Assembly (NCBI GenBank): GCA_950295325.1
Contig: OX485803.1
Coordinates: forward strand, 75,345,554 to 75,409,553
Length of the DNA stretch: 64,000 bases
Origin: Polytrichum commune
Taxonomy: Eukaryota; Streptophyta; Polytrichopsida; Polytrichales; Polytrichaceae
Direction: 5' to 3'
Shown piece by piece: positions 1 to 64,000 of this stretch (position 1 is its first letter; every line of letters begins with the position of its first letter). The position numbers and the translations under genes were made by a program. The notes beneath the pieces were generated by a model that searched no databases, had not been told where the DNA came from, and saw only the letters and a program-made list of their open reading frames with translations.

Positions 1-579
1 GAATGTAAATTTACTTTTGCGATGATTGCCCAAGACTCGTATACTTGTAGCGGTTATACATCGTAACCGAACCTTGATAAGTACTGCATTGGGGTGGGGT
101 GCTTGAGGAAAAGGCTCAAAAGTAGGGTATGATATTATATCTACTAGGGTTCATTGATGTGTGCGTAAATTTCCTTCTTGAAAAACATGGGATACCATAG
201 AGGGCTCCCTATTTCATATTTACATGTGCTGGAATGTAGTTTCCACCCGGGATACAATTGAGTCCTGGCGAATGTGAACATGACATGTAACACATTATGA
301 AGAAAACCTAATTAATTTGTGTCAGAATAGGAAGCCCTCTACAGTATGAAGGGCTCGAATTCAATTACCTCGTATGGTAAGAATGTAAATCTACTTTTGC
401 GATGATCGCCCAAGACTCGTATACTTGTAGCGGTTATACATCGTAACCGAACCTTGATAAGTACTGCATTGGGGTGGGGTGCTTGAGGGAAAGGCTCCAA
501 AGTAGGGTATGATATTATATCGACTAGGGTTCATCGATGTGTGCATAAATTTCAATTTCCTTGTTGAGAAACATGGGAT
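1..579. repeat. Two direct copies of a ~195-bp block, period 380 bp
   Basis: The block starting at position 1 (gaatgtaaat...) recurs at 381 with a handful of substitutions and a 6-base insertion near 552; similarity ends at about 193 and 579. The window begins exactly inside the first copy, so more units may lie to the left. No coding potential is visible. It may be a small tandem satellite or a duplicated part of a transposon. Confidence 0.85.
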
Positions 580-2171
580 TCGAAGGGCTCGGAGTCGATG
601 ATCTACTTATTATTCGTGCGTCCTCCCGAAACTGAACTGAAATATCAATCCTAGGTGCCGAGGTACAAGCCACAAGCAACAGGTGAGGGCCTCCCCCCCT
701 AAAGTTAGCTAGCCTGCCTCTCGAGTTCCCGGGCCTCGTTGACAAATTGCTAGTCCTTTTCCATGTATTTGGGAACACAAGTTTCACCCCTCGCCCCACC
801 CCGATGGCTCTATGTCATCAGCCGTTGTCCTTCAACAAACGCGGCCACGGCGTATACTAGGTGTTGTTATGTGTGTACCCCGGCTACTACTCCTCTTACC
901 GGCGGGCGGGTGGGCGGGACCGACATCATCATAATAATACTACTAGTGTTAATAATGATGATAATAATATTGTTAATGTCTTTGGGTACAAATTGAAAGA
1001 TTCAATTGCAAGGGAAACCAAACGTACAACCAGCTACGTCCAAGGCTCCCAAGGGGTGAAGTCCCACCACGGGGTCCAAGGGAATAAATGTGGTAATAGG
1101 AGGAATAAATAAGGTTTCCAACGCATCACTAGATCAACAGTTGGGTTCTAAGGCAATCCGCTTGTTGGCGGAAGAACGATGCGAATTGTTCACTGTGGTG
1201 GATTTGCAAGAGTTTTTAGTGATGAAGGACAAGTTTTTAGAGGTGAGGGACGATCGCCCGAGATCCATGTGTTTGTAGTGCATCAAGGGCATTTATTTTT
1301 TATTTTTTATTTATTTAAATTTTTTCCAAAACATTTACGTGAACATCCTTAGGAGCATTTTCAAGCTCCACCTAACTTTTCCTCCTATCTCGTCTACCAT
1401 TATACATAAATATTTAATTCACCTCTTGTCATCCATATCCTAAATATTTTCACCTTGGGAGAGGAACATTATTTCATGAGCAAGGTCATGTGACTTGTGA
1501 GCTTGCTCATGTTTGGGCACTTCTATTTTTGTGGAGTAGGTCCCGACTCCCCATGACCAAATACTCTTTCTATTTTTCATGGGCAAGTTAAGGCGATCTC
1601 CTTTAAAACACCAGGTAGTGTAACTTTTTACTAAATGGTTAAAAGTAGTAGCAAAGTGTTGTTTAATTTGGATTATTTTTCATGGCTCCCTCTATTGTTG
1701 TGTTGGGTACTCAAATACAGAATATGAAGATGTGATCTTCAAAACTTATCGTTAAAAGTATTGCTCAAAAGGTAATGGCTAAATTTGGTTTTGGATATAG
1801 ATTTTATGACCTTAAACATTTTGAAGTCGGATTATTTTTCATATTCCTTGAATTCATTATAAACTTGAAGGCACCATTTCAAATTATGTAGAAAAATTCC
1901 TATTCAATGTAATTTTTATCATGTTTTTATTTTAAATTAGACAATTATGTGCTCAATATATCAACCTGCACACTACTTGCACCGTCTTCTAAAGTATGTA
2001 GACTTTTCTTGAAAAAAAAATCTGGTCAACATAAATTGCTTGGCTTTGTAGATCAATATGTTTTTCAAATGTTTATGATTTTTTCCTCCACAAAATTCAA
2101 AGTTAGTATATAGTTTTGAATCACTTCACTTGAACTTGTGTAGGGTAATGGAGTTTTATACTTGACCGTGC
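580..2171. other. Non-coding stretch, no gene recognised
   Basis: Short open frames occur here, including 62 codons at 1090-1278, but they match no family I know. There is a trinucleotide-like run of ATA/GAT between about 925 and 975. From 1300 on the sequence is AT-rich and featureless. Confidence 0.5.
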
Positions 2172-2179
2172 TTGTGCCC

Positions 2180-2405
2180 CTATGATCGGGGAGAACCGGC
2201 AGTTAGTTACAGATGAACCGGTTGAGTTTGAGAAATAACTAGTTGAAGTTCAAGACATCAGGAGAATTACCAATCACTTTAGAAAAAATTATGGAATATA
2301 CCTCAAATTAATATAAGAAAACCAAAGGATGTCAACATGTACCCGGTTGGACTTGCAAACACTAGGATCTCAACCAATTATGCCCAAAAATCTCCCCAAT
2401 CACTG
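2180..2405. mobile_element. hAT-type MITE, family A (226 bp)
   Basis: Terminal inverted repeats ctatgatcggggaga (left) and the complement of cagtgattggggaga (right) bound this copy. It is flanked by an 8-bp target duplication with one mismatch, ttgtgccc (2172-2179) and ttgcgccc (2406-2413). Subterminal aaccggtt-like motifs occur near both ends. The 8-bp duplication and TIRs beginning with C point to the hAT superfamily. No transposase is encoded. Confidence 0.85.
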
Positions 2406-2830
2406 TTGCGCCCATTTGTCAAGTGTGTTTATCTCCTTTCGGTCATGATTTGTGACTTGTGCAATGTGCCAAGTTTATGAGAAATTATGTCATGACACTA
2501 AAAGTGATGAAATCGGGAGGAAGGGAATTATCATGTACAAGTGTACTTCTTCTCCATTCAACTTAGAATTTGAGCCCGTATAGGTTTGTGGCTATATCAT
2601 CTCAAAGGACTTTGACTAGGTTAATTCAAGTCTTTGAAGCTAATTTTGGTCAAATTACCTCCCCCCCCAAAGTTACCTCGGTCTCCATGCTACATGTTGT
2701 TTCAAGATTTTTATATTGGAGAATGAGATGTATGCATGTAGAAAGTTCCCTCTCACCATAAAATATAGCACTTTCTATAGGAATATGAACCAAAAATGCC
2801 TATGGTAATCCACTAGGGCTCAAGATTTTG

Positions 2831-3149
2831 GGGCCAGTTCACACAAGGTCCCAAGTCCTAACTCTCAAGTCACTTGAGGTTAATTTGTGCAATCTCAACC
2901 AGTGAGAGCATGGAGGTTGAGACTTACCACTTCACTTGGGGTCCCAAGCCCTAAGTACCATGTATGATATGGCAAACACTTTCTGGAGGTGAGGGCTTGG
3001 GGCTTGTGTTGAGACTTGGGTCAAGCAATAAGTTAGACCCGACTCTCAACACAAATCCCGTGAGGGTCAAAAATTGGGACTTTGCGTCCATGTTGGGACT
3101 TGCTAACATGTTCGGGACTCGGGACTTGGGACCCCATGTGAACTGGCCC
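2831..3149. mobile_element. PIF/Harbinger-like MITE, subfamily P2
   Basis: Ends are gggccagttcacacaagg and the complement of a matching right end (catgtgaactggccc). Right flank is TTA (3150-3152); left flank is TTG, a decayed form. A second member lies at 33861-34146. The gggcc start and 3-bp TTA/TAA flanks are typical of Tourist/Harbinger MITEs. Non-coding. Confidence 0.75.
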
Positions 3150-3152
3150 TTA

Positions 3153-4275
3153 GGCACCCATGTTAGGAGGTCCGATAGAAACTCTTCTCTCATTATCCCA
3201 TGTAACGTAAACTCAATTCACTGGGAAATTTGGAGTCTCATAGTATTGTATTGCTCATGTTGGGGTCTAAACAATTCAAAATTTGGAAATCAAGCAAGGA
3301 AGGGTTTGGGCTAATAATTCACCTTCATGAATGCTTGGCCCTCACTTGCGGGGGGAGAGAGGGAATAATCATGTACAAGCATACCTCTCTTTCATCCAAC
3401 ATAAAAACCCTGAAACAGTATGCAACATGAAAGTTACTTTCTTTAGTTGACTTCACATCATAATTAGCTTTAAAAACCCAAAATTAGTGTACTCGAGATT
3501 GTGTGAGATGATATGTCGACAAACCTACAAGGAGTAAAGTTTTTTTGTTAGATGGATGAGAGGTACGCTCGCATATGAAAATTCCCTCTCTCCCACCTTC
3601 GGGATGGAACACTAACTTATAATACATGACTGATGTAACCCTAACTGATGCTCAACCCTCATGGCCAATCCTGCAATTCAAGATACTGGAAACAACCTCT
3701 CTTTCCTAGTGTTGATTTGAAGATGAATTAATTAAGTGACCCAAAAACCTAAGACTGATCAATCGAGGGAAGCTCACTCTTTAATCCCGATTTTTATTGA
3801 TGCTTCATCATAGCATTGCTAATGCAAGTTGCAACACAAGCTGCGGTTCTTAGATCCACACTTACCACATACCACTACAAATTAATAAACATAGGTGTCA
3901 GTATTGTTGCATTTGGATTACACAAGTAAATATCTTGCCTTATCGGTTGATAAATCGGTTGACAAGGAAACCGGTTGATTTGGTTTCAAAAGGAGGAGAA
4001 GGAGGAGAAGGAGACGGTGTCGATTTACAAAAGATTGTCGTAACCGAAAGCATCATGAATCTTGGCGCGTGGGTAACTATTTCAACGCTGTGGCCGAAGC
4101 AATCCTGGTGTACTAACAAGAAGTCAGAAGCGGGAAACAAACTGTCGATCGTGTTGACAAGCCCTGACAAGCAACTGGGAGTGGATAGATATGGGCCTGT
4201 TCCCCATGCACTCAACCTCCATAGCTCTGATCTGGAGCAGCTCATCACCACCACCAACTCCAAGCTCCCTTTCAC
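3153..4275. other. Non-coding stretch, no gene recognised
   Basis: Low-complexity ggaggagaaggaggagaagg lies near 3992-4011. Open frames from 3935 run into the transposon at 4284, so they are not gene evidence. Nothing else is recognised. Confidence 0.45.
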
Positions 4276-4283
4276 ACCTCACC

Positions 4284-4506
4284 CACTGTCCGCGCAGGTT
4301 TCTGGGCATAACCGGTCGAGATTCGCTTATTGTTTCCAACATACACCGATTACATGCCGGTGTCTTTTGGTTGAGGAATATTCTGCAAATTCCTCTAAAA
4401 TCGGTGCTTAATTTTCCTGTTAAAAGCCTTGAAACTGAACTGGTTATTTTTTTGTCAAACTCAACCCGTTCATCTGTAACTAGCTGTCGGTTCTCCCTGT
4501 TCATTG
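4284..4506. mobile_element. hAT-type MITE, family A (223 bp)
   Basis: Reverse orientation relative to the 2180 copy. The 8-bp target duplication is exact: acctcacc at 4276-4283 and 4507-4514. TIRs are cactgtccgcgcagg and the complement of caatgaacagggaga. Several ccggtt motifs are subterminal. Confidence 0.9.
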
Positions 4507-4583
4507 ACCTCACCCAATTTTACATACATACAACATATGGAGGCAGGCATGAAGGTTTGAAAGTGTTGGATGGTGGATTGTAA

Positions 4584-5064
4584 GAGCCACTTCACACACG
4601 AGACTGAGAGCCCGTGATTATTACACTTTGAGCACTCTTATTGGTGGTAGTTCGCTTCACACTACGCTTGAGGGACCAACGACATATGTGAATGCAAGAT
4701 GGATGTAAAGTCTACATGGATTCCTCCATGGCATCAGATGGATCATGTTTCATGGTCACTTGGACTATTCTCAAAAACCACCTCTTGGAGGTAGGCATAA
4801 TACAAAATCGGGAGACCATGGCACTCTGAACGCTCACAACCGTTGAATTATTCTATTTTATCATGTGTGAGGATGTGCATGAATAGAAATTCATTGAAAT
4901 AGCATTTAGTTGAGGGCCCGGTCACATATGACTTCACACTACACTTGAGGGTCCGTGACTACACTACATGACTTTGAAGGTGTGTTGGGATAGCCATTGG
5001 ACACTTTCTTTTGGGCTTTCACAATATCATGGTCACGGCTCTTGGCTCGTGTGTGAAGTGGCCC
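4584..5064. mobile_element. PIF/Harbinger-like MITE, subfamily P1a (481 bp)
   Basis: Left end gagccacttcacacacgag; right end is the complement of gggccacttcacacacgag. Both flanks are TAA (4581-4583 and 5065-5067). The interior matches the inner part of the compound copy at 18376-18872. No ORF of note. Confidence 0.85.
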
Positions 5065-5074
5065 TAACTTTAAT

Positions 5075-5525
5075 TTAACACTCAAATCCACTCCACACCC
5101 AATTCTTGTGGGATATGGAGCATACAATGACTCCAAGATGATTAGAAAATCCAAATAGTGACAGTACCCACTTTCCTCATGATATTTGGAGCTCGCATGA
5201 ATATGCTAATCATCGTCAAAGTGGAGATTCTTTGAGATGTTATTAAATGATGATACAGGTTTTGTAAACCATGTTGATTGTGGCGTATAGAATGGTTAGT
5301 TCAAGTTTTGAGCACGTAGTCTGATTTGTTTTGGCTAGGTGTTTTTTGGTGTCCACTCTTAGATTCACACCTACCCATACTCCACTCGTTTGTATTAGGC
5401 ATGTATTTAAGACCAGATACCAAAATGAGCACCTTAAATAGCTTGCATGGGCATTTTATATGGGTTGCCAATCTCCCAATTCGACATTTGAAAATATGGC
5501 AACATTGACAGTAGTTAAGAATGGA
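5075..5525. repeat. Family D repeat copy (degenerate)
   Basis: Shares phrases such as gatgattag...atgaatat...gtggagattctt and ttttggtgtccactcttaga with copies near 19.9 kb and 45.2 kb. Ends are not sharp. It directly abuts the preceding MITE. Confidence 0.5.
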
Positions 5526-8500
5526 CACCAAAAAAAGATGCATTGTAAGGATGAGATTAGACATTAATGTCCTCAAAATACTATGAAAATACAAGGGGAA
5601 GGGGGGGGGGTGGACTCTTCATTAGAAACCTAAATGATGTGCGTGGGTTGGTATGAAATTTAAGTCCCTATATTCGAGAACTATATAAAGAATATTAACA
5701 AGTGTAAACGTACTAATGACATGCTAGAAAATGGACTCATATATTTACACTAATTTTTTCAATGTAATGTAATAAATGCCTTCACTACATATAAAAATCT
5801 AAATCTTGAATTAAATAGTCATTTATTAAAAATAAAGTCCACTTTCATTTTCCAATAAGAAAGTCATTGAACATTTTTTTCATCGATAACATGTAACTCA
5901 AAGATTGCATCAAGCAAACAAAGACAAGAACACAATAATTTAGCCATAAGTTAAAGAGCAAAACTCAAGGGAACCCAAGAACACTCCATGAACCTTTAGT
6001 TTGGAAAAACCTATAACCCAAATGCAAACACCAAGAACAATGGACAAGATAGTCATGAAGGACTATTATCATATGATGACAATGAATGAATATGTGAATT
6101 GGATGGAACTAGCACATCCATTGTCAAATTTTCTCTAACCCCTAGGGACCCCTTTTGTACATCTACCTTTACTTCAACATTCTCAATAGCCTTTTTAAAT
6201 GTGCACACTAGAGAAAAATAATACCTCTCCCTTATGTATACTATCTACGCTAATGCCTCAAATAATACCCCTTCTTACGCTGACGTTAGTGCACATATGG
6301 TATGAAGAGTCCACGCCCGGATCAAAATATCGGCATTCAACCATTCTAAGTTCATCGACTAGTAACACAACTAGGAGGACCTGCCCAAGACGAGCGGTGA
6401 TCATTCAAAGAGAAAGAGAATCTTTACTTTGACCTCCTATAACTCTTGCATCTCGTGAAACTTCGATCACTAATTTGTGAAAACTTGAAACGATCATTGA
6501 CAATCTTCGTACATGATTCATTGCAGCAAGCACGCAGTAGGGCCTTTATATTATTCAACCTGAACATACTATATTCCATCTCCCACTGGAGGAACAGTTT
6601 CAACTTGGTTTTGTCACTCGGAGTCACCAAGGAGAATATAATCAAACAATGCTCAAAATTCAGTGAAACAACCGAAGAACTCTGTCGTGATTCTTGACCC
6701 GCCTGACACGGCAAGCAGGGCCATCATCACTAACGACTGGAACTAGAAATGCAACAAAGATTCAACTGCAAAGCGACTCATGAGTTGATTGAATTTTTGG
6801 ATCTGCCAAAAATTCGTGAAAAGCTGGATCGTGTACCCTATCCAGGACTCCTCAAATTAATCGAATATTAGGTAGCTGGTCATGAGTATCGGCCTGCTAG
6901 CTGCAGGCTTATTCTCATGATCAAGGTTGTTCACAAAACCTTCAAACTGAACTGCACTTGCAGTCTTAGCAAAGAAATATAAGGACTTTTCTGTACTTGT
7001 CATCGGAAAGGCTGTGTGCATTTGTGAGCAGAAATTAAACCTACGATGTACTAAGTTAGTACTGTAATTGAGTCCTCATCAGAATTTAAGTTCATGTAGC
7101 ACTTTAGTATTAAGAAATAGGAACCAATGATCCAAATTTGGAGTGCAGGGGTACTGCGTATTGATTCGGATTTCTTAGGCGTGTCTCTTTTGTAAGAAAT
7201 GCTGGAGATGGAGTCCAGGCTGCGCAGGTATTCAATTGAGATTCATCTGTCAATCTACAATTTCACAGCTGAATTTTCGGAGCCTGTAAATTCTTAGATA
7301 CACTCTGAGCTCGTCACAAAAAGCTTCATCTGTGAATTCGTGATGAGCTCAGAGTCATGTACTACTGTTGTAATTGCGTCCTCATCAAAGTCACTGATGA
7401 GTATAGAACGGCCATGGAACAGATATATGCGAGACTTGCAACTTTAATTTGTAAGGTAAGAGGTGTCCGATCCCATCAGTGACCCAATTTGAAATTGATT
7501 TTTTTTTTTTTTAAATTTTTACACCTGAATTGGACAAACACATACTTCTAAAATGAACACTTAAAGTGATTTTTATTCTAAAGCTGATCAACCGTAGCTC
7601 ACTTGTTGAAAGAGTCAAAAAGTCTGAAGTTTCTACACGTCTATTAAGCCTGGTGGGTGGACTGTTGGGGCCTACGGGAGGCTATGGAACCACCGAAACC
7701 ATTTCACATTCACTCAATTGCATGAGCCTCCTTGACCAAGAGTAAATTTAGAATTGAGTGTGGAAATTTTCAAGGATGTTAATCAGAGTGGGATTAGAGC
7801 CTCAACAAGTGGTCAAAGTCGTCCATAGCTTTCTTCTTAACCATGTGTAAGGATGTGCTCGGAGTTCTATTCTAGTTTCAAGAACAAATTTAAGAATCAA
7901 GGTCTTTGATTACGTGCATGAATGTTCGCAAGCACAGTCAAGTGGCAACTTCTCATTTATAGATCGACACCTCATTGTCACCTATCTTCAAGATAAGCCC
8001 TCTCCCGTCTACCAATACATTGTATTAAACTTAAAGACTTTGCCACATAGTGTACATACTTTGCACGATGCTTAAGGTAGATTGGTTTTGGTCCAACGTA
8101 GACAAATATGTAAACACCTACTTTTAAGGGTGGTTCTGCAACTAACAAATTTATCAAAGTGAGATGAACCTTCTATGTTGATAATTAATTGAAAATGAGA
8201 TCTTATTTAGACAAGGATGTGCAAATGGATGTGACGTTGCTTTTAAACATCACATGATGTGACAACACATGATGTGTAAATACTTTGATAAGGAAACCGG
8301 TGTTTTTTTTTTTTTTTTTTTTTTGGTTCAACTGCTATTAGCAATCTTAGAGTAGTCGACTGTTGCTAGTAGTCAAATTCACAAGAAAAATTAAGTAAAA
8401 AATAATCTAGATCATTAGATCTTGCATCCAACAAGATCTAACAATTCTAAGATTTAGAATTTTTTCCTTGAAGTCAATTGCTAAGTAGCAATCGACTTAG

Positions 8501-9423
8501 TTGTCAACCTGACATATGACCAAGGTGTTGATTGTATCAAATTACCCTTGAGTAAATTGTTGGACCCCCCCCCCCCTTTCTCTCCCCCCGCTGACGTGAC
8601 ATGAAGGTTGCCAATGTGCTATTCATGCATTTAACCTTCTTTAGAAAGGGCTAACAACAATAGTCATGAAGGAGGTGCCTTGATATGACAATCTTTGCAC
8701 ACAACAACTCAACTAGTATTTAGGCCAATTCTAGACAAATCCGGTGATTGACATCATCCTTTGAATCCCCTCGATATTGTGACTTCTTCGCACAACTATG
8801 TTGTTGTCTTGCATTATGACTTTCATTGGTTTTTCGTTTCTTTTTCTTTACTTATCATGCATTATGACCAAATAGTTATTTGTTTGTACTGTGCTTTTGT
8901 TTGCTATCACACATTGTGTGCATAGTTTTGGACCATCTGAAAGTCTGGACTTCCCTAAATAGCTCTTAAACACCCACCTACCATCCTTGATCCAAATTTG
9001 ACATTGTTATAAATACATAGCTTGAGTGTCCAACTTTTTAATTTATGAGATGTTGAATCAGTGAGTGCCATATTCCGCAACATGTGGTTCAACGAGGAGT
9101 GGCAGAGAGTGACAATTAGGCAACATGGCCATTCAATAAGGGAAAGGGGGGGGGGGGGGGGCTATGTGGCTGTTTCATGAGCAAGACAATCTTCACTTTT
9201 GAAAATCACAGAAAAGTCCCACATAAGTGTAATTTCTCACACTTGTGTTTGCAAGCATTCAAAAAATAAAAAATGCAAGGCACCAATCTCATAAAAGCAT
9301 CAACTTAACACCACTCTGCCTTTCTCTAGGGAAAACACACCCACTACACCACTTAAGAGTGCCATTTGTCTCTGTCACAGGCACTTTTACCCTGTTTGAT
9401 AAGAACCGTCGGACTGCCCAGGA
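5526..9423. other. Long AT-rich non-coding stretch
   Basis: No gene is recognised with confidence. Visible items are a G-run near 5600, a 16-bp stem-loop at 7302-7355 (loop 22 nt), a long T-run near 8304-8325, a 28-bp near-palindrome at 8471-8498, a C-run near 8567 and a G-run near 9147. Two short coding-like frames lie at about 6650-6872: one ends DPPDTASRAIITNDWN, the other reads KIREKLDRVPYPGLLKLIEY. They are in different frames and hit stops, so at most they are gene debris. Confidence 0.4.
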
Positions 9424-9631
9424 CAGTGTCCGAGGAGGTTTTGGATGTAATCGCTTGAAATCCAAGCATTTCCAAGTCCGACTGGTTACATGTTGATATC
9501 TTTTGGTTTTTTTCCTGTATTGATTTACCATTTTCCACCGAAATGATGTGGCTGAAGTCTTTGATCTTGAACCGGTCATCTCTCACACTCAACCAGCCCA
9601 TATGTGAACCAGCGGTTGCATCTCCCCCATT
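9424..9631. mobile_element. hAT-type MITE, family A, degenerate copy
   Basis: Starts cagtgtccgaggagg and contains the family phrases aagtccgactggttacatg and ttgaaccggtcat. The right end (atctcccccattc) abuts the next copy and no target duplication can be read. Confidence 0.6.
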
Positions 9632-9632
9632 C

Positions 9633-9855
9633 CAATGAACAGGGAACCAACTGCTAGTTACAGGTTGAGTTTGTTAAATAACAGGAAGGAGTTCAAAGGC
9701 TTCAGGAAAATCACCAATCATTTCAGAGGAATCTACAGTTTATACCCTCATTTTACCAAGAAACAACTGAAAGATGTCCACAATTCAGCTGCTTGGACTG
9801 GGAAACACTAGGATCTCAACCAATAAATAACGTCCAAGAATCTCCCCCAACACTG
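9633..9855. mobile_element. hAT-type MITE, family A (223 bp)
   Basis: Opposite orientation to its left neighbour. Ends are caatgaacagggaacc and the complement of cagtgttgggggaga. Internal phrases match the other copies (cactaggatctcaacc). No flanking duplication is legible because two copies are joined here. Confidence 0.7.
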
Positions 9856-9996
9856 CGCCGTTGTTCAGTGCCCGCGTAATCAGTCATAATCGTATGACAC
9901 ATTGTGATGTTTCAGTTCGCCTTTCATTAATTCTCAGAGGTTTATATACCTTCCTCTTAAATGATCGGTAGTTCTCCTGAAGCCTCGGACTTCAAG

Positions 9997-10599
9997 GTAT
10001 GTCGGTGTTATTTGGTTCGGTTTCACTGTTCTCCAACTTCTACCGGGTAGATTTACACAACAGAACTCGTGTCGCATTACCAAATCTACGATGAAGCATA
10101 CACAAACAACCGGCTTGAAAAGTGGACCTCCCCTAATGTAGTTATGGTTACCAAAATTAAAAGCTTGTTGGTTTCTTAACCGGATACATCGATCCTCTCA
10201 ATTGTGTTCACTATTGAAAATAAAGTAATTAGAAAAATGTAAAGACGTAGTCCATTCTCCTCTAAATATGTCGCTCTTTCCGATGTTTGCTCTTTGCTGC
10301 TCACCGAACCACACACGAATCATATCTACGGGTCCGATTACGAAAGCGAGCCACTTAAGAGCGGTGCCCGGGAAGGAAGTTTTTGGGCATAGTCGGTCAA
10401 GATCCTAGTGATTATGAATCCAGCCGGTTACATGTTAGACATCTTCTGGTTTTGCTTTCATTAATTTGAGGCATATTCCTCTAAAACGACCGGTAATTCT
10501 CCTGAAGTCTCCAACCTCAACCGGTTATTTTTCAAACTCGACCGGTTCATCTGTAACCAACCGCCGGTTCTTCCCAGACATAGCTTAAGACCCATCTCA
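9997..10599. mobile_element. Family B MITE-like repeat, split by a family A insertion
   Basis: Starts near cggtgttatttggttcgg and ends near ttaagaccc. It matches copies at 12667-13003, about 14190-14776 and about 48590-48810 along phrases such as caaatctacgatgaagcat and caattgtgttcactattga. The family A element at 10362-10583 has inserted just inside its right end. Terminal ggtgtt/aacacc inverted repeats are best seen in the 12.7-kb copy. Confidence 0.6.
10362..10583. mobile_element. hAT-type MITE, family A (222 bp), nested
   Basis: Flanked by cttaagag (10354-10361) and cttaagac (10584-10591), an 8-bp duplication with one mismatch. TIRs are diverged (cggtgcccgggaagga against ctatgtctgggaagaa). 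It sits inside the family B copy. Confidence 0.8.
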
Positions 10600-10643
10600 A
10601 AGTCCACCGGCTGATCCAGAACTAGCGGTCCATCCGTCCTCCC

Positions 10644-10881
10644 CAGTGATCGGGGACATTTTTGGGCATACTAATCGGTTGAGATCCTAGTGTTTGCAAG
10701 TCCACCCGGGTACATGTTGACATCATCATCCTTCGGTTTTCCTCTATTAATTTGAAGTATATTCTTCCATAAATTCCTCTAAAGTGACCATTATATCTCC
10801 TGAAGTCTCGAACCTCAACCGGTTATTTCTCAACCTCCACCGGTTCATCTGTCACTAACCACCGGTTCTCCCCTGTCATTG
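10644..10881. mobile_element. hAT-type MITE, family A (238 bp)
   Basis: Ends cagtgatcggggaca and the complement of caatgacaggggaga. Flanks gtcctccc and gccctgct agree at only 5 of 8 positions, so this copy is older or its ends are slightly misplaced. It has many ccggtt motifs. Confidence 0.75.
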
Positions 10882-11694
10882 GCCCTGCTCACAGGCGCGG
10901 GAAACCAAACTCAAGAATGTGCGAACCCAAGTCGTGGAAAGCTTGGAAAGTGTAAGGGGGGGAATAATAATAATGTAATGCAGTACTCAAAGGCATTTGA
11001 AGATGGCGTCCAATGGGAACTAGAGGCGCGTTTCAAGGGGGTTTTCAAAGGCCAAATGTTTATATACAAAAATATATAAAAGGGGGAAAGGGGCCGGGGG
11101 GCAGGGGGGCGTGGGACGAGTGAGTTGGGTGCGGTGTTGATCGAGTGCATGTTCCTTGCAGGCGAGGGGGGCAATGAATGGGAGGCCATGATAAGGGTGT
11201 TTGGCTCATGTGCAGGCATTGAAGGGGCTGACTTCTCACCCCACCCCCCCCCCCCCTCCTCACGGGTACGGCCGGCGCATGGAGGCTTCCACATAAGCCG
11301 GTGCCTGCCACCCCCTCCATGATTCCAAGCTCCCCACCCATAAAAGCCGCTCATAAAATTTGGCAAATGATCATAGCCCTCGCCATATCATGAGGACCCC
11401 CCCCCCGGAACCCCTACCCTTACCCCTACTTCCTTTCAAAAGCCTTCCGAGAGGGGTTAACGTACTCATGAGTAACCGTTGAGGGGCTTAAAATGCGATA
11501 TCACTTGAGGTATACCGTTGTCGTCGCGCTCCCACTCGAACGTAACGTGGTGGGGGAGATTACGAGTTTTTTCTTTACTTAACTATCAAAGAGTCATGGG
11601 AGTTTGAGAACGAATTGGGTTGGGCTCGCACCTCGTTTGATGCCTTAATACGCCTACATAGCTAGGTACCTTCGAAGGTGAAAATAACATTCCA
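10882..11694. other. GC-skewed low-complexity stretch, no gene
   Basis: Between 11080 and 11420 there are long G-rich and C-rich runs (ggggccggggggcagggggg, then C-runs near 11243 and 11398). Open frames on both strands here are a by-product of this composition. Nothing recognised. Confidence 0.5.
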
Positions 11695-12228
11695 ATGATG
11701 ACGGTGGCAATGATTGTGAACTTGGAGTCGGGTCCTCATAGAGGAGGAGCTCATGCAAAGGACAACGACTATGTGGCGGAAATCCACTCGAGCCGGTCTC
11801 TTTTGAAAATTTGCAGGAAAATCCCATGTGTTATTCCAACTCGAATGAATAAATTCACTAAGTTCAAGGGTTGCAGGAAAAGGGAATCAAACACAGGCTT
11901 GCAGTTCACATTCTATCTGAAGGGGCATGCTGCTTACTGCTCTAAAGTAGATGGTGCCAAAACCGTCACTATGATAAGTGCTAGCCGAGCGCACCTTGAG
12001 CATAGATACCATTATGAGATTTAGAGAGTCTTCAATGGTCCTCGTTGGCGATTGACAAGGGAGTCTAATGCACCAAGGTATGTCTTATTTGAAATTTATG
12101 TGAAAAAGTTAGAAAGGTTCAAGGTTTTATTGGTAGAGGATCCGAAACCTGCAACACGAGATCCACATGTTAAGGTGGTGGGCATTCTCATACTCAATAC
12201 GTGGACCTTATGTGGTCAATCTTGTTAA
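11695..12228 (+). pseudogene. Decayed ORF of unknown family
   Basis: The frame starting with ATG at 11695 is open for 109 codons, hits TAG at 12022-12024, then stays open in the same frame to TAA at 12226-12228. Both halves look protein-like (for example GAKTVTMISASRAHLEHRYH before and YVLFEIYVKKLERFKVLLVE after the stop). A related, far more decayed copy lies at about 61270-61420. Two dispersed copies suggest a retroelement or transposon gene. I do not recognise the domain. Confidence 0.4.
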
Positions 12229-12666
12229 TTGGTTACTTAAATTTGAGTGGTAACCCATTGATATATGGAGAGTACATGGCATGCTTTGTAATTAAAAATG
12301 GACGCCATAATGAAATGTGTTAGGACAAGATTGAACTCTGTGTTCAAAATACATCAACCATTATAATTTTCCCAAACAACATAAATGGGAGGGCCTATAA
12401 GATCACTTTAAAAGAAAGGAAATCTTCGCTTTAGCCACTTATAACCTTTGCATTTCAACTCCAAGCATAAAACTTGGAGTGGTAATTTGTGTGATTTGTA
12501 ATTGCTAATCGGATTAAACAATTTCCCACGCAATCCAAAAGCCTACATTCTTTGTGAAGTTTGGAAGTGCCCACAATAAGGCCACATAGTCCTTAGTTGT
12601 CACACTAGAATATAAATTTTCCAAGTTCTTAACGGCTAATGTCTTAGGATTAAAATTTTATAAGGA

Positions 12667-13003
12667 ATTTGGGTGTTCTTTGATTTCTATTGATTAGAAT
12701 CTACACACACACAAAAAAACTCGTGTTGCGTTAGCAAATCCATGATGAGGCATCAACAAAAATCAGATATTCTCTAACTTAGTTATGGTTATCGGAAGTG
12801 CATGTTCATTGACTCCTTAATTGAATACACAGGTCCTTGCAATGGTGTTCACAGATGAGTATAGAGTAGTCATTAAGATTTGAAAGACATACTCCAATTT
12901 CTTTTAAACATGTGTCTTTGTGGTGTTTGTTCTTTGATCCTCACGGAACTCCACACCAATCAAATATAGGAATCCGATTAGGAAAAGTAACCAATCAACA
13001 CCC
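12667..13003. mobile_element. Family B MITE-like repeat (about 337 bp)
   Basis: Left end gggtgttctttgattt and right end accaatcaacacccgc form an imperfect terminal inverted repeat. The interior matches three other copies in the window. No coding capacity; superfamily not clear because no target duplication was found. Confidence 0.6.
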
Positions 13004-13049
13004 GCATACCTACACATGACATGTACAGAAGTGAATTGAAATGCTCTAA

Positions 13050-13777
13050 GGGCCACTTCACACACAAGCCAAGTGCAATAACCATGTAAGCGTGAGGGCC
13101 CTTAATTCTCATCCAAAGGTCCTACCACTGACATGGTTTGCCAGAATTCGGATCAAGCTTACCTCTCAGAGGTGGGCCTAATGCAAATTTTGATAGACCA
13201 GGAAACATTATCTTCATAACCTACCATGTAAGAATCCATGTAGACTGTTTCATCCATGATGGTTTCCTTGACCCCTTAGACCTTCACCTTCTTGTGCCAA
13301 GTGAATTTGGACGTTCGCGACCAGTCTTCTACCAATGAGAGATCTTAGAATGCGATGGTCACGGGCCTTCTCGTGTGAAGTGAACTTGGACATTTGCGAC
13401 CTCTTCGACCAATGAGAGATCTTAGAATGTGATGGTCACGGGCCTTCTCATGTGAAGTGAACTTGAACGTTCGCAACCTCTTCGACCAATGAGAGATCTT
13501 AGAATGCGATGGTCACAGGCCTTCTCGTGTGAAGTGAACTTGGACATTTGCGACCTCTTCGACCAATGAAAGATCTTAGAATGCGATGGTCACGGGCCTT
13601 CTCATGTGAAGTGAACTTGAACATTCGTGACCTCTTCGACCAATGAGAGATCTTAGAATGCGATGGTCACGGGCCTTCTCATGTGAAGTGAACTTGGACA
13701 TTTGCGACCTCTTCGACCAATGAGAGATCTTAGAATGCGATGGTCACGGGCCTTCAGTCACGTGTGTAAAGTGGCCC
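13050..13777. mobile_element. PIF/Harbinger-like MITE, subfamily P1b, with internal expansion
   Basis: Left end gggccacttcacacacaag, right end gtgtgtaaagtggccc. Flanked by TAA on both sides (13047-13049, 13778-13780). Its right half carries a 77-bp unit repeated about six times (13294-13755). The sibling at 33517-33858 has only one unit and is 342 bp, so the array accounts for the extra length. Non-coding. Confidence 0.85.
13294..13755. repeat. 77-bp tandem array, about six units, inside a MITE
   Basis: The phrase gtgaagtgaac recurs at 13375, 13452, 13529, 13606 and 13683, exactly 77 bp apart. A slightly longer first unit starts at 13294. Each unit contains gaccaatgagagatcttag and atggtcacgggccttctc, which is the subterminal part of the host MITE. 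Confidence 0.95.
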
Positions 13778-14189
13778 TAAGATTCCATGAGCTACTTCCA
13801 GGGTCTTCCATTCAAGTTGATCCTAGCATAAAGTGAGAGCTAATAATGTAATAGGCCATGGCCCCATGGGTGGTCCTTTGCAGACTGTTTGTTGGCCCTT
13901 CAAATCAAGGGACCCTTGCATTTTTTTGGCACCAAGTTGTTATGAGCAACAAGTCCTCAAGTGCTTACGGAAGGAAGCTTTCAGGCTCAAAGATCAAATA
14001 TATACTAAAGTCCAACTGGCAGTCGCATTGTGCGCCATTTTTTCTCTTTCTTTCAATGTCGAATGAATTGCTTTATTGAATTGCCACCCAAAAAAAATCC
14101 CCACAGTACAAGGCCACCGAGATCTTTAGCGAAAAGAGGAGTAGCTCTCTGGGATGTACATGGTGGAACCACACAATCTTCAAAAGGGT

Positions 14190-14776
14190 AAGGTATGTGG
14201 GTGTTATTCGGTTCACTTTTCATGCTCTCCAATTTGCTGCAGATGAAATTTACATAGCAAATTTTGTGTTGTATCACCAAATCTACAATGAAGCATCAAC
14301 AAAAATCGATTGAGAATTGGGCTTTGTATGAATTAGTTGCAGTTATCAGAGGTGAATGTTGATTCATGATTGAATACATAGATCTTCCCAATTGTGTTCG
14401 CTATTGAGTGTAGAGTAGTTGACAAAATTGAAGACATAATTAAACATGTGTTTAGTAAGGGTTAAAGGGCCCGTATGGATATTTAGTTGTGTGAAGAGTA
14501 GGCGGTTCCGAATCCAATTTAACAGCCTTTTGAAATGTGGCATGCAACACTCAGGAGGTGGATATTTGCCTCTTTTTTTTTCCCTCGTAAAGAACATTGT
14601 CCTGACATTGTACACTAGGATTGCATCATTTAAGGTATTTAATGTCACTTATTATTTGGATTTACACAATGCAATAACTTTCTACTCTCTAATTTTATTT
14701 CTAGAGTAAAGGTTTAGTAGGTTGTTCGGACATTATGGGTGTTTGATTAAGAAAAGTATCAAGCTAACACCTGCAT
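14190..14776. mobile_element. Family B repeat copy with a ~255-bp insertion
   Basis: Starts at gggtgttattcggttc, ends near aagctaacacctgcat. Within it, 14458-14712 is absent from other copies and is flanked by tttagta on both sides (14451-14457, 14713-14719), as expected for an insertion with a 7-bp duplication. The inserted piece has no clear terminal repeats. Confidence 0.5.
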
Positions 14777-14779
14777 CAT

Positions 14780-17700
14780 CCCTTATATTTGAGTGGTGTA
14801 TGGTTGGGTGTGAATCTAAGAATGGACACCAAAAAGATGTGCGTTGAATAGGGATTGCCAACATCTTTGAAATTTGTTACCCGAAGTGCCCAAGAGGCCC
14901 AAGGTGGGCCTTTGCATGCACAAAAAACATTTATTTGAACTACATGCGTCCATTTGTAGCTAATTATATCATAAGTGACCCTACCTACATTTAACTTATA
15001 CTTCAAGTGCACTTTCTGAATCAGTTGAATAGCTTGACGTTAATGAATGCTTAAGTTCGAATACAGAACATAAGTGTCTTTGATTGCAAACACATACGTC
15101 TTATTTTTATTATAAATGTGAAGTGAAAGTACTTTTGTTTATTCCTTAACACACAACATTGAACAATGTATAAAATAAGGTTAGAAACTCTTGAAGATAT
15201 AAAGTTTGAAATATGAACTTGGTGAGGCCCATGTAAATTGTGTGTATGGCCTATTTTGACACTCCATGTCCTTTAAGGTTTAACCATATTGGACGCAATA
15301 GCCAACATAAATGGGAGGATCTATATGGTCATTTATAACAAAATTATTTTACTTTTGACAATGAATACAAACTCCACACTTTGTGAGGAAAGTGGGTACA
15401 TGCCCAATTTGGATTTGCCAATCATATTGCACTAATTGCGTAAATCATACCAAACAACAATGAAAGACCAAACACGTTCCTTTAGGAGGCATGGGACTAT
15501 GCAACCAAGATGCATGAGATGGTTCACCAATGGCCAAGCTTACACAAACAAGCCTTTTGTCTGCACGAGTTTGGTGAACTTTATGTGTCTCTTGGGGGCT
15601 ATGGGCAGATGTATTTATGAAGGTTTATGCAAGGGGTTTTCATTATGTTGGATATACAATAATTCCTTCATACCCAATTTGGTCTAGTGGGAAACACAAT
15701 GAACTCCCATCATGTGCGGATTGGCCATGTCCTACAAGAGCCTTGTGACCCCTTTGCAGCCCCCTTACCACACAATAACACCAAGTTAGTCCACCACAAT
15801 CACCAAAACGATCACAATGGTGTAGGAGTCTACTAAGCTTACAAAGGGGTGGCATATTGCCATTGAATTGTTAGGAAGGGCCAACAACATGCCACCTACC
15901 TTGCAAAGTAAAGCAAAGGGGCATCATTTTGGTAAAGATATTCTTTACCAAAAAGATGTATATACTTCAAGGTTTGTAGAAAATGACAACTTGGAAGAAG
16001 CAAGACTTAGGATTTTAACAAAGAAAATGTGCATGCACAAAAAAAAGTATGGTAGATTACCTGGAATATTGCCACACCACCGGCACCAAATGATATTTAA
16101 GTTATTATGAAACATATCTAGATAGCCCCATGAATTAATAAAGCATCCACAACGTATTGGTAAGACGGGCAACATTCGTTTTTTTTTGTGGGCCTCTCAA
16201 GGTACACCAAAAGGGGTTCCCTATAGAAATTGAGCACATGATAAGCATGGATGTTAGTGTGATGTAGTTTGCAATGTCAAGCAACTTTCTTGTTTTCCTC
16301 ATAATCAACCCATCAGGGTATTGTACGATTCCCCACCTAGAATCATCCCCCCCAATGCTTGGTAGACAAATGATGCATCTTTAAACAAACCTTTAAATGC
16401 CTCCTATTCGTGCATTGGCATGCGATGGCTCAAAATATCAAAGACTAGCGCAGATTATTGGATCATCCTAGCATTGTTTCCTTCTTTTTTTTAACCTAGC
16501 AAACCCCACCCACAAATCGGTCCATGTAGAGGATGACAATGAGGTTGCACAATGCCAAAAAGGGGTCGCAATGTTGCACATGAGCAAGGTACAATAACCT
16601 TTCTTCACACCATGCCAACGGTTGGCATCGTCTCTCTTGCATGGCGCGAAATGGCTTTTGAAGCCAATGAAGGGGGCAAAGGGGATGATGGCTAAACCTG
16701 TTGTAGGAACATGTTAAGCCCCTCGTGAATATTTGGAACCCCTAATTTTAATTCATATAAAGGCTATATCTTTTCACAAAAAAAAGGTTGGTGTTAAGTG
16801 AACCCTACATGTGTTGGATGTCTCCATCTTTGCCACAATACTTTTAACTCATATCTCAAAGGAGTTCAATGCCAAGTACCAAGTAGGACTAAACTACATA
16901 AAAATGGTTTGTTTAACCCCTAAAACCCTATGAGGACATTTTTGTGCACAACCTCAATGTTCCCTAAGTCTTTGTCAAAAAGAAGTGTTTTCTAGCCTTT
17001 GTCCCTTTAGTCATACCTACCTATTGAAGTTGTCCATCACTTCCAAAAGCTTGATCATGAAACTACATGCGTGGTTTGGATTTATTTCTAGCGGCTAACC
17101 CAACAACTAAGAGCTATGGCTGAAAACAATACCTAAAAAAAATGGGCTAGCCCAACTATAGCTAGATCAAGGCTTGAAAAATATGGGCTAGCCCAACTAT
17201 AGCTACATCGAGGCCTGAGAAATATGGGCTAATTCAACTAGTTATTAGCTAGCTAAAGATAGGTCAGGTAGCTTAATCGGCTCAAGCTAAGGCCCAACCA
17301 CACCCGACTTTAGGGCGTTGTGGTTTTAAATGCTAAAACCTAGAATGCCCTACTTGGTGGAAGCAGCCGTTGTTTTTCTAGCATCCATGCCTAGATCAGG
17401 TGGGCTAGAATGTGACTTTGGCGGTTTAAATAATATCATCACCCCAAAGATATCATCTCTTGGGGGAGGATTTGCAAAGGCGTCAATGATGTCGAAGTTG
17501 AACCAATCCTCATTCTTGATCCTAGAGCTTGTAACCCTTAGAACTTGCCCATCCAATTTCTCATTACAATAATAAGATTTGTGTATATGACGATTTTAAA
17601 TAAAATTTCACTTTTTAGATAATTATTCCAAACAAAATCATAATAATATTTTATTGTGTTTTAAATATTATGGATGCGATCCCCTCATGGTGCCCCGAAA

Positions 17701-18130
17701 CTTCTCTTTTGTGATAGTTCTAAAAAAAACCCTTGATTTTGTTATTATTTAGTTACTATAGAAGAATGCCCACTAAATCAAGATTACATAACTCGTGGGT
17801 TGAAATTATTAGGTCATGAAAGTCACTGTAGCTTATGATGTTTCAAAACACGAGAGTTGATAATGAGTGTGTATGGATGATATGGAAAGAAACATTGGAT
17901 GAAATGATTTTTATTTATTTTTTACTAATTTAAAGCATTGAAATGTGAATACTGTTGTATAGTGCACATAAGGATGATGGAAGTCTATGTATCCATTTTC
18001 ATGAAGTATTTTTTTCTTATGAATACAGAATTACGAATGTACTGCAACTTAGTTTAAATTGATTGTGGATCAAATCAAGTATAAACTACATGAATGTCTT
18101 TTATAGAACCCTACTTATAACTTTTTGTTT
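14780..18130. other. Non-coding stretch with family D fragments
   Basis: Pieces related to family D occur near 14790-14850 and 15270-15430. Three degenerate ~55-bp units containing atgggctagcccaactatag lie at about 17132-17255. Open frames at 15436, 15868 and 17330 match nothing I know. No RNA gene seen. Confidence 0.45.
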
Positions 18131-18134
18131 TAAA

Positions 18135-18901
18135 GAAGTGGCATTTGGACATGGAAGTCTTCCTTTCATGGAACCCCTTGGAGGTGGGCATGACGCAATT
18201 TATGACATACAATGAAACAATTATTTATAGCGTACCATGTAGGAATCCATGTAGACTTTTCATTCATGATAATTCTTTCGACCCTTAAGCCTTCACCTTT
18301 TTAGTGTGAAGTGAACAGTCTTGACCTTTTCGACCAATGGAAGATCTTTAGAATGTAATGGTCACAAGTATTCATGGCTACTTCACACACGAGACTGCGA
18401 GCCTGTGACCATTACACTTCAAGCACTCTCATTGGTGGACAAGGCCAAGCCGGTCCAGTTCCGCTTCACACTACACTCGAGGGACCAACGGAGTATGTGA
18501 ATGCAAGATGGATGTAAAGTCTACATGGATTTCTACACGGTATCGAATGGATCATGTTTCATGGTCACTTGGATTATTTCAAAAACCAGCTCTTTTAGGT
18601 AGGCCTAACATAAAACCAGGAGACCATGACACTCCAAATGCTCACAGCCATTGATTCATTTTATTATATCATGTGTGAGGACCCACATGAATAAAAAATC
18701 CTTGAAATAGCATTTGGTTGAAGGCCCGGTCACATATGACTTCACACTACACCCGAGGGTCCGTGACCACACTGCATGATTTTGGAGGTGTGTTGGGACG
18801 GCCTTTGGACACTTTCTTTTGGGCTCTCACAATTTCATGGTCACGGCTCGTGGCTCGTGTGTGAAGTGGCCCCTCAGTCTCGTGTGAGAGTGAAGTGACC
18901 C
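18135..18901. mobile_element. Compound of two PIF/Harbinger-like MITEs (P1b part, then P1a)
   Basis: The left part (to 18375) matches the right half of P1b copies. It runs into a P1a copy at 18376-18872 that has ggctacttcacacacgag at its left and the complement of gggccacttcacacacgag at its right. A second right-type end (ctcgtgtgagagtgaagtga, then ccc) follows up to 18901, before TTA. This looks like insertion of one element into the end of another. Confidence 0.65.
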
Positions 18902-18904
18902 TTA

Positions 18905-19418
18905 TTAACCTATTCCCCTTGGCACCATGTCGGCCGCCGGCCACACAACATCGGTTTTTAATACACACACACACACCAAAAATAGGAGTGCGGGAGGCTA
19001 ACTTCGACGCCGACCCGGGGCCTTACGAAATGGGAGGGGGGGGGGTACATTTCTCACATCACAAGTCTACACCGATCAAAGATATTGGGGAAGGACAAGT
19101 TGGAGGGGAGTCGGAACTTGGAGGACAAGTTGGCCTTGGAAAGGTTCTTTGGAAGGAGGCCATAATGAGGTGGCCCGTGCGGCAATTATGTAAAGGCAAG
19201 GGCGGACACATGATCATGAGCAAGGACAACCCGGAGCTTTAAATGCACGCGGGATTATTTTCGCCACAATCGATGGGGGACCCAAACCCGTCCCGGAGGA
19301 GTAAGTTATAGATAGCCCGGTCCAAGGGGCGTGAAGGGAAGGGAAGGGAAGGGTAAGTTTAGCCCAATAAGAATGAAGGATGAACAAGAATGCACTTTGT
19401 GCTTGGATGAAGCTATCT
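18905..19418. other. Non-coding, low-complexity
   Basis: A short (AC)n run lies near 18962-18974, a G-run near 19037 and gaagggaagggaagg near 19335. Open frames follow the G-rich composition. No gene recognised. Confidence 0.4.
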
Positions 19419-19800
19419 AAGGTAGACGTTCTTAATTTGGGTACTTATTGTGATCGGACACCTATATTTTTAATGGTATGTGGTTAGGTGTGTTTCCAAG
19501 AATGGATACCAAAAAACATCTGTTAAACCATTTTTGGACCGCGTGCTCAAAATATGATCAAAATGTACTAGGTTCAATAGTTAACATGATTTGGGCCGGG
19601 GGGCCTACATGATCATTAAGTGACCACGATAGTCTAAGTTGATCATGACTAAGGTATTCATATGAGACCTACAAATTTATGAGGCAAATGGCTACATGCA
19701 CGATTTGGATGTGCTAATCATCTCGCACTACTTGCATGCTTCATGTCTTATTAAAAGTGGGTGTTAAGAGAAACGTATTTGAATCAGGCACATCCATCTT
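19419..19800. repeat. Family D repeat copy
   Basis: Begins ctaaggtagacgtt and contains ggtatgtggttaggtgtg and caagaatggataccaaaaaa. Related phrases are found at 5.1, 14.8, 19.9, 32.1, 34.4 and 45.2 kb. Terminal inverted repeats around ctaaggtagacg are weak. Non-coding. Confidence 0.6.
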
Positions 19801-19887
19801 AAGCTATCCAACACAATTATTGGGAACATTCAAGAATGGGTCCTTCGAATGAGAGCCAAAATTTGTGTATAATGGAGATTTCCTAAG

Positions 19888-20221
19888 GTAGACGTGTGTT
19901 GTTTGGATATGTTTTCTCTTTGCACCCACTTCTTGTAGGATATGGAGCATGCAATTCGTGTGAGATGATTAGCAACTCCAAATCGCACCCATGGCCATTT
20001 GCCTCATAAATTTAAAGCTTATATGAATATCTTATTCATTATCAAAGTGAAAATTCTCATGCTCATTGAGTGATCATAAAGGTCCCCCCCCCCCCAACCC
20101 AAAAAATCATGTCAATTGTTGAGCCTAGAGTGGTTATCATATTTTGAGCATATAGTCCAATAATATTTGAAATACATGACTTTTGATGTCTGTTCTTGAA
20201 GTCACACCTAACCACATAAGG
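19888..20221. repeat. Family D repeat copy, inverted
   Basis: Starts ctaaggtagacgtgtg, ends near caccta/accacataag. It lies in the opposite orientation to the copy at 19419. A SINE has inserted at its right edge. Contains a C-run near 20083. Confidence 0.6.
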
Positions 20222-20233
20222 TATACACATTCA

Positions 20234-20606
20234 GGCACCACGGGCCTTGGCTTGGTGGTTAGGCTCATGGCCCCCAATGAGGAGGTTGTGGGTTCTATTC
20301 CCCATGCCGGCGTGGTGCTCACCACCTTAGTCCACCCAACTATGGTGGGGGGTCCTTGGACCTTGTTGTATGGGTACCTCAAAGCCCTTTGGGGGGATAC
20401 CATGTCCGGTATCTTCAAGGCACTAGTGGCTAGCTAGGAACTAGTATAGTGTGTCACTATAGTGTCCATCCTCGAAAGGGGAGAGTAGTATTGTCCCAGT
20501 GTCCCCTTGTCCAGTGGCCATCGGGTTCATTGGCATTATGAACGGACACTTTATTCACGCCGGCCCCTTGTTAAAAGGGACCGGAGTTTCTCTTTCTTTC
20601 TCTTTC
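20234..20606 (+). mobile_element. tRNA-derived SINE (373 bp)
   Basis: The insertion is flanked by an exact 12-bp target duplication, tatacacattca, at 20222-20233 and 20607-20618. The 5' part carries an RNA polymerase III promoter: a box A-like tggcttggtgg at 20248-20258 and a box B-like ggttctattcc at 20291-20301, each with one departure from consensus. The 3' end is a ctttctttctcttt-type pyrimidine tail. It encodes no protein and would depend on a LINE for mobility. Box spacing and the flanking duplication make the call firm; the family is not one I can name. Confidence 0.9.
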
Positions 20607-20618
20607 TATACACATTCA

Positions 20619-21404
20619 ATTTCAAGGGGGCTACTTGATACCAAGATGTAGAGGAAAAAAAAAAAGATAACTTCATAGGGTCCCCAAAGTTCCCAATGCA
20701 GTGAACTAATGAAGGAGGTGAGATGTCTGAGTTAGGTATCTCCTTCATGAAGAAAACTTAGAAACACTTACATGAAAAAGACGAGTACCGAAATAGACAA
20801 CACGTACTCTCTAATTATGACACTGTAAACACGGTTTCAAGGATTGTTTTTGCTTCGCTCAACCTCCCCACCAGCCAACGCTTATGCTTAAAGAACCACG
20901 CATGTGCCTACATATCATGTCAAGCTACCGACCTCTCTGAATGACTAGAGCAATGCTCAAGCTATTGCATCGCTCAACTTCCCCACCAGCCAATTTTGCT
21001 TGAGTCTTGAAGATCCACGCATGCACCTATATGTCCACTCAAACCACCGACCTGTGACAAAGCCAATGCACACACTCTCTTACTTTATTGGTTATAGATG
21101 CCTCAACCTTCAAGCCTTGGGTTTATGCCACACTTCATGTGTATCTTAATAAAATGCTTGATTGCACTAAGTTATTGAGTTATGTGAACCTACACTAGAG
21201 TTATCCTCAAAGTATTAGATAGAGGGTGAAACATATGAAAAATTTACCAAGTTTCATAGGTATATGTATCCATGTATAGTTTTTCCTCTCATGTGTTGGG
21301 TCCTATAAATAATAACATGTAATCATTTTTCCCTCTTAGTCTCAGCTCCATGAAAATCCAATCTTGAATCTTGCCATGTTCTCTTGAAAACATGTAAGTT
21401 GAGC
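20619..21404. other. Non-coding; contains a ~115-bp tandem duplication
   Basis: Two copies of a unit with cgctcaacctccccaccagcc and a later ccgacct lie at about 20852-20960 and 20970-21070. No gene recognised. Confidence 0.5.
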
Positions 21405-21412
21405 CTGAAGAC

Positions 21413-22492
21413 TAGGGCTGTTTTTTCACAAAGTTTTTACCCGTCCACGTCCCAAAACCTCGAATTGAAAGGCAAAAAAAATTGCAACCCGTCCCAAAAC
21501 CGGTAATTTCAAAACCAACCCGTCCATGGAAAGGTTGAAGAAAAAACAACCCGTCCCAAAACTGGTAATTTCTAAACCAACCCGTCCATGAAAAGGTTAA
21601 AGGAAAAAACAAATCGATAAAGATAACCCGAAAGATGTCGGCATGTGATTGGTGCACTTGCCACTTGGAAACAATAGTATCTTACTATCTTCGTTCATTT
21701 CTGTTTTTTACATTATAATTACCGATTTGCCAGCCTGCCACTGTCCCATTTTGTCTGTTTGTCCACAAACTAGTTTAGAGAAACTAAACTAGACTCAATC
21801 ACTCAAACTCAACCGGTTCATTTGAAACTAACTCGAATTCAAGAAGTTGGAGAGTGCCGCTGGAACAATCTCCTCCTGCAATCTTGAACTTCAACAGGTG
21901 TTTTCTCAAACTCAACCGGTTCATTTGAAACTAACTCGAATTCAAGAAGTTGGAAACTTTGGATGCTTTGATGCGCATTTCATGTGCAAATATTCCAGTT
22001 GAAAACATCGATTGGAATGCAGTGATGCTTGTTTGGAGAAACATGAAGGATAGGAGAATTCATCCACTTCTTTGAAGGGTAAGTAGCTCTTTATTTTTAA
22101 ACTTTTTAACATGTTTATATATACTAATTCTTATTCAATTACTAAGTTTACCTTCAATTGTAATCTTTGACATTATGTTAAAAAGGTTCTAAATCTTGTG
22201 GTTGATGAATTAATGTATGCAGGTGAATCAAGCACTTCAAGATTGATAATTTGATTGGGTATTAGTGGTTTGATTGCATTATGCTTATATTCACATGTCA
22301 TATATGACATAACGTAATTGAAATTTGTACCATTTTAAAAAAAATTAAAATGTTATTTTTAGAACCCGTCCAAAGTGAATTTGACACGTCCCAAAACCAG
22401 TTCATTTTCTAAGAATCCGTCCACTGGAAATGTTTTTTTTTTTATGAACATGTCCCTAGACATGTTAGGGACCTTTTGAAAAAACACCCCTG
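21413..22492 (+). mobile_element. hAT element relic (1080 bp) with transposase C-terminus
   Basis: Flanked by an exact 8-bp duplication, ctgaagac, at 21405-21412 and 22493-22500. TIRs are tagggctgttttttcac and the complement of caggggtgttttttcaa. Subterminal repeats of cccgtcc(a/c) occur at both ends, including a ~62-bp direct duplication near 21485-21607, as expected of transposase-binding regions. Inside, codons 21959-22075 read like the C-terminal dimerisation segment of a hAT transposase. It is a non-autonomous deletion derivative. The interior also holds two 47-bp copies of a segment related to family A (near 21805 and 21910). Confidence 0.85.
21959..22075 (+). pseudogene. hAT transposase C-terminal fragment
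   Basis: A 38-codon frame ending in TGA contains LDALMRI, then NIDWNAVMLVWR, then RRIHP. Plant hAT transposases commonly end with an L...LRI segment, an acidic/aromatic stretch, a tryptophan in the A...W helix and a terminal RRI. The fragment is embedded in an element with hAT ends, which supports the reading. No upstream catalytic region or BED finger is present. Confidence 0.55.
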
Positions 22493-22504
22493 CTGAAGAC
22501 TCTC

Positions 22505-22750
22505 ATGAGTTGAGAAATGAGCCATTTATAGTGGTGGTGTAAGAAGCATGTAAGGATGGTTAAAGAAGAGCACCAACTTTGGCCAATCACAATGGTCAAT
22601 CTAGGATCTACCCGCTTAACGAGGTGGTGTAAGAAGTGTTCCACAAAGGTGAACAATATCTCATCCAATGGAAGACTCATACACACTATAAAATTGATTT
22701 TGAGATGGTTGTCACTTCTCAATCCAACACCAATGGATTCCCCTAGTGTG
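22505..22750. repeat. Family E dispersed repeat
   Basis: Matches 49715-49975 along ggtgtaagaag, gtaaga/gatggttaaagaag and accaacttt-type phrases. Non-coding and without clear ends. Confidence 0.55.
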
Positions 22751-23177
22751 TGACATCAAAAGATTCAATGTTCTGGTACACTTTGATGATTTATAGAGGC
22801 CACACAACAATATCTTTTTAAGATATTTTCTGGATGGGCATGTTTCCAACCAATTTTCTAACCTACTTTAATTTTCTTGAGATTTTTTCTAAAAATGTAT
22901 AGAAACCCGAAATCAGCAAAAACCAAAACCCTAGGGGTGTTGCTTTAAGGACCGCTTACCTTATGCGCAAATGGAGGGAATGTTGAAGGATCTGCCTATA
23001 TACATGATTTATTGATGTTTTGTCACCAAAGGTCATGATCATGAGGTAGCCATTTAAGATTTGAAGCGAAACCTACCATTCCAGTTGGATAAGGTTATGA
23101 TGTATACCATGATTTTGTTGGAAATTAATTCTACATGTTTGACAATATAACTACAAAATTGTGTGCGACACCCTTAA

Positions 23178-23674
23178 GGGCCGTTTCACACTATGGCCGT
23201 CCAAGTCAAAAGGCCGTGGGATTGAATAGCCAATCTTTGTTGAGAGTCCAAAGAAATGGGCTCAAAACAACCAATAAAATATAGGAATTGGAGCCTTTGG
23301 CCAGGCATAGTGTGAAGCTTCCAAAGGTCAAGCCCAAAGTCCAAAGGAAGAAGGAGCATCCCACTTTATTCCATGTCCAAAACAACCCCTCCAATCTAAC
23401 GGTCAAGATCTTGTCAGTTATTTATTTATTTATGAAAAAAAAATCAACGGCCTCTTGACCAAAGTTTGGGTTTTCATTCTTGTTCGACCCAAACTTCCTT
23501 TGAGAGTCTGTCGCCTTGGTCAAAAGTATTACCATGTAGGCATTTTAGAGAGCGACAACCTTTGAGCTTTGGTCTCTAGAGTGAAGGATTGGGAGGCTGA
23601 ATTCTTGGTTTCTTGCAATATGATTGTTGGAAATCAATGACCTCTCGACCTTCGGCCATAGTGTGTAGCAGCCC
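23178..23674. mobile_element. PIF/Harbinger-like MITE, subfamily P3 (497 bp)
   Basis: Left end gggccgtttcacactatgg, right end ggccatagtgtgtagcagcc plus c. Both flanks are TAA (23175-23177, 23675-23677). A longer sibling lies at 34662-35451 in the opposite orientation. Non-coding. Confidence 0.85.
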
Positions 23675-23677
23675 TAA

Positions 23678-24590
23678 GAGTTTAAGGTGACAATGTGACT
23701 CGTGCATTGAAGTGTTTGGGAGGACGGATGACATACTCCAAATCCAACATCAGTCCCTCCGTTCTTAAACTGATATTTGTCACAACTTAAGTATCATGTC
23801 TTGATGAAAGCCTCACTATTTCAAGGAAGTAATTGCGATTGGCCAATGACGGGGCAATGACATGCTAATGAATTGTGATGTACCATTCATAAGAAACAAT
23901 GAGTGTCAAATGGCATTTTCCATTGATAAATGAATAGATATATCATAAGGCAGCTCATTGACTACAAGCCAGGTTTGAGAGAGCAATTTGGAGAAGATTC
24001 GTAAGGTCGAAGAAGTGAAAACGGTGAATGACCAATATTGGTGCACCATACTAGGGGTAGAATGATTCTTGTGTGGAGCCAAAATGACTAATTGTAAAAG
24101 TGGTGGTTCAAAAAGGATATTGTGACATGTGGGATGTAATGATTGGCCGAAAAGGTGTTGTTTTCACATTGCTTGCAAACACTTTTGGGTACGTGCCATT
24201 GAGTTAACCGTTTTGTGTGCATTTGTGTGTAGAGTAGGGTATTTTGATGCTAAAATTAGGGAGACTTTTTTTTGTACAAGTAGAGGGTCAGACTTACTTG
24301 CCTCTTTGGGAAAATGTAATTAATTATTCATATAGAATAAAATTATGAAACAACTTGCATTCCTCATCAATTTCTCCATTCCATCTCTAAAAAATATTGC
24401 ACAAATTTCAAGCCACTCTTTTGGCTGAATCAACTTATTTGCATTGTTTTTTGCATATCTACCTTAAGACAAGACAAACCTAATTTCCATCACAATTTCA
24501 ACATCATACATGTTCATTTCCTAAGAAAAGAAAAGAATATTGGTGTTCCACTGACATGTCCATCCCAAAAGTTAGACAAAAGATAGTCTA
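23678..24590. other. Non-coding stretch, nothing recognised
   Basis: Ordinary AT-rich sequence with short scattered open frames. No tRNA, terminal repeat or family motif was found. Confidence 0.4.
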
Positions 24591-24889
24591 GAATCAAGAG
24601 TATCTTTTATGTTGTTTTTTAGGGTTTTGGATTTTATTTTTATTATTTTTAGATAAGAGGCCAACAAAGCCAATGCCAAAAAGAACCAAGGAAGAAATGC
24701 CCACTACGAGGGGAGGCGGAGCCCCTTGGATGCACCACACGACCACATAAAGAGTTAAAGAAACACCAAGTAACAATAACCCCACCACAGACAATCCACC
24801 AAGCCACTCAACCAAGGACCACCCCTGCCCCACCAACCAAGGACAACGCTACCTATACAAAATTGAGCCTACTTCCCTTACTATGTATG

Positions 24890-25925
24890 AAAATTCTATC
24901 ATAGTGGAAGGGTATACCACTTTTCTTGTTCACTTTACCATGCTATGGCCTTGTAATCTATGATGATTTTCTAATGGGCTAGACCTTCAACCTCCGACTC
25001 TGGGTTTATGCTTGTCTCCCAACCTTTATTTATCTTGAGGTTTATGCAAAATCTTGGGTCCCTTGTTGTTTCTTTCTCAGTGTCAATGCCTATGACCTCC
25101 CCAAAGGACTCCCCTATGATGTTTTGTAGGGCAGGTTTTTAAATGACACCCAAGTTGGAAATGCTAGGTTGCTAGGGTTATTTGGGTTCAACCTGGGTAC
25201 CCAACTTTGGAACATAAATGTCCCCCACTTTGTTTAAATAGAGATAACATCAATGCATGGAGGAAAACAACCTTCTCATCTCCCTCAAAGAAGAAGTATC
25301 CTTTTCCCATGTTTCTACACATTGTAGAGTGTTTCCTCTTAATTCTAGGTTAAGGGTTTTTAGCCATAACTCCATTGCTTGAGGAGCAAGCTTAAGGCCC
25401 AAAAACTAGCGATTATGATTTGATCTTTCAGCATGGCAATGTGTGCATTTAGTTTAATTCCACTTTGAGAGAAACGATCTCTTTTCTCACTAAAAATCCA
25501 CAAAAATTCCTTTCAGCATATGAGGGTAGATCTCATCAAGCTTTGTCTCGAAAGGGTTGTTGTTTTCACCCACCACTTGTTGGTTGGCTCCCGCCATCAC
25601 CTCGATCATGGTGTTTGCCATTTTGCTATCATGTATTTGCGTTTCCCCAACGATCCACGCCCCTTTCTCTTCCAATATTGGGTCGAAGCACATCCCTCCT
25701 CCATTGTGCACCTTATCAATGAATGTCTCTATTCAAAACTAACCCCAATATGCTCCTCCCCCTTCACTTGGGTTAATGGATCTAGTTTCCCGAAATCTCC
25801 TTTGAGCATTTTTCGTTCTCAGATCTAGATCTATCAAGTTCCAACGTTCCTCTACCTACTTCGATAAACATTTGCTCACAATTTTGTAGTCTCAAAATCT
25901 CCTCAGCTTTCCTAATGCCCTATCA
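24890..25925 (-). pseudogene. Decayed protein-coding stretch, unknown (retroelement-like)
   Basis: The minus strand gives protein-like segments broken by stops and frame changes. From right to left: a segment with RKAEEILRLQNCEQMF, one with MLKGDFGKLDPLTQVKGEEH, a 73-codon frame (25490-25711) containing GAWIVGETQIHDSKMANTM, then a segment with MELWLKTLNLELRGNTLQC and a segment with RFCINLKINKGWETSINPE. Several stops are TAG or TAA where Q would be expected, as produced by C-to-T decay. The layout suggests an old gag- or ORF1-like gene, but I do not recognise the family. The hydrophobic frame at 24594-24836 may be unrelated. Confidence 0.35.
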
Positions 25926-26322
25926 CCCAACTCTCCATGTACGGTCATGCAAGATGGCACAAAATCCCAAATGCAACAACATTTTGTTGCTTCCTCCTCT
26001 GACGGCCCATCACCCCCCCCCCCCCCGGGTCGTCTATCCTTCCTAATTGTTGTTAACGGAGTTCGCCTTGTTCCATTTGGGTTCCCTTGTCAAAATTTCA
26101 TTTGTTTAAAAGTTATCTTTTACATTGTCGATACATGCACATTGTATACCAAATCAATTTGGGAGGAAAACTATATGCATATGAGCACAACTCTAATTAT
26201 ACATACTTGAATAATGGCAAGCGCTCAAGAGCCCAGATCATGATCAATTGCTAGAGGCCATCAAGTCTAAGTGTGATTCCTCACAACAAAACCAAACATG
26301 GGGTCTTGAATATCTCCCTATA
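25926..26322. other. Non-coding stretch
   Basis: A C-run lies near 26010. Nothing recognised before the LTR begins. Confidence 0.4.
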
Positions 26323-26327
26323 GGTAG

Positions 26328-28475
26328 TGTGAGCCAAATTTTTGGTCATTTCAGTTCAACTATAGGCTTATAGTTCAATTCGGATGGAGTCATCCAATAG
26401 GATGAATATAGTTAAACCATAGGAGGAAGTTACAACTATGGTCACGGCCATAGGAGGCCTTAGGTGGTTATAGTAACTATCGTCTTCTCCTCGCCTCCGT
26501 AAGAGGGCGGCCGAGGAAGGAGAAGCCAGACATTCTCTTATTATAGTTGAGCGAAAAGTTAAACCATAGGCTTGTCTCCCTCATCACAGAGATTGTGAGA
26601 GGAAATTGTTAAACTATCTTCTAAGTAAACTTAGTGATCGCCGCAGTGATTGCGGGACACTGTTTTCTATTGAAGCTTATTGTTATTTGGATTTTGAGTT
26701 ATTGAATGACCGAACTGGGTCGAACTATTGTCTGGGTCCAAAGAATTGATGTGGATTGTGAACTATCGTCTATTACTGAAGTCGTCATGGATTGAGTGAG
26801 AGATTGGGAGTGTAGTTGAGCAAGTTAGAGTGTGCATCTGAAGTGGTCGAGTAATGAGAAGTGAGAAACTATTTTTAGTATTGTAATTGCAATTGACAGA
26901 GACTTAAACTATGAAGGGAATCAAGTAAGTTCCGTCTGCGGAGAGCAATGCGAGATATAGAGAGAGTGAGTCGATTTACCCCAAAATGAGAGATTTGTGA
27001 ACATGAAGGAGGAGTAAGAGATGTGGAAATGCGGGAGAATTGAGCGATCAAGAATGTATAAAGAATATGAGAATTGATTAGAAGGACATAGACTGTAGTC
27101 AGAAGGAGATTGAGTTTGGTGAAACTATTGCCTGCGAAATAGGAACCTCTCCAAGTTCCGAGCCTGAAAGAAATAGATACAGAGAGAGGTAGCCAGAATA
27201 GAGAGACAAAAGCCATTGACGCATCAAGTAACATAACAACCACTATACAGGGAAGGATTATAGTGGAACTATTTTCTGTCCACGCCTTAAGAGGAGTTAT
27301 CCCGAGTGAAAGAGAGTGAGAAAGCAGAACCATCGTCTGGTGAGGTAATTGTTGAATGGAGAACATGGTTGAACGATAGTCGGAATAACCCTGTGAGAGG
27401 GTGCGCCGAGAGCGAACAGAGAGGGAGAGAATCTGTAAGGTCGAGGGGCAAATGAGAGTTACACTATGGACTATAGTTGGAATCCACAATAGGCTAGGAG
27501 AAGCCGAAAGGCCATGCGTTAGGCCTAGGATTAAACTATAGACTATTGTTGAGGCCTGTGATAGGCACTGTGAGGAAGCCGGGAGGCACTGAGAGGTCAA
27601 GAGTCAGGTCATTGTGTGGAATGATTATTGTTGAGCTTGTGAGAGGCAGAGAGTGAAGTTAAAAGAACATAGTTCAGCCACATAAGATTATAGTTGAATC
27701 TTGAGTGTAGGCTGTTAGTGTTGTAATTAAGAAGAATGGAATTTAAGAAGGATCTCAATCAACCGAGGTGATGAGAAATCACTTCTGGTCGGTTGATTAG
27801 AGAAATTAGTAAGGATCGTAAGAGGGATAGAATTAACTTTGGTTCATAAATATTATCTAGGCATAAGTTAATCTCATCCTAATTAAGTTTTAATTGATAA
27901 TTAGTCAAGAGGAGAGATCTTTGAGTATGGAATGCGATTTAATCCTTTCAACTATTGTCTTGTGTGTTACCCTGGTTGTTGTTGTTGCAGGTTGTGCAGG
28001 GCGACCAAGACTATAGCTTGACTGATAATGGTTAATTGCATAAGTTGTGAGTAATGATTAAATCTGGAAATAAAGAATAAACAATTGCTTTGTATTGGAA
28101 TTAACATTGACCAAGTAATGAAGGAATTGCTTTGAATTGAAGATGCATTGGCCAATGGTTACCAAAAGACAATTGTGTTACTCAAAGACTATTGTTCTCT
28201 CTTGACTATTGTTCTACAAAATCTCATGACGAGATGGTTACTACTGAGACTGACACACATACCCCACTGAACGAGACACAGTGAGAGGAAACCAATAGAG
28301 AAAAGGAGAGTAAAAGATATACCAGTCACGTTCTAGAGTGAATATAGCAAACTCTTTGGTCTAATTACTGAACTATGAAGTGACAAATGCCTGTAATAGA
28401 CACTAGTTAAGCCTTCCTTGAGAGTCTGTACCCTGGTGTTTTGGGTTATTTAAGAGAGAGCAAAAACTAACTACA
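26328..28475 (+). mobile_element. 5' LTR of a Ty3/gypsy-type retrotransposon (2148 bp)
   Basis: The left end tgtgagccaaatttttgg matches the start of the solo LTR at 36946 (tgtaaacgcaatttttggg). The right end caaaaactaactaca matches that element's end (gcaaaaacttactaca). A primer-binding site follows at 28480. Between the ends the two LTRs diverge strongly, but both contain a recurring ctatygyct core (for example 26475, 26723, 26761, 27123, 27950). The left target duplication would be ggtag (26323-26327), which cannot be checked because the 3' LTR is missing. Confidence 0.8.
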
Positions 28476-28479
28476 TTTT

Positions 28480-28496
28480 TGGCGCCGTTGCTGGGG
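28480..28496 (+). other. Primer-binding site for tRNA-Asp
   Basis: tggcgccgttgctgggg lies four bases after the LTR end. Apart from one mismatch it is complementary to the 3' end of plant tRNA-Asp(GTC), the primer used by Athila/Tat-type Ty3/gypsy elements. This fixes the LTR boundary and the direction of the element. Confidence 0.85.
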
Positions 28497-28573
28497 AAGG
28501 CAGAGGTCGTCTTAAGGCATAATCATTTTTCATAATTAAGACCTATTAATGTCTAAGATGGAAACCTACCACA

Positions 28574-29074
28574 ATGGGTGGACAGGGGAAGTGGAAAGCT
28601 AGAGGAGAAAGGAATAGGGAGAAGGCTTGGAGTGGTAGAAGTCAAAATACTTCATACACACATCCATCTGTCCCTATACCTTCATCATACCCTAGACATT
28701 TCCAGTCACACCCTGTACCTAGTGGGATAGGAGAAGGAGCCATTAGACATATTTTTGCTATTTTGAGGAATCTTGTGTCAAGAATAGATTACCTCGACCG
28801 TTGTGTACACGGAGTCCCTGTAGTTGAGAGGTGTTGTCATAGACGTCTGACTAGTGACCTAAATCGGACAAGAGTGAACACTGTACCTCAAACCAAGAGA
28901 TTACACGAGTGTGAGAGTTGTCTCAGGTCATCCCATTTTACTTCTTGCTGTCCACGACAACAAGAAGTGAAGAAGAGTCTCATTACAATTGGAATTCAAA
29001 CTGAGTCACCGTATTTATCTCACGCCATAGATATAACACAGTGTCGGTATTGTTCCAATTGGGATGACAGTTGA
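28574..29074 (+). CDS. Retrotransposon ORF with CCHC zinc knuckle, upstream of gag
   Basis: A 166-codon frame starting 78 bp after the primer-binding site. The N-terminus is basic and glycine-rich (MGGQGKWKARGERNREK). Near residue 117 there is a CX2CX4HX4C zinc knuckle, CESCLRSSHFTSCC, followed later by CRYC. Zinc knuckles normally sit at the C-terminus of gag, so a knuckle protein upstream of the gag core is unusual. It may be a nucleic-acid-binding accessory protein, or the displaced start of a longer frameshifted gag. A different frame (29118) takes over after its stop. Expression is not shown. Confidence 0.5.
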   Translation: MGGQGKWKARGERNREKAWSGRSQNTSYTHPSVPIPSSYPRHFQSHPVPSGIGEGAIRHIFAILRNLVSRIDYLDRCVHGVPVVERCCHRRLTSDLNRTRVNTVPQTKRLHECESCLRSSHFTSCCPRQQEVKKSLITIGIQTESPYLSHAIDITQCRYCSNWDDS

Positions 29075-29138
29075 GATTAGTGAGCGGTTAAGAAATCTGA
29101 AATGAGCCAGTTACCGAGTGGTTAAACTACTCCGTAAT

Positions 29139-29633
29139 ATGACTTGGTGTTGGCAAGTTCCAGAACCAGCCAACTGTGAGTTATATACTGGAGGATATTT
29201 GTTTTCAGCCTTATATAGGTTATATCGGTCAGGATACAGAGGAAATGGATTGTATATCACCCCTAATGCCGTGAGTATCCCAAGAGAGTTCAAAGAATTA
29301 TTTTTAGCTTTACCCTTAGATGTGCAGCAAAACATTACCAATAGAGTTTGGAACGGCGGAGAGGAATATAACGAAGTAATTGTGAGAAACAATCACCCTG
29401 TTATACCCTTATCACTCCGATTTTTATTTGCAATCTATGGGAGATTAAAAAGTGCTACTTCTTTAGTGGTGCCAGCCGGCACAGGAATGTGGAAAGGAGA
29501 TAAAATATCTAGGACAGAGTATAGGTTTGTTTTTGGAGCACCAGATCTCAGGGCAAGACTATTAATACCTGACTTCATGGACCAAAAACCTATGTATACC
29601 AATCCCATAGACTTTAGAATGATATGTTTGTAG
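29139..29633 (+). CDS. Retrotransposon ORF of unknown function
   Basis: The frame opens after TGA near 29103; GTG at 29118 or the first ATG at 29139 (MTWCWQVPEP) could start it. It contains ITPNAVSIPREFKELFLALP and a C-terminal RLLIPDFMDQKPMYTNP. I recognise no domain. It is in the same frame as the gag ORF at 29706 but separated by three TAG codons in the stretch 29631-29648, so it could be a separate protein or the N-terminal part of a polyprotein interrupted by stops. Confidence 0.45.
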   Translation: MTWCWQVPEPANCELYTGGYLFSALYRLYRSGYRGNGLYITPNAVSIPREFKELFLALPLDVQQNITNRVWNGGEEYNEVIVRNNHPVIPLSLRFLFAIYGRLKSATSLVVPAGTGMWKGDKISRTEYRFVFGAPDLRARLLIPDFMDQKPMYTNPIDFRMICL

Positions 29634-29705
29634 GGATCCTAGAACTAGTTAGAGTTAGTCAAGCTGGAATCTGCTCATGAAAAATCTCATTCTCAAACTG
29701 CATCC

Positions 29706-30434
29706 GTGAGGAAGGCAGCTAACGCTAAAGCTAGAGAAGATAGAGCAGCAGCTAGAGAGTATAGGAAGCGAATACAAGAGAGGAGAAGAAGTTGGGTTCA
29801 ACCATTTTTAGATGTAGTAAGGAGAATTTCCGGTAGTGGTTCAGGAGGGAATTTTCAGACACCCGTAGATAAGCCTACAACGAGTGGTGAGAGAGAATTC
29901 TTATCCCCAAAAGTTTTATTTCCTGATGAGACACCTCGCACCAGTTCACCTACTCCACCATTGTGGACTACCGCCTATGAACGCACACCATCCCCTCTAC
30001 TCGACACAACGGTTTACGCCAATATACAAGGCAACCCATTGTTTACACCTTATACACCGTTAGTACCCATAACACAATTAATACCCCCTCCCCCACTTAA
30101 TACACGATTAACACCTCCTCCCTTACACACCGTAGCACAACCTGTAGTACCGCTTCCCAATATGGCGGCTAATCCTCCTAGGATCAATAGTGTAGTAAAC
30201 TTACCCTATTTTCAGGGTAGACCAGGAACAGATCCTGATGTCCATGTGAGGAAATTCGAGATTGCATGTGCTGCAAATAGCGTACCTCCGGACAAACAAA
30301 TGGAAGTATTTGCAGCCACTTTGCAAGAGAACGCATTCTTATGGTTTTCCCGTCAGCAACCATTTGCTGACTGGAACGACCTTAAGAATGCATTCCTAAT
30401 TGTCAACAAGTTCATTATCAATGTAACCACATGA
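29706..30434 (+). pseudogene. gag-like ORF, 3'-truncated
   Basis: The N-terminus is a basic, arginine-rich coiled segment (KAREDRAAAREYRKRIQERR). A long proline-rich linker follows (about residues 70-155), then a retrotransposon gag core: VNLPYFQGRPGTDPDVHVRK, KQMEVFAATLQENAFLWF and DWNDLKNAFL at about residues 160-230. This matches the Retrotrans_gag pattern of plant Ty3/gypsy elements. The match stops near 30395, after which the frame runs 13 codons into unrelated sequence. Protease, reverse transcriptase, integrase and 3' LTR are absent, so the element is broken. Confidence 0.75.
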
Positions 30435-30889
30435 CACTAGACATTTATATGGTCAATAATATCTTAAGACTTATGCATGGGTAAGACTAATGGACATCAA
30501 GTGTGCTCATTAATATCTTCATGCTTGCATACTAAAGTCCATGAAAAATTTGTCATCTCAAGTACTCCAATTTGCTACGCTACATGTTCTATTATAAGAA
30601 CCCCCCCCCCACTTATATTGAGAAATATGATGATATTGACAATTAACATACATGCCCTTTCTAGTCTTCTAGGCAATATAGTGTAAACACTTGGACAAAT
30701 AGTGTATGTGACACTAAAAACCTTAAACACTGCGCTCATGTATACAATTTCATTATGTCAAAAGATCTTGCATAAGTCTTAACTTACTTAGTTTATGGTC
30801 ATTTACCTAGTTTGATTTTGGGTTTTATGCAAATAAATTTTGTATAGAGGGATGAGCAACAATCATCAGTGGATGGGGGACTTTCTTCA
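30435..30889. other. Non-coding stretch
   Basis: A C-run lies near 30600. No gene or terminal repeat was recognised between the broken LTR element and the next transposon. Confidence 0.4.
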
Positions 30890-30897
30890 TAGTACAA

Positions 30898-31911
30898 CAG
30901 GGTTCGGGAGATTTTTGAGCTCAACCAACTAAAATCCGTCCCTTCATAATTTCTACCGGTTTTTTTAGGATTTGATCAGTTGCAAACTTGTTGTCATTAA
31001 TTTGGATCGGCCAATATCCTATATTTTTTTTCAAGTGCCGGTTAATTTCCTCTTCATTGTAATGACAACCGGCCAAAAACTCAGGCATTGATAAGTAAGT
31101 TGGTTTTCCAATTATATCTACAAACAACATACACCATTCAACAACAATGTCCAAAGAACATATCAACATACAACAATAATATGTAATGATATCAACATCC
31201 AACAAGAATGATCAACAATTTATCTGTAGCAGGAGTTGAACCTAAAATAAGCCATCAACCACTTGATGGCCATGGATAAACTCTTCTATCATACCTAGGT
31301 CTTAAAACCTCATATTAGATTTGAGGCCACAACATGATAAAAGAGTAACCTAACATACCATTCTATATACAAAAATGAAATTCATCAATTGTTAGAGTCA
31401 AAATCAACAATATCATCTTCACCTTCAAGAGGAAAACACCCTAAAAGGTATCTTTGTGGATGTGAAAACAACCATCTAAACTTTGTAGAGTTCCTTCATA
31501 AAGCTATGGCTTCCATTAGTACATTATCAAGATCACCACAAAGATCTTCCATAGACACACTCATAATACATTCTAAACACTAGCCGTCAACAATGAAATG
31601 CAATAATGAAGCAAAAGCATCGTTAAGTTTCCTGTGACCTACACAATGAGAACCTCCCTCATTCAATATCTGCCCATACCCTCGGGAGACCAGCCAATAT
31701 CCGCCTATACCCTCAGGAGACCCAACTCATTTCCGCCATTTTTTGAGCATGAGGGGTTAAATTTCCTACATTATCTCATATTGGTCGGTTGATTTCCTAT
31801 ACTCTTCATATTTAACTCGGTTATACGGCCGAAATCTCCCCAAAAAAATCGGTAATTTTGCAATTTCACTCGGCTAACTTACAACTAGATGCCGGATCTC
31901 CCCGATCATTG
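30898..31911. mobile_element. hAT element, long family A member (1014 bp)
   Basis: TIRs are cagggttcgggagat and the complement of caatgatcggggaga. The 8-bp duplication is exact: tagtacaa at 30890-30897 and 31912-31919. It shares the ends and ccggtt motifs of the ~225-bp MITEs, but has about 800 bp of unrelated interior with no transposase frame. It contains short direct repeats near 31665-31725 (ataccctc(a/g)ggagacc). Confidence 0.85.
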
Positions 31912-32286
31912 TAGTACAACCTTTGTAGTTATTAGCATGCCTTTTTATTTGGAGTCATTTTGTGAAACAAAGTCTTAAAATACATCTTGACTAAAATACT
32001 AGAAGCTATAAGATTAAATTTATAGCCAAACTTAAGTCCAAACATCAAGTCAAATTATAACCAAGATTAGACGTGCCTACTTTGGTTACTTATCTTAATT
32101 GAACACCCATACTTGAGTGGTATGTGGTTCAGTGTGGCTCAAAGAACAATTGCATAAGACATGTATTTTAGCTAAAAGATTTTTCTCTTCGAAAAGATTG
32201 GATTGCGTGCTCAGAATAGGATAACCATTTTAGACTCAACAATCAACATAATTGGGGAGATCATTTGAATAACTGCATGAGAATAT

Positions 32287-33288
32287 ATAAGATAACGCCC
32301 GTTTTATGTATACCGGCGTGAATGTGAGCCCGTTAACCCTATATTGATCTCGGGAATCCGAGATGCAATATTGGGTGTTATGCCTCCTGTGGGAGGTGGG
32401 CTCTGGTGTAGTGCAAAATAATTTCCACCTTATGGTGGGGGGATAGGGTTTTGTTTGTTGTCAAGTTTCCTTTTATTCAAGACCAAATAGGTAAGGTATT
32501 TAATGGCATTTTGGTGTATGTTTTTCATGAGGGTTTTGATGTGGGTTTTGGGGATTTTCAGGTTGGTTAATTGTTCGATAGAGTTTTCGTGAATAGCGCC
32601 TCTTACTCCTGCGGTGATAGTAATGAGGGGGTTGGTATTCCATCCGTTGGCTCTTAGTGTGGTAATTAGTGGGTCATATTTGTTGTGTTTGTGTGTGCGG
32701 GCCTGTTCGGGGAATCTATCGTGGCAGTAGGTGAATTCAATGAATTGTACGGTGTGGCTTGGGGAGGGTAGTATTGGAGTTTGCGTTTGGTTGGGAGTTC
32801 TGATAATGCACATTATGTCTGGTCTTAATTTGGCTTGACATTGACATGGTTCTTGCGTACATGTACATTGGAGGAGCCAATCGGGAATTGTTTGGTCTTG
32901 GGGTTGGTTGGGTAATTTACCCACATTGGTCAAGGTGAAGAACCTGGTGTTTTTATTGGCTTGTAAGGTTTGGGCAATGAGGTGGGTTGCTTTATTGTGT
33001 CTTGCGATTCGTAGGCCTTTTAAGTATGGGTGTTCGCATGTGGATAATAGGTGTGGCCACGTGTCTCTATCATTGGTGCGACATAGTGTGCAGTTGGGGT
33101 TTTGGTATTTAAGGGGCCAAAATATATTTTTCCTGTGGTTGCCCATGTATTGGGCATATCTAAATTTTAGAGTTTGGGTAATTTGTGTGTCGGGTATTTT
33201 ATCATGTTTCCAAAAATGGTTGGAGAGTTTTTGATTGATTTCTTCATTCGAGAGCCACTTGGCTACGTATGGGAATTTTTGTTTGGCG
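32287..33288 (-). mobile_element. 5'-truncated non-LTR retrotransposon (1002 bp)
   Basis: Flanked by an exact 14-bp duplication, ctgcatgagaatat, at 32273-32286 and 33289-33302. It is inserted in a family D repeat. On the minus strand it is open from the 5' truncation point to a stop at 32430, followed by a ~143-bp 3' UTR. The 3' UTR has a cctcc/ggagg and an atctcgg/ccgagat stem-loop. A second, decayed 3' end of the same family lies at about 50760-50870. Confidence 0.9.
32430..33287 (-). pseudogene. ORF2 C-terminal fragment with restriction-like endonuclease
   Basis: The frame is open across the whole insertion, 285 codons ending at 32430, with no stops. In order it shows a zinc motif CX2CX9HX4C (CTLCRTNDRDTWPHLLSTC), a cysteine-rich stretch (CTCTQEPCQCQ), RPDI, then IEFTYCHDRF and HNKYDPL, and a conserved ITAGVRGAIHE. 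A CCHC followed by R/KPD, an acidic residue and K..KY is the layout of the C-terminal restriction-like endonuclease of R2/NeSL/Dualen-type non-LTR elements. Most plant LINEs (L1, RTE) instead use an N-terminal apurinic endonuclease. The reverse transcriptase lay upstream of the truncation and is lost. The clean frame suggests recent insertion. Confidence 0.8.
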
Positions 33289-33516
33289 CTGCATGAGAAT
33301 ATTCACTTTGATGATGAATAAGATGTTTATATGAGCTCCAAAAATTATGATGTGAAAGTGGCTACAACCTCAATTTGGAATTGCTAACCATCTCATCCTA
33401 ATCGCGTGTTTGTCATCCTTGGCGAAGTGGGCTAGGAAAAGGTAAGCATTCAAGACCCATCTACTTAACTTAAGTAAAGGGTGGAGAAATGTTAGTTCCC
33501 TATACACGGAATGTAA

Positions 33517-33858
33517 GGGTCACTTCACACACGAGCTAAGGGCCGTGACCATGTAACTATGAGGACCCTTGATTCTTATCCAATGATCATTCCACCGATA
33601 CAATTTACCGGAAATTGCATTAGGCCTATATCTTCAAGGTGGGCCTGATGCATATTTTGGCTAACCATTCATGAAACATTATTTATAGTCTACCATGTAG
33701 GAATCCATGTAGACTTATCATCCATGATATTTGCGTTGGGACCTTAGGCCTTCACCTTCTAGTGTGAAGTGAACTTCGATGGTCTCGGCCTTTATGACCA
33801 ATGAGAGATCTTAGAATGCAATGGTCATGGGCCTTCAATCTTGTGTGTGTAATGGCCC
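33517..33858. mobile_element. PIF/Harbinger-like MITE, subfamily P1b (342 bp)
   Basis: Left end gggtcacttcacacacgag after TAA (33514-33516); right end gtgtgtaatggccc. The right flank is TAG rather than TAA, because the next MITE begins immediately. Single-unit version of the 13050 copy. Confidence 0.8.
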
Positions 33859-33860
33859 TA

Positions 33861-34146
33861 GGGCCAGTTCACACATGATCCCAAGTGCTAAGTCCCAAAT
33901 ATGACATAGATACCTACATGGCAACACTTCAATGAGGTGAGGCTTGGGACTTGTGTTGAGGATTGAGTTGAGCCAAAAACCAGACCCAACTCTCAACACA
34001 AGCCCCGCGAATATTTTGGCATGAAATAAATCAAGATTTGACTTTAATGATAAATATACATATTTTAATGGTTTATTGGAGGCTCAAATGTTGGGACTTC
34101 GCCTCCATGTTGGGACTTGGGATTTGGAGCCCATGTGAACCGGCCC
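33861..34146. mobile_element. PIF/Harbinger-like MITE, subfamily P2 (286 bp)
   Basis: Left end gggccagttcacacatg, right end catgtgaaccggccc followed by TAA (34147-34149). It starts two bases after the previous MITE, as if inserted into that element's own TAA target site with one A lost since. Confidence 0.8.
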
Positions 34147-34399
34147 TAAGACAAACAAGAGAGGACGGGAGGCGGGCCACATGTCGTCATCCAAAGATTA
34201 GGGCCCCCCCGTGAAGAAGTGGACATAAGTTACTAGAAGTTGGGATATTAAGGTCGAACGTTAAATCCAAACACTAGGTGACAAAAATTAGAAGGTTGGG
34301 GATTTCGACGCAATTGAATGTCATGGAGTAGGATGCTGTGATGAAGAGGTGCATATTATGTCCGGCTTGGAATCTTGTAGTACCATGGAATACCTAGTC

Positions 34400-35560
34400 C
34401 ATCCAACGTATGTAATTAAGGTTGATCATGCATTTAAGCAAAGTAATGGTTACTTCTCTTGAATCAAACACCTCTGAAATGTTGAGTGATATGGAGTTAG
34501 GTGTGGCGTGTGGCTCCAACAACGGACATAAAAAATAGATGTGTTTAAAAGTGATTGGATTATGTGCTCGAAATATGTTAATCATTCTAGATTCAGTAGT
34601 TAACATCATCATCATCATTATTATTATTATTTGGGGGGGGGGGGTATATTATGATCACTTAGGGTTGCTTCACACTATGGTTGAAGGTTGAGAGGTTGTT
34701 GATTTCCACCAATCAAATTGCAAGAAACCAATAATTTGGCCTTTCATCCTTCACATTAGAGGCCAAAGTCCAAAGGCCGTCGCCTTCCAAAATGTCTACA
34801 TGGCAATATTTTTTTGACCAAGGTGATGGACTCTCGAAGGAAGTTTGGGTTGGACAAGAATGAAAACCTAAATTATGGTCGAAAGGCCGTCGAGATTTTT
34901 TCATTAAAAAAAAAAAAAAAAAAAAACTGACAAGGTCTTGGCCGTTAGATTGGAGGGGTTGTCATGGAGGAGGCTTATAATCCTTTCTCAAAATGCCGCC
35001 CTCTGAGGTAGCCACGTCACTTGCTGGGGTTAGGTTTAGAAACGGTAGCGATTGTAAAGTTTGTCGCGGCAAGCTTTGGTGAAGGAATGGACATTAGTTT
35101 CTCGAGATGTATGTCATGGTATCAACCTGATCTTATATACGTCAAAAGACTCGGCTGCCAAGTCAGATTTGAGCCACAGAAGGACGTCTATATGCGAAAT
35201 TCCTGCATACGATTTCCATGCATGCGAAATCGTGGTGTTCTGACGTTTTGGGTAGGGAATAAAGTGGGATGCTCTTTCTTCCTTTGGACTTTGGGCTTGG
35301 CCTTTGCAGGCTTCACACAATGCCTGGCCGAAGGCTCCAGTTCCTAAACTTTGTTGGGCTATTTTCAACCCATTTCTTTGGACTCTCAACAAAGTTTGGC
35401 CATTCAATCCCACGGCCTCTCGACTTGGACAACCATAGTATGAAGCGGCCCTTAACGAGCACAAGAATTTTCACTTTGATAATGAAATGAGATATACATA
35501 CAAGTTCCGAAAATTTTGAGGAAAATGGTTATTGGTAAGGGCTGTGTGGGCCATTTGCTA
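34400..35560. repeat. Family D repeat copy split by a P3 MITE
   Basis: The left part (34450-34661) carries ggagttaggtgtggcg and gattatgtgctcgaaatatg. The right part resumes at 35452 with acgagcacaagaattttcac. A (CAT/ATT)n run and a 12-base G-run lie at about 34605-34645. Confidence 0.6.
34662..35451. mobile_element. PIF/Harbinger-like MITE, subfamily P3, with 284-bp extra segment
   Basis: Flanked by TTA on both sides (34659-34661, 35452-35454). Left end gggttgcttcacactatgg, right end the complement of gggccgcttcatactatgg. Compared with the 23178 copy it has an extra segment at about 34963-35246 between ggaggggttgt and ttttggg. The extra segment is less AT-rich than its host. A long A-run lies near 34907-34926. 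Confidence 0.8.
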
Positions 35561-36940
35561 GCAATTGAAGAGGTTTGAAATCTAACATTATGATTTGTCA
35601 ATATGAAATATCAACAATGGTTCTCGGGGGGATTAGACCCCCTTACATTTTGTAACCACGTGCGATAATGGGGTATTTAATGGAGGGATATTTATGCACC
35701 TCTCAATATTTTTTCCCTCCTTATTTATAGATATAAGGCTACTTTGACGTATTTTTTAGCACCCTATATTTATTTGTAATTATTTAGAAAGGCTATTTTT
35801 TGGTATCATTTTTATTTTTTTATAAGTCGTACAAGTACCAAAAAATGGACGGAATACTGTAGCATTGCAAAATCGACTATGTAAGCAACAAACGTTCCAT
35901 ATCATCCATCTTGTCATTCAATTGGTTTTAATTTGTTATACTAATGCTAAACCATTCAAAATTCCATATAAACACAACCAATAACATTTGGATACTAGTT
36001 AAAAGATTACCAATAAACATGGAGATAACAAAATGTACAAGCTAACATAGACAAGCTGTAAACTCGGATAGAACAAAACAAAAAATACAATCAATTGTCA
36101 CAAGACATGAAATTTTGTACAACTACATACTCCAAAAACAAAAGATTGCATTCAAATAAAAGAAAACTAAATACAAAAATGGAAAATATTTACTTTAATT
36201 GTGTTCACAAACACATTCAACCTTGTACCAAATACTTACAATGTGAAGGGTTAGGATATAACTATGCACCCTCCAATATATGTCAAGGTACATGTCAATA
36301 TGCTCTACAATGTCATGATAAGACTAAATTTTTTGGAGAGGTTTAACACCAATGATGACGAATAACTAAAACTAATTGTTGGCATAAGGCGGACAACCTT
36401 CAAAGTCTCCAACCACTCCACCGCATCTTCCTCCAAGGCAAAGCGCAATCCTCCGAGTCTACCACGGTGAGGTTGCCAAATATTGTAACACACCATTGAT
36501 CATATACAAAAGGTTGTTGTAACAAAATGACAATCGATGGAATGTTGGCATATCGGACACTATAAGCAAAACAAGTAAGATTAACAACAAAAACTGATGA
36601 ATAATGAACCATAAGTCAATCTTAATTCTCATAATTTCATGGCTTGAAAACTAGGTTTTTTGATTTAGAGAATTGAACATGCTCATTCAAAAATCCATTC
36701 AAGACCAAATAACAAGAAAATGTGCAAATTCAAGGTTTACGAGAACATAGTATCTAACTTCCTCCGAATTTGAATTGAAAGTTAACTCATCATCTTCATA
36801 CATTTGAAAAGTTGAATACATGCTTATTACTTCAACCATCCAATGCTCATTAATAAATGACATTTTTGAATGAACCAAGAAATTTTCATAAACTAAATAA
36901 CACCTACTATCATTTTTTTATTTTTTAGAAAACATTTTTT
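35561..36940. other. AT-rich non-coding stretch
   Basis: Short open frames at 36095-36346 and on the minus strand near 36305-36612 resemble nothing known. No terminal repeats found. Confidence 0.4.
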
Positions 36941-36945
36941 ACAAC

Positions 36946-38847
36946 TGTAAACGCAATTTTTGGGCTATCGCCTAGCTGGAGAGCTACCATTTTCAAATTA
37001 GTGACAATTAGCGGCAATAGTCGTTTAAAGGCAAATCACCAGTGTGAAACGAGGGCGATAGTCGCTCCTAGGCGGTTGCAACTGCCTTCACCTCCCCCGC
37101 CGATAAGGAGGAGGCTGACCATCGCCAAGACAGGCTATTTTCCATTTGATAGAATCTGACATAGTCTCCACTTAGGATAGCAATAGGCTTTAGCGACATC
37201 AGATCTCAGTGATTGAGACTGAGTGCAATTAGTCTTTCTCCGAGAGGGAGAAGCAGCAATAGACGTGTGAGAACCGAGTGATTCAGTCTCAGGCAATGTG
37301 ACATTTGAATATGAGTAAAGTTTCATTTCAATGAGCAATAGTCTTGTGTGTGTGTGTAATGTGATTGTGATGTGGACGTAGTCGTTTGAGATCGAGGCGA
37401 GTTGTCTTGAGTTGAATTGAGTCTATAGTAGTAGCAAGCAGTAAAGTGTGTGTGCTTTGATATGAAAGAGAGACGTGAGGCCAAGTATATCTTGAGAGAT
37501 TCAGGCAATAGCCGTGAACACTGAGAGAGATGTATCATCCGCCGAGAGGGCGAGGAACTTTGCAATTGAGCCTGGGAGTTGCAATGGTTGAGGTCGGACT
37601 ATGGCCATCGTCTTGTGAGTGAGTCGTGTCAATGAAGCAAAGGCTGATTGCCGAGAAAGAAGGGCAATAGTCTAGTGGAAGAAGGAGGAGTCGGAGTTTG
37701 AATATGGCCATAGACATGAGAGAGACTTCTCTCAGCCTGGTGCACAGGTTAAAGACTATTTGCCTGAGAGAAGGACAAAGGCAATGGCCGCAAGAAGGAC
37801 AGAGAAGTGTTGGCAATTAGGCAGGGAGTGGTAGAGTCTTGGAAGCCTATAACTTCCGTGAGGCAAGGCCTGGGCAATAGGCTGTGTCGAGAGAAGCCTG
37901 TGAGGGTAAATAGTCGAGGTTAGGGCCATCGCCTTCTCGGACAGAGAGCCGAAGTATCGAGGAAGGGCTATCGTCTAAGTCCCTTGGCTATCGCCTGTAT
38001 GTTTACTGAGAGACCTTGAGCGAGAGTTGAGAGAGGAACGTCCTGTAGGGCTATAGGCTTAGCAGGTGTCAGTCCGGTGAGAGAAAAGAGAAAGAGAACA
38101 GAGAGGCCGCTCATGGGAGCATAGCCAAAGGCCTACTCTAAGACATTACCTGGCGTGTAGCCGTTGCAGTGGCTGCAGAGACGAGACGAGTTATTGCAGG
38201 CGTGAGCTGCAAAAGACATTACCATTTCAGGAAAGAGAAATTGCCTACTTAGTGTAAGACATTACCAAAGGCTAATACTTTCGAGCTTAAAATGTAATTA
38301 GACCTTAATCAAGGAATATCGCCTACATTGTTGATGCATTGATTATATATAATGCTGTGGGGATTTGTGTGGACAAGTTGCCAATCAGTTGAAGATGAAG
38401 ATGATGATTACAGTCTTGTGAAGATGGGCCGAATGCCTGTAAGTTAAATTAAGATGAATTAATTTGAAGTTATTGCAAAACTCAATTCTTGTTATGCAAA
38501 GACGATGTGGTTACAAAAAGACATTACCCCGGACTTCGGTCCTGACGAATTGCCAAGGATTACTTGCCAAGCTTTTGAGCTTCACGACTGAAATAGGTCA
38601 AAGACATAGAGTGATAGAAACTTTCCCTAAAGATAGGACAGAATCACTTTTGACGGAGGAAGCACAAGGAACCATAAGAGTGGGGAATAAGTGGAATTAA
38701 GAAGGAATGAAGGAAGAAAGATCCTAAGTTGTTATTATAATCCTTAAATCCAATATGACATTAACCCTTATAGACACTATCTCAGTCTTCCTGGAGACTT
38801 TGTTCCCTGGGTTTTGTTGTTTTGAGCCATAGCAAAAACTTACTACA
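36946..38847 (+). mobile_element. Solo LTR (1902 bp)
   Basis: Begins tgtaaacgcaatttttggg and ends gcaaaaacttactaca, matching the ends of the LTR at 26328-28475. An exact 5-bp target duplication, acaac, flanks it (36941-36945, 38848-38852). No internal region follows, so it is the product of recombination between two LTRs. It contains many copies of a ggc(t/a)at(c/a)g(t/c)ct-type motif in both orientations (for example 36962, 37013, 37335, 37603, 37664, 37924, 37968, 37986). Confidence 0.85.
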
Positions 38848-38852
38848 ACAAC

Positions 38853-41800
38853 AATCATTCATAATTTGTACACTCGAAAGAGAATTAGTTATTTTGTATT
38901 ATAGGTATGGGGGCACAACCAATATCCTACATCGCTATCAATTTCATGTAGATTTTTCAACAAACTCATTCAAAGAAATTTCATCAACCAGATCAAGCTC
39001 AAAGACATCTCTTTCTACATCAAATGACATAGTCACTGTGCAAATTATGCTATCTACATCAATTCAAATAAAATTCGAGTGTTCATATTTGAATTTGAAG
39101 TGTCCAAGTATTTTTCTAAAATAATGAAGATAGACCATAAAACCGGTTCCGGCAATACTTGTTTGTTTATTTTTGTTCACCTCCCGATCGAGACGGTCAA
39201 TGGGATGCCTGCAACTCCCCACCTTGTATCTACCTTCCATCTCATTTTTTGAACTCGTCGTAGACACCATGTGCCCTAGTCAACTCCATTGAGGACACAT
39301 GTAGATTGCAAATTTTTGGAAGGTCTTCTCCTAGTCCTCCTAACAACTGATTTAACTGTAGATGATATAGTTGTCGTACTACTCTGCATAAAATACACTC
39401 CACAATCCATCGTAAAAGCCAACAACATTCTCTCTATAGAAGATGAAGCATTGATATAATCATCAACACCGCTTCACGCTTCACGCTTCACAAACGCAAG
39501 ACCTCTTACCTGAACGCTTCACGGCATTCGCGCCACTATGCTTGCCCAAACCCTAAGCAAACCCAAGGGCCGTTGAAAAATTACAACGTTCCTTCCTAAA
39601 AAAAAATCCACAACATTTCCCTCCATACTAACGCGTTTCATTCAAATTTGGACATAATTAAACAATATTCATCCAAGTAGTCAAACCCATAATTATTTTA
39701 TTGATCCTACTACACACATTTGGGGGCATCCAATATCTATGACCTTATTTTTTTTATTGATTACTAAAATGAAGTAATTGTTCACCACCTTATTTTACAT
39801 ATAATCATGTAGGGGACATATTTCCAATGCTATGGTAGATCTAACAAATTTATAAAATTTACCCTCAACGAATTAAATTGACCCTATGTTTTATCTCACG
39901 TGATTTCTAAAATTCCGATAGTCAACTCCCCAAGCAAAGGTTGAATCAATGTTGAATTTATTATTTCCCCTACTAATGTTAAATACGTGTCCTCAATAGA
40001 ACACCAATTAGAATAAAATGGTTGGATCAAACACAAACCTAACCTTGTGTAAGTAAGTTTCTCAAACCAACCCTTGCTTCAACAATCATGAAGGGTCGCA
40101 TTTACTTGGTTGGGTTATTAAAAGGGTGGACCCAATAAAACAAGTTCATTAGTTGAGGATCAATTGTTAGATATCAACCATGATATTTCAAATGTGTTTA
40201 TTTGCAATCTTCATGTTGTTGACCCCCTAAAGGCTCCAATTCACCCCGCAATTATATAACAAATGCATCTATCTAATATTACTAACATACATTTTTTTGG
40301 TAGCATCTAATGTTCTATAATCTACTTTATAACACATAGTAATAATATGCATATTTTTGGGCGTGAAAACATGCAAAATGCAAGAAGGATTTCTATGTTC
40401 TAATCCCGTTCTAATTTTGTTAAAATTTTGAGAAATTAGTGTTGGCGTGTTTGAAATTCAAGGCGAAAATGCCCTTAGAAGGGTTAATTTGGTCTTTGCA
40501 TATATATATATATATATATATATATGTGCAACTATAGTCTTAGATTATCTCCCAAAATAGTTTGAGGTTTGTAATAAAAAAACAAATTGAGCTATGCATG
40601 CATAGTGTGGCTCACACATGTCACAATATGCTCTCTCAATGCCTATCACAAGGCCTTGATGGTGTAATCATCAACAAGATGGAAAAATAATTAACCACCT
40701 AAGCTTTGGGATAATGGAAGTGTATGTCGCTATTATGTTGCATAATTGTGTCTTCTAGCTACATTCACATATGCTAGTACTCCCTATATTTTATTTAGGG
40801 AGCATTCAATCCTTTAGTATGTGACCTCATATCTTGAGCATCATACGTGTAAATCCAATTTTATTAGTTAGTTATACCATGTGAATGCAACTTGCTCATA
40901 TATTGTGTTATTCATTATCATGTATTATAGTCCATTTGTAATGTTGTAAGGGCGTTTCTTGTATAATTTTTAAACACATCATTGAAGTTTGTGCGACTTG
41001 CATTAGGATTCGCTTGACTTTGGTACATTAAAGTTTAAACCCTACACCAATTATTTTGTTGGTGCAGAAAGATCTAGCCATATTAATATTATTTGTGCAT
41101 ATGTTCAGGGTCATGAGCTCTTCCAAACTATGATAGTTGAATTGGAAACTCCGGGGGGGGGGGGGGGTAGTCATTGGTTGGAGTAGCAATATACGTGCGA
41201 ACAAATGATAGGGTATTTTAAAAACATGGGGGCAAAAAATAATAAATGGACTTAAGAGTAACATAGGGTATCAAAAATGGCACTGGACATCTCTAAAGTA
41301 CTATAGGGTATGGAATAATAAGTAATTTGGAATTATAAGTAATGCAAGCCATTTTTCTATTAACCCAAAGTAGAAATTTACATAATGATAGCATGTGAAA
41401 AAAAGAAGAGAATTGAAAGTAATACCCCCCTATAAAATAGTGGTTGTTCACACCTATATCCTTAACTTTTTAACACATTGCCCCCCCCCCCCCCCGAGAT
41501 TGGAAACAATCAAGCTTTGAGTCTTTCTTAGTTTGGAGTGCATTTTCTTGGTTGCCACAAATTGCATGTGTTGCAAAGAGTAAGCATGCTATCCATGGTA
41601 ATTTTGAAGGCAAAGTCTTTAATAGGTAGGGCTAAGCATTACCGTGAAGTTGAATATCATAGATCATTTGGTCTTTCCATTTTTTTTAAGTAAACGTAGC
41701 GGTAGAACTTTCTCATGGTAATTATTTGGTTCCAAAGAGTTGTCAATTAGTCTTGTTAAATTTTAGTTGGCGTGTGATACAATATGCTCCCTCACTAGTT

Positions 41801-43990
41801 TGGGGGTTCAAATTTTATGAGGCCCTAAGTGGCGTTCTGTGCTTAGGAAGATGACACGCAAACTAATCACTTACAAGATTGAGACATTGGAAATGCATGT
41901 TGCCATCTTAGTACACATATGTGTTGGTACTATCATTTGTATTTATTGACTCAAACATTGAAGGTTGGCTGCAATCACATTTTTTCTCTAAGAAATTTAG
42001 ACAACCATTAAAATTAACCTACCCAAAGAAAAATAATTGTATTGATAAAATAATTGTTCTTTCTAGAGTGAAGAAAAAACATGGTAATGAGACCCTACTC
42101 AATTCACATAGATAAATCCCCCAAACATTGAGCCTGCTCATGAGATAACATTCCATCTTAAGATAGTGTTGGGCCTTATCATACTATATGATGTTGCACA
42201 CAACAACACATTAACCTTCTTTCATTGATTAACATGCTCAAAGTATCAAGTGTACAACATTTTGTTTTTGCTATTATTTTGAGTGAGATGGTACACTTGA
42301 TATAATTTGAGTGCCCTGTTAAGCAGTTAGAACCATGTGATTGTGGTTCAACTTCTATTAGGTACATCCTCGAAAACACATCACTATGCATACATCTGTA
42401 ATTTGAAATGGGCGACATAGTATATTTCATTTACTTACGTTCTATTTTCTATTAGAAATTAAAAAAATTGTCACATATTTCACTTCTTTTAAAAATATCT
42501 AAAAATATTCATATGTTAAAAAATGCTCATCCAACCTTGTAATCGGTTGATTGCCACCCCATTTCCACTATCCCCTTACAACTAGCATGGAATCCTCATT
42601 CTCCCAATCCAATTCACTAATCCGGCCTATTGCTCTTGAAGATGGTAAGGCCAATAGGCTCCAATTCATGTTGGATTGCTGGATATTGGTTGTTCTTTTT
42701 TCCTTTCTTTTTAACCTATTGTTATGGTGAATGAAAACTAACTACATTGATTGTGCAATTAGGTTTCCTTTACGAATAGGTTGCCTCTTTACTCATGAAA
42801 TTTAACTTGGGTCAAAATCAAAGAAAAACAAGTCACAACTTAATTTCTGTAATCCATATGGCAACCACAGTAAAAACATTATTCATGTATTTTGTTATTT
42901 CTGGTAAGAAAATTCAAACTAGTGTGGAATGTCAATAAATTAGCATGGGAAAACCTAGAAATGGAACATATAAGTGTAGAACCACAAGAAAGGAACAATT
43001 TTTGCAAATTATCTTGATCAAAATTTTCAAATTACATTGACCTTAAAAGTTTTGAATTTTTTTGATAAAATTGTGTGAATAGTGTGAAGCATACTAAGGA
43101 ACGAACCATTCTCCGCATATAAAATGAAATATTTTTTTGGGAATTAGTGTGGGTCACACTAGGTTTGGTTTGCTTGATGAATTTTTGGATTTCTATTTAA
43201 ATTGTTCATATATAATGAATAGAAGGATCTTCAAAGTAAAGAACGCATTGAGAACGTGAGAACGCAGCGCACCCAAGGAGATCACCAAGGTTTCATCACT
43301 CACTGTCCACCGCTTGTCTCTCACCATCCTTTGATCCACTCACAACTCAAATAATTTGCTCCAAATCGTAATTTGGGTTCTGCAAACTGCAAGCCCTTGA
43401 TCTCCTCCTTCTATTGATACCTCACTCGCAATCTGAGTCGCTGTGTGCGCAAATCTGTTTGGGATTGACTTAAATTTGTGCAGAAGAGGTGAAGTTGAGT
43501 CTCCTTGAACACAATTTTAAAAATAAAGTGGTGCTCGTAGAAGTTATCAGCTATGGATGGAAATTCTAAATCAGAGTTCTTTTTTGTTTTTCTGCAACTT
43601 GGAGAGTGTGAAGTCCACAATGTAGGCTTAAAATCACATGCCTTGAAATATTGCTTTTTGGACTATTCCATTTCTTCTTTTGCAAGCCCATTGAGTTCTA
43701 TATGATTTTTCACTCTATTTGAATTCTCGATTACTCTATCTCCTCGTTTCGGTAGCTTTGATCGAAGTGGTAATTATGAATTCAGTTGAATGAAAGACCT
43801 GAAAAATACAAAAGTATATAAATAACCTGATAGCTTTTGTTACAAGCCGAATATGTGGCAATGAAATCAAGGTTTGTATCTATGTGGTGAGGAGGAAGAG
43901 CTAGAACAGAACAGACCATAACATTGATAAGTATGATGGATCGAAAAAATTGTATTTGTATTTGAATTTTGCCTCTCTTGAATGTGGCAA
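38853..43990. other. Long AT-rich non-coding stretch upstream of the YidD gene
   Basis: A (TA)n microsatellite is at about 40499-40526; G- and C-runs lie near 41153 and 41482. Repeated gcttcacgcttcac is near 39473. The last ~800 bp may include promoter and 5' UTR of the gene at 44203, but no TATA box could be tied to a start. No other gene recognised. Confidence 0.45.
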
Positions 43991-44202
43991 GAGTTTAGGT
44001 TTTTCATTTTCAAACAAGAGAAATTTGAATGTTGAGATGCTTGTGTCAACACATGGAGTATGTTTCTGAACGAAGTGACTCCTATATCCATGCAGGTGAA
44101 GGGTTTTTAGGATGTTGGAAGATTTCAAGCATTGAGATTGAGGTTAGGGTTTGGGGCTTTGTCCTCATCTTGAGAACTGGGGTTGCTGCAGCTTGGGTGG
44201 TT

Positions 44203-47200
44203 ATGGCGACCCATAATTTATGTATTTTCCATTCTGCACCAGCTGATTTGTGTGATAGGTCACTCCTAAACCATGACACCAAATTCAGTTCTGGCCAAAA
44301 AATATCTGTGACAAACCGAGGCGGGTTTATCAGTGGTGTGGCGTTTGTTGCACCTTCAAAATCTAGGGTTAATTGGAGGAAGGGGTTTAAGCCCTTCTGT
44401 TCAGCCCAAAATACAAGGTAATTGAGCATTTTCTTCTTGATGGCACGTGATTTGCACTTTGTAAAGGGATTAGTTGTTGTTCAAAGTGTTGGTTCAGATG
44501 TTCACTGTGGCAGGGTTCTTGTTTGCAGACAGTCTTTATTAAATATAGGATTGGATTGCAGGACCTTGCCTTCAGAGACAGTTGCGGAATCTTAAATAAT
44601 TTTTGACACTCCTTTCCAATCAAATGTTATTGTAAACTTGTAGTTCTGGTAAATTTGTAAACTACGTCTGAATTCTGGTCATATGTTGTAAACTTGTTAT
44701 GATTTTGGTAAAGTTGTAAACTATGACTAAATTCTGGTCAAACGTTCTTATGAACTTGTTATGGTTATGGAACCTTGTAAATACTGTTCATATATTTTTC
44801 TCTAATGACAGTGTATACATGTTGGTTATAAACCAGTCAGATTTTTTTACATGCTATTCATAGATATTCAACTTGTGAGGATTATCATTCTGTATCTGTT
44901 CTAAGGGAAGATCGTTTTTGCAGGGTAGGGGAGCACTCTGACTTCAGAAACCAACATCCCAGCGTTACCATATTTAACTTAAATAATTCCAATGGACCTG
45001 ACCTACAATGTAAAGGAAAGTGCTTTGATAAGGAATCTCAGATTTCAAACTGGTTGTGCCATTGTCAAGAGGTAATTTTTCCAACTATGTAAGTGATTCC
45101 ATTTACTTCAATGCACACATGTGAAGGTTGTCCATAAGTCATGTTTAATACGGGTTGACATGTGTTATTCAGATACTTTTCTCTTGGATCGAACTTCACG
45201 GAGGACAAGAACCCACAATTAGTGCGAGATAATTAGCAAATTCAAGTTGTGCCCAGAGTTAATTGCCTAATGATTTTGGGGATCAAATGAATATCTCACT
45301 CATTATCAAAATGAATATTCTTGTGCTCATTAAATTGTCATATAGGTCACCTAGTCATGTTGACTATTGAGCCTAGACTGGTTAGCATATTTTGGTCACA
45401 AAGTCCAATCTCTTCTAAAGACATATTGCCTTTTTGGTATCTGTTTTTAGATCCTCACCTAACCACATATTACTTAAATAGAGGTGTCCAGATTATTGCT
45501 ATGTTGGATTTAGGCATGTCTACCTTGGATACAAGGCCAAGATACCTTTTTTTTATTGTTTCTCATGTTGGAGTTCAAGCAGAGTCTAGTTCAGATATAA
45601 ATTTCTTTGTCTTTCATTCATTCCTGTGAATGGTGACATGAAAATTGTTTAATACTAGTGTGAATTTTGTGATTTACAGCTGCCCTCAGGTTTGAGGTCT
45701 ACAAGTGGAGGCATGGGGAAGACAATAAGAAATCTCAGGTGCCTTTGTGCTTCTATAGATGACCAAGAAACTGAAAGTGGTGAAGGTAATCTCTCTTTAA
45801 GCTAATCCAATGAAGTTTCTTAATTATGAATATAGTTCTTCAAGATATTCTGAGTATAAGTTGAGTAGATTGAGGTTGATCTATGTAGTTTGTTTGGTTT
45901 TTGCAACAAGTGAAAACAGAATTAAGTTATGTACATTTTGTGAGGGTAGTTGAAAACCATGTTGCTGCGACCTTGTCAACTTAGTGATTATTTGACATAA
46001 TGTGGTTTTATAGTAATTCCCAATCACAAGATTTTATCGTTTCAAGATCAAGGTCTTCGTTTGTATAGAGATTGGAGTCTGCGACCTCCAATGATTTAAT
46101 ATTGCTGTCTACCATAGCAGTGAGGCTAGTTTGTCACTAATTAATTATGAAAAATAAATTGAAAACATGCTAAATTTTGGAGCCATGACAATGAAATTTT
46201 GGAAAATGTAACCTTTGGCCTAGGAGCAACAAATCAAGTGTGATGTCATGCTATCTCCATCATTTTTACATGATTTTCCCTATTTCAATATATTTTTGAA
46301 CTGATGATGAAATTCTTGTAAATTTTCAAATAGGCCTTATAAAATCTCATCCTCCAAATAAAAATATATTCTGTCACTCCAGGGATGAACTAGCCTCACT
46401 ACTACAGTATCTTATTTTCATGCATATTAAATCCACAATTTTGAATGGGCTGTTCCAGGTACAGATGACACAATGGAGCAGAATGACGAATCGTTAAGTC
46501 TGGGGGTCTCACTTGCTATAGCTGCACTCAAATTTTACAAGCGTGAGTTTATTGGCAATGTTAAATGCATTCTTTTCCCAGTGACACTAGGCTCATTTAA
46601 GTTGGAAAGAATATATTAAGTTAATTTTGAATACTGATTTGTTTCTTTTTATCCAGGCGAGATTTCACCTCTTCTTCCAGGTAGTTGTAGATATGTTCCA
46701 ACATGCAGTGAGTATGGAATGCAAGCTTTTAAAAAATATGGAGTTGTGAAGGGAACCATTTTAACTGCCTGGCGTCTCTCACGATGTAACCCTCTAGGTA
46801 TTGTTTCTCGCACCTATCTTCCAACCTAGTGATTCGTAGGATGATGATTCTTTGCAAAAAATGGGGGCATATGGGTTAGTTGCAATCCTCATTTGGTTCG
46901 TTTGGACTAATGGATGGATGACCTGCAACAAAGTTGTCAATGTTTAAAATTCATGTGGTTGTTGATCAACTCCCCTTTCTCGAAAATGTTATTTTGCATT
47001 GGACATGCTCAAGTTGTGAAAGCTTGAATCTCTTCTATAGATATCCCTAAACATGTAAGGAACATTGAATTTTGATACAACTTAAATTTTCAGATTGTAC
47101 ACTATCTGGAACTTTTTACAATTCCCTCTGATTTCTGATGATCCATATCAAGAGGAATTTGATAATCACAAATCACTTCAAAGGATGAATGCATGTGTTT

Positions 47201-47562
47201 CTTGGAGAGGGGGGGGGGGGGGGGGGGAGGGTTACTCCATTTAAGGGATATGAACCACGTGCGATAAAAGGGGTATATTCAGAGGGGCAACTAAGTGTTG
47301 TGCATATTCACGGGATGTTCCATATATTTGATGAATATTATTCGAATATACCTTGTATATATTCTCAAAATGAAATTCTAGTACCCTATATTGATGTAAT
47401 TGTTTTTTGAATTTTACTCCTTTGGGTTTTCTTTCACCCCATAAGTTTTTTTCACATGGTTCTTAAAATTTTACGAAAATGACATCAGGATGTGTTTTTG
47501 CAGGTGGAAGTGGGTTCGACCCTCCCCGGTGGTTTGATGAAGCAAGACCACCCCCATATTGA
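44203..47562 (+). CDS. yidD: YidD/DUF37 membrane-insertion factor, probably plastid-targeted, six exons
   Basis: Exons are 44203-44417, 44924-45071, 45680-45785, 46459-46542, 46657-46797 and 47504-47562. All five introns are GT-AG and join in frame to give 250 residues. The YidD domain is residues 185-239: CRYVPTCSEY at 195-204, then AWRLSRCNPLGGSG and FDPP. These are the hallmark cysteines and arginines of bacterial YidD, a short amphipathic protein that helps YidC insert membrane proteins; here the partner would be the thylakoid Alb3/YidC. Residues 1-180 are non-conserved and begin MATHNLCIFHSA, consistent with a transit peptide. The frame is also open from ATG 44029, which would add 58 residues. 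Intron 2 holds a family D repeat and intron 5 a 19-base G-run. Confidence 0.93.
45150..45525. repeat. Family D repeat inside intron 2 of the YidD gene
   Basis: Contains gcgagataattagcaaattc, cattatcaaaatgaatattc and cacctaaccacatatt, matching copies at 5.1 and 19.9 kb. It accounts for more than half of the 608-bp intron. Confidence 0.65.
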
Positions 47563-48589
47563 GATACTGATCCATCTTGTTTGATACTGAATTGGAATTT
47601 CTATGTGGGTTTTGGACGGGTCTCAAGCAATGTGAGGCTGCCATGTGGCAAAAACTTGGCGATTATATAATTATCAAAAATCTGAACCTGGAAGCACTCT
47701 ACATCAGAGTCATGCTAGTTTTAAATATAGAAAAACAGTGTTAATTGCTGCATTCCGGAAGCCCCCTCTCACATTGACCTGCAAAATGGGATCTGAGGCA
47801 CAAAAATCAATGGAGAAACCAAGAGCTCTCAGGCCATGAGTGAACGAATATGACAAATCATCAAGAAATCTGGTATGTCAACTGGCTTGGAAATAATTTG
47901 AATCCACCAGAATTTGTGGACCATAAGTGAAATATTGAACTCAGATTTGCTGTGTTTCTGTCCAAGACAGGATAAACATGTACTTTTTTACTGTTTTAGA
48001 AGAACTGTTTGTAGAAGTTGTCTTACTTGACTTCATTTTCTGGAACTTTTACTGAAAAGAGATTTCTCTTTTTTTGGCCACAACAGATTTGTGTACGAGA
48101 GCAAAGAGGGACCATGCTGGATGTCAGCTTGAAAGTTAGCTCAGACTTTAGTATGTCATGGTACAATACAAGCTATACCATCTCAAATTCCACCCTGTTA
48201 TTTTTGCTCTTCTTTTTGGTGCAAATGAATTTCATTGCCGTATTGGACAATTTCCAGTCGGTTTTGCCTTTGGGCTTCTTGAGTTGCCAAAACGTCCTTG
48301 CAAGTGCAGACAGTGTGGGTTTATTATACTGGTCTCGCTGGATAATCCCCTTCAACCATTTATTAATCTCATGGCTCATGTATTGTGTTCATGATTATTT
48401 TCTTTTGGACTTTCTTGATCATGAGGTGGGAGCTTCATTTGACAATTTGACAATCTAGTTGAAATCATGTGCAACCCTAAAGAGTTTTCTATCCTGGGTC
48501 TATGTTGAAGACTGCCTGAGTTCTCCATTAGCTAATGTATGCAGGTGTTATTCAATGAGTTTTTCTTGTTCTCCATGTTTTATTGATCA
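47563..48589. other. 3' flank of the YidD gene, probably 3' UTR plus intergenic
   Basis: A 146-codon frame at 48018-48458 is hydrophobic but overlaps other frames and resembles nothing known. No clear polyadenylation signal could be fixed. Confidence 0.35.
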
Positions 48590-48810
48590 GATTTGTGTCT
48601 TCAGTTTGTGTTGAATTAGCAAATCCATGATGAAACATCAAATACAAACCAGACTCAAAATCGGACCTTCCCTGAATTATTTATGGTTGTCGGAAGTGCA
48701 TGTTTGTTAATACCATAACTAAATTTATAGGTCCCGCAATTGTGTTCACTATTGAGTGTGGAGTGTTTGATAAATTTCTAAGACGTAGTCCATCAGCATG
48801 TAGGGGCTTG
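48590..48810. repeat. Family B repeat copy
   Basis: Contains ttagcaaatccatgatgaaa, ggttgtcggaagtgcatg and attgtgttcactattgagtg, as in the copies at 10.1, 12.8 and 14.3 kb. Ends are decayed. Confidence 0.6.
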
Positions 48811-49004
48811 ATATTGTTAGCATCCTTTCATCCACGACAATGAGTTTACATGAACACGTGATGTGATACATGATCAGGACATATATCAAAAGCATCACTT
48901 CTGATTTACATTGGCTTGTGTTCTCGAAGGAAAGGGTAAAATTGCGCCCCGCCTAGGTGACACAACACTTAGGTATGCACGAGTAAAATTGAAACCAGCC
49001 TTAA

Positions 49005-49595
49005 CCCCTTAAGGACCGTAAGGCCCCCAGGGGGCTTTTGATTGTAGAAAAGTGCAAATTGGATGAGATTGTTCCAAAGAAGCCCAAATTTGCGGGGAGA
49101 GGACCCTAACTGTTTTTGCAAGATGGATCCAATGGTCTTTTCCGATCAAAAAATGATGAAGGATTGGATTTTTGGCGAATTCTTTGAGTTTTCAGTTTTT
49201 GGGCCCAATCTCATTGCTTGGAGACTTCAGAGTCCCATATCTTTTTTTCCACACCTCAAAATTTGACGAAAAAAATTCCACATGAGGGTCATAATGTTCT
49301 TTACATGTGGTAAAAATTTCAGATGTTTTGGAGCACTTCTAAGCAATCTGATTCCAGCATAAGTACGAAGTACTCCCTGCCCGAACAATTTCCATCAATC
49401 TTCTCAACGGTGGCAATTTATCAGAGATTGTGCGATCTTGTCGATCTTTTTTTCATAAACAAGCTATGTAAGTCTTCTTTAGTTTCAACGGTGCCGATCG
49501 TGAAAATTAGCCCACACTAATAAGAAATTGAGCTTGCTACAAGAGCTAATCAAGAAAACATGACCTAAGCTAAAACACCCCCAGTCCTTTAGGGG
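49005..49595. mobile_element. piggyBac-like non-autonomous element (591 bp)
   Basis: TTAA flanks both sides (49001-49004 and 49596-49599). TIRs are ccccttaaggac and the complement of cccctaaaggac, 11 of 12 matching. Inside the TIRs both ends continue with a ggggg(c/t)...tttt block. TTAA target sites followed by CCC-starting TIRs are diagnostic of the piggyBac superfamily. No transposase frame is present. Confidence 0.7.
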
Positions 49596-49714
49596 TTAAA
49601 GCAAGGCCTAGTTTTTCATCCTTAAAAAGTGTCAACAAAGTGAGTGTGGAGGTGCATTGAGTAAGCCAAAATTAAACATCACTAATCCTATGCAACATTA
49701 AGTATAAAAGAGCA

Positions 49715-49975
49715 TCATTGTGGTTGATCATAGTGGCGGTGTAAGAAGAATGTAAGAATGGTTTAAGAAGACCACCAATTTTGATCAAGAACAATGACTA
49801 ATCTAGGTTAAGAACCCACTTAACAACGTTAAGAAATGTTTCACAAATGAACATAATTCCCTCATTTGATAGAAGATTCTCATACATCAGAAGACTAGCT
49901 TTGTGACCATTCTCATACACCACACTTCACATTCAATAGTGAACACACCTCCCCCCTGTGGATGTAGTGACAAGT
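49715..49975. repeat. Family E dispersed repeat
   Basis: Counterpart of 22505-22750, in the same orientation. Non-coding. Confidence 0.5.
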
Positions 49976-50280
49976 GTCCCTTGAAAATGAAATTGTGGTT
50001 TGTGAAAAGTACATGTGACTACTACATCAAAATTATTTTTTTTGAGTTTATTTGTGTGAAGTGTTGACACATTTACAGATCTGTGCATTTTCTTTTGAAA
50101 TTTAGCCAAGCTTTTACTCAGGGTCGAAAGCTGCTAGAAGTGTCACTTTTAGGCACACTCACCTTACCAAGACAGCGTATGTAGGTTTAGATAGCAAGCT
50201 GTCCAACAATTAGATTTAATGCACTTGGAAAAAATTAGATGAATATCATGAGGCTTGATGAACAAAACATTATTAAGAGG

Positions 50281-50423
50281 TGTGCGTTTGTTCATGTGGG
50301 CCCTGAGAATACAACCATGGGATGTCCCAACGTAGTGCAAGAAGACTTAGATTAAGTTTGAATTTGCACTAGGTTGGGGCATCCCATGGTTGTATTCTTA
50401 GGGTCCACATGAATGAATGCACA
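50281..50423 (+). repeat. Imperfect inverted repeat, 60-nt arms, MIRNA-like hairpin
   Basis: Arms are 50281-50340 and 50364-50423 with a 23-nt loop. Of seven differences between the arms, six become G-U pairs in a plus-strand RNA and one is a G-G mismatch. A minus-strand RNA would have six A-C mismatches instead. The stem size fits a plant microRNA precursor or a young foldback locus. The sequence is not a microRNA family I recognise. Confidence 0.6.
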
Positions 50424-50759
50424 TGAACTTCCTTATATCATATAGTAAATTGATAAGAATAGATACTAACTTAGCCCAAAGGTTAGGAAAGGTATGCTTT
50501 GCCTCTGCATCCCTCTACACTTCCATGACATTCATGTTGTCGGTCGTATTCTTTGTTTAACTGAATTACCGGATTGTGGTACGGTCACCCCCCCAAAAAA
50601 ATAATGGCCCTTGTTCGAGGGCTACAAACCTCTGTTGTGGATATGAAATGAGTTGGATTAATTAGGTATTTGGTGCCATTTGTTGTGAAGCATTCACAGT
50701 TTTCAAGACAGAGACTTGAGTGTTGGTCGAAAAAAAGTAAAAGAAAAACACCAATAATG

Positions 50760-50872
50760 TAGCACCAGTGTGAATGTGAGCCTGTTCTCCTTATACTGAT
50801 CATGATTATCCATGATGTAAGGTTTTGAGGTGTATTGCCCTCCTTTCGGAAGGTGGGCTTTTGTAGGAGAAA
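50760..50872 (-). mobile_element. Remnant 3' end of the RLE-type non-LTR retrotransposon
   Basis: Parallels the 3' UTR of the element at 32287-33288: gtgtgaatgtgagcctgtt here against gcgtgaatgtgagcccgtt there, and gccctcctttcggaaggtgg against gcctcctgtgggaggtgg. The stem atcatg/catgat here replaces atctcgg/ccgagat there. Only about 110 bp survive. No flanking duplication was found. Confidence 0.6.
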
Positions 50873-51401
50873 ATATGGTTGAAATATGTCTAGATTTAAG
50901 TGCTTGGGTGGTTTTCCATGTCCGTCGTTAACCCACTACATTCTAGATTCTAGTTATCTCAGTCTTGACATACTTTGATATTGGTGTTGTGCCCAAACTT
51001 GACACTTTATACATACCGACCGGGGTGTGAAAATTCTCATATCCTCCACTATATTTCCCATAAAATTCCCTACATTATGAATTCATTCATGATATACAAG
51101 AACCATCTTATCCAGTTGTGCATAGATACAACACATACATTAGTATTTAGATACATATTGGTACATATTGATACATAGATACAATTGGTCATTGAAGCCA
51201 ATGAGATAGTATGTCAAAAAAAAATTTAGGCCTTGACATACTATGATGTGTACCAGTGCTGTGCTCATACTTTGACAATTTACAAAACATTAACAGAAGC
51301 TTTTGTTTGTTTTATTAGGGTAGCGACCAGGCCAAAATAAGCTTGCGCCGACTCCTGAGAAAAAGAAAAACATCCGCTTCGGAAGCCTGTAATCTCTGTG
51401 T

Positions 51402-51473
51402 TATCAGAGCGAGGTTTCGATCCTCGGACCTGTGGGTTATGGGCCCACCACGCTTCCGCTGCGCCACTCTGAT
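51402..51473 (-). tRNA. Initiator tRNA-Met (CAT)
   Basis: 72 nt on the minus strand fold into a complete cloverleaf without a CCA end. Initiator features are present: A1-U72 start (atcagag/ctctgat), three G-C pairs next to the loop cccataa with C33 and anticodon CAT, and a T-loop starting with A (atcgaaa). The T-stem is cgagg/cctcg; the usual plant form is ccagg/cctgg, so the pair has changed in a compensated way. Internal box A (tggcgcagcgg) and box B (ggatcgaaacc) are intact. A T5CT5-type terminator follows at about 51358-51370. Confidence 0.97.
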
Positions 51474-51712
51474 GCGGATGTTAAATACATTGAATGTTTT
51501 AAGTATTGATATAGTTTCCACGGCTACTGAAGCTCTTATTGACCCCCGTGTTTCTATAATTTCAAGCTCCTTCGCAACTACAAGGCAATAAATTGTGCAT
51601 AAATTCAGCGTAGATAACTTTGAGAGAATGACCTTAAATTCGCAGCAAGAGGAGCTCAAAGTCCTTAGAAAAAAACTTCTTAATTGCAGGCGAAGAATTG
51701 AATCATAAGCAT

Positions 51713-52031
51713 TAGAGTTATCCATTAATTCAACCGGAGTTTTAGTAGGGAGTTGGTTGTTTCGCATGCATAACTTTCCATGTTCGGTAAGTTCTAGGTG
51801 CATGCTTGGAGTCAATGTGGAGGTTTGAACGAAGGACATTCCATATTGGTTCATTGGGTACCAAGATGTCAAAATGAGTTTGGCCCTCAATGAACCAATA
51901 TGGAATGTCCTTCGTTCAAACCTCCACATTGACTCCAAGCATGCACCCAAAACTTACCGAACATGGAAAGTTATGCATGCGAAACAACCAACTCCCTACC
52001 AAAACTCCGGTTGAATTAATGGATAACTCTA
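51713..52031 (-). repeat. Near-perfect long inverted repeat, 144-nt arms
   Basis: Arm 51713-51856 and arm 51888-52031 are reverse complements with three differences, separated by 31 nt. All three differences would be G-U pairs in a minus-strand RNA. A transcript would form a very long double strand, a substrate for DICER-LIKE enzymes, or the structure is a foldback transposon. No target duplication is visible at its ends. A 211-codon minus-strand frame crosses the right arm and the tRNA and is not credible as a gene. Confidence 0.9.
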
Positions 52032-52577
52032 TTGTGTGCCTTCTGTTTTGATGACGGTAAATGCTAGCTGTTGTAGTGTGTTATGCAATGTTATTCAGGT
52101 TTTGAAGTATAAATGAGGATTGCATGCAAGGACCTTTGTACCTAGGCGGAATCACCCTAATGTGAATATAGTTTAAAATGATATAAACCCAAATTGTAAC
52201 TTGGGCAAACAAAAATACTCTCACCTCGACATACCCACCAATATGAGTATTTGATTGGCATTACAATTTTGACACCCTCGGGTAGGTTCTATGATACCAT
52301 TGTTGATGTTGATTATTGATACCATGCATTCACCTTTAAACTAGACGCAACACTGGTTGCAATTCACTGGGACAGAAGAACAATCAAAGTATAGCAGGTT
52401 TAATACGCGCCTTCTGAGTCTCCTGAACAAGACTTTGGTAGCAGAGGTCACGCACATGTAGTCAATTGTTGCTTGAGCCAAAAGACTTGCCTAAAATTGC
52501 CAAGCACCAAGTCCACACTGATGCAAATTTGACAGGTTGCACCATTGCAATGTCATGGTTCGCTAAACACATAGGGT
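52032..52577. other. Non-coding stretch
   Basis: No gene, terminal repeat or family motif recognised. Confidence 0.4.
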
Positions 52578-52771
52578 CAGTGATCAGGGAGATATTTGAG
52601 CTATCCTTCTTCATTATTGACTAGTTATTTGTTGGAATGCTTCGGTTATTCCATTTATTTTTATTTTAAAATACCGTTCATTTCATTTCTAGAGTTTTGA
52701 TTTTGAACCAGTAATTTGGGAAAACGAACCAGTTCATCTGTAACTAGTAGCCGGTTCTCCCTGTACACATG
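52578..52771. mobile_element. hAT-type MITE, family A, degenerate copy
   Basis: Starts cagtgatcagggaga and ends near ggttctccctgtacacatg. Interior phrases aaccagttcatctgtaacta match the family. No convincing 8-bp duplication. Confidence 0.6.
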
Positions 52772-53060
52772 ATAAGTTGCAGTGAATATTCCTGAATCCC
52801 CGGATTCTAGAGAAGAAACTTCTGTACCCAGTTCACCAAAAAAATTTGAATTTCCAGAAGTCATTCTCAGAGTCCGATGGTAGTTTTATCATCCAAAGAA
52901 ACGATAACCAGACTTGACATATCCATTGTCTGCAAGACCATTGCAACTCAACACCCTAAAAACTTGTTCGTATGCTAACACAAAAGATTATACATACTCC
53001 TTGGAACCTTGAACTTGGTTCAAATCAATGTAAGATATATTACATGCTTTTGCTGATCAT

Positions 53061-53576
53061 TCACATGACACAGTGCCAGGTTTTATAAATTCTTCGTTCT
53101 GTACAGATCATACCCATGGCCTCGCCTGTTGCAGGACAAGAGGTATATTAGTATTTTGCGCATGAATAACCTACAAGTTTTAAAAGAAAGGAAGAAAGCC
53201 ACGCATAACTCAGTAGTATATTCAGAGCACATTGAGTACAGCGGACTACAACTTGCCTGTCATGTCCCTCAAACTCCATGCCAGCGATTCTGGAAGTAGC
53301 TAGGCTGGGATGGACGTTTGGGAGTGATCATCTTCAATGATGCACGACCATGTTTTACAATATACACATTGCCTTCAAATCAAGCCCATGACTTCCCCTG
53401 TTGCAAGACAAGAGGTACAATATGATTATTCTGCATATGCGCATATTATAGATTAAAACTCAGCAATGCACATTTTCTATAAGCCATGCTCATGTTAAAA
53501 GTGCATTTCCACATTTTCACTACCAAATTTTACAACACATTCATAGCCTTCAAATCAAGCCCAATGTGTCTTCACC
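53061..53576 (-). repeat. Triplicated acceptor/terminal-exon cassette at the 3' end of the pseudokinase gene
   Basis: Read on the minus strand, a unit with (t/c)ttg...tgcaacag then g(g/c/t)gaag/gag occurs three times, with acceptors ending at 53576, 53398 and 53126. Each is followed by a short frame in the right phase with its own stop: GEDTLGLI, GEVMGLI and GEAMGMICTERRIYKTW. The donor acag/gcaagt of the main exon (53706/53705) recurs at 53257/53256, after a possible 33-nt exon (53289-53257) that is also in frame. Confidence 0.7.
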
Positions 53577-55203
53577 TGTTGCAAGATAGAAGGTACATGC
53601 ATGGTATTATGGATATAGCGCATATTCGAAAAGCCATGGACATCCTAAGAGTACGTTTCCAGATCTCAACAATTCTCGAAGGAGAAGAACACACAAACAA
53701 CTTGCCTGTCATGACTTTTGCTTTCATTTGCCGTAACTTCATGCAAATGTCTCGGAACTTAGGTCGGCAGTGAGCATCCGGGTGCCAGCATTTTTTTATC
53801 AACTCCGCCAAATAGTCAGGGCAAGAAGCAGGCAATTGGGGTCGACAACCATGGACAACTGCCTCTTTCAGATTGGAGATGAGGACATTCTTATACGGAG
53901 TCTCTCCTGTCAGAACTTCGAAGCACACCATACTGAAGCTGTACACGTCGCCTTTCTCCGAATCATAATTGGATCCATGCCCCCCCACATGGTAAGCGAG
54001 AAGCTCAGGAGCTCTCCACCGATTCCTACGTACATTGAAAATGCCGTGATTGTCGTCTCGATCTCTCCTCGTCAAGGAGAAGTGCGCCACTTTCACATTC
54101 AGAAACCCTAATTCCGACAAGCGCTTCTCCCTCACCACCTTGAACATCACATTCGATGCACACAGGTCTCGATGCGCCAATCCAACATCGTGCATGTACT
54201 TCATCGCCTCCGCAATCTGGTGCAGGATGTCCAGAGACACATGGAGAGAGAAAGGGTGCCAATCACCATGGCCAGCGCCATGAGGAGCTTCCTTGGCCCT
54301 AATATCAGCCATGAGTCTACAGAGATCGCCGCTCATGAGCTCCATAACCAGGCAATACGAATCATGTTCATCGTAAACTCCAATCATAGGCACAATGCAA
54401 GGATGTTTAAGTTTTGCCAAAGTGGCAGCATTTTTCTTAGCCGTATGGCTCTCCCATCCGGAGAAGACACACTTAGGGTAGACTTTCACCGCCACTCGTT
54501 CTCCAAGAAACGTCGACATATACACAGTGGCATGTGTCCCTTCTCCAATCCTTTCTTGCAATGTCGACAGATCATCAGGGTTAATGTCAAAGAAAACTGT
54601 TCTATCATTCAACCGTTGTGACAGATATGTCGCGAGAGCTCTTTCGTACTCGGAGTAATCGCCATCCATATATGTCAGCTTCGACTTCAAGCTCCGACGC
54701 TCCTCATTCGCATAAGTAGAAAATTTCTCAAGCTCGGATTTAACTCTTTCTGCGAGGGTTTCGATCACCTCTTGCCTTGCGTCTCCGGTGATGACCGCGG
54801 TGCACCATAACAGATTCAAAATCCGCAACGAGAAGGCTTCTTTGCAATTCACCAGCCATATGGCTGCCTTGAGCCAATTTTTCTCGCAGCAGTGTTCCAG
54901 TAGCCTTTCGGAAGCAATCACTATGCGGTAAAGCTCGGTTAGGGCAACTTCGCTAGGTTTGGTGTCTAAGTTCATTTGTTTTCTGACCTCCTCCAGAGAA
55001 ATCTGGAGTGCCGTAACCAAATGCTGGCACTGCAATGTGTTGAGTTGCAGTTTTCTAGATGGAAATGGATCGGCGGTGCTGGACGGGTAGGCGTTTCGTG
55101 TGGAGGTTAGATCTGACATTCTCTGGACCGAATCCCGGCAGAGCTGGAAGTATACATCTCGACTGTCTCGCTCCGCGGTTTCCTGTTCGCTCGCCTGGTG
55201 CAT
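53550..55203 (-). CDS. MLKL-like protein: helical N-terminal domain plus pseudokinase
   Basis: Main exon 55203-53706 starts at the first ATG in frame; the frame opens after TGA near 55288. Spliced through a 130-bp GC-AG intron to 53575-53550 it gives 507 residues. Residues 50-200 are helical and lack known catalytic motifs, resembling the paralogue upstream and plant DUF1221/MLKL-type proteins. The kinase-like domain has GEGTHATVY (220-228), VAVK (Lys240), HRD (344-346) with Asn351, and APE (398-400). The DFG motif reads HFS (374-376), and the alpha-C region (KKNAATLAKL) lacks the usual glutamate. Loss of the Mg-binding Asp predicts little or no phosphotransfer. Without splicing the frame runs on to 53572. 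It lies 958 bp from its paralogue, same strand. Confidence 0.88.
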
Positions 55204-55288
55204 CGATGAATCCTGTAGCAAGCAAATCAAATAGCTCCATGAGGTCCTCCCGTGCAGCGCAGTGGAGATGATGTCTTTTACTCAAAGA

Positions 55289-55575
55289 GCACCCTTATTC
55301 AAAACACCTACTTTTGGGTGGAAAGTGGACACTTTTAGTATTAGGTCCATAAGGTCCTCTACCTAAGCATGGTAGGCATGTCTTATTCAAACATGTCCTC
55401 GTTTTGGGTGGAAAATGGTCCAATATTCTGAGGTAATATGAACAAGTTTACTAGTATTGGTTCATGAGCCTCAAGTCATCCCATGGTAGACATGTCATAT
55501 CATTCAAACACCTATTTTTGGGTGACAATTGGTTCCATATTCTCCTAAAATTCAACTTTCTAGTATTATTTTAAG
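55289..55575. repeat. Three degenerate ~100-bp tandem units in the kinase intergenic
   Basis: Units share attcaaa(a/c)a, then ttttgggtg and later atggtag(g/a)catgtc, starting near 55293, 55384 and 55502. They lie directly upstream of the pseudokinase gene and so may include its promoter. Confidence 0.55.
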
Positions 55576-56160
55576 GACTGGTACGGACTAGATGACCACC
55601 ATAACAAATGTGGATAACGAGCCGCAAGAGCGATGAGTCATCCACCTACTCGAGCTCTTTGTCAATCAAAACCAATCAACTTGACACGACTGGTCAAATG
55701 GGAATCATGGATGTTATCACACGCCTCCATGGATGAGTTATGAATCAGATCACCCCTAAATTTGCTCTCGGATGAGCCCAAATGAGTGACTGGTTATGAC
55801 GTCGCATTGGCATAACATTGCTAAGCTCTACTTGCCACTTATCCTAGGCAGTGTAATAATTTGGCCAATTGCTAGGAATAAACATGTGATTCTCATAAAA
55901 ACGACGGCTTTAGTCAAGTTTGTTCCACAACAAGCCTTAGGTCTGGATCCTCATGAAACATAATGGTGTCTCTTATATTTAGAATGGGCGAGGGAGCATA
56001 AGGGCTTAGTAAATTATGTTGATGTGGGTTGGGATAGCCAAAAAGTCAATGCTCAACACCGACTCCACACTAACCATTAGTTTAGACACACTAATATAAC
56101 TACTTAAGAAGATCATACATAGTTTTGCTCTTTGAACCTTTGTCACAAATAGAGATTTAG
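55576..56160. other. Intergenic between the two kinase genes
   Basis: Contains the 3' flank of the upstream kinase gene and probably the distal promoter of the downstream one. No motif could be assigned. Confidence 0.4.
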
Positions 56161-58339
56161 TCACCTCAATGTCATTCTTATGGCAATGTTGGATTCGTAT
56201 AAGATTTGCTTATCAACTGCAAATTTTTTATAGATTTGTTGCACATCAGAAGAGGCCAATCCTCCTTGATGTAGCAACTCTAACCTGCATGTTTCAAAAG
56301 CTTGTAGTATCACTTGCAACTTTGAAAGGTGAGAATTAAGTTGCCGATGTGCTACTTTCTCTGAATCTGCAAACTTGAAGTTACTTGTCATGGAATGAGA
56401 TTTCACCTCTTCGATGGTTGAATCGGTAAATCCCTCCTCATACGAGCCGGTGAAATGGTAGTTCTTGATGTGGTGAAGCTCTAAACAGATTTTAGTAAAC
56501 CCCGGCCGCTTGTTGGCATCCCCATTCCAACACGTCTCGATCAACTGAGTCAACTTCCTCAAGAAATTAGACGGGTAGTTGGAGTAGTCATGGAACAATC
56601 GACTCCACTGCGGGCGGGCACCATTTCTAACCTTCTCGCGCAACTCCTGCAAGTTCTGGAGATGGCGGAACGGCTCAAGGCCCGTCAAAATCTGGTAGCA
56701 CACAAGCGCGAACGCATAAACATCCACCGTCCGCGTGTACCGCCCCTGCAGAATCTCGGGGGCTCGGTACCGCGTCGTCCCCACGTAAGGCTTGTACATC
56801 AAAGTGGAGCTTGCCACATTCGACTCCGAGCATCCGAAATCCACCAGCTTCAAAATCACGTATCCCTCTCGGGCGAGCTCGGGGTCTGACACGGGCCGAA
56901 CGACAATGTTGGACGGCTTCATATCGAGGTGCGCGACTTTCTCCTGGTGCAAGTACCGCATCGCCTCCGCTAGCTGCAGAATCATGTCCAGCGCGACGAG
57001 TAAGGGGAACGGCGGGCACCGTGCTCGAAATCCTTGCCGCCGCCGCCGCCAGCAAGTTCTGGTGTTGATTAGCGAGGATAAGTTGGACCTCACCAACTCC
57101 ATCACCACCATGTCCGGGTCTCCGGAAACGCTATCTCGAATGCATCCCATCACGGGCACAATGTGGGGGTGGTGGAGCTTGGATGCCGTGGAGGCCTCAG
57201 CCAGTGAGGACTCCGGGTTCCTCCGTAGGAAAGTCTTCACGGCTAATGATTCGCCGCACCATTCGGCCTCATACACTAATGCGCAGGCTCCGGTGCCCAC
57301 GAGTTTATCCTCTATAACTCGAAGCCCTTCGAAATTCAAGTAGATAACGTCCGGTTGTGCAGCATCATCTGTAGTCCGGGTGGGCAAACCCTACATAGTT
57401 TTGAACAGGGGCAATCCTCAAATTATGATGAATTAAGGCTCCAAGATTCATGACAACTTGTAACAATAGGTTCATAATAAAAGCATGAAGCTATAGTATC
57501 CCACGACCCATGCATATATAATAAAATTCCATTTAATAAGACATCATTGGATTGAATCATCTTTTGGAGCTCCTCATGATCGCAACAAGACCAAATGATT
57601 CATTGACAGAATATGACTCAAGCGTAACAAAAAGAAATGAAACTGCTGTAGTAATCAAAACCTGGGTCGCTGCAACCCCGGGGGCATGATCTGTAGCACC
57701 AATGATCGCTGGCAACCTCTCTGTCACGTATCTCGCAAGATGGCAAGCTTTCAGTGTCTCCACACCCTCCACGAGGCCCAAGACATGCAGGCTCTTGAGA
57801 TTCTGCTTCAAGTGGTGTCGATCCTTGTCGACCGCACTTGTCCATTTCGTCCGCAACTCCTGCGCTTCGCATTCCTCCAAGAACAGCGTCGGCTTACGGG
57901 TGATCATCCGAGTGCACCAGATAAACTCCCGGATGCGCAAGAAGAAAGCCTCCTTGCCATCCACCACGTAGAAGGCGGTGAGCAGCCACGAGGACTCCTC
58001 GCAACATGATCGCATGAGGTTGGTGGCCTCTTTCACCACGCGGTAAAATTCCTTGAGAAGCTCCAGTTGTTGTGGTTGTGTCCATAGGAGAAACACTTTG
58101 GAGAACACATGTTCCACGCATTGAAGGAGAATCTCATTCAGGAGTTGGTTGAGGTGGAGGCAGAAGCATCGCGAGCCTCGCGTGGAGGAGATTAGGGATT
58201 GGGAGGCTTTGGCTTCCGCAGCGATGAGCTGTATATACGCCAGTAACTTTGGTCGAGTCTGCACAGGTGAACTTTTCCTAAGAAAACTAAAGACTCTCAC
58301 CAGAACATCGTTGGACATCCCAAGAGTGCTTCGCAACAT
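56161..58339 (-). CDS. Protein kinase with helical DUF1221/MLKL-like N-terminal domain
   Basis: Two exons, 58339-57662 and 57390-56161, joined in phase 0 by a 271-bp GT-AG intron (donor cag/gttttg, acceptor tag/ggtttg), give 635 residues. The start ATG is 12 bases after an in-frame TGA. Residues 30-220 form a helical, cysteine-containing domain (FYRVVKEATNLMRSCCEESS, KEAFFLRIREFIWCT) shared with the downstream paralogue. The kinase domain has GTGACALVY (258-266), Lys278, Glu291, HLD with Asp382 and Asn387, DFG (410-412) and APE (436-438). All catalytic residues are present; HLD instead of HRD makes it a non-RD kinase. A ~100-residue C-terminal tail follows. The linker intron is absent from the paralogue. 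Likely cytoplasmic; substrate unknown. Confidence 0.9.
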
Positions 58340-58589
58340 GTCGCAATATATTCACGAGAGAGAACAAGACGAATGACCGACAATTAGTTACGAACTGTCT
58401 GGTTATACGTTCATGTCAACCATTCCCACTGTTTCATCGTTTGCTCCGGTTTTCATTTGGCGAACTTCACCTTGATGTGGTTGGCCAACCCCGTTTTAAC
58501 AGTCTTCTCATACCAACATTTCATCAATAATTATCTCTGCAGAACTCTTGGTTCACGCATTGAAATATAATTCCATTACTCCAGTAACG

Positions 58590-58690
58590 TTCGTGAGTGA
58601 GGCTGCACAGCTGAACAGTTCCTTCAAAGAAATCCAAACACTCTCGCCAGGAAATCATTTGGACATCCCAGGAGTGCGCCTCTGCAACAT
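58590..58690 (-). pseudogene. Broken duplicate of the kinase gene's 5' end
   Basis: The minus strand from ATG 58690 reads MLQRRTPGMSK and then a stop, parallel to MLRSTLGMSND at the start of the intact gene. DNA similarity continues for about 100 bp through ctgtgcag. The surrounding ctctg/gagaacaagac also matches. It is a relic of tandem duplication. Confidence 0.65.
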
Positions 58691-60322
58691 GCTTTCAACA
58701 GAGAACAAGACAACTGACAGACAAGTTACAGATTGTGGTAGTTTTCGACTTTTCTTAGTTGTCTTCTTATCATACTAGAAAATAAATTATCTCTGTTTGC
58801 ATCGACGTGACCGACATGAATGTTGATGAGGATGAGATCTTTTGCAGGTTGTCGGAGGGTAATAGTACGACGCCATCATTTCACCCTTTTCACAGCCCTG
58901 GCCACAACTGAAATAACATATGCTACATGTATCAGACGGAAATATAAGGAGGTGCATTTCGACATCAAAAATCGCGCACTACTGCACTCACAAATCCTTG
59001 TAGACGAACATTGTTCCCAACACGTGACACACCCCATGCATCTCCCACCCTACACTTGAGCCTCTAGCTACAGAACTCTAATTAGAAAGGAGCAGCAGCA
59101 GCAGCAGCAGGAGTATTCCCCTACTCCTTCCGTTGATACCCCGAAGTATTTTGCAATGATTGAAAGAGCCACAAACAACTTGACTTTATAAATTAGGCAC
59201 AAAAATTCCAGTAAACAAGAAGTCCTGCACAGACATCCCGAGAACTAAACAACTAACTAACTAACAAACTGCATGCAGGATTGCTCGTAGAAATCACAAA
59301 TTTGCAAGGACTCAAGAATGTAGTAGGACTCAAAAACTTCCAAACTTTTCTGGGGCTCCAGTTTTCGCCAGAACTAGGTTCCTACCAACAAACGCATAAC
59401 AAGAAGGAGGTTGCAAGTCTTGATGATATCGATGCAACTGGTATTGATACATACACAAGCTGGATTATTTAGTGGCACTTCGCGAGAACGTTGATCAGCG
59501 CATGCGCCGTTAGCCCCATGAACTTGGATCAGAGATGTGAAGGTTAATAATTAGCCACGCACTATCCCGGCGACCTTAGTACTGCAAATTTGAAGAGACC
59601 CGCGTCGATCGCAAATGGTCACCAGTAACTTTACCACCCACAAGAATTACGATTTGTGCTCACAATTAGATCACGGCCGACACTGCCCGCTCGATCGTGC
59701 ACAGGAAGTTGCGCCGTGTACTGGAACATCAATCTTACAATGGCCGCTGTCGATAATTTATACCGAATGCTTAGTCATCGCCCGGCCGACTACAAATTCT
59801 TAGTACAGACACTTAGTCGAACAGTACGCTTGCCGAAACTAACTATGACACCAAGATACCGGAGGATGTTGTTGTTTGGTTCGATACAAAATAATTATAT
59901 TTTGGAAAGACTGTTGCCGCGTGTCGTGTCCATATTGGGCAATCCAACGTGGACGTTAGCCTTCGACTCTCAGACATCACTCTGCGGTATATGAGGGAAG
60001 CGTCCAACTCATCAGGATGCTTACTAGCTACTACTACTCTTGATGAATTTAAGATTCCTGGATATACTGGCAACCAATATCATACATGCAAGCAGCAGCT
60101 TGATGAGCACATCTTATGCAGCTGGAGTATCATGAATGAAGTTCTTTTCAAACTCACAGACACACTAAACTGTGCAACTTGTCAATTAGTGGGGTTTGAG
60201 CTCCGAATCTGGGCGATGGAGGAGAGATTAGTGAATACTTACAAATGATCCACTAAGGACGCTGACCACAGTAGCAACAGAAGATTTCGTCAACTGGCTT
60301 GGCTTCCCCAATTATCGACTGT
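58691..60322. other. Upstream region of the kinase cluster, no gene recognised
   Basis: An (AGC)n microsatellite lies at about 59091-59110. Frames at 59656-59994 and 59949-60248 are open for about 100 codons, but no family is recognised and codon order looks random. Confidence 0.4.
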
Positions 60323-60330
60323 CACCTAGT

Positions 60331-60558
60331 CAATGAACGGGGACAACCGCCTGCTAGTTTCAGATGAACCGGTTGAGCTTGAGAAATAGCCGGTGGAAGT
60401 TCAAGGCTTCAAGAAAATAACCCATCATTTTAGAGGAATTTATAGAATAGACCCAATCTAATAAACCCAAAAAACCGAAGGTTGTCAACTCGTAACCGGT
60501 TGGACTTGGAAACACTAAAATCTCGGCCGATGATGTCCAAAAATCTCCCCGGACACTG
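60331..60558. mobile_element. hAT-type MITE, family A (228 bp)
   Basis: Exact 8-bp duplication cacctagt at 60323-60330 and 60559-60566. Ends caatgaacggggaca and the complement of cagtgtccggggaga. Contains several aaccggtt motifs. Confidence 0.9.
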
Positions 60559-60566
60559 CACCTAGT

Positions 60567-63144
60567 GATCCAGCGCATGAAGTTCGTTCGTACGTCTAAC
60601 TATTATGATGTGAGGATATTCAATTAAAGCATGCTTGCGGGATACGTAGCCTGCAATGGGCCTGAAATCCTGGAGTACCGACTACGATTCCCCGCAATGT
60701 AGGAATGTGAAGTTTGAATCTGTTCCCCGCAAGTTGGCCGTTGGTGGTATGACGGTGTCAACCGCCGCGGTTTGCCGCTGCAGCTCATATTCCAGAGTCG
60801 CTATACTTGCTCCCCCAATTCCTACAAAGCTTCCCGAAGCAGGTTGTGTATGGATTTGTATTCTAGAAACTAGAATGAGCAGATTGTAAGGGGGAGTTTC
60901 CACGTAGGCAGCTCGCCCACTAGATTCTAGATAATAGTGGGTCGGAGGTGTTCACAAGCCACATTCTGGCGGTTCTTTAGAATGTGGAGGTGCATGGATA
61001 TGGGCCACTAGACTTTCAAGCATTCATTAAAGACTACAAGTGTTTGTCACTGAAGGGTAAGATTGTTTGAAGATTCAAGAAAATCAATGTTGGTCTAGAA
61101 CTCCAACCTTGGTAACTGGAGGAGGAGGTTAGTTGATGGGCCCGGATTTGAGAAGATGGGAGTAGCTAGTTGACACAGACGAACCCTACCCCACCAAATA
61201 TCTTCACATTTGCACTAGAATTTGGTGGGTGACCAACCTGCATGGAAAGTCACCCTAAAACGAGTAGACTTGGTGCTACTATATTCTAAAATAGAGGGTG
61301 CTAAAACCATCACTTTGAAAGCTGAGTATATCTATTTATTATGAGATTGAGATAAACTAAAGTGGCTATTGTTAGCAATTGAAAGGGGGTTCCACCGCAC
61401 CAAAGTAAGGTTGAGGCATCTGTAACCAATAAAATAAGAGAGTTTGCATCTATTTAGGAGGAGTAACAAGGGGGGGGGGTAATTTATCTTCCAAAGAGAA
61501 ACAAATTCTAAGGAGAACGCTATTTTATTTTTTATAATTTTATATATATGGAAATTGCTATAAATTTGAAGTGGTAAAGTTAGGGTATCACATAGTTGAT
61601 TTATAAGTTAGCCCATAATTGCTCATCTAAATGCTAATGCTTGGCCACAACAATTGTCAAAACTCTTATAAGGGCAATCAATCACAATTTGCCATCACAT
61701 AAACCTTAACTTCATTCGCCTAAAAAATATAGATCTCATTTGTGTCAGCATTACATGATCCTAGTGAGCAAGTTAAATCGACATGATCAACTATACATGC
61801 CTTGACCTTATGCCTTCTTTGGATTTTATACGCAAAAATTATAAAGGTTCAAAATTTCATTGATAGATTACCCAAAACTATTAGGAGGGTTTGATGTTCA
61901 GATGGTGAACATTCTCATAAGCAATATGTACTTATTGTCCAAGATTTCAGGGTGTTGGTTTTGGATGGGGTGTTGGTTTTTAGCACCCTCTACCTTAAGG
62001 CTTAGAGGACATTGACCCTTTTAGGAACAATGTTTATAGTAATACTATTTAGCATGGGATGGCAACCCCCCCCCCTCTAAGAACACTTATTTTTAAATCA
62101 CTTCATATGTTGTTAATGGATTGACAAGTTGTTGTTGTTGTTGTTGTGTATTTTTTTTTTAAATATGAAGAGGAGATGTATGCTTGGAAAGAGGGCATTG
62201 AGAGGAATCCATTGATACAATTTGTATCTAAATTAGAAAAGGCATACACTATCAAATGTCATTTTGAAAACCAATTAGAAGTGACATTTTTCTTTCTAAA
62301 ACAAGGGTCACCATCCAGATCTCCTAGGTGTTAAATTTTATTTAAATAATGATTTTCTGGAGATATTGAAGTCTTCAAAATGATTATAATGCAAGTATGT
62401 AGCTCCCAAATAATGCTTCTTAGAGATGGTTCAACTGCTCCTTACTAGGTTCCAAAGATGATGAAACTATATTATAAGTAAATTTAGACTTATTTATGAG
62501 TTTGGACAAAATGAAATTTTATATATGCACTTCTATTAGCGAACCCTATGATAGAAATGATAGCAACTGTTCCTAGATGTGGACTTCATCTCTTGCTATA
62601 GCATGTGTTCGTTACATACACACTATGTCATTTGTGGAAAAAAACACACATCTAGAGGGAACATTTGATCAAATTGGTTCTCAAAGTACGTATAATTGGG
62701 ATTTTCATCATAGTTTTTTAATTTCTTCCTTCAAATAATTTGTTGTGCAATGTGCATGTCTCAATTGTGCAAAAAACACTCTTAGATGCATCACTTAATT
62801 TTGACAAGTCTTTTGTCCATATTTACCTAAGTCCTAATTATGACCCCTGCAAGTGCTACATATAGTTGCCATACCATACTATTATTTATGTTTGTGTTCT
62901 AATTTAATGGACACGTTCTAAATTGAATAAAGATCCTACAATTCTAAAGGATATCGACGTCGAAGTAATGATCGATATTCACAATATTAGATACTTGCTC
63001 ACTAAATGTGGAGACACAGTCAACCATAGCACAACATTCCGGAATTATTTTAAGAATCTGGTTTGATTGGCTATATTATTACCCGGCAATTATTTCAAAG
63101 TGTCGGTTGAACCGACTATTTGATAACACTGACAATTATTTGTA
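60567..63144. other. Non-coding stretch with a decayed copy of the 11.7-kb ORF
   Basis: About 61270-61420 resembles 11938-12087 (ctaaaatagagggtgctaaa against ctaaagtagatggtgccaaa) but is full of stops. A G-run is near 61470, a C-run near 62067 and (GTT)n near 62131. The frame at 62146-62334 matches nothing known. Confidence 0.45.
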
Positions 63145-63152
63145 GAGCTGAT

Positions 63153-63386
63153 CATTGATTGGGGAGATTTTTGGGCATTCATAATCGGTTGAGATCCTAG
63201 TGTTTGCAAGTCCAACTGGTTACATGGTGACATCCTCCGGTTTCCCTTTATTAAATTGGGGTATATATATTCTATAAATTTCTCTAAAACGATCGGTAAT
63301 TTTCCTGCAATCTTGAACTTCAACCGGTTATTTCTCAAACTCAACCAGTTCATTTATAACTAAGTGCCGGTTCTCCCCGATCATTG
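63153..63386. mobile_element. hAT-type MITE, family A (234 bp)
   Basis: Exact 8-bp duplication gagctgat at 63145-63152 and 63387-63394. TIRs cattgattggggaga and the complement of caatgatcggggaga. This is the clearest member for defining the family ends. Confidence 0.92.
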
Positions 63387-63558
63387 GAGCTGATTTTGAC
63401 ATCGGAAATGAGCATCAAAGGCCTGGGATCAATGTGATCCCTGTTGAGATGAAATAACCACAAATCCAGAAGGAATAGCTTATTACTATGTGCCTTTTAT
63501 CTCGGTAAGATTGATGGGGCACCAGCTCAATTACCAATGCACAAGGCCAGTGAGTCAA

Positions 63559-63780
63559 GTCAGGGAGAACTGAGCGCTAGTTACAGACAAACCGGCTGTG
63601 TTTGAGAAATAACCGGGTTGAGGTTCAAGACTACTTCAGGAAAAATACGGATCATTTTAAGGCATCTATGGAATATACCTCAACTTAATATTGAAGAAAA
63701 ACACGAAAGATGTCAACACGGAAGCAGTTGGAGTTGGAAACACTAGGATCCCAACCGATTATGCGCAAAATCCTTGAAGT
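63559..63780. mobile_element. hAT-type MITE, family A, degenerate copy
   Basis: Left end near aagtcagggagaactg, interior aaataaccgggttgaggttc and cactaggatcccaaccgatt; right end decayed around gcgcaaaatccttg. No duplication read. Confidence 0.6.
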
Positions 63781-63954
63781 TCCGGAAATTGCACAAGACA
63801 GCTCAGCCCTACGCACAACTTGGGGCTTATATTAAAAAGGGGGATTTCATTCTTGAGACCTGCCATATTCTTGGAATTAAAAGCCTGAAATCCTTTCCGC
63901 ATCAGATGACAACATGCCCAAGAGGCTCTTCTTCTCAGTATCCCGGGAGAGTTA

Positions 63955-64000
63955 GGGCCACTTCACACACAAGAGTGAAGGCCCGTGACCATTGCAATCT
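63955..64000. mobile_element. PIF/Harbinger-like MITE, P1 type, cut by the window end
   Basis: gggccacttcacacacaag begins after TTA (63952-63954), followed by a gtgaaggcccgtgacc phrase typical of P1a/P1b. Only the first 46 bases are in the window. Confidence 0.75.

What the first reader, a model, noticed from the sequence alone, without database searches (positions are those of the whole stretch)
53550..58339. Tandem pair of MLKL-like genes, one active-looking kinase and one pseudokinase
Both proteins share a helical N-terminal domain and a kinase fold. The upstream gene keeps Lys278, Glu291, Asp382, Asn387 and DFG. The downstream one has HFS in place of DFG and no obvious alpha-C glutamate. 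In animals RIPK3 (kinase) activates MLKL (pseudokinase with a four-helix N-terminal executioner domain); plant MLKL-like/DUF1221 proteins have the same helical plus pseudokinase architecture. A head-to-tail pair of this kind could be a self-contained kinase/executioner module. Function is inference; the residue changes are directly visible.
Basis: partly seen in the sequence, partly recalled or inferred. Interest (0 to 1): 0.72.

Follow-up and report, generated by a model that had tools for sequence, protein, structure and literature searches.

The report
Adjacent plant MLKL-like kinase/pseudokinase genes
Two neighbouring plant genes encode related proteins of the plant MLKL (cell-death immunity) family, one with the residues of a working kinase and one that has lost key ones; the family is known, and that the two work together as a pair is only a guess from their position.

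Summary
Both genes lie on the minus strand. Gene B (58339-56161, one GT-AG intron, 635 aa) keeps K278, E291, D382, N387 and DFG as stated, but HRD is HLD. Gene A (55203-53550, 507 aa if a GC-AG intron is spliced, else 543 aa) keeps K240, HRD and N351 but has Asn at the alpha-C Glu position and HFS for DFG. They are homologous at about 30% identity, so the split is old. Pfam DUF1221, the HeLo domain of plant MLKLs, is the best N-terminal match of both: A just above the curated cut-off, B below it. B's kinase best matches PDB 6KA4 and 6LBA (recalled as Arabidopsis MLKLs), and a profile of both N-domains finds 6LBA. AlphaFold models were unusable, so the four-helix fold is untested. An MLKL-type protein with intact kinase residues is known (wheat Pm13, PMC10951266). 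The RIPK3-MLKL analogy is weak: B carries its own HeLo-type domain and no RHIM-like core. No plant genome was searchable, so conservation of the pair could not be tested.

The parts
57662..58339 (-). Gene B exon 1: N-terminal helical DUF1221/HeLo-type domain, 226 aa
   Evidence: Open frame; DUF1221 22.4 bits, E 9.5e-5, below the cut-off of 25; homologous to gene A N-domain
57391..57661 (-). Gene B intron, GT-AG, phase 0, 271 nt
   Evidence: Splice sites join the two frames in phase; GC 34% against 52-53% in the flanking exons; no transcript evidence
56161..57390 (-). Gene B exon 2 (with stop): kinase domain with K278, E291, HLD382, N387, DFG410, APE, and a C-terminal extension
   Evidence: Pkinase 138.5 bits; best PDB match 6ka4, E 2.8e-25; residues checked
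53706..55203 (-). Gene A main exon: DUF1221/HeLo-type N-domain (residues 51-139 match) and pseudokinase domain with K240, HRD346, N351, N258 for alpha-C Glu, HFS374 for DFG
   Evidence: DUF1221 26.4 bits (cut-off 25) and PK_Tyr_Ser-Thr 150.5 bits; 6lba E 4.1e-28; residues
53576..53705 (-). Probable GC-AG intron of gene A, 130 nt (AG|GCAAGT donor)
   Evidence: Splice model; the donor string recurs at 53249-53261 and the acceptor string at 53398-53406 and 53126-53134; no transcript evidence
53550..53575 (-). Probable last exon of gene A (ends ...MTGEDTLGLI, stop)
   Evidence: inferred from sequence only
53104..53447 (-). Two further degenerate copies of the gene A 3' end (acceptor plus last exon)
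   Evidence: 53343-53447 matches the first copy (53518-53626) at 78%; 53104-53159 matches the second copy (53376-53434) at 78%
58577..58724 (-). Degenerate partial copy of the gene B 5' end (58236-58383), with a stop in frame
   Evidence: 73% identity over 158 aligned positions, E 9e-17; frame shown

Best explanation
Two old tandem paralogues of the plant MLKL (DUF1221-kinase) family sit head to tail in a plant genome. Each joins an N-terminal helical HeLo-type domain, probably a membrane-acting cell-death/immune executioner, to a kinase-like regulatory domain that would hold it inactive until triggered. In gene A the kinase-like domain has lost the alpha-C Glu and the metal-binding DFG Asp and is probably a signal-dependent switch without efficient catalysis, like the pseudokinase domains of Arabidopsis MLKLs. 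In gene B it keeps all the catalytic residues checked (non-RD, HLD) and is probably an active Ser/Thr kinase, as predicted for wheat Pm13. Shown: gene models (by sequence), residues, family matches. Inferred: HeLo fold, autoinhibition, membrane action, role in immunity. Not shown: any action of B on A.
For: DUF1221 is the best N-terminal Pfam hit for both; PF06760/DUF1221 is given as the HeLo domain of plant-specific MLKLs (PMC8559963, passage). PDB sequence matches 6ka4 and 6lba rank first and second for B's kinase exon, and 6lba and 6ka4 second and third for A. The two-row N-domain profile has 6lba residues 28-116 as its best match among 177,635 PDB sequences, E 0.0012. Residues. A-B homology at about 30% identity.
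Against: B scores below the DUF1221 curated cut-off (22.4 against 25) and A only just above (26.4); the matches cover only the first half of the domain model (3-101 and 49-100 of 215). A's own N-domain match to 6lba is very weak alone (6.6 bits, i-Evalue 26), and B's exon 1 alone finds no MLKL (one chance hit, E 1.1). No reliable fold. The top PDB sequence for A by total score is an EGFR construct matched twice, and many other TKL and tyrosine kinases follow, so the kinase match alone is not specific. No expression or functional data; species unknown.
Confidence: 0.62

Rival explanations
1. Self-contained kinase/executioner module: gene B phosphorylates the gene A pseudokinase to release the gene A HeLo domain, a plant counterpart of RIPK3-MLKL.
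For: Same orientation with 957 bp between the coding regions and opposite residue status; at about 30% identity both have stayed open for long.
Against: B has the same executioner-type N-domain as A, unlike RIPK3 (recalled architecture); no RHIM-like core in either (pattern recalled); neighbouring tandem paralogues are common (general knowledge); conservation of the pair untested. An Arabidopsis MLKL phosphomimic is reported not to have caused cell death (as cited in PMC11932488, passage).
Confidence: 0.12
2. Ordinary members of a tandemly duplicating DUF1221-kinase cluster, A drifting toward a pseudokinase or pseudogene, with no functional link between the two. (Not exclusive of the best explanation.)
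For: Degenerate partial copies beside both genes: 3' end of A in three copies, 5' end of B in two.
Against: A keeps an open frame of 543 codons with Gly loop, beta-3 Lys, HRD, APE and the alpha-F and alpha-I residues, which random decay would not spare.
Confidence: 0.3
3. Relatives of the kinase domains of kinase-NLR receptors, acting as decoys or sensors for pathogen effectors rather than executioners.
For: Kinase-type NLRs are among the subtypes enriched in non-flowering plants, and a moss kinase gave a modest, variable response in leaves (PMC11218826, passages); whether the Pm13 N-domain acts as executioner or sensor is open (PMC10951266 Discussion).
Against: No NB-ARC was seen: 0 of 10 further ORFs scanned matched Pfam at E 0.1 or better, but six other ORFs of 120 aa or more and all short exons were not scanned. 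The species is not known to be non-flowering.
Confidence: 0.15

Closest known systems
Plant MLKL / DUF1221-kinase family (Arabidopsis AtMLKLs; PDB 6LBA and 6KA4, whose identity as AtMLKLs is recalled)
   Same: N-terminal DUF1221 domain followed by a kinase-like domain; best or near-best PDB sequence matches
   Different: In the displayed 6KA4 alignment the beta-3 Lys is Arg, the alpha-C Glu is Gln, HRD is HGE and DFG is GFG; gene A keeps Lys and HRD, and gene B keeps all catalytic residues checked
Wheat Pm13 (MLKL_NTD-kinase resistance protein)
   Same: MLKL-type N-domain with a kinase predicted to be active, like gene B (PMC10951266)
   Different: Pm13 falls in an MLKL_NTD cluster distinct from the DUF1221-kinase cluster in that paper, while A and B hit DUF1221; no pseudokinase partner gene is described in the parts read
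Animal RIPK3-MLKL pair
   Same: An intact kinase and a pseudokinase, the latter with an N-terminal four-helix domain
   Different: RIPK3 lacks the executioner domain and has a RHIM (recalled); B has a DUF1221-type N-domain and no RHIM-like core
Plant tandem kinase-pseudokinase proteins (such as Yr15)
   Same: Pairing of an intact with a degenerate kinase in plant immunity (PMC10951266 Discussion)
   Different: Those are fused in one protein; here there are two genes with separate stops

Membership tests
Plant MLKL (DUF1221-kinase) | N-terminal DUF1221/HeLo domain by sequence, gene A | tested here: met
   26.4 bits, curated cut-off 25, residues 51-139, model 3-101 of 215
Plant MLKL (DUF1221-kinase) | N-terminal DUF1221/HeLo domain by sequence, gene B | tested here: inconclusive
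   22.4 bits, E 9.5e-5, below the curated cut-off; homologous to A's N-domain; joint profile finds 6lba, E 0.0012, exon 1 alone does not
Plant MLKL (DUF1221-kinase) | Four-helix bundle fold of the N-domain | tested here: inconclusive
   Models helical there but pLDDT 41.5 and 35.1
Plant MLKL (DUF1221-kinase) | C-terminal kinase-like domain related to the family | tested here: met
   6ka4/6lba first and second for B, 6lba/6ka4 second and third for A; no tree could be built
Plant MLKL (DUF1221-kinase) | Pseudokinase (missing catalytic residues), gene A | tested here: met
   Alpha-C Glu and DFG Asp missing
Plant MLKL (DUF1221-kinase) | Pseudokinase (missing catalytic residues), gene B | tested here: not met
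   All catalytic residues checked are present; Pm13 shows that MLKL-type proteins with intact residues exist, so B is filed as a DUF1221-kinase with an intact kinase, not as an MLKL pseudokinase
Plant MLKL (DUF1221-kinase) | Cell-death or disease-resistance function, oligomerisation | not testable with these tools
   Needs plant experiments
RIPK3 (for gene B) | Kinase without HeLo domain, with a C-terminal RHIM (recalled) | tested here: not met
   B has an N-terminal DUF1221-type domain and no [VIL]Q[VILAC]G core
RIPK3-MLKL-type pair | Kinase phosphorylates the pseudokinase; pair conserved | not testable with these tools
   No genome held for the window; no biochemistry

The most novel reading that the evidence does not exclude
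A genetically linked two-gene necroptosis-like module in a plant, in which an active HeLo-kinase (B) phosphorylates or co-assembles with a HeLo-pseudokinase (A) so that two executioner domains are released together.
Probability: 0.1. Interest if true: 0.75.

Novelty: new member of a known kind. Interest (0 to 1): 0.35.

Why it matters
No upstream activator of plant MLKLs was named in the passages I read. A linked pair of one catalytically intact and one degenerate family member would be a natural place to test whether family members activate each other. Without evidence that the pair is conserved, it is one more pair of DUF1221-kinase genes.

Tried and rejected
AlphaFold: gene A alone (collected in 47) and the gene B N-domain with one related row (collected in 45) gave pLDDT 35.1 and 41.5; no fold search was made because such matches would mean nothing. 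Relatives in public contigs: viral contigs with P0001, viral contigs with the N-domain alignment and genome contigs with the same alignment gave no confirmed relative (1, 59 and 165 pattern matches). Considered and set aside: B as a RIPK3 (architecture and RHIM pattern fail); A and B as one fused tandem kinase (separate stops, 957 bp apart, though a spliced fusion transcript is not excluded); recent duplication (only about 30% identity). Literature: 10 searches; their listings showed no paper on a plant MLKL kinase/pseudokinase gene pair, but one search listed only 10 of 257 papers, and the library lacks most subscription journals; the DOI I recalled for the founding plant MLKL paper is not held, so that paper is recalled only. 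A notebook entry over-read PMC11218826 on MLKL in every species; the report words it as the passage does.
Full report
What is there. Two genes lie head to tail on the minus strand. Gene B runs from 58339 to 56161 with one GT-AG intron (57661-57391, phase 0) and encodes 635 aa. Gene A begins at the ATG at 55203. The GC-AG model is inferred from sequence only; the donor string recurs once and the acceptor string twice in nearby degenerate copies of the 3' end. A 543-codon open frame is far beyond chance: the longest stop-free run in 30 simulated sequences of the same length (first-order Markov) was 216 codons. Gene A and both exons of B are richer in G+C (48-53%) than the B intron (34%) and the 957 bp upstream of A (40%).

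Residues. B also keeps the glycine loop, the +2 Lys, APE, the alpha-F Asp and the alpha-I Arg; only the HRD Arg is changed (HLD, a non-RD kinase). A keeps the glycine loop, K240, HRD, N351, APE, alpha-F Asp and alpha-I Arg, but has Asn258 opposite B's alpha-C Glu in the pairwise alignment, and His374-Phe-Ser in place of DFG. By these criteria B looks active and A looks like a pseudokinase; neither was tested biochemically.

Relationship. A matches B in the N-domain (32%, E 3e-11) and the kinase domain (30%, E 4e-38) by tblastn against the window, and residues 81-500 of A align with 87-541 of B at 30% identity by blastp. They are paralogues that separated long ago. Beside them lie degenerate partial copies: the 5' end of B again at 58577-58724 (73%), and the 3' end of A at 53343-53447 (78% to the first copy) and at 53104-53159 (78% to the second), so the locus has a history of tandem duplication.

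Family. Pfam gives DUF1221 for both N-domains: A 26.4 bits (cut-off 25), residues 51-139; B 22.4 bits, E 9.5e-5, residues 95-146, below the cut-off. Both matches lie in the first half of the model. PF06760 is given as the HeLo domain of plant-specific MLKLs in the NLRtracker description (PMC8559963, passage). Among solved structures, B's kinase exon matches 6ka4 and 6lba first and second (E 2.8e-25, 8e-24); A matches 6lba and 6ka4 second and third (E 4.1e-28, 1.7e-27) behind an EGFR construct matched in two stretches. Both lists (the best 60 of 2215 and of 1515) go on with many other kinases, so the kinase match alone is not specific. 6lba aligns with A in both domains in order, but the N-domain stretch is very weak alone (6.6 bits, i-Evalue 26). 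A two-row profile of the N-domains finds 6lba residues 28-116 as its best match (E 0.0012; the next is 0.027), while exon 1 of B alone finds no MLKL. That these two entries are AtMLKL structures is recalled; the tool names them 'Protein kinase family protein' and 'F22L4.1 protein'.

Fold. The direct test of a HeLo bundle gave no answer: pLDDT 41.5 for the B N-domain (226 aa, helices only) and 35.1 for gene A. These models support nothing beyond helical tendency.

Function. Arabidopsis MLKLs contribute to resistance mediated by TIR-type NLRs (PMC9950082, passages), and their HeLo domain is said to elicit cell death (PMC10951266, Discussion). Pm13 of wheat combines an MLKL-type N-domain with a kinase that has all key residues; nine mutant sites from eight resistance-loss mutants lie in its kinase domain. 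So each protein here has a precedent: A resembles the pseudokinase type, B the intact type. A survey of 33 green organisms, bryophytes included, reports NLRs, degenerate NLRs and NLR-associated proteins (a class that includes MLKL) in all tested species (PMC11218826, passage); the passage does not say that each species has an MLKL. The most likely function is immune or cell-death signalling by each protein, with the HeLo domain held in check by the kinase-like domain; this is inference from family.

The pair. The attractive idea that B activates A rests on adjacency and opposite residue status alone. Against the RIPK3 analogy, B has its own executioner-type N-domain (sub-threshold) and no RHIM-like core (pattern recalled). 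Conservation of the arrangement, the key test, could not be run: no genome is held for this window and the collections open here are viral and bacterial/archaeal; three scans returned no relative.

Surroundings. Ten further ORFs gave no Pfam match at E 0.1 or better: nine of the 15 ORFs of 120 aa or more listed outside the two gene models, plus one of 112 aa. Six were not scanned (three of them overlap genes A or B), nor were short exons. So no NLR gene was seen next to the pair, but one is not excluded. The species is not known; a plant is inferred from DUF1221.

Verdict. Observation confirmed; family assignment supported, with a modest N-domain score; module hypothesis open and unproven. New members of a known kind, moderate interest.

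Noticed in passing
51710-52034: Near-perfect inverted repeat, arms of 155 nt, 95% complementary with 15 nt between them, no other copy in the window by blastn beyond a 16-nt match; could be a foldback element or a source of a long hairpin RNA.
   Followed up: partly
51402-51473: tRNA-Met gene (anticodon CAT) on the minus strand, found by ARAGORN and Rfam, about 240 bases from the inverted repeat.
   Followed up: no
53104-53626: Three copies of the 3' end of gene A, each with a splice-acceptor-like string and a short reading frame that would end the protein MTGE..., which could serve as alternative last exons.
   Followed up: partly
55368-55543: Two copies of a roughly 62-nt repeat (77%) in the region upstream of gene A.
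   Followed up: no
13299-13755: Tandem array of a 77-bp unit, about 5.9 copies at 92% match, with a diverged copy of part of it at 33755-33860.
   Followed up: no
29118-30434 and 32430-33146: ORFs that by eye look like retroelement pieces (gag-like, and a Cys-rich C-terminus of a LINE-type protein); no Pfam match.
   Followed up: no
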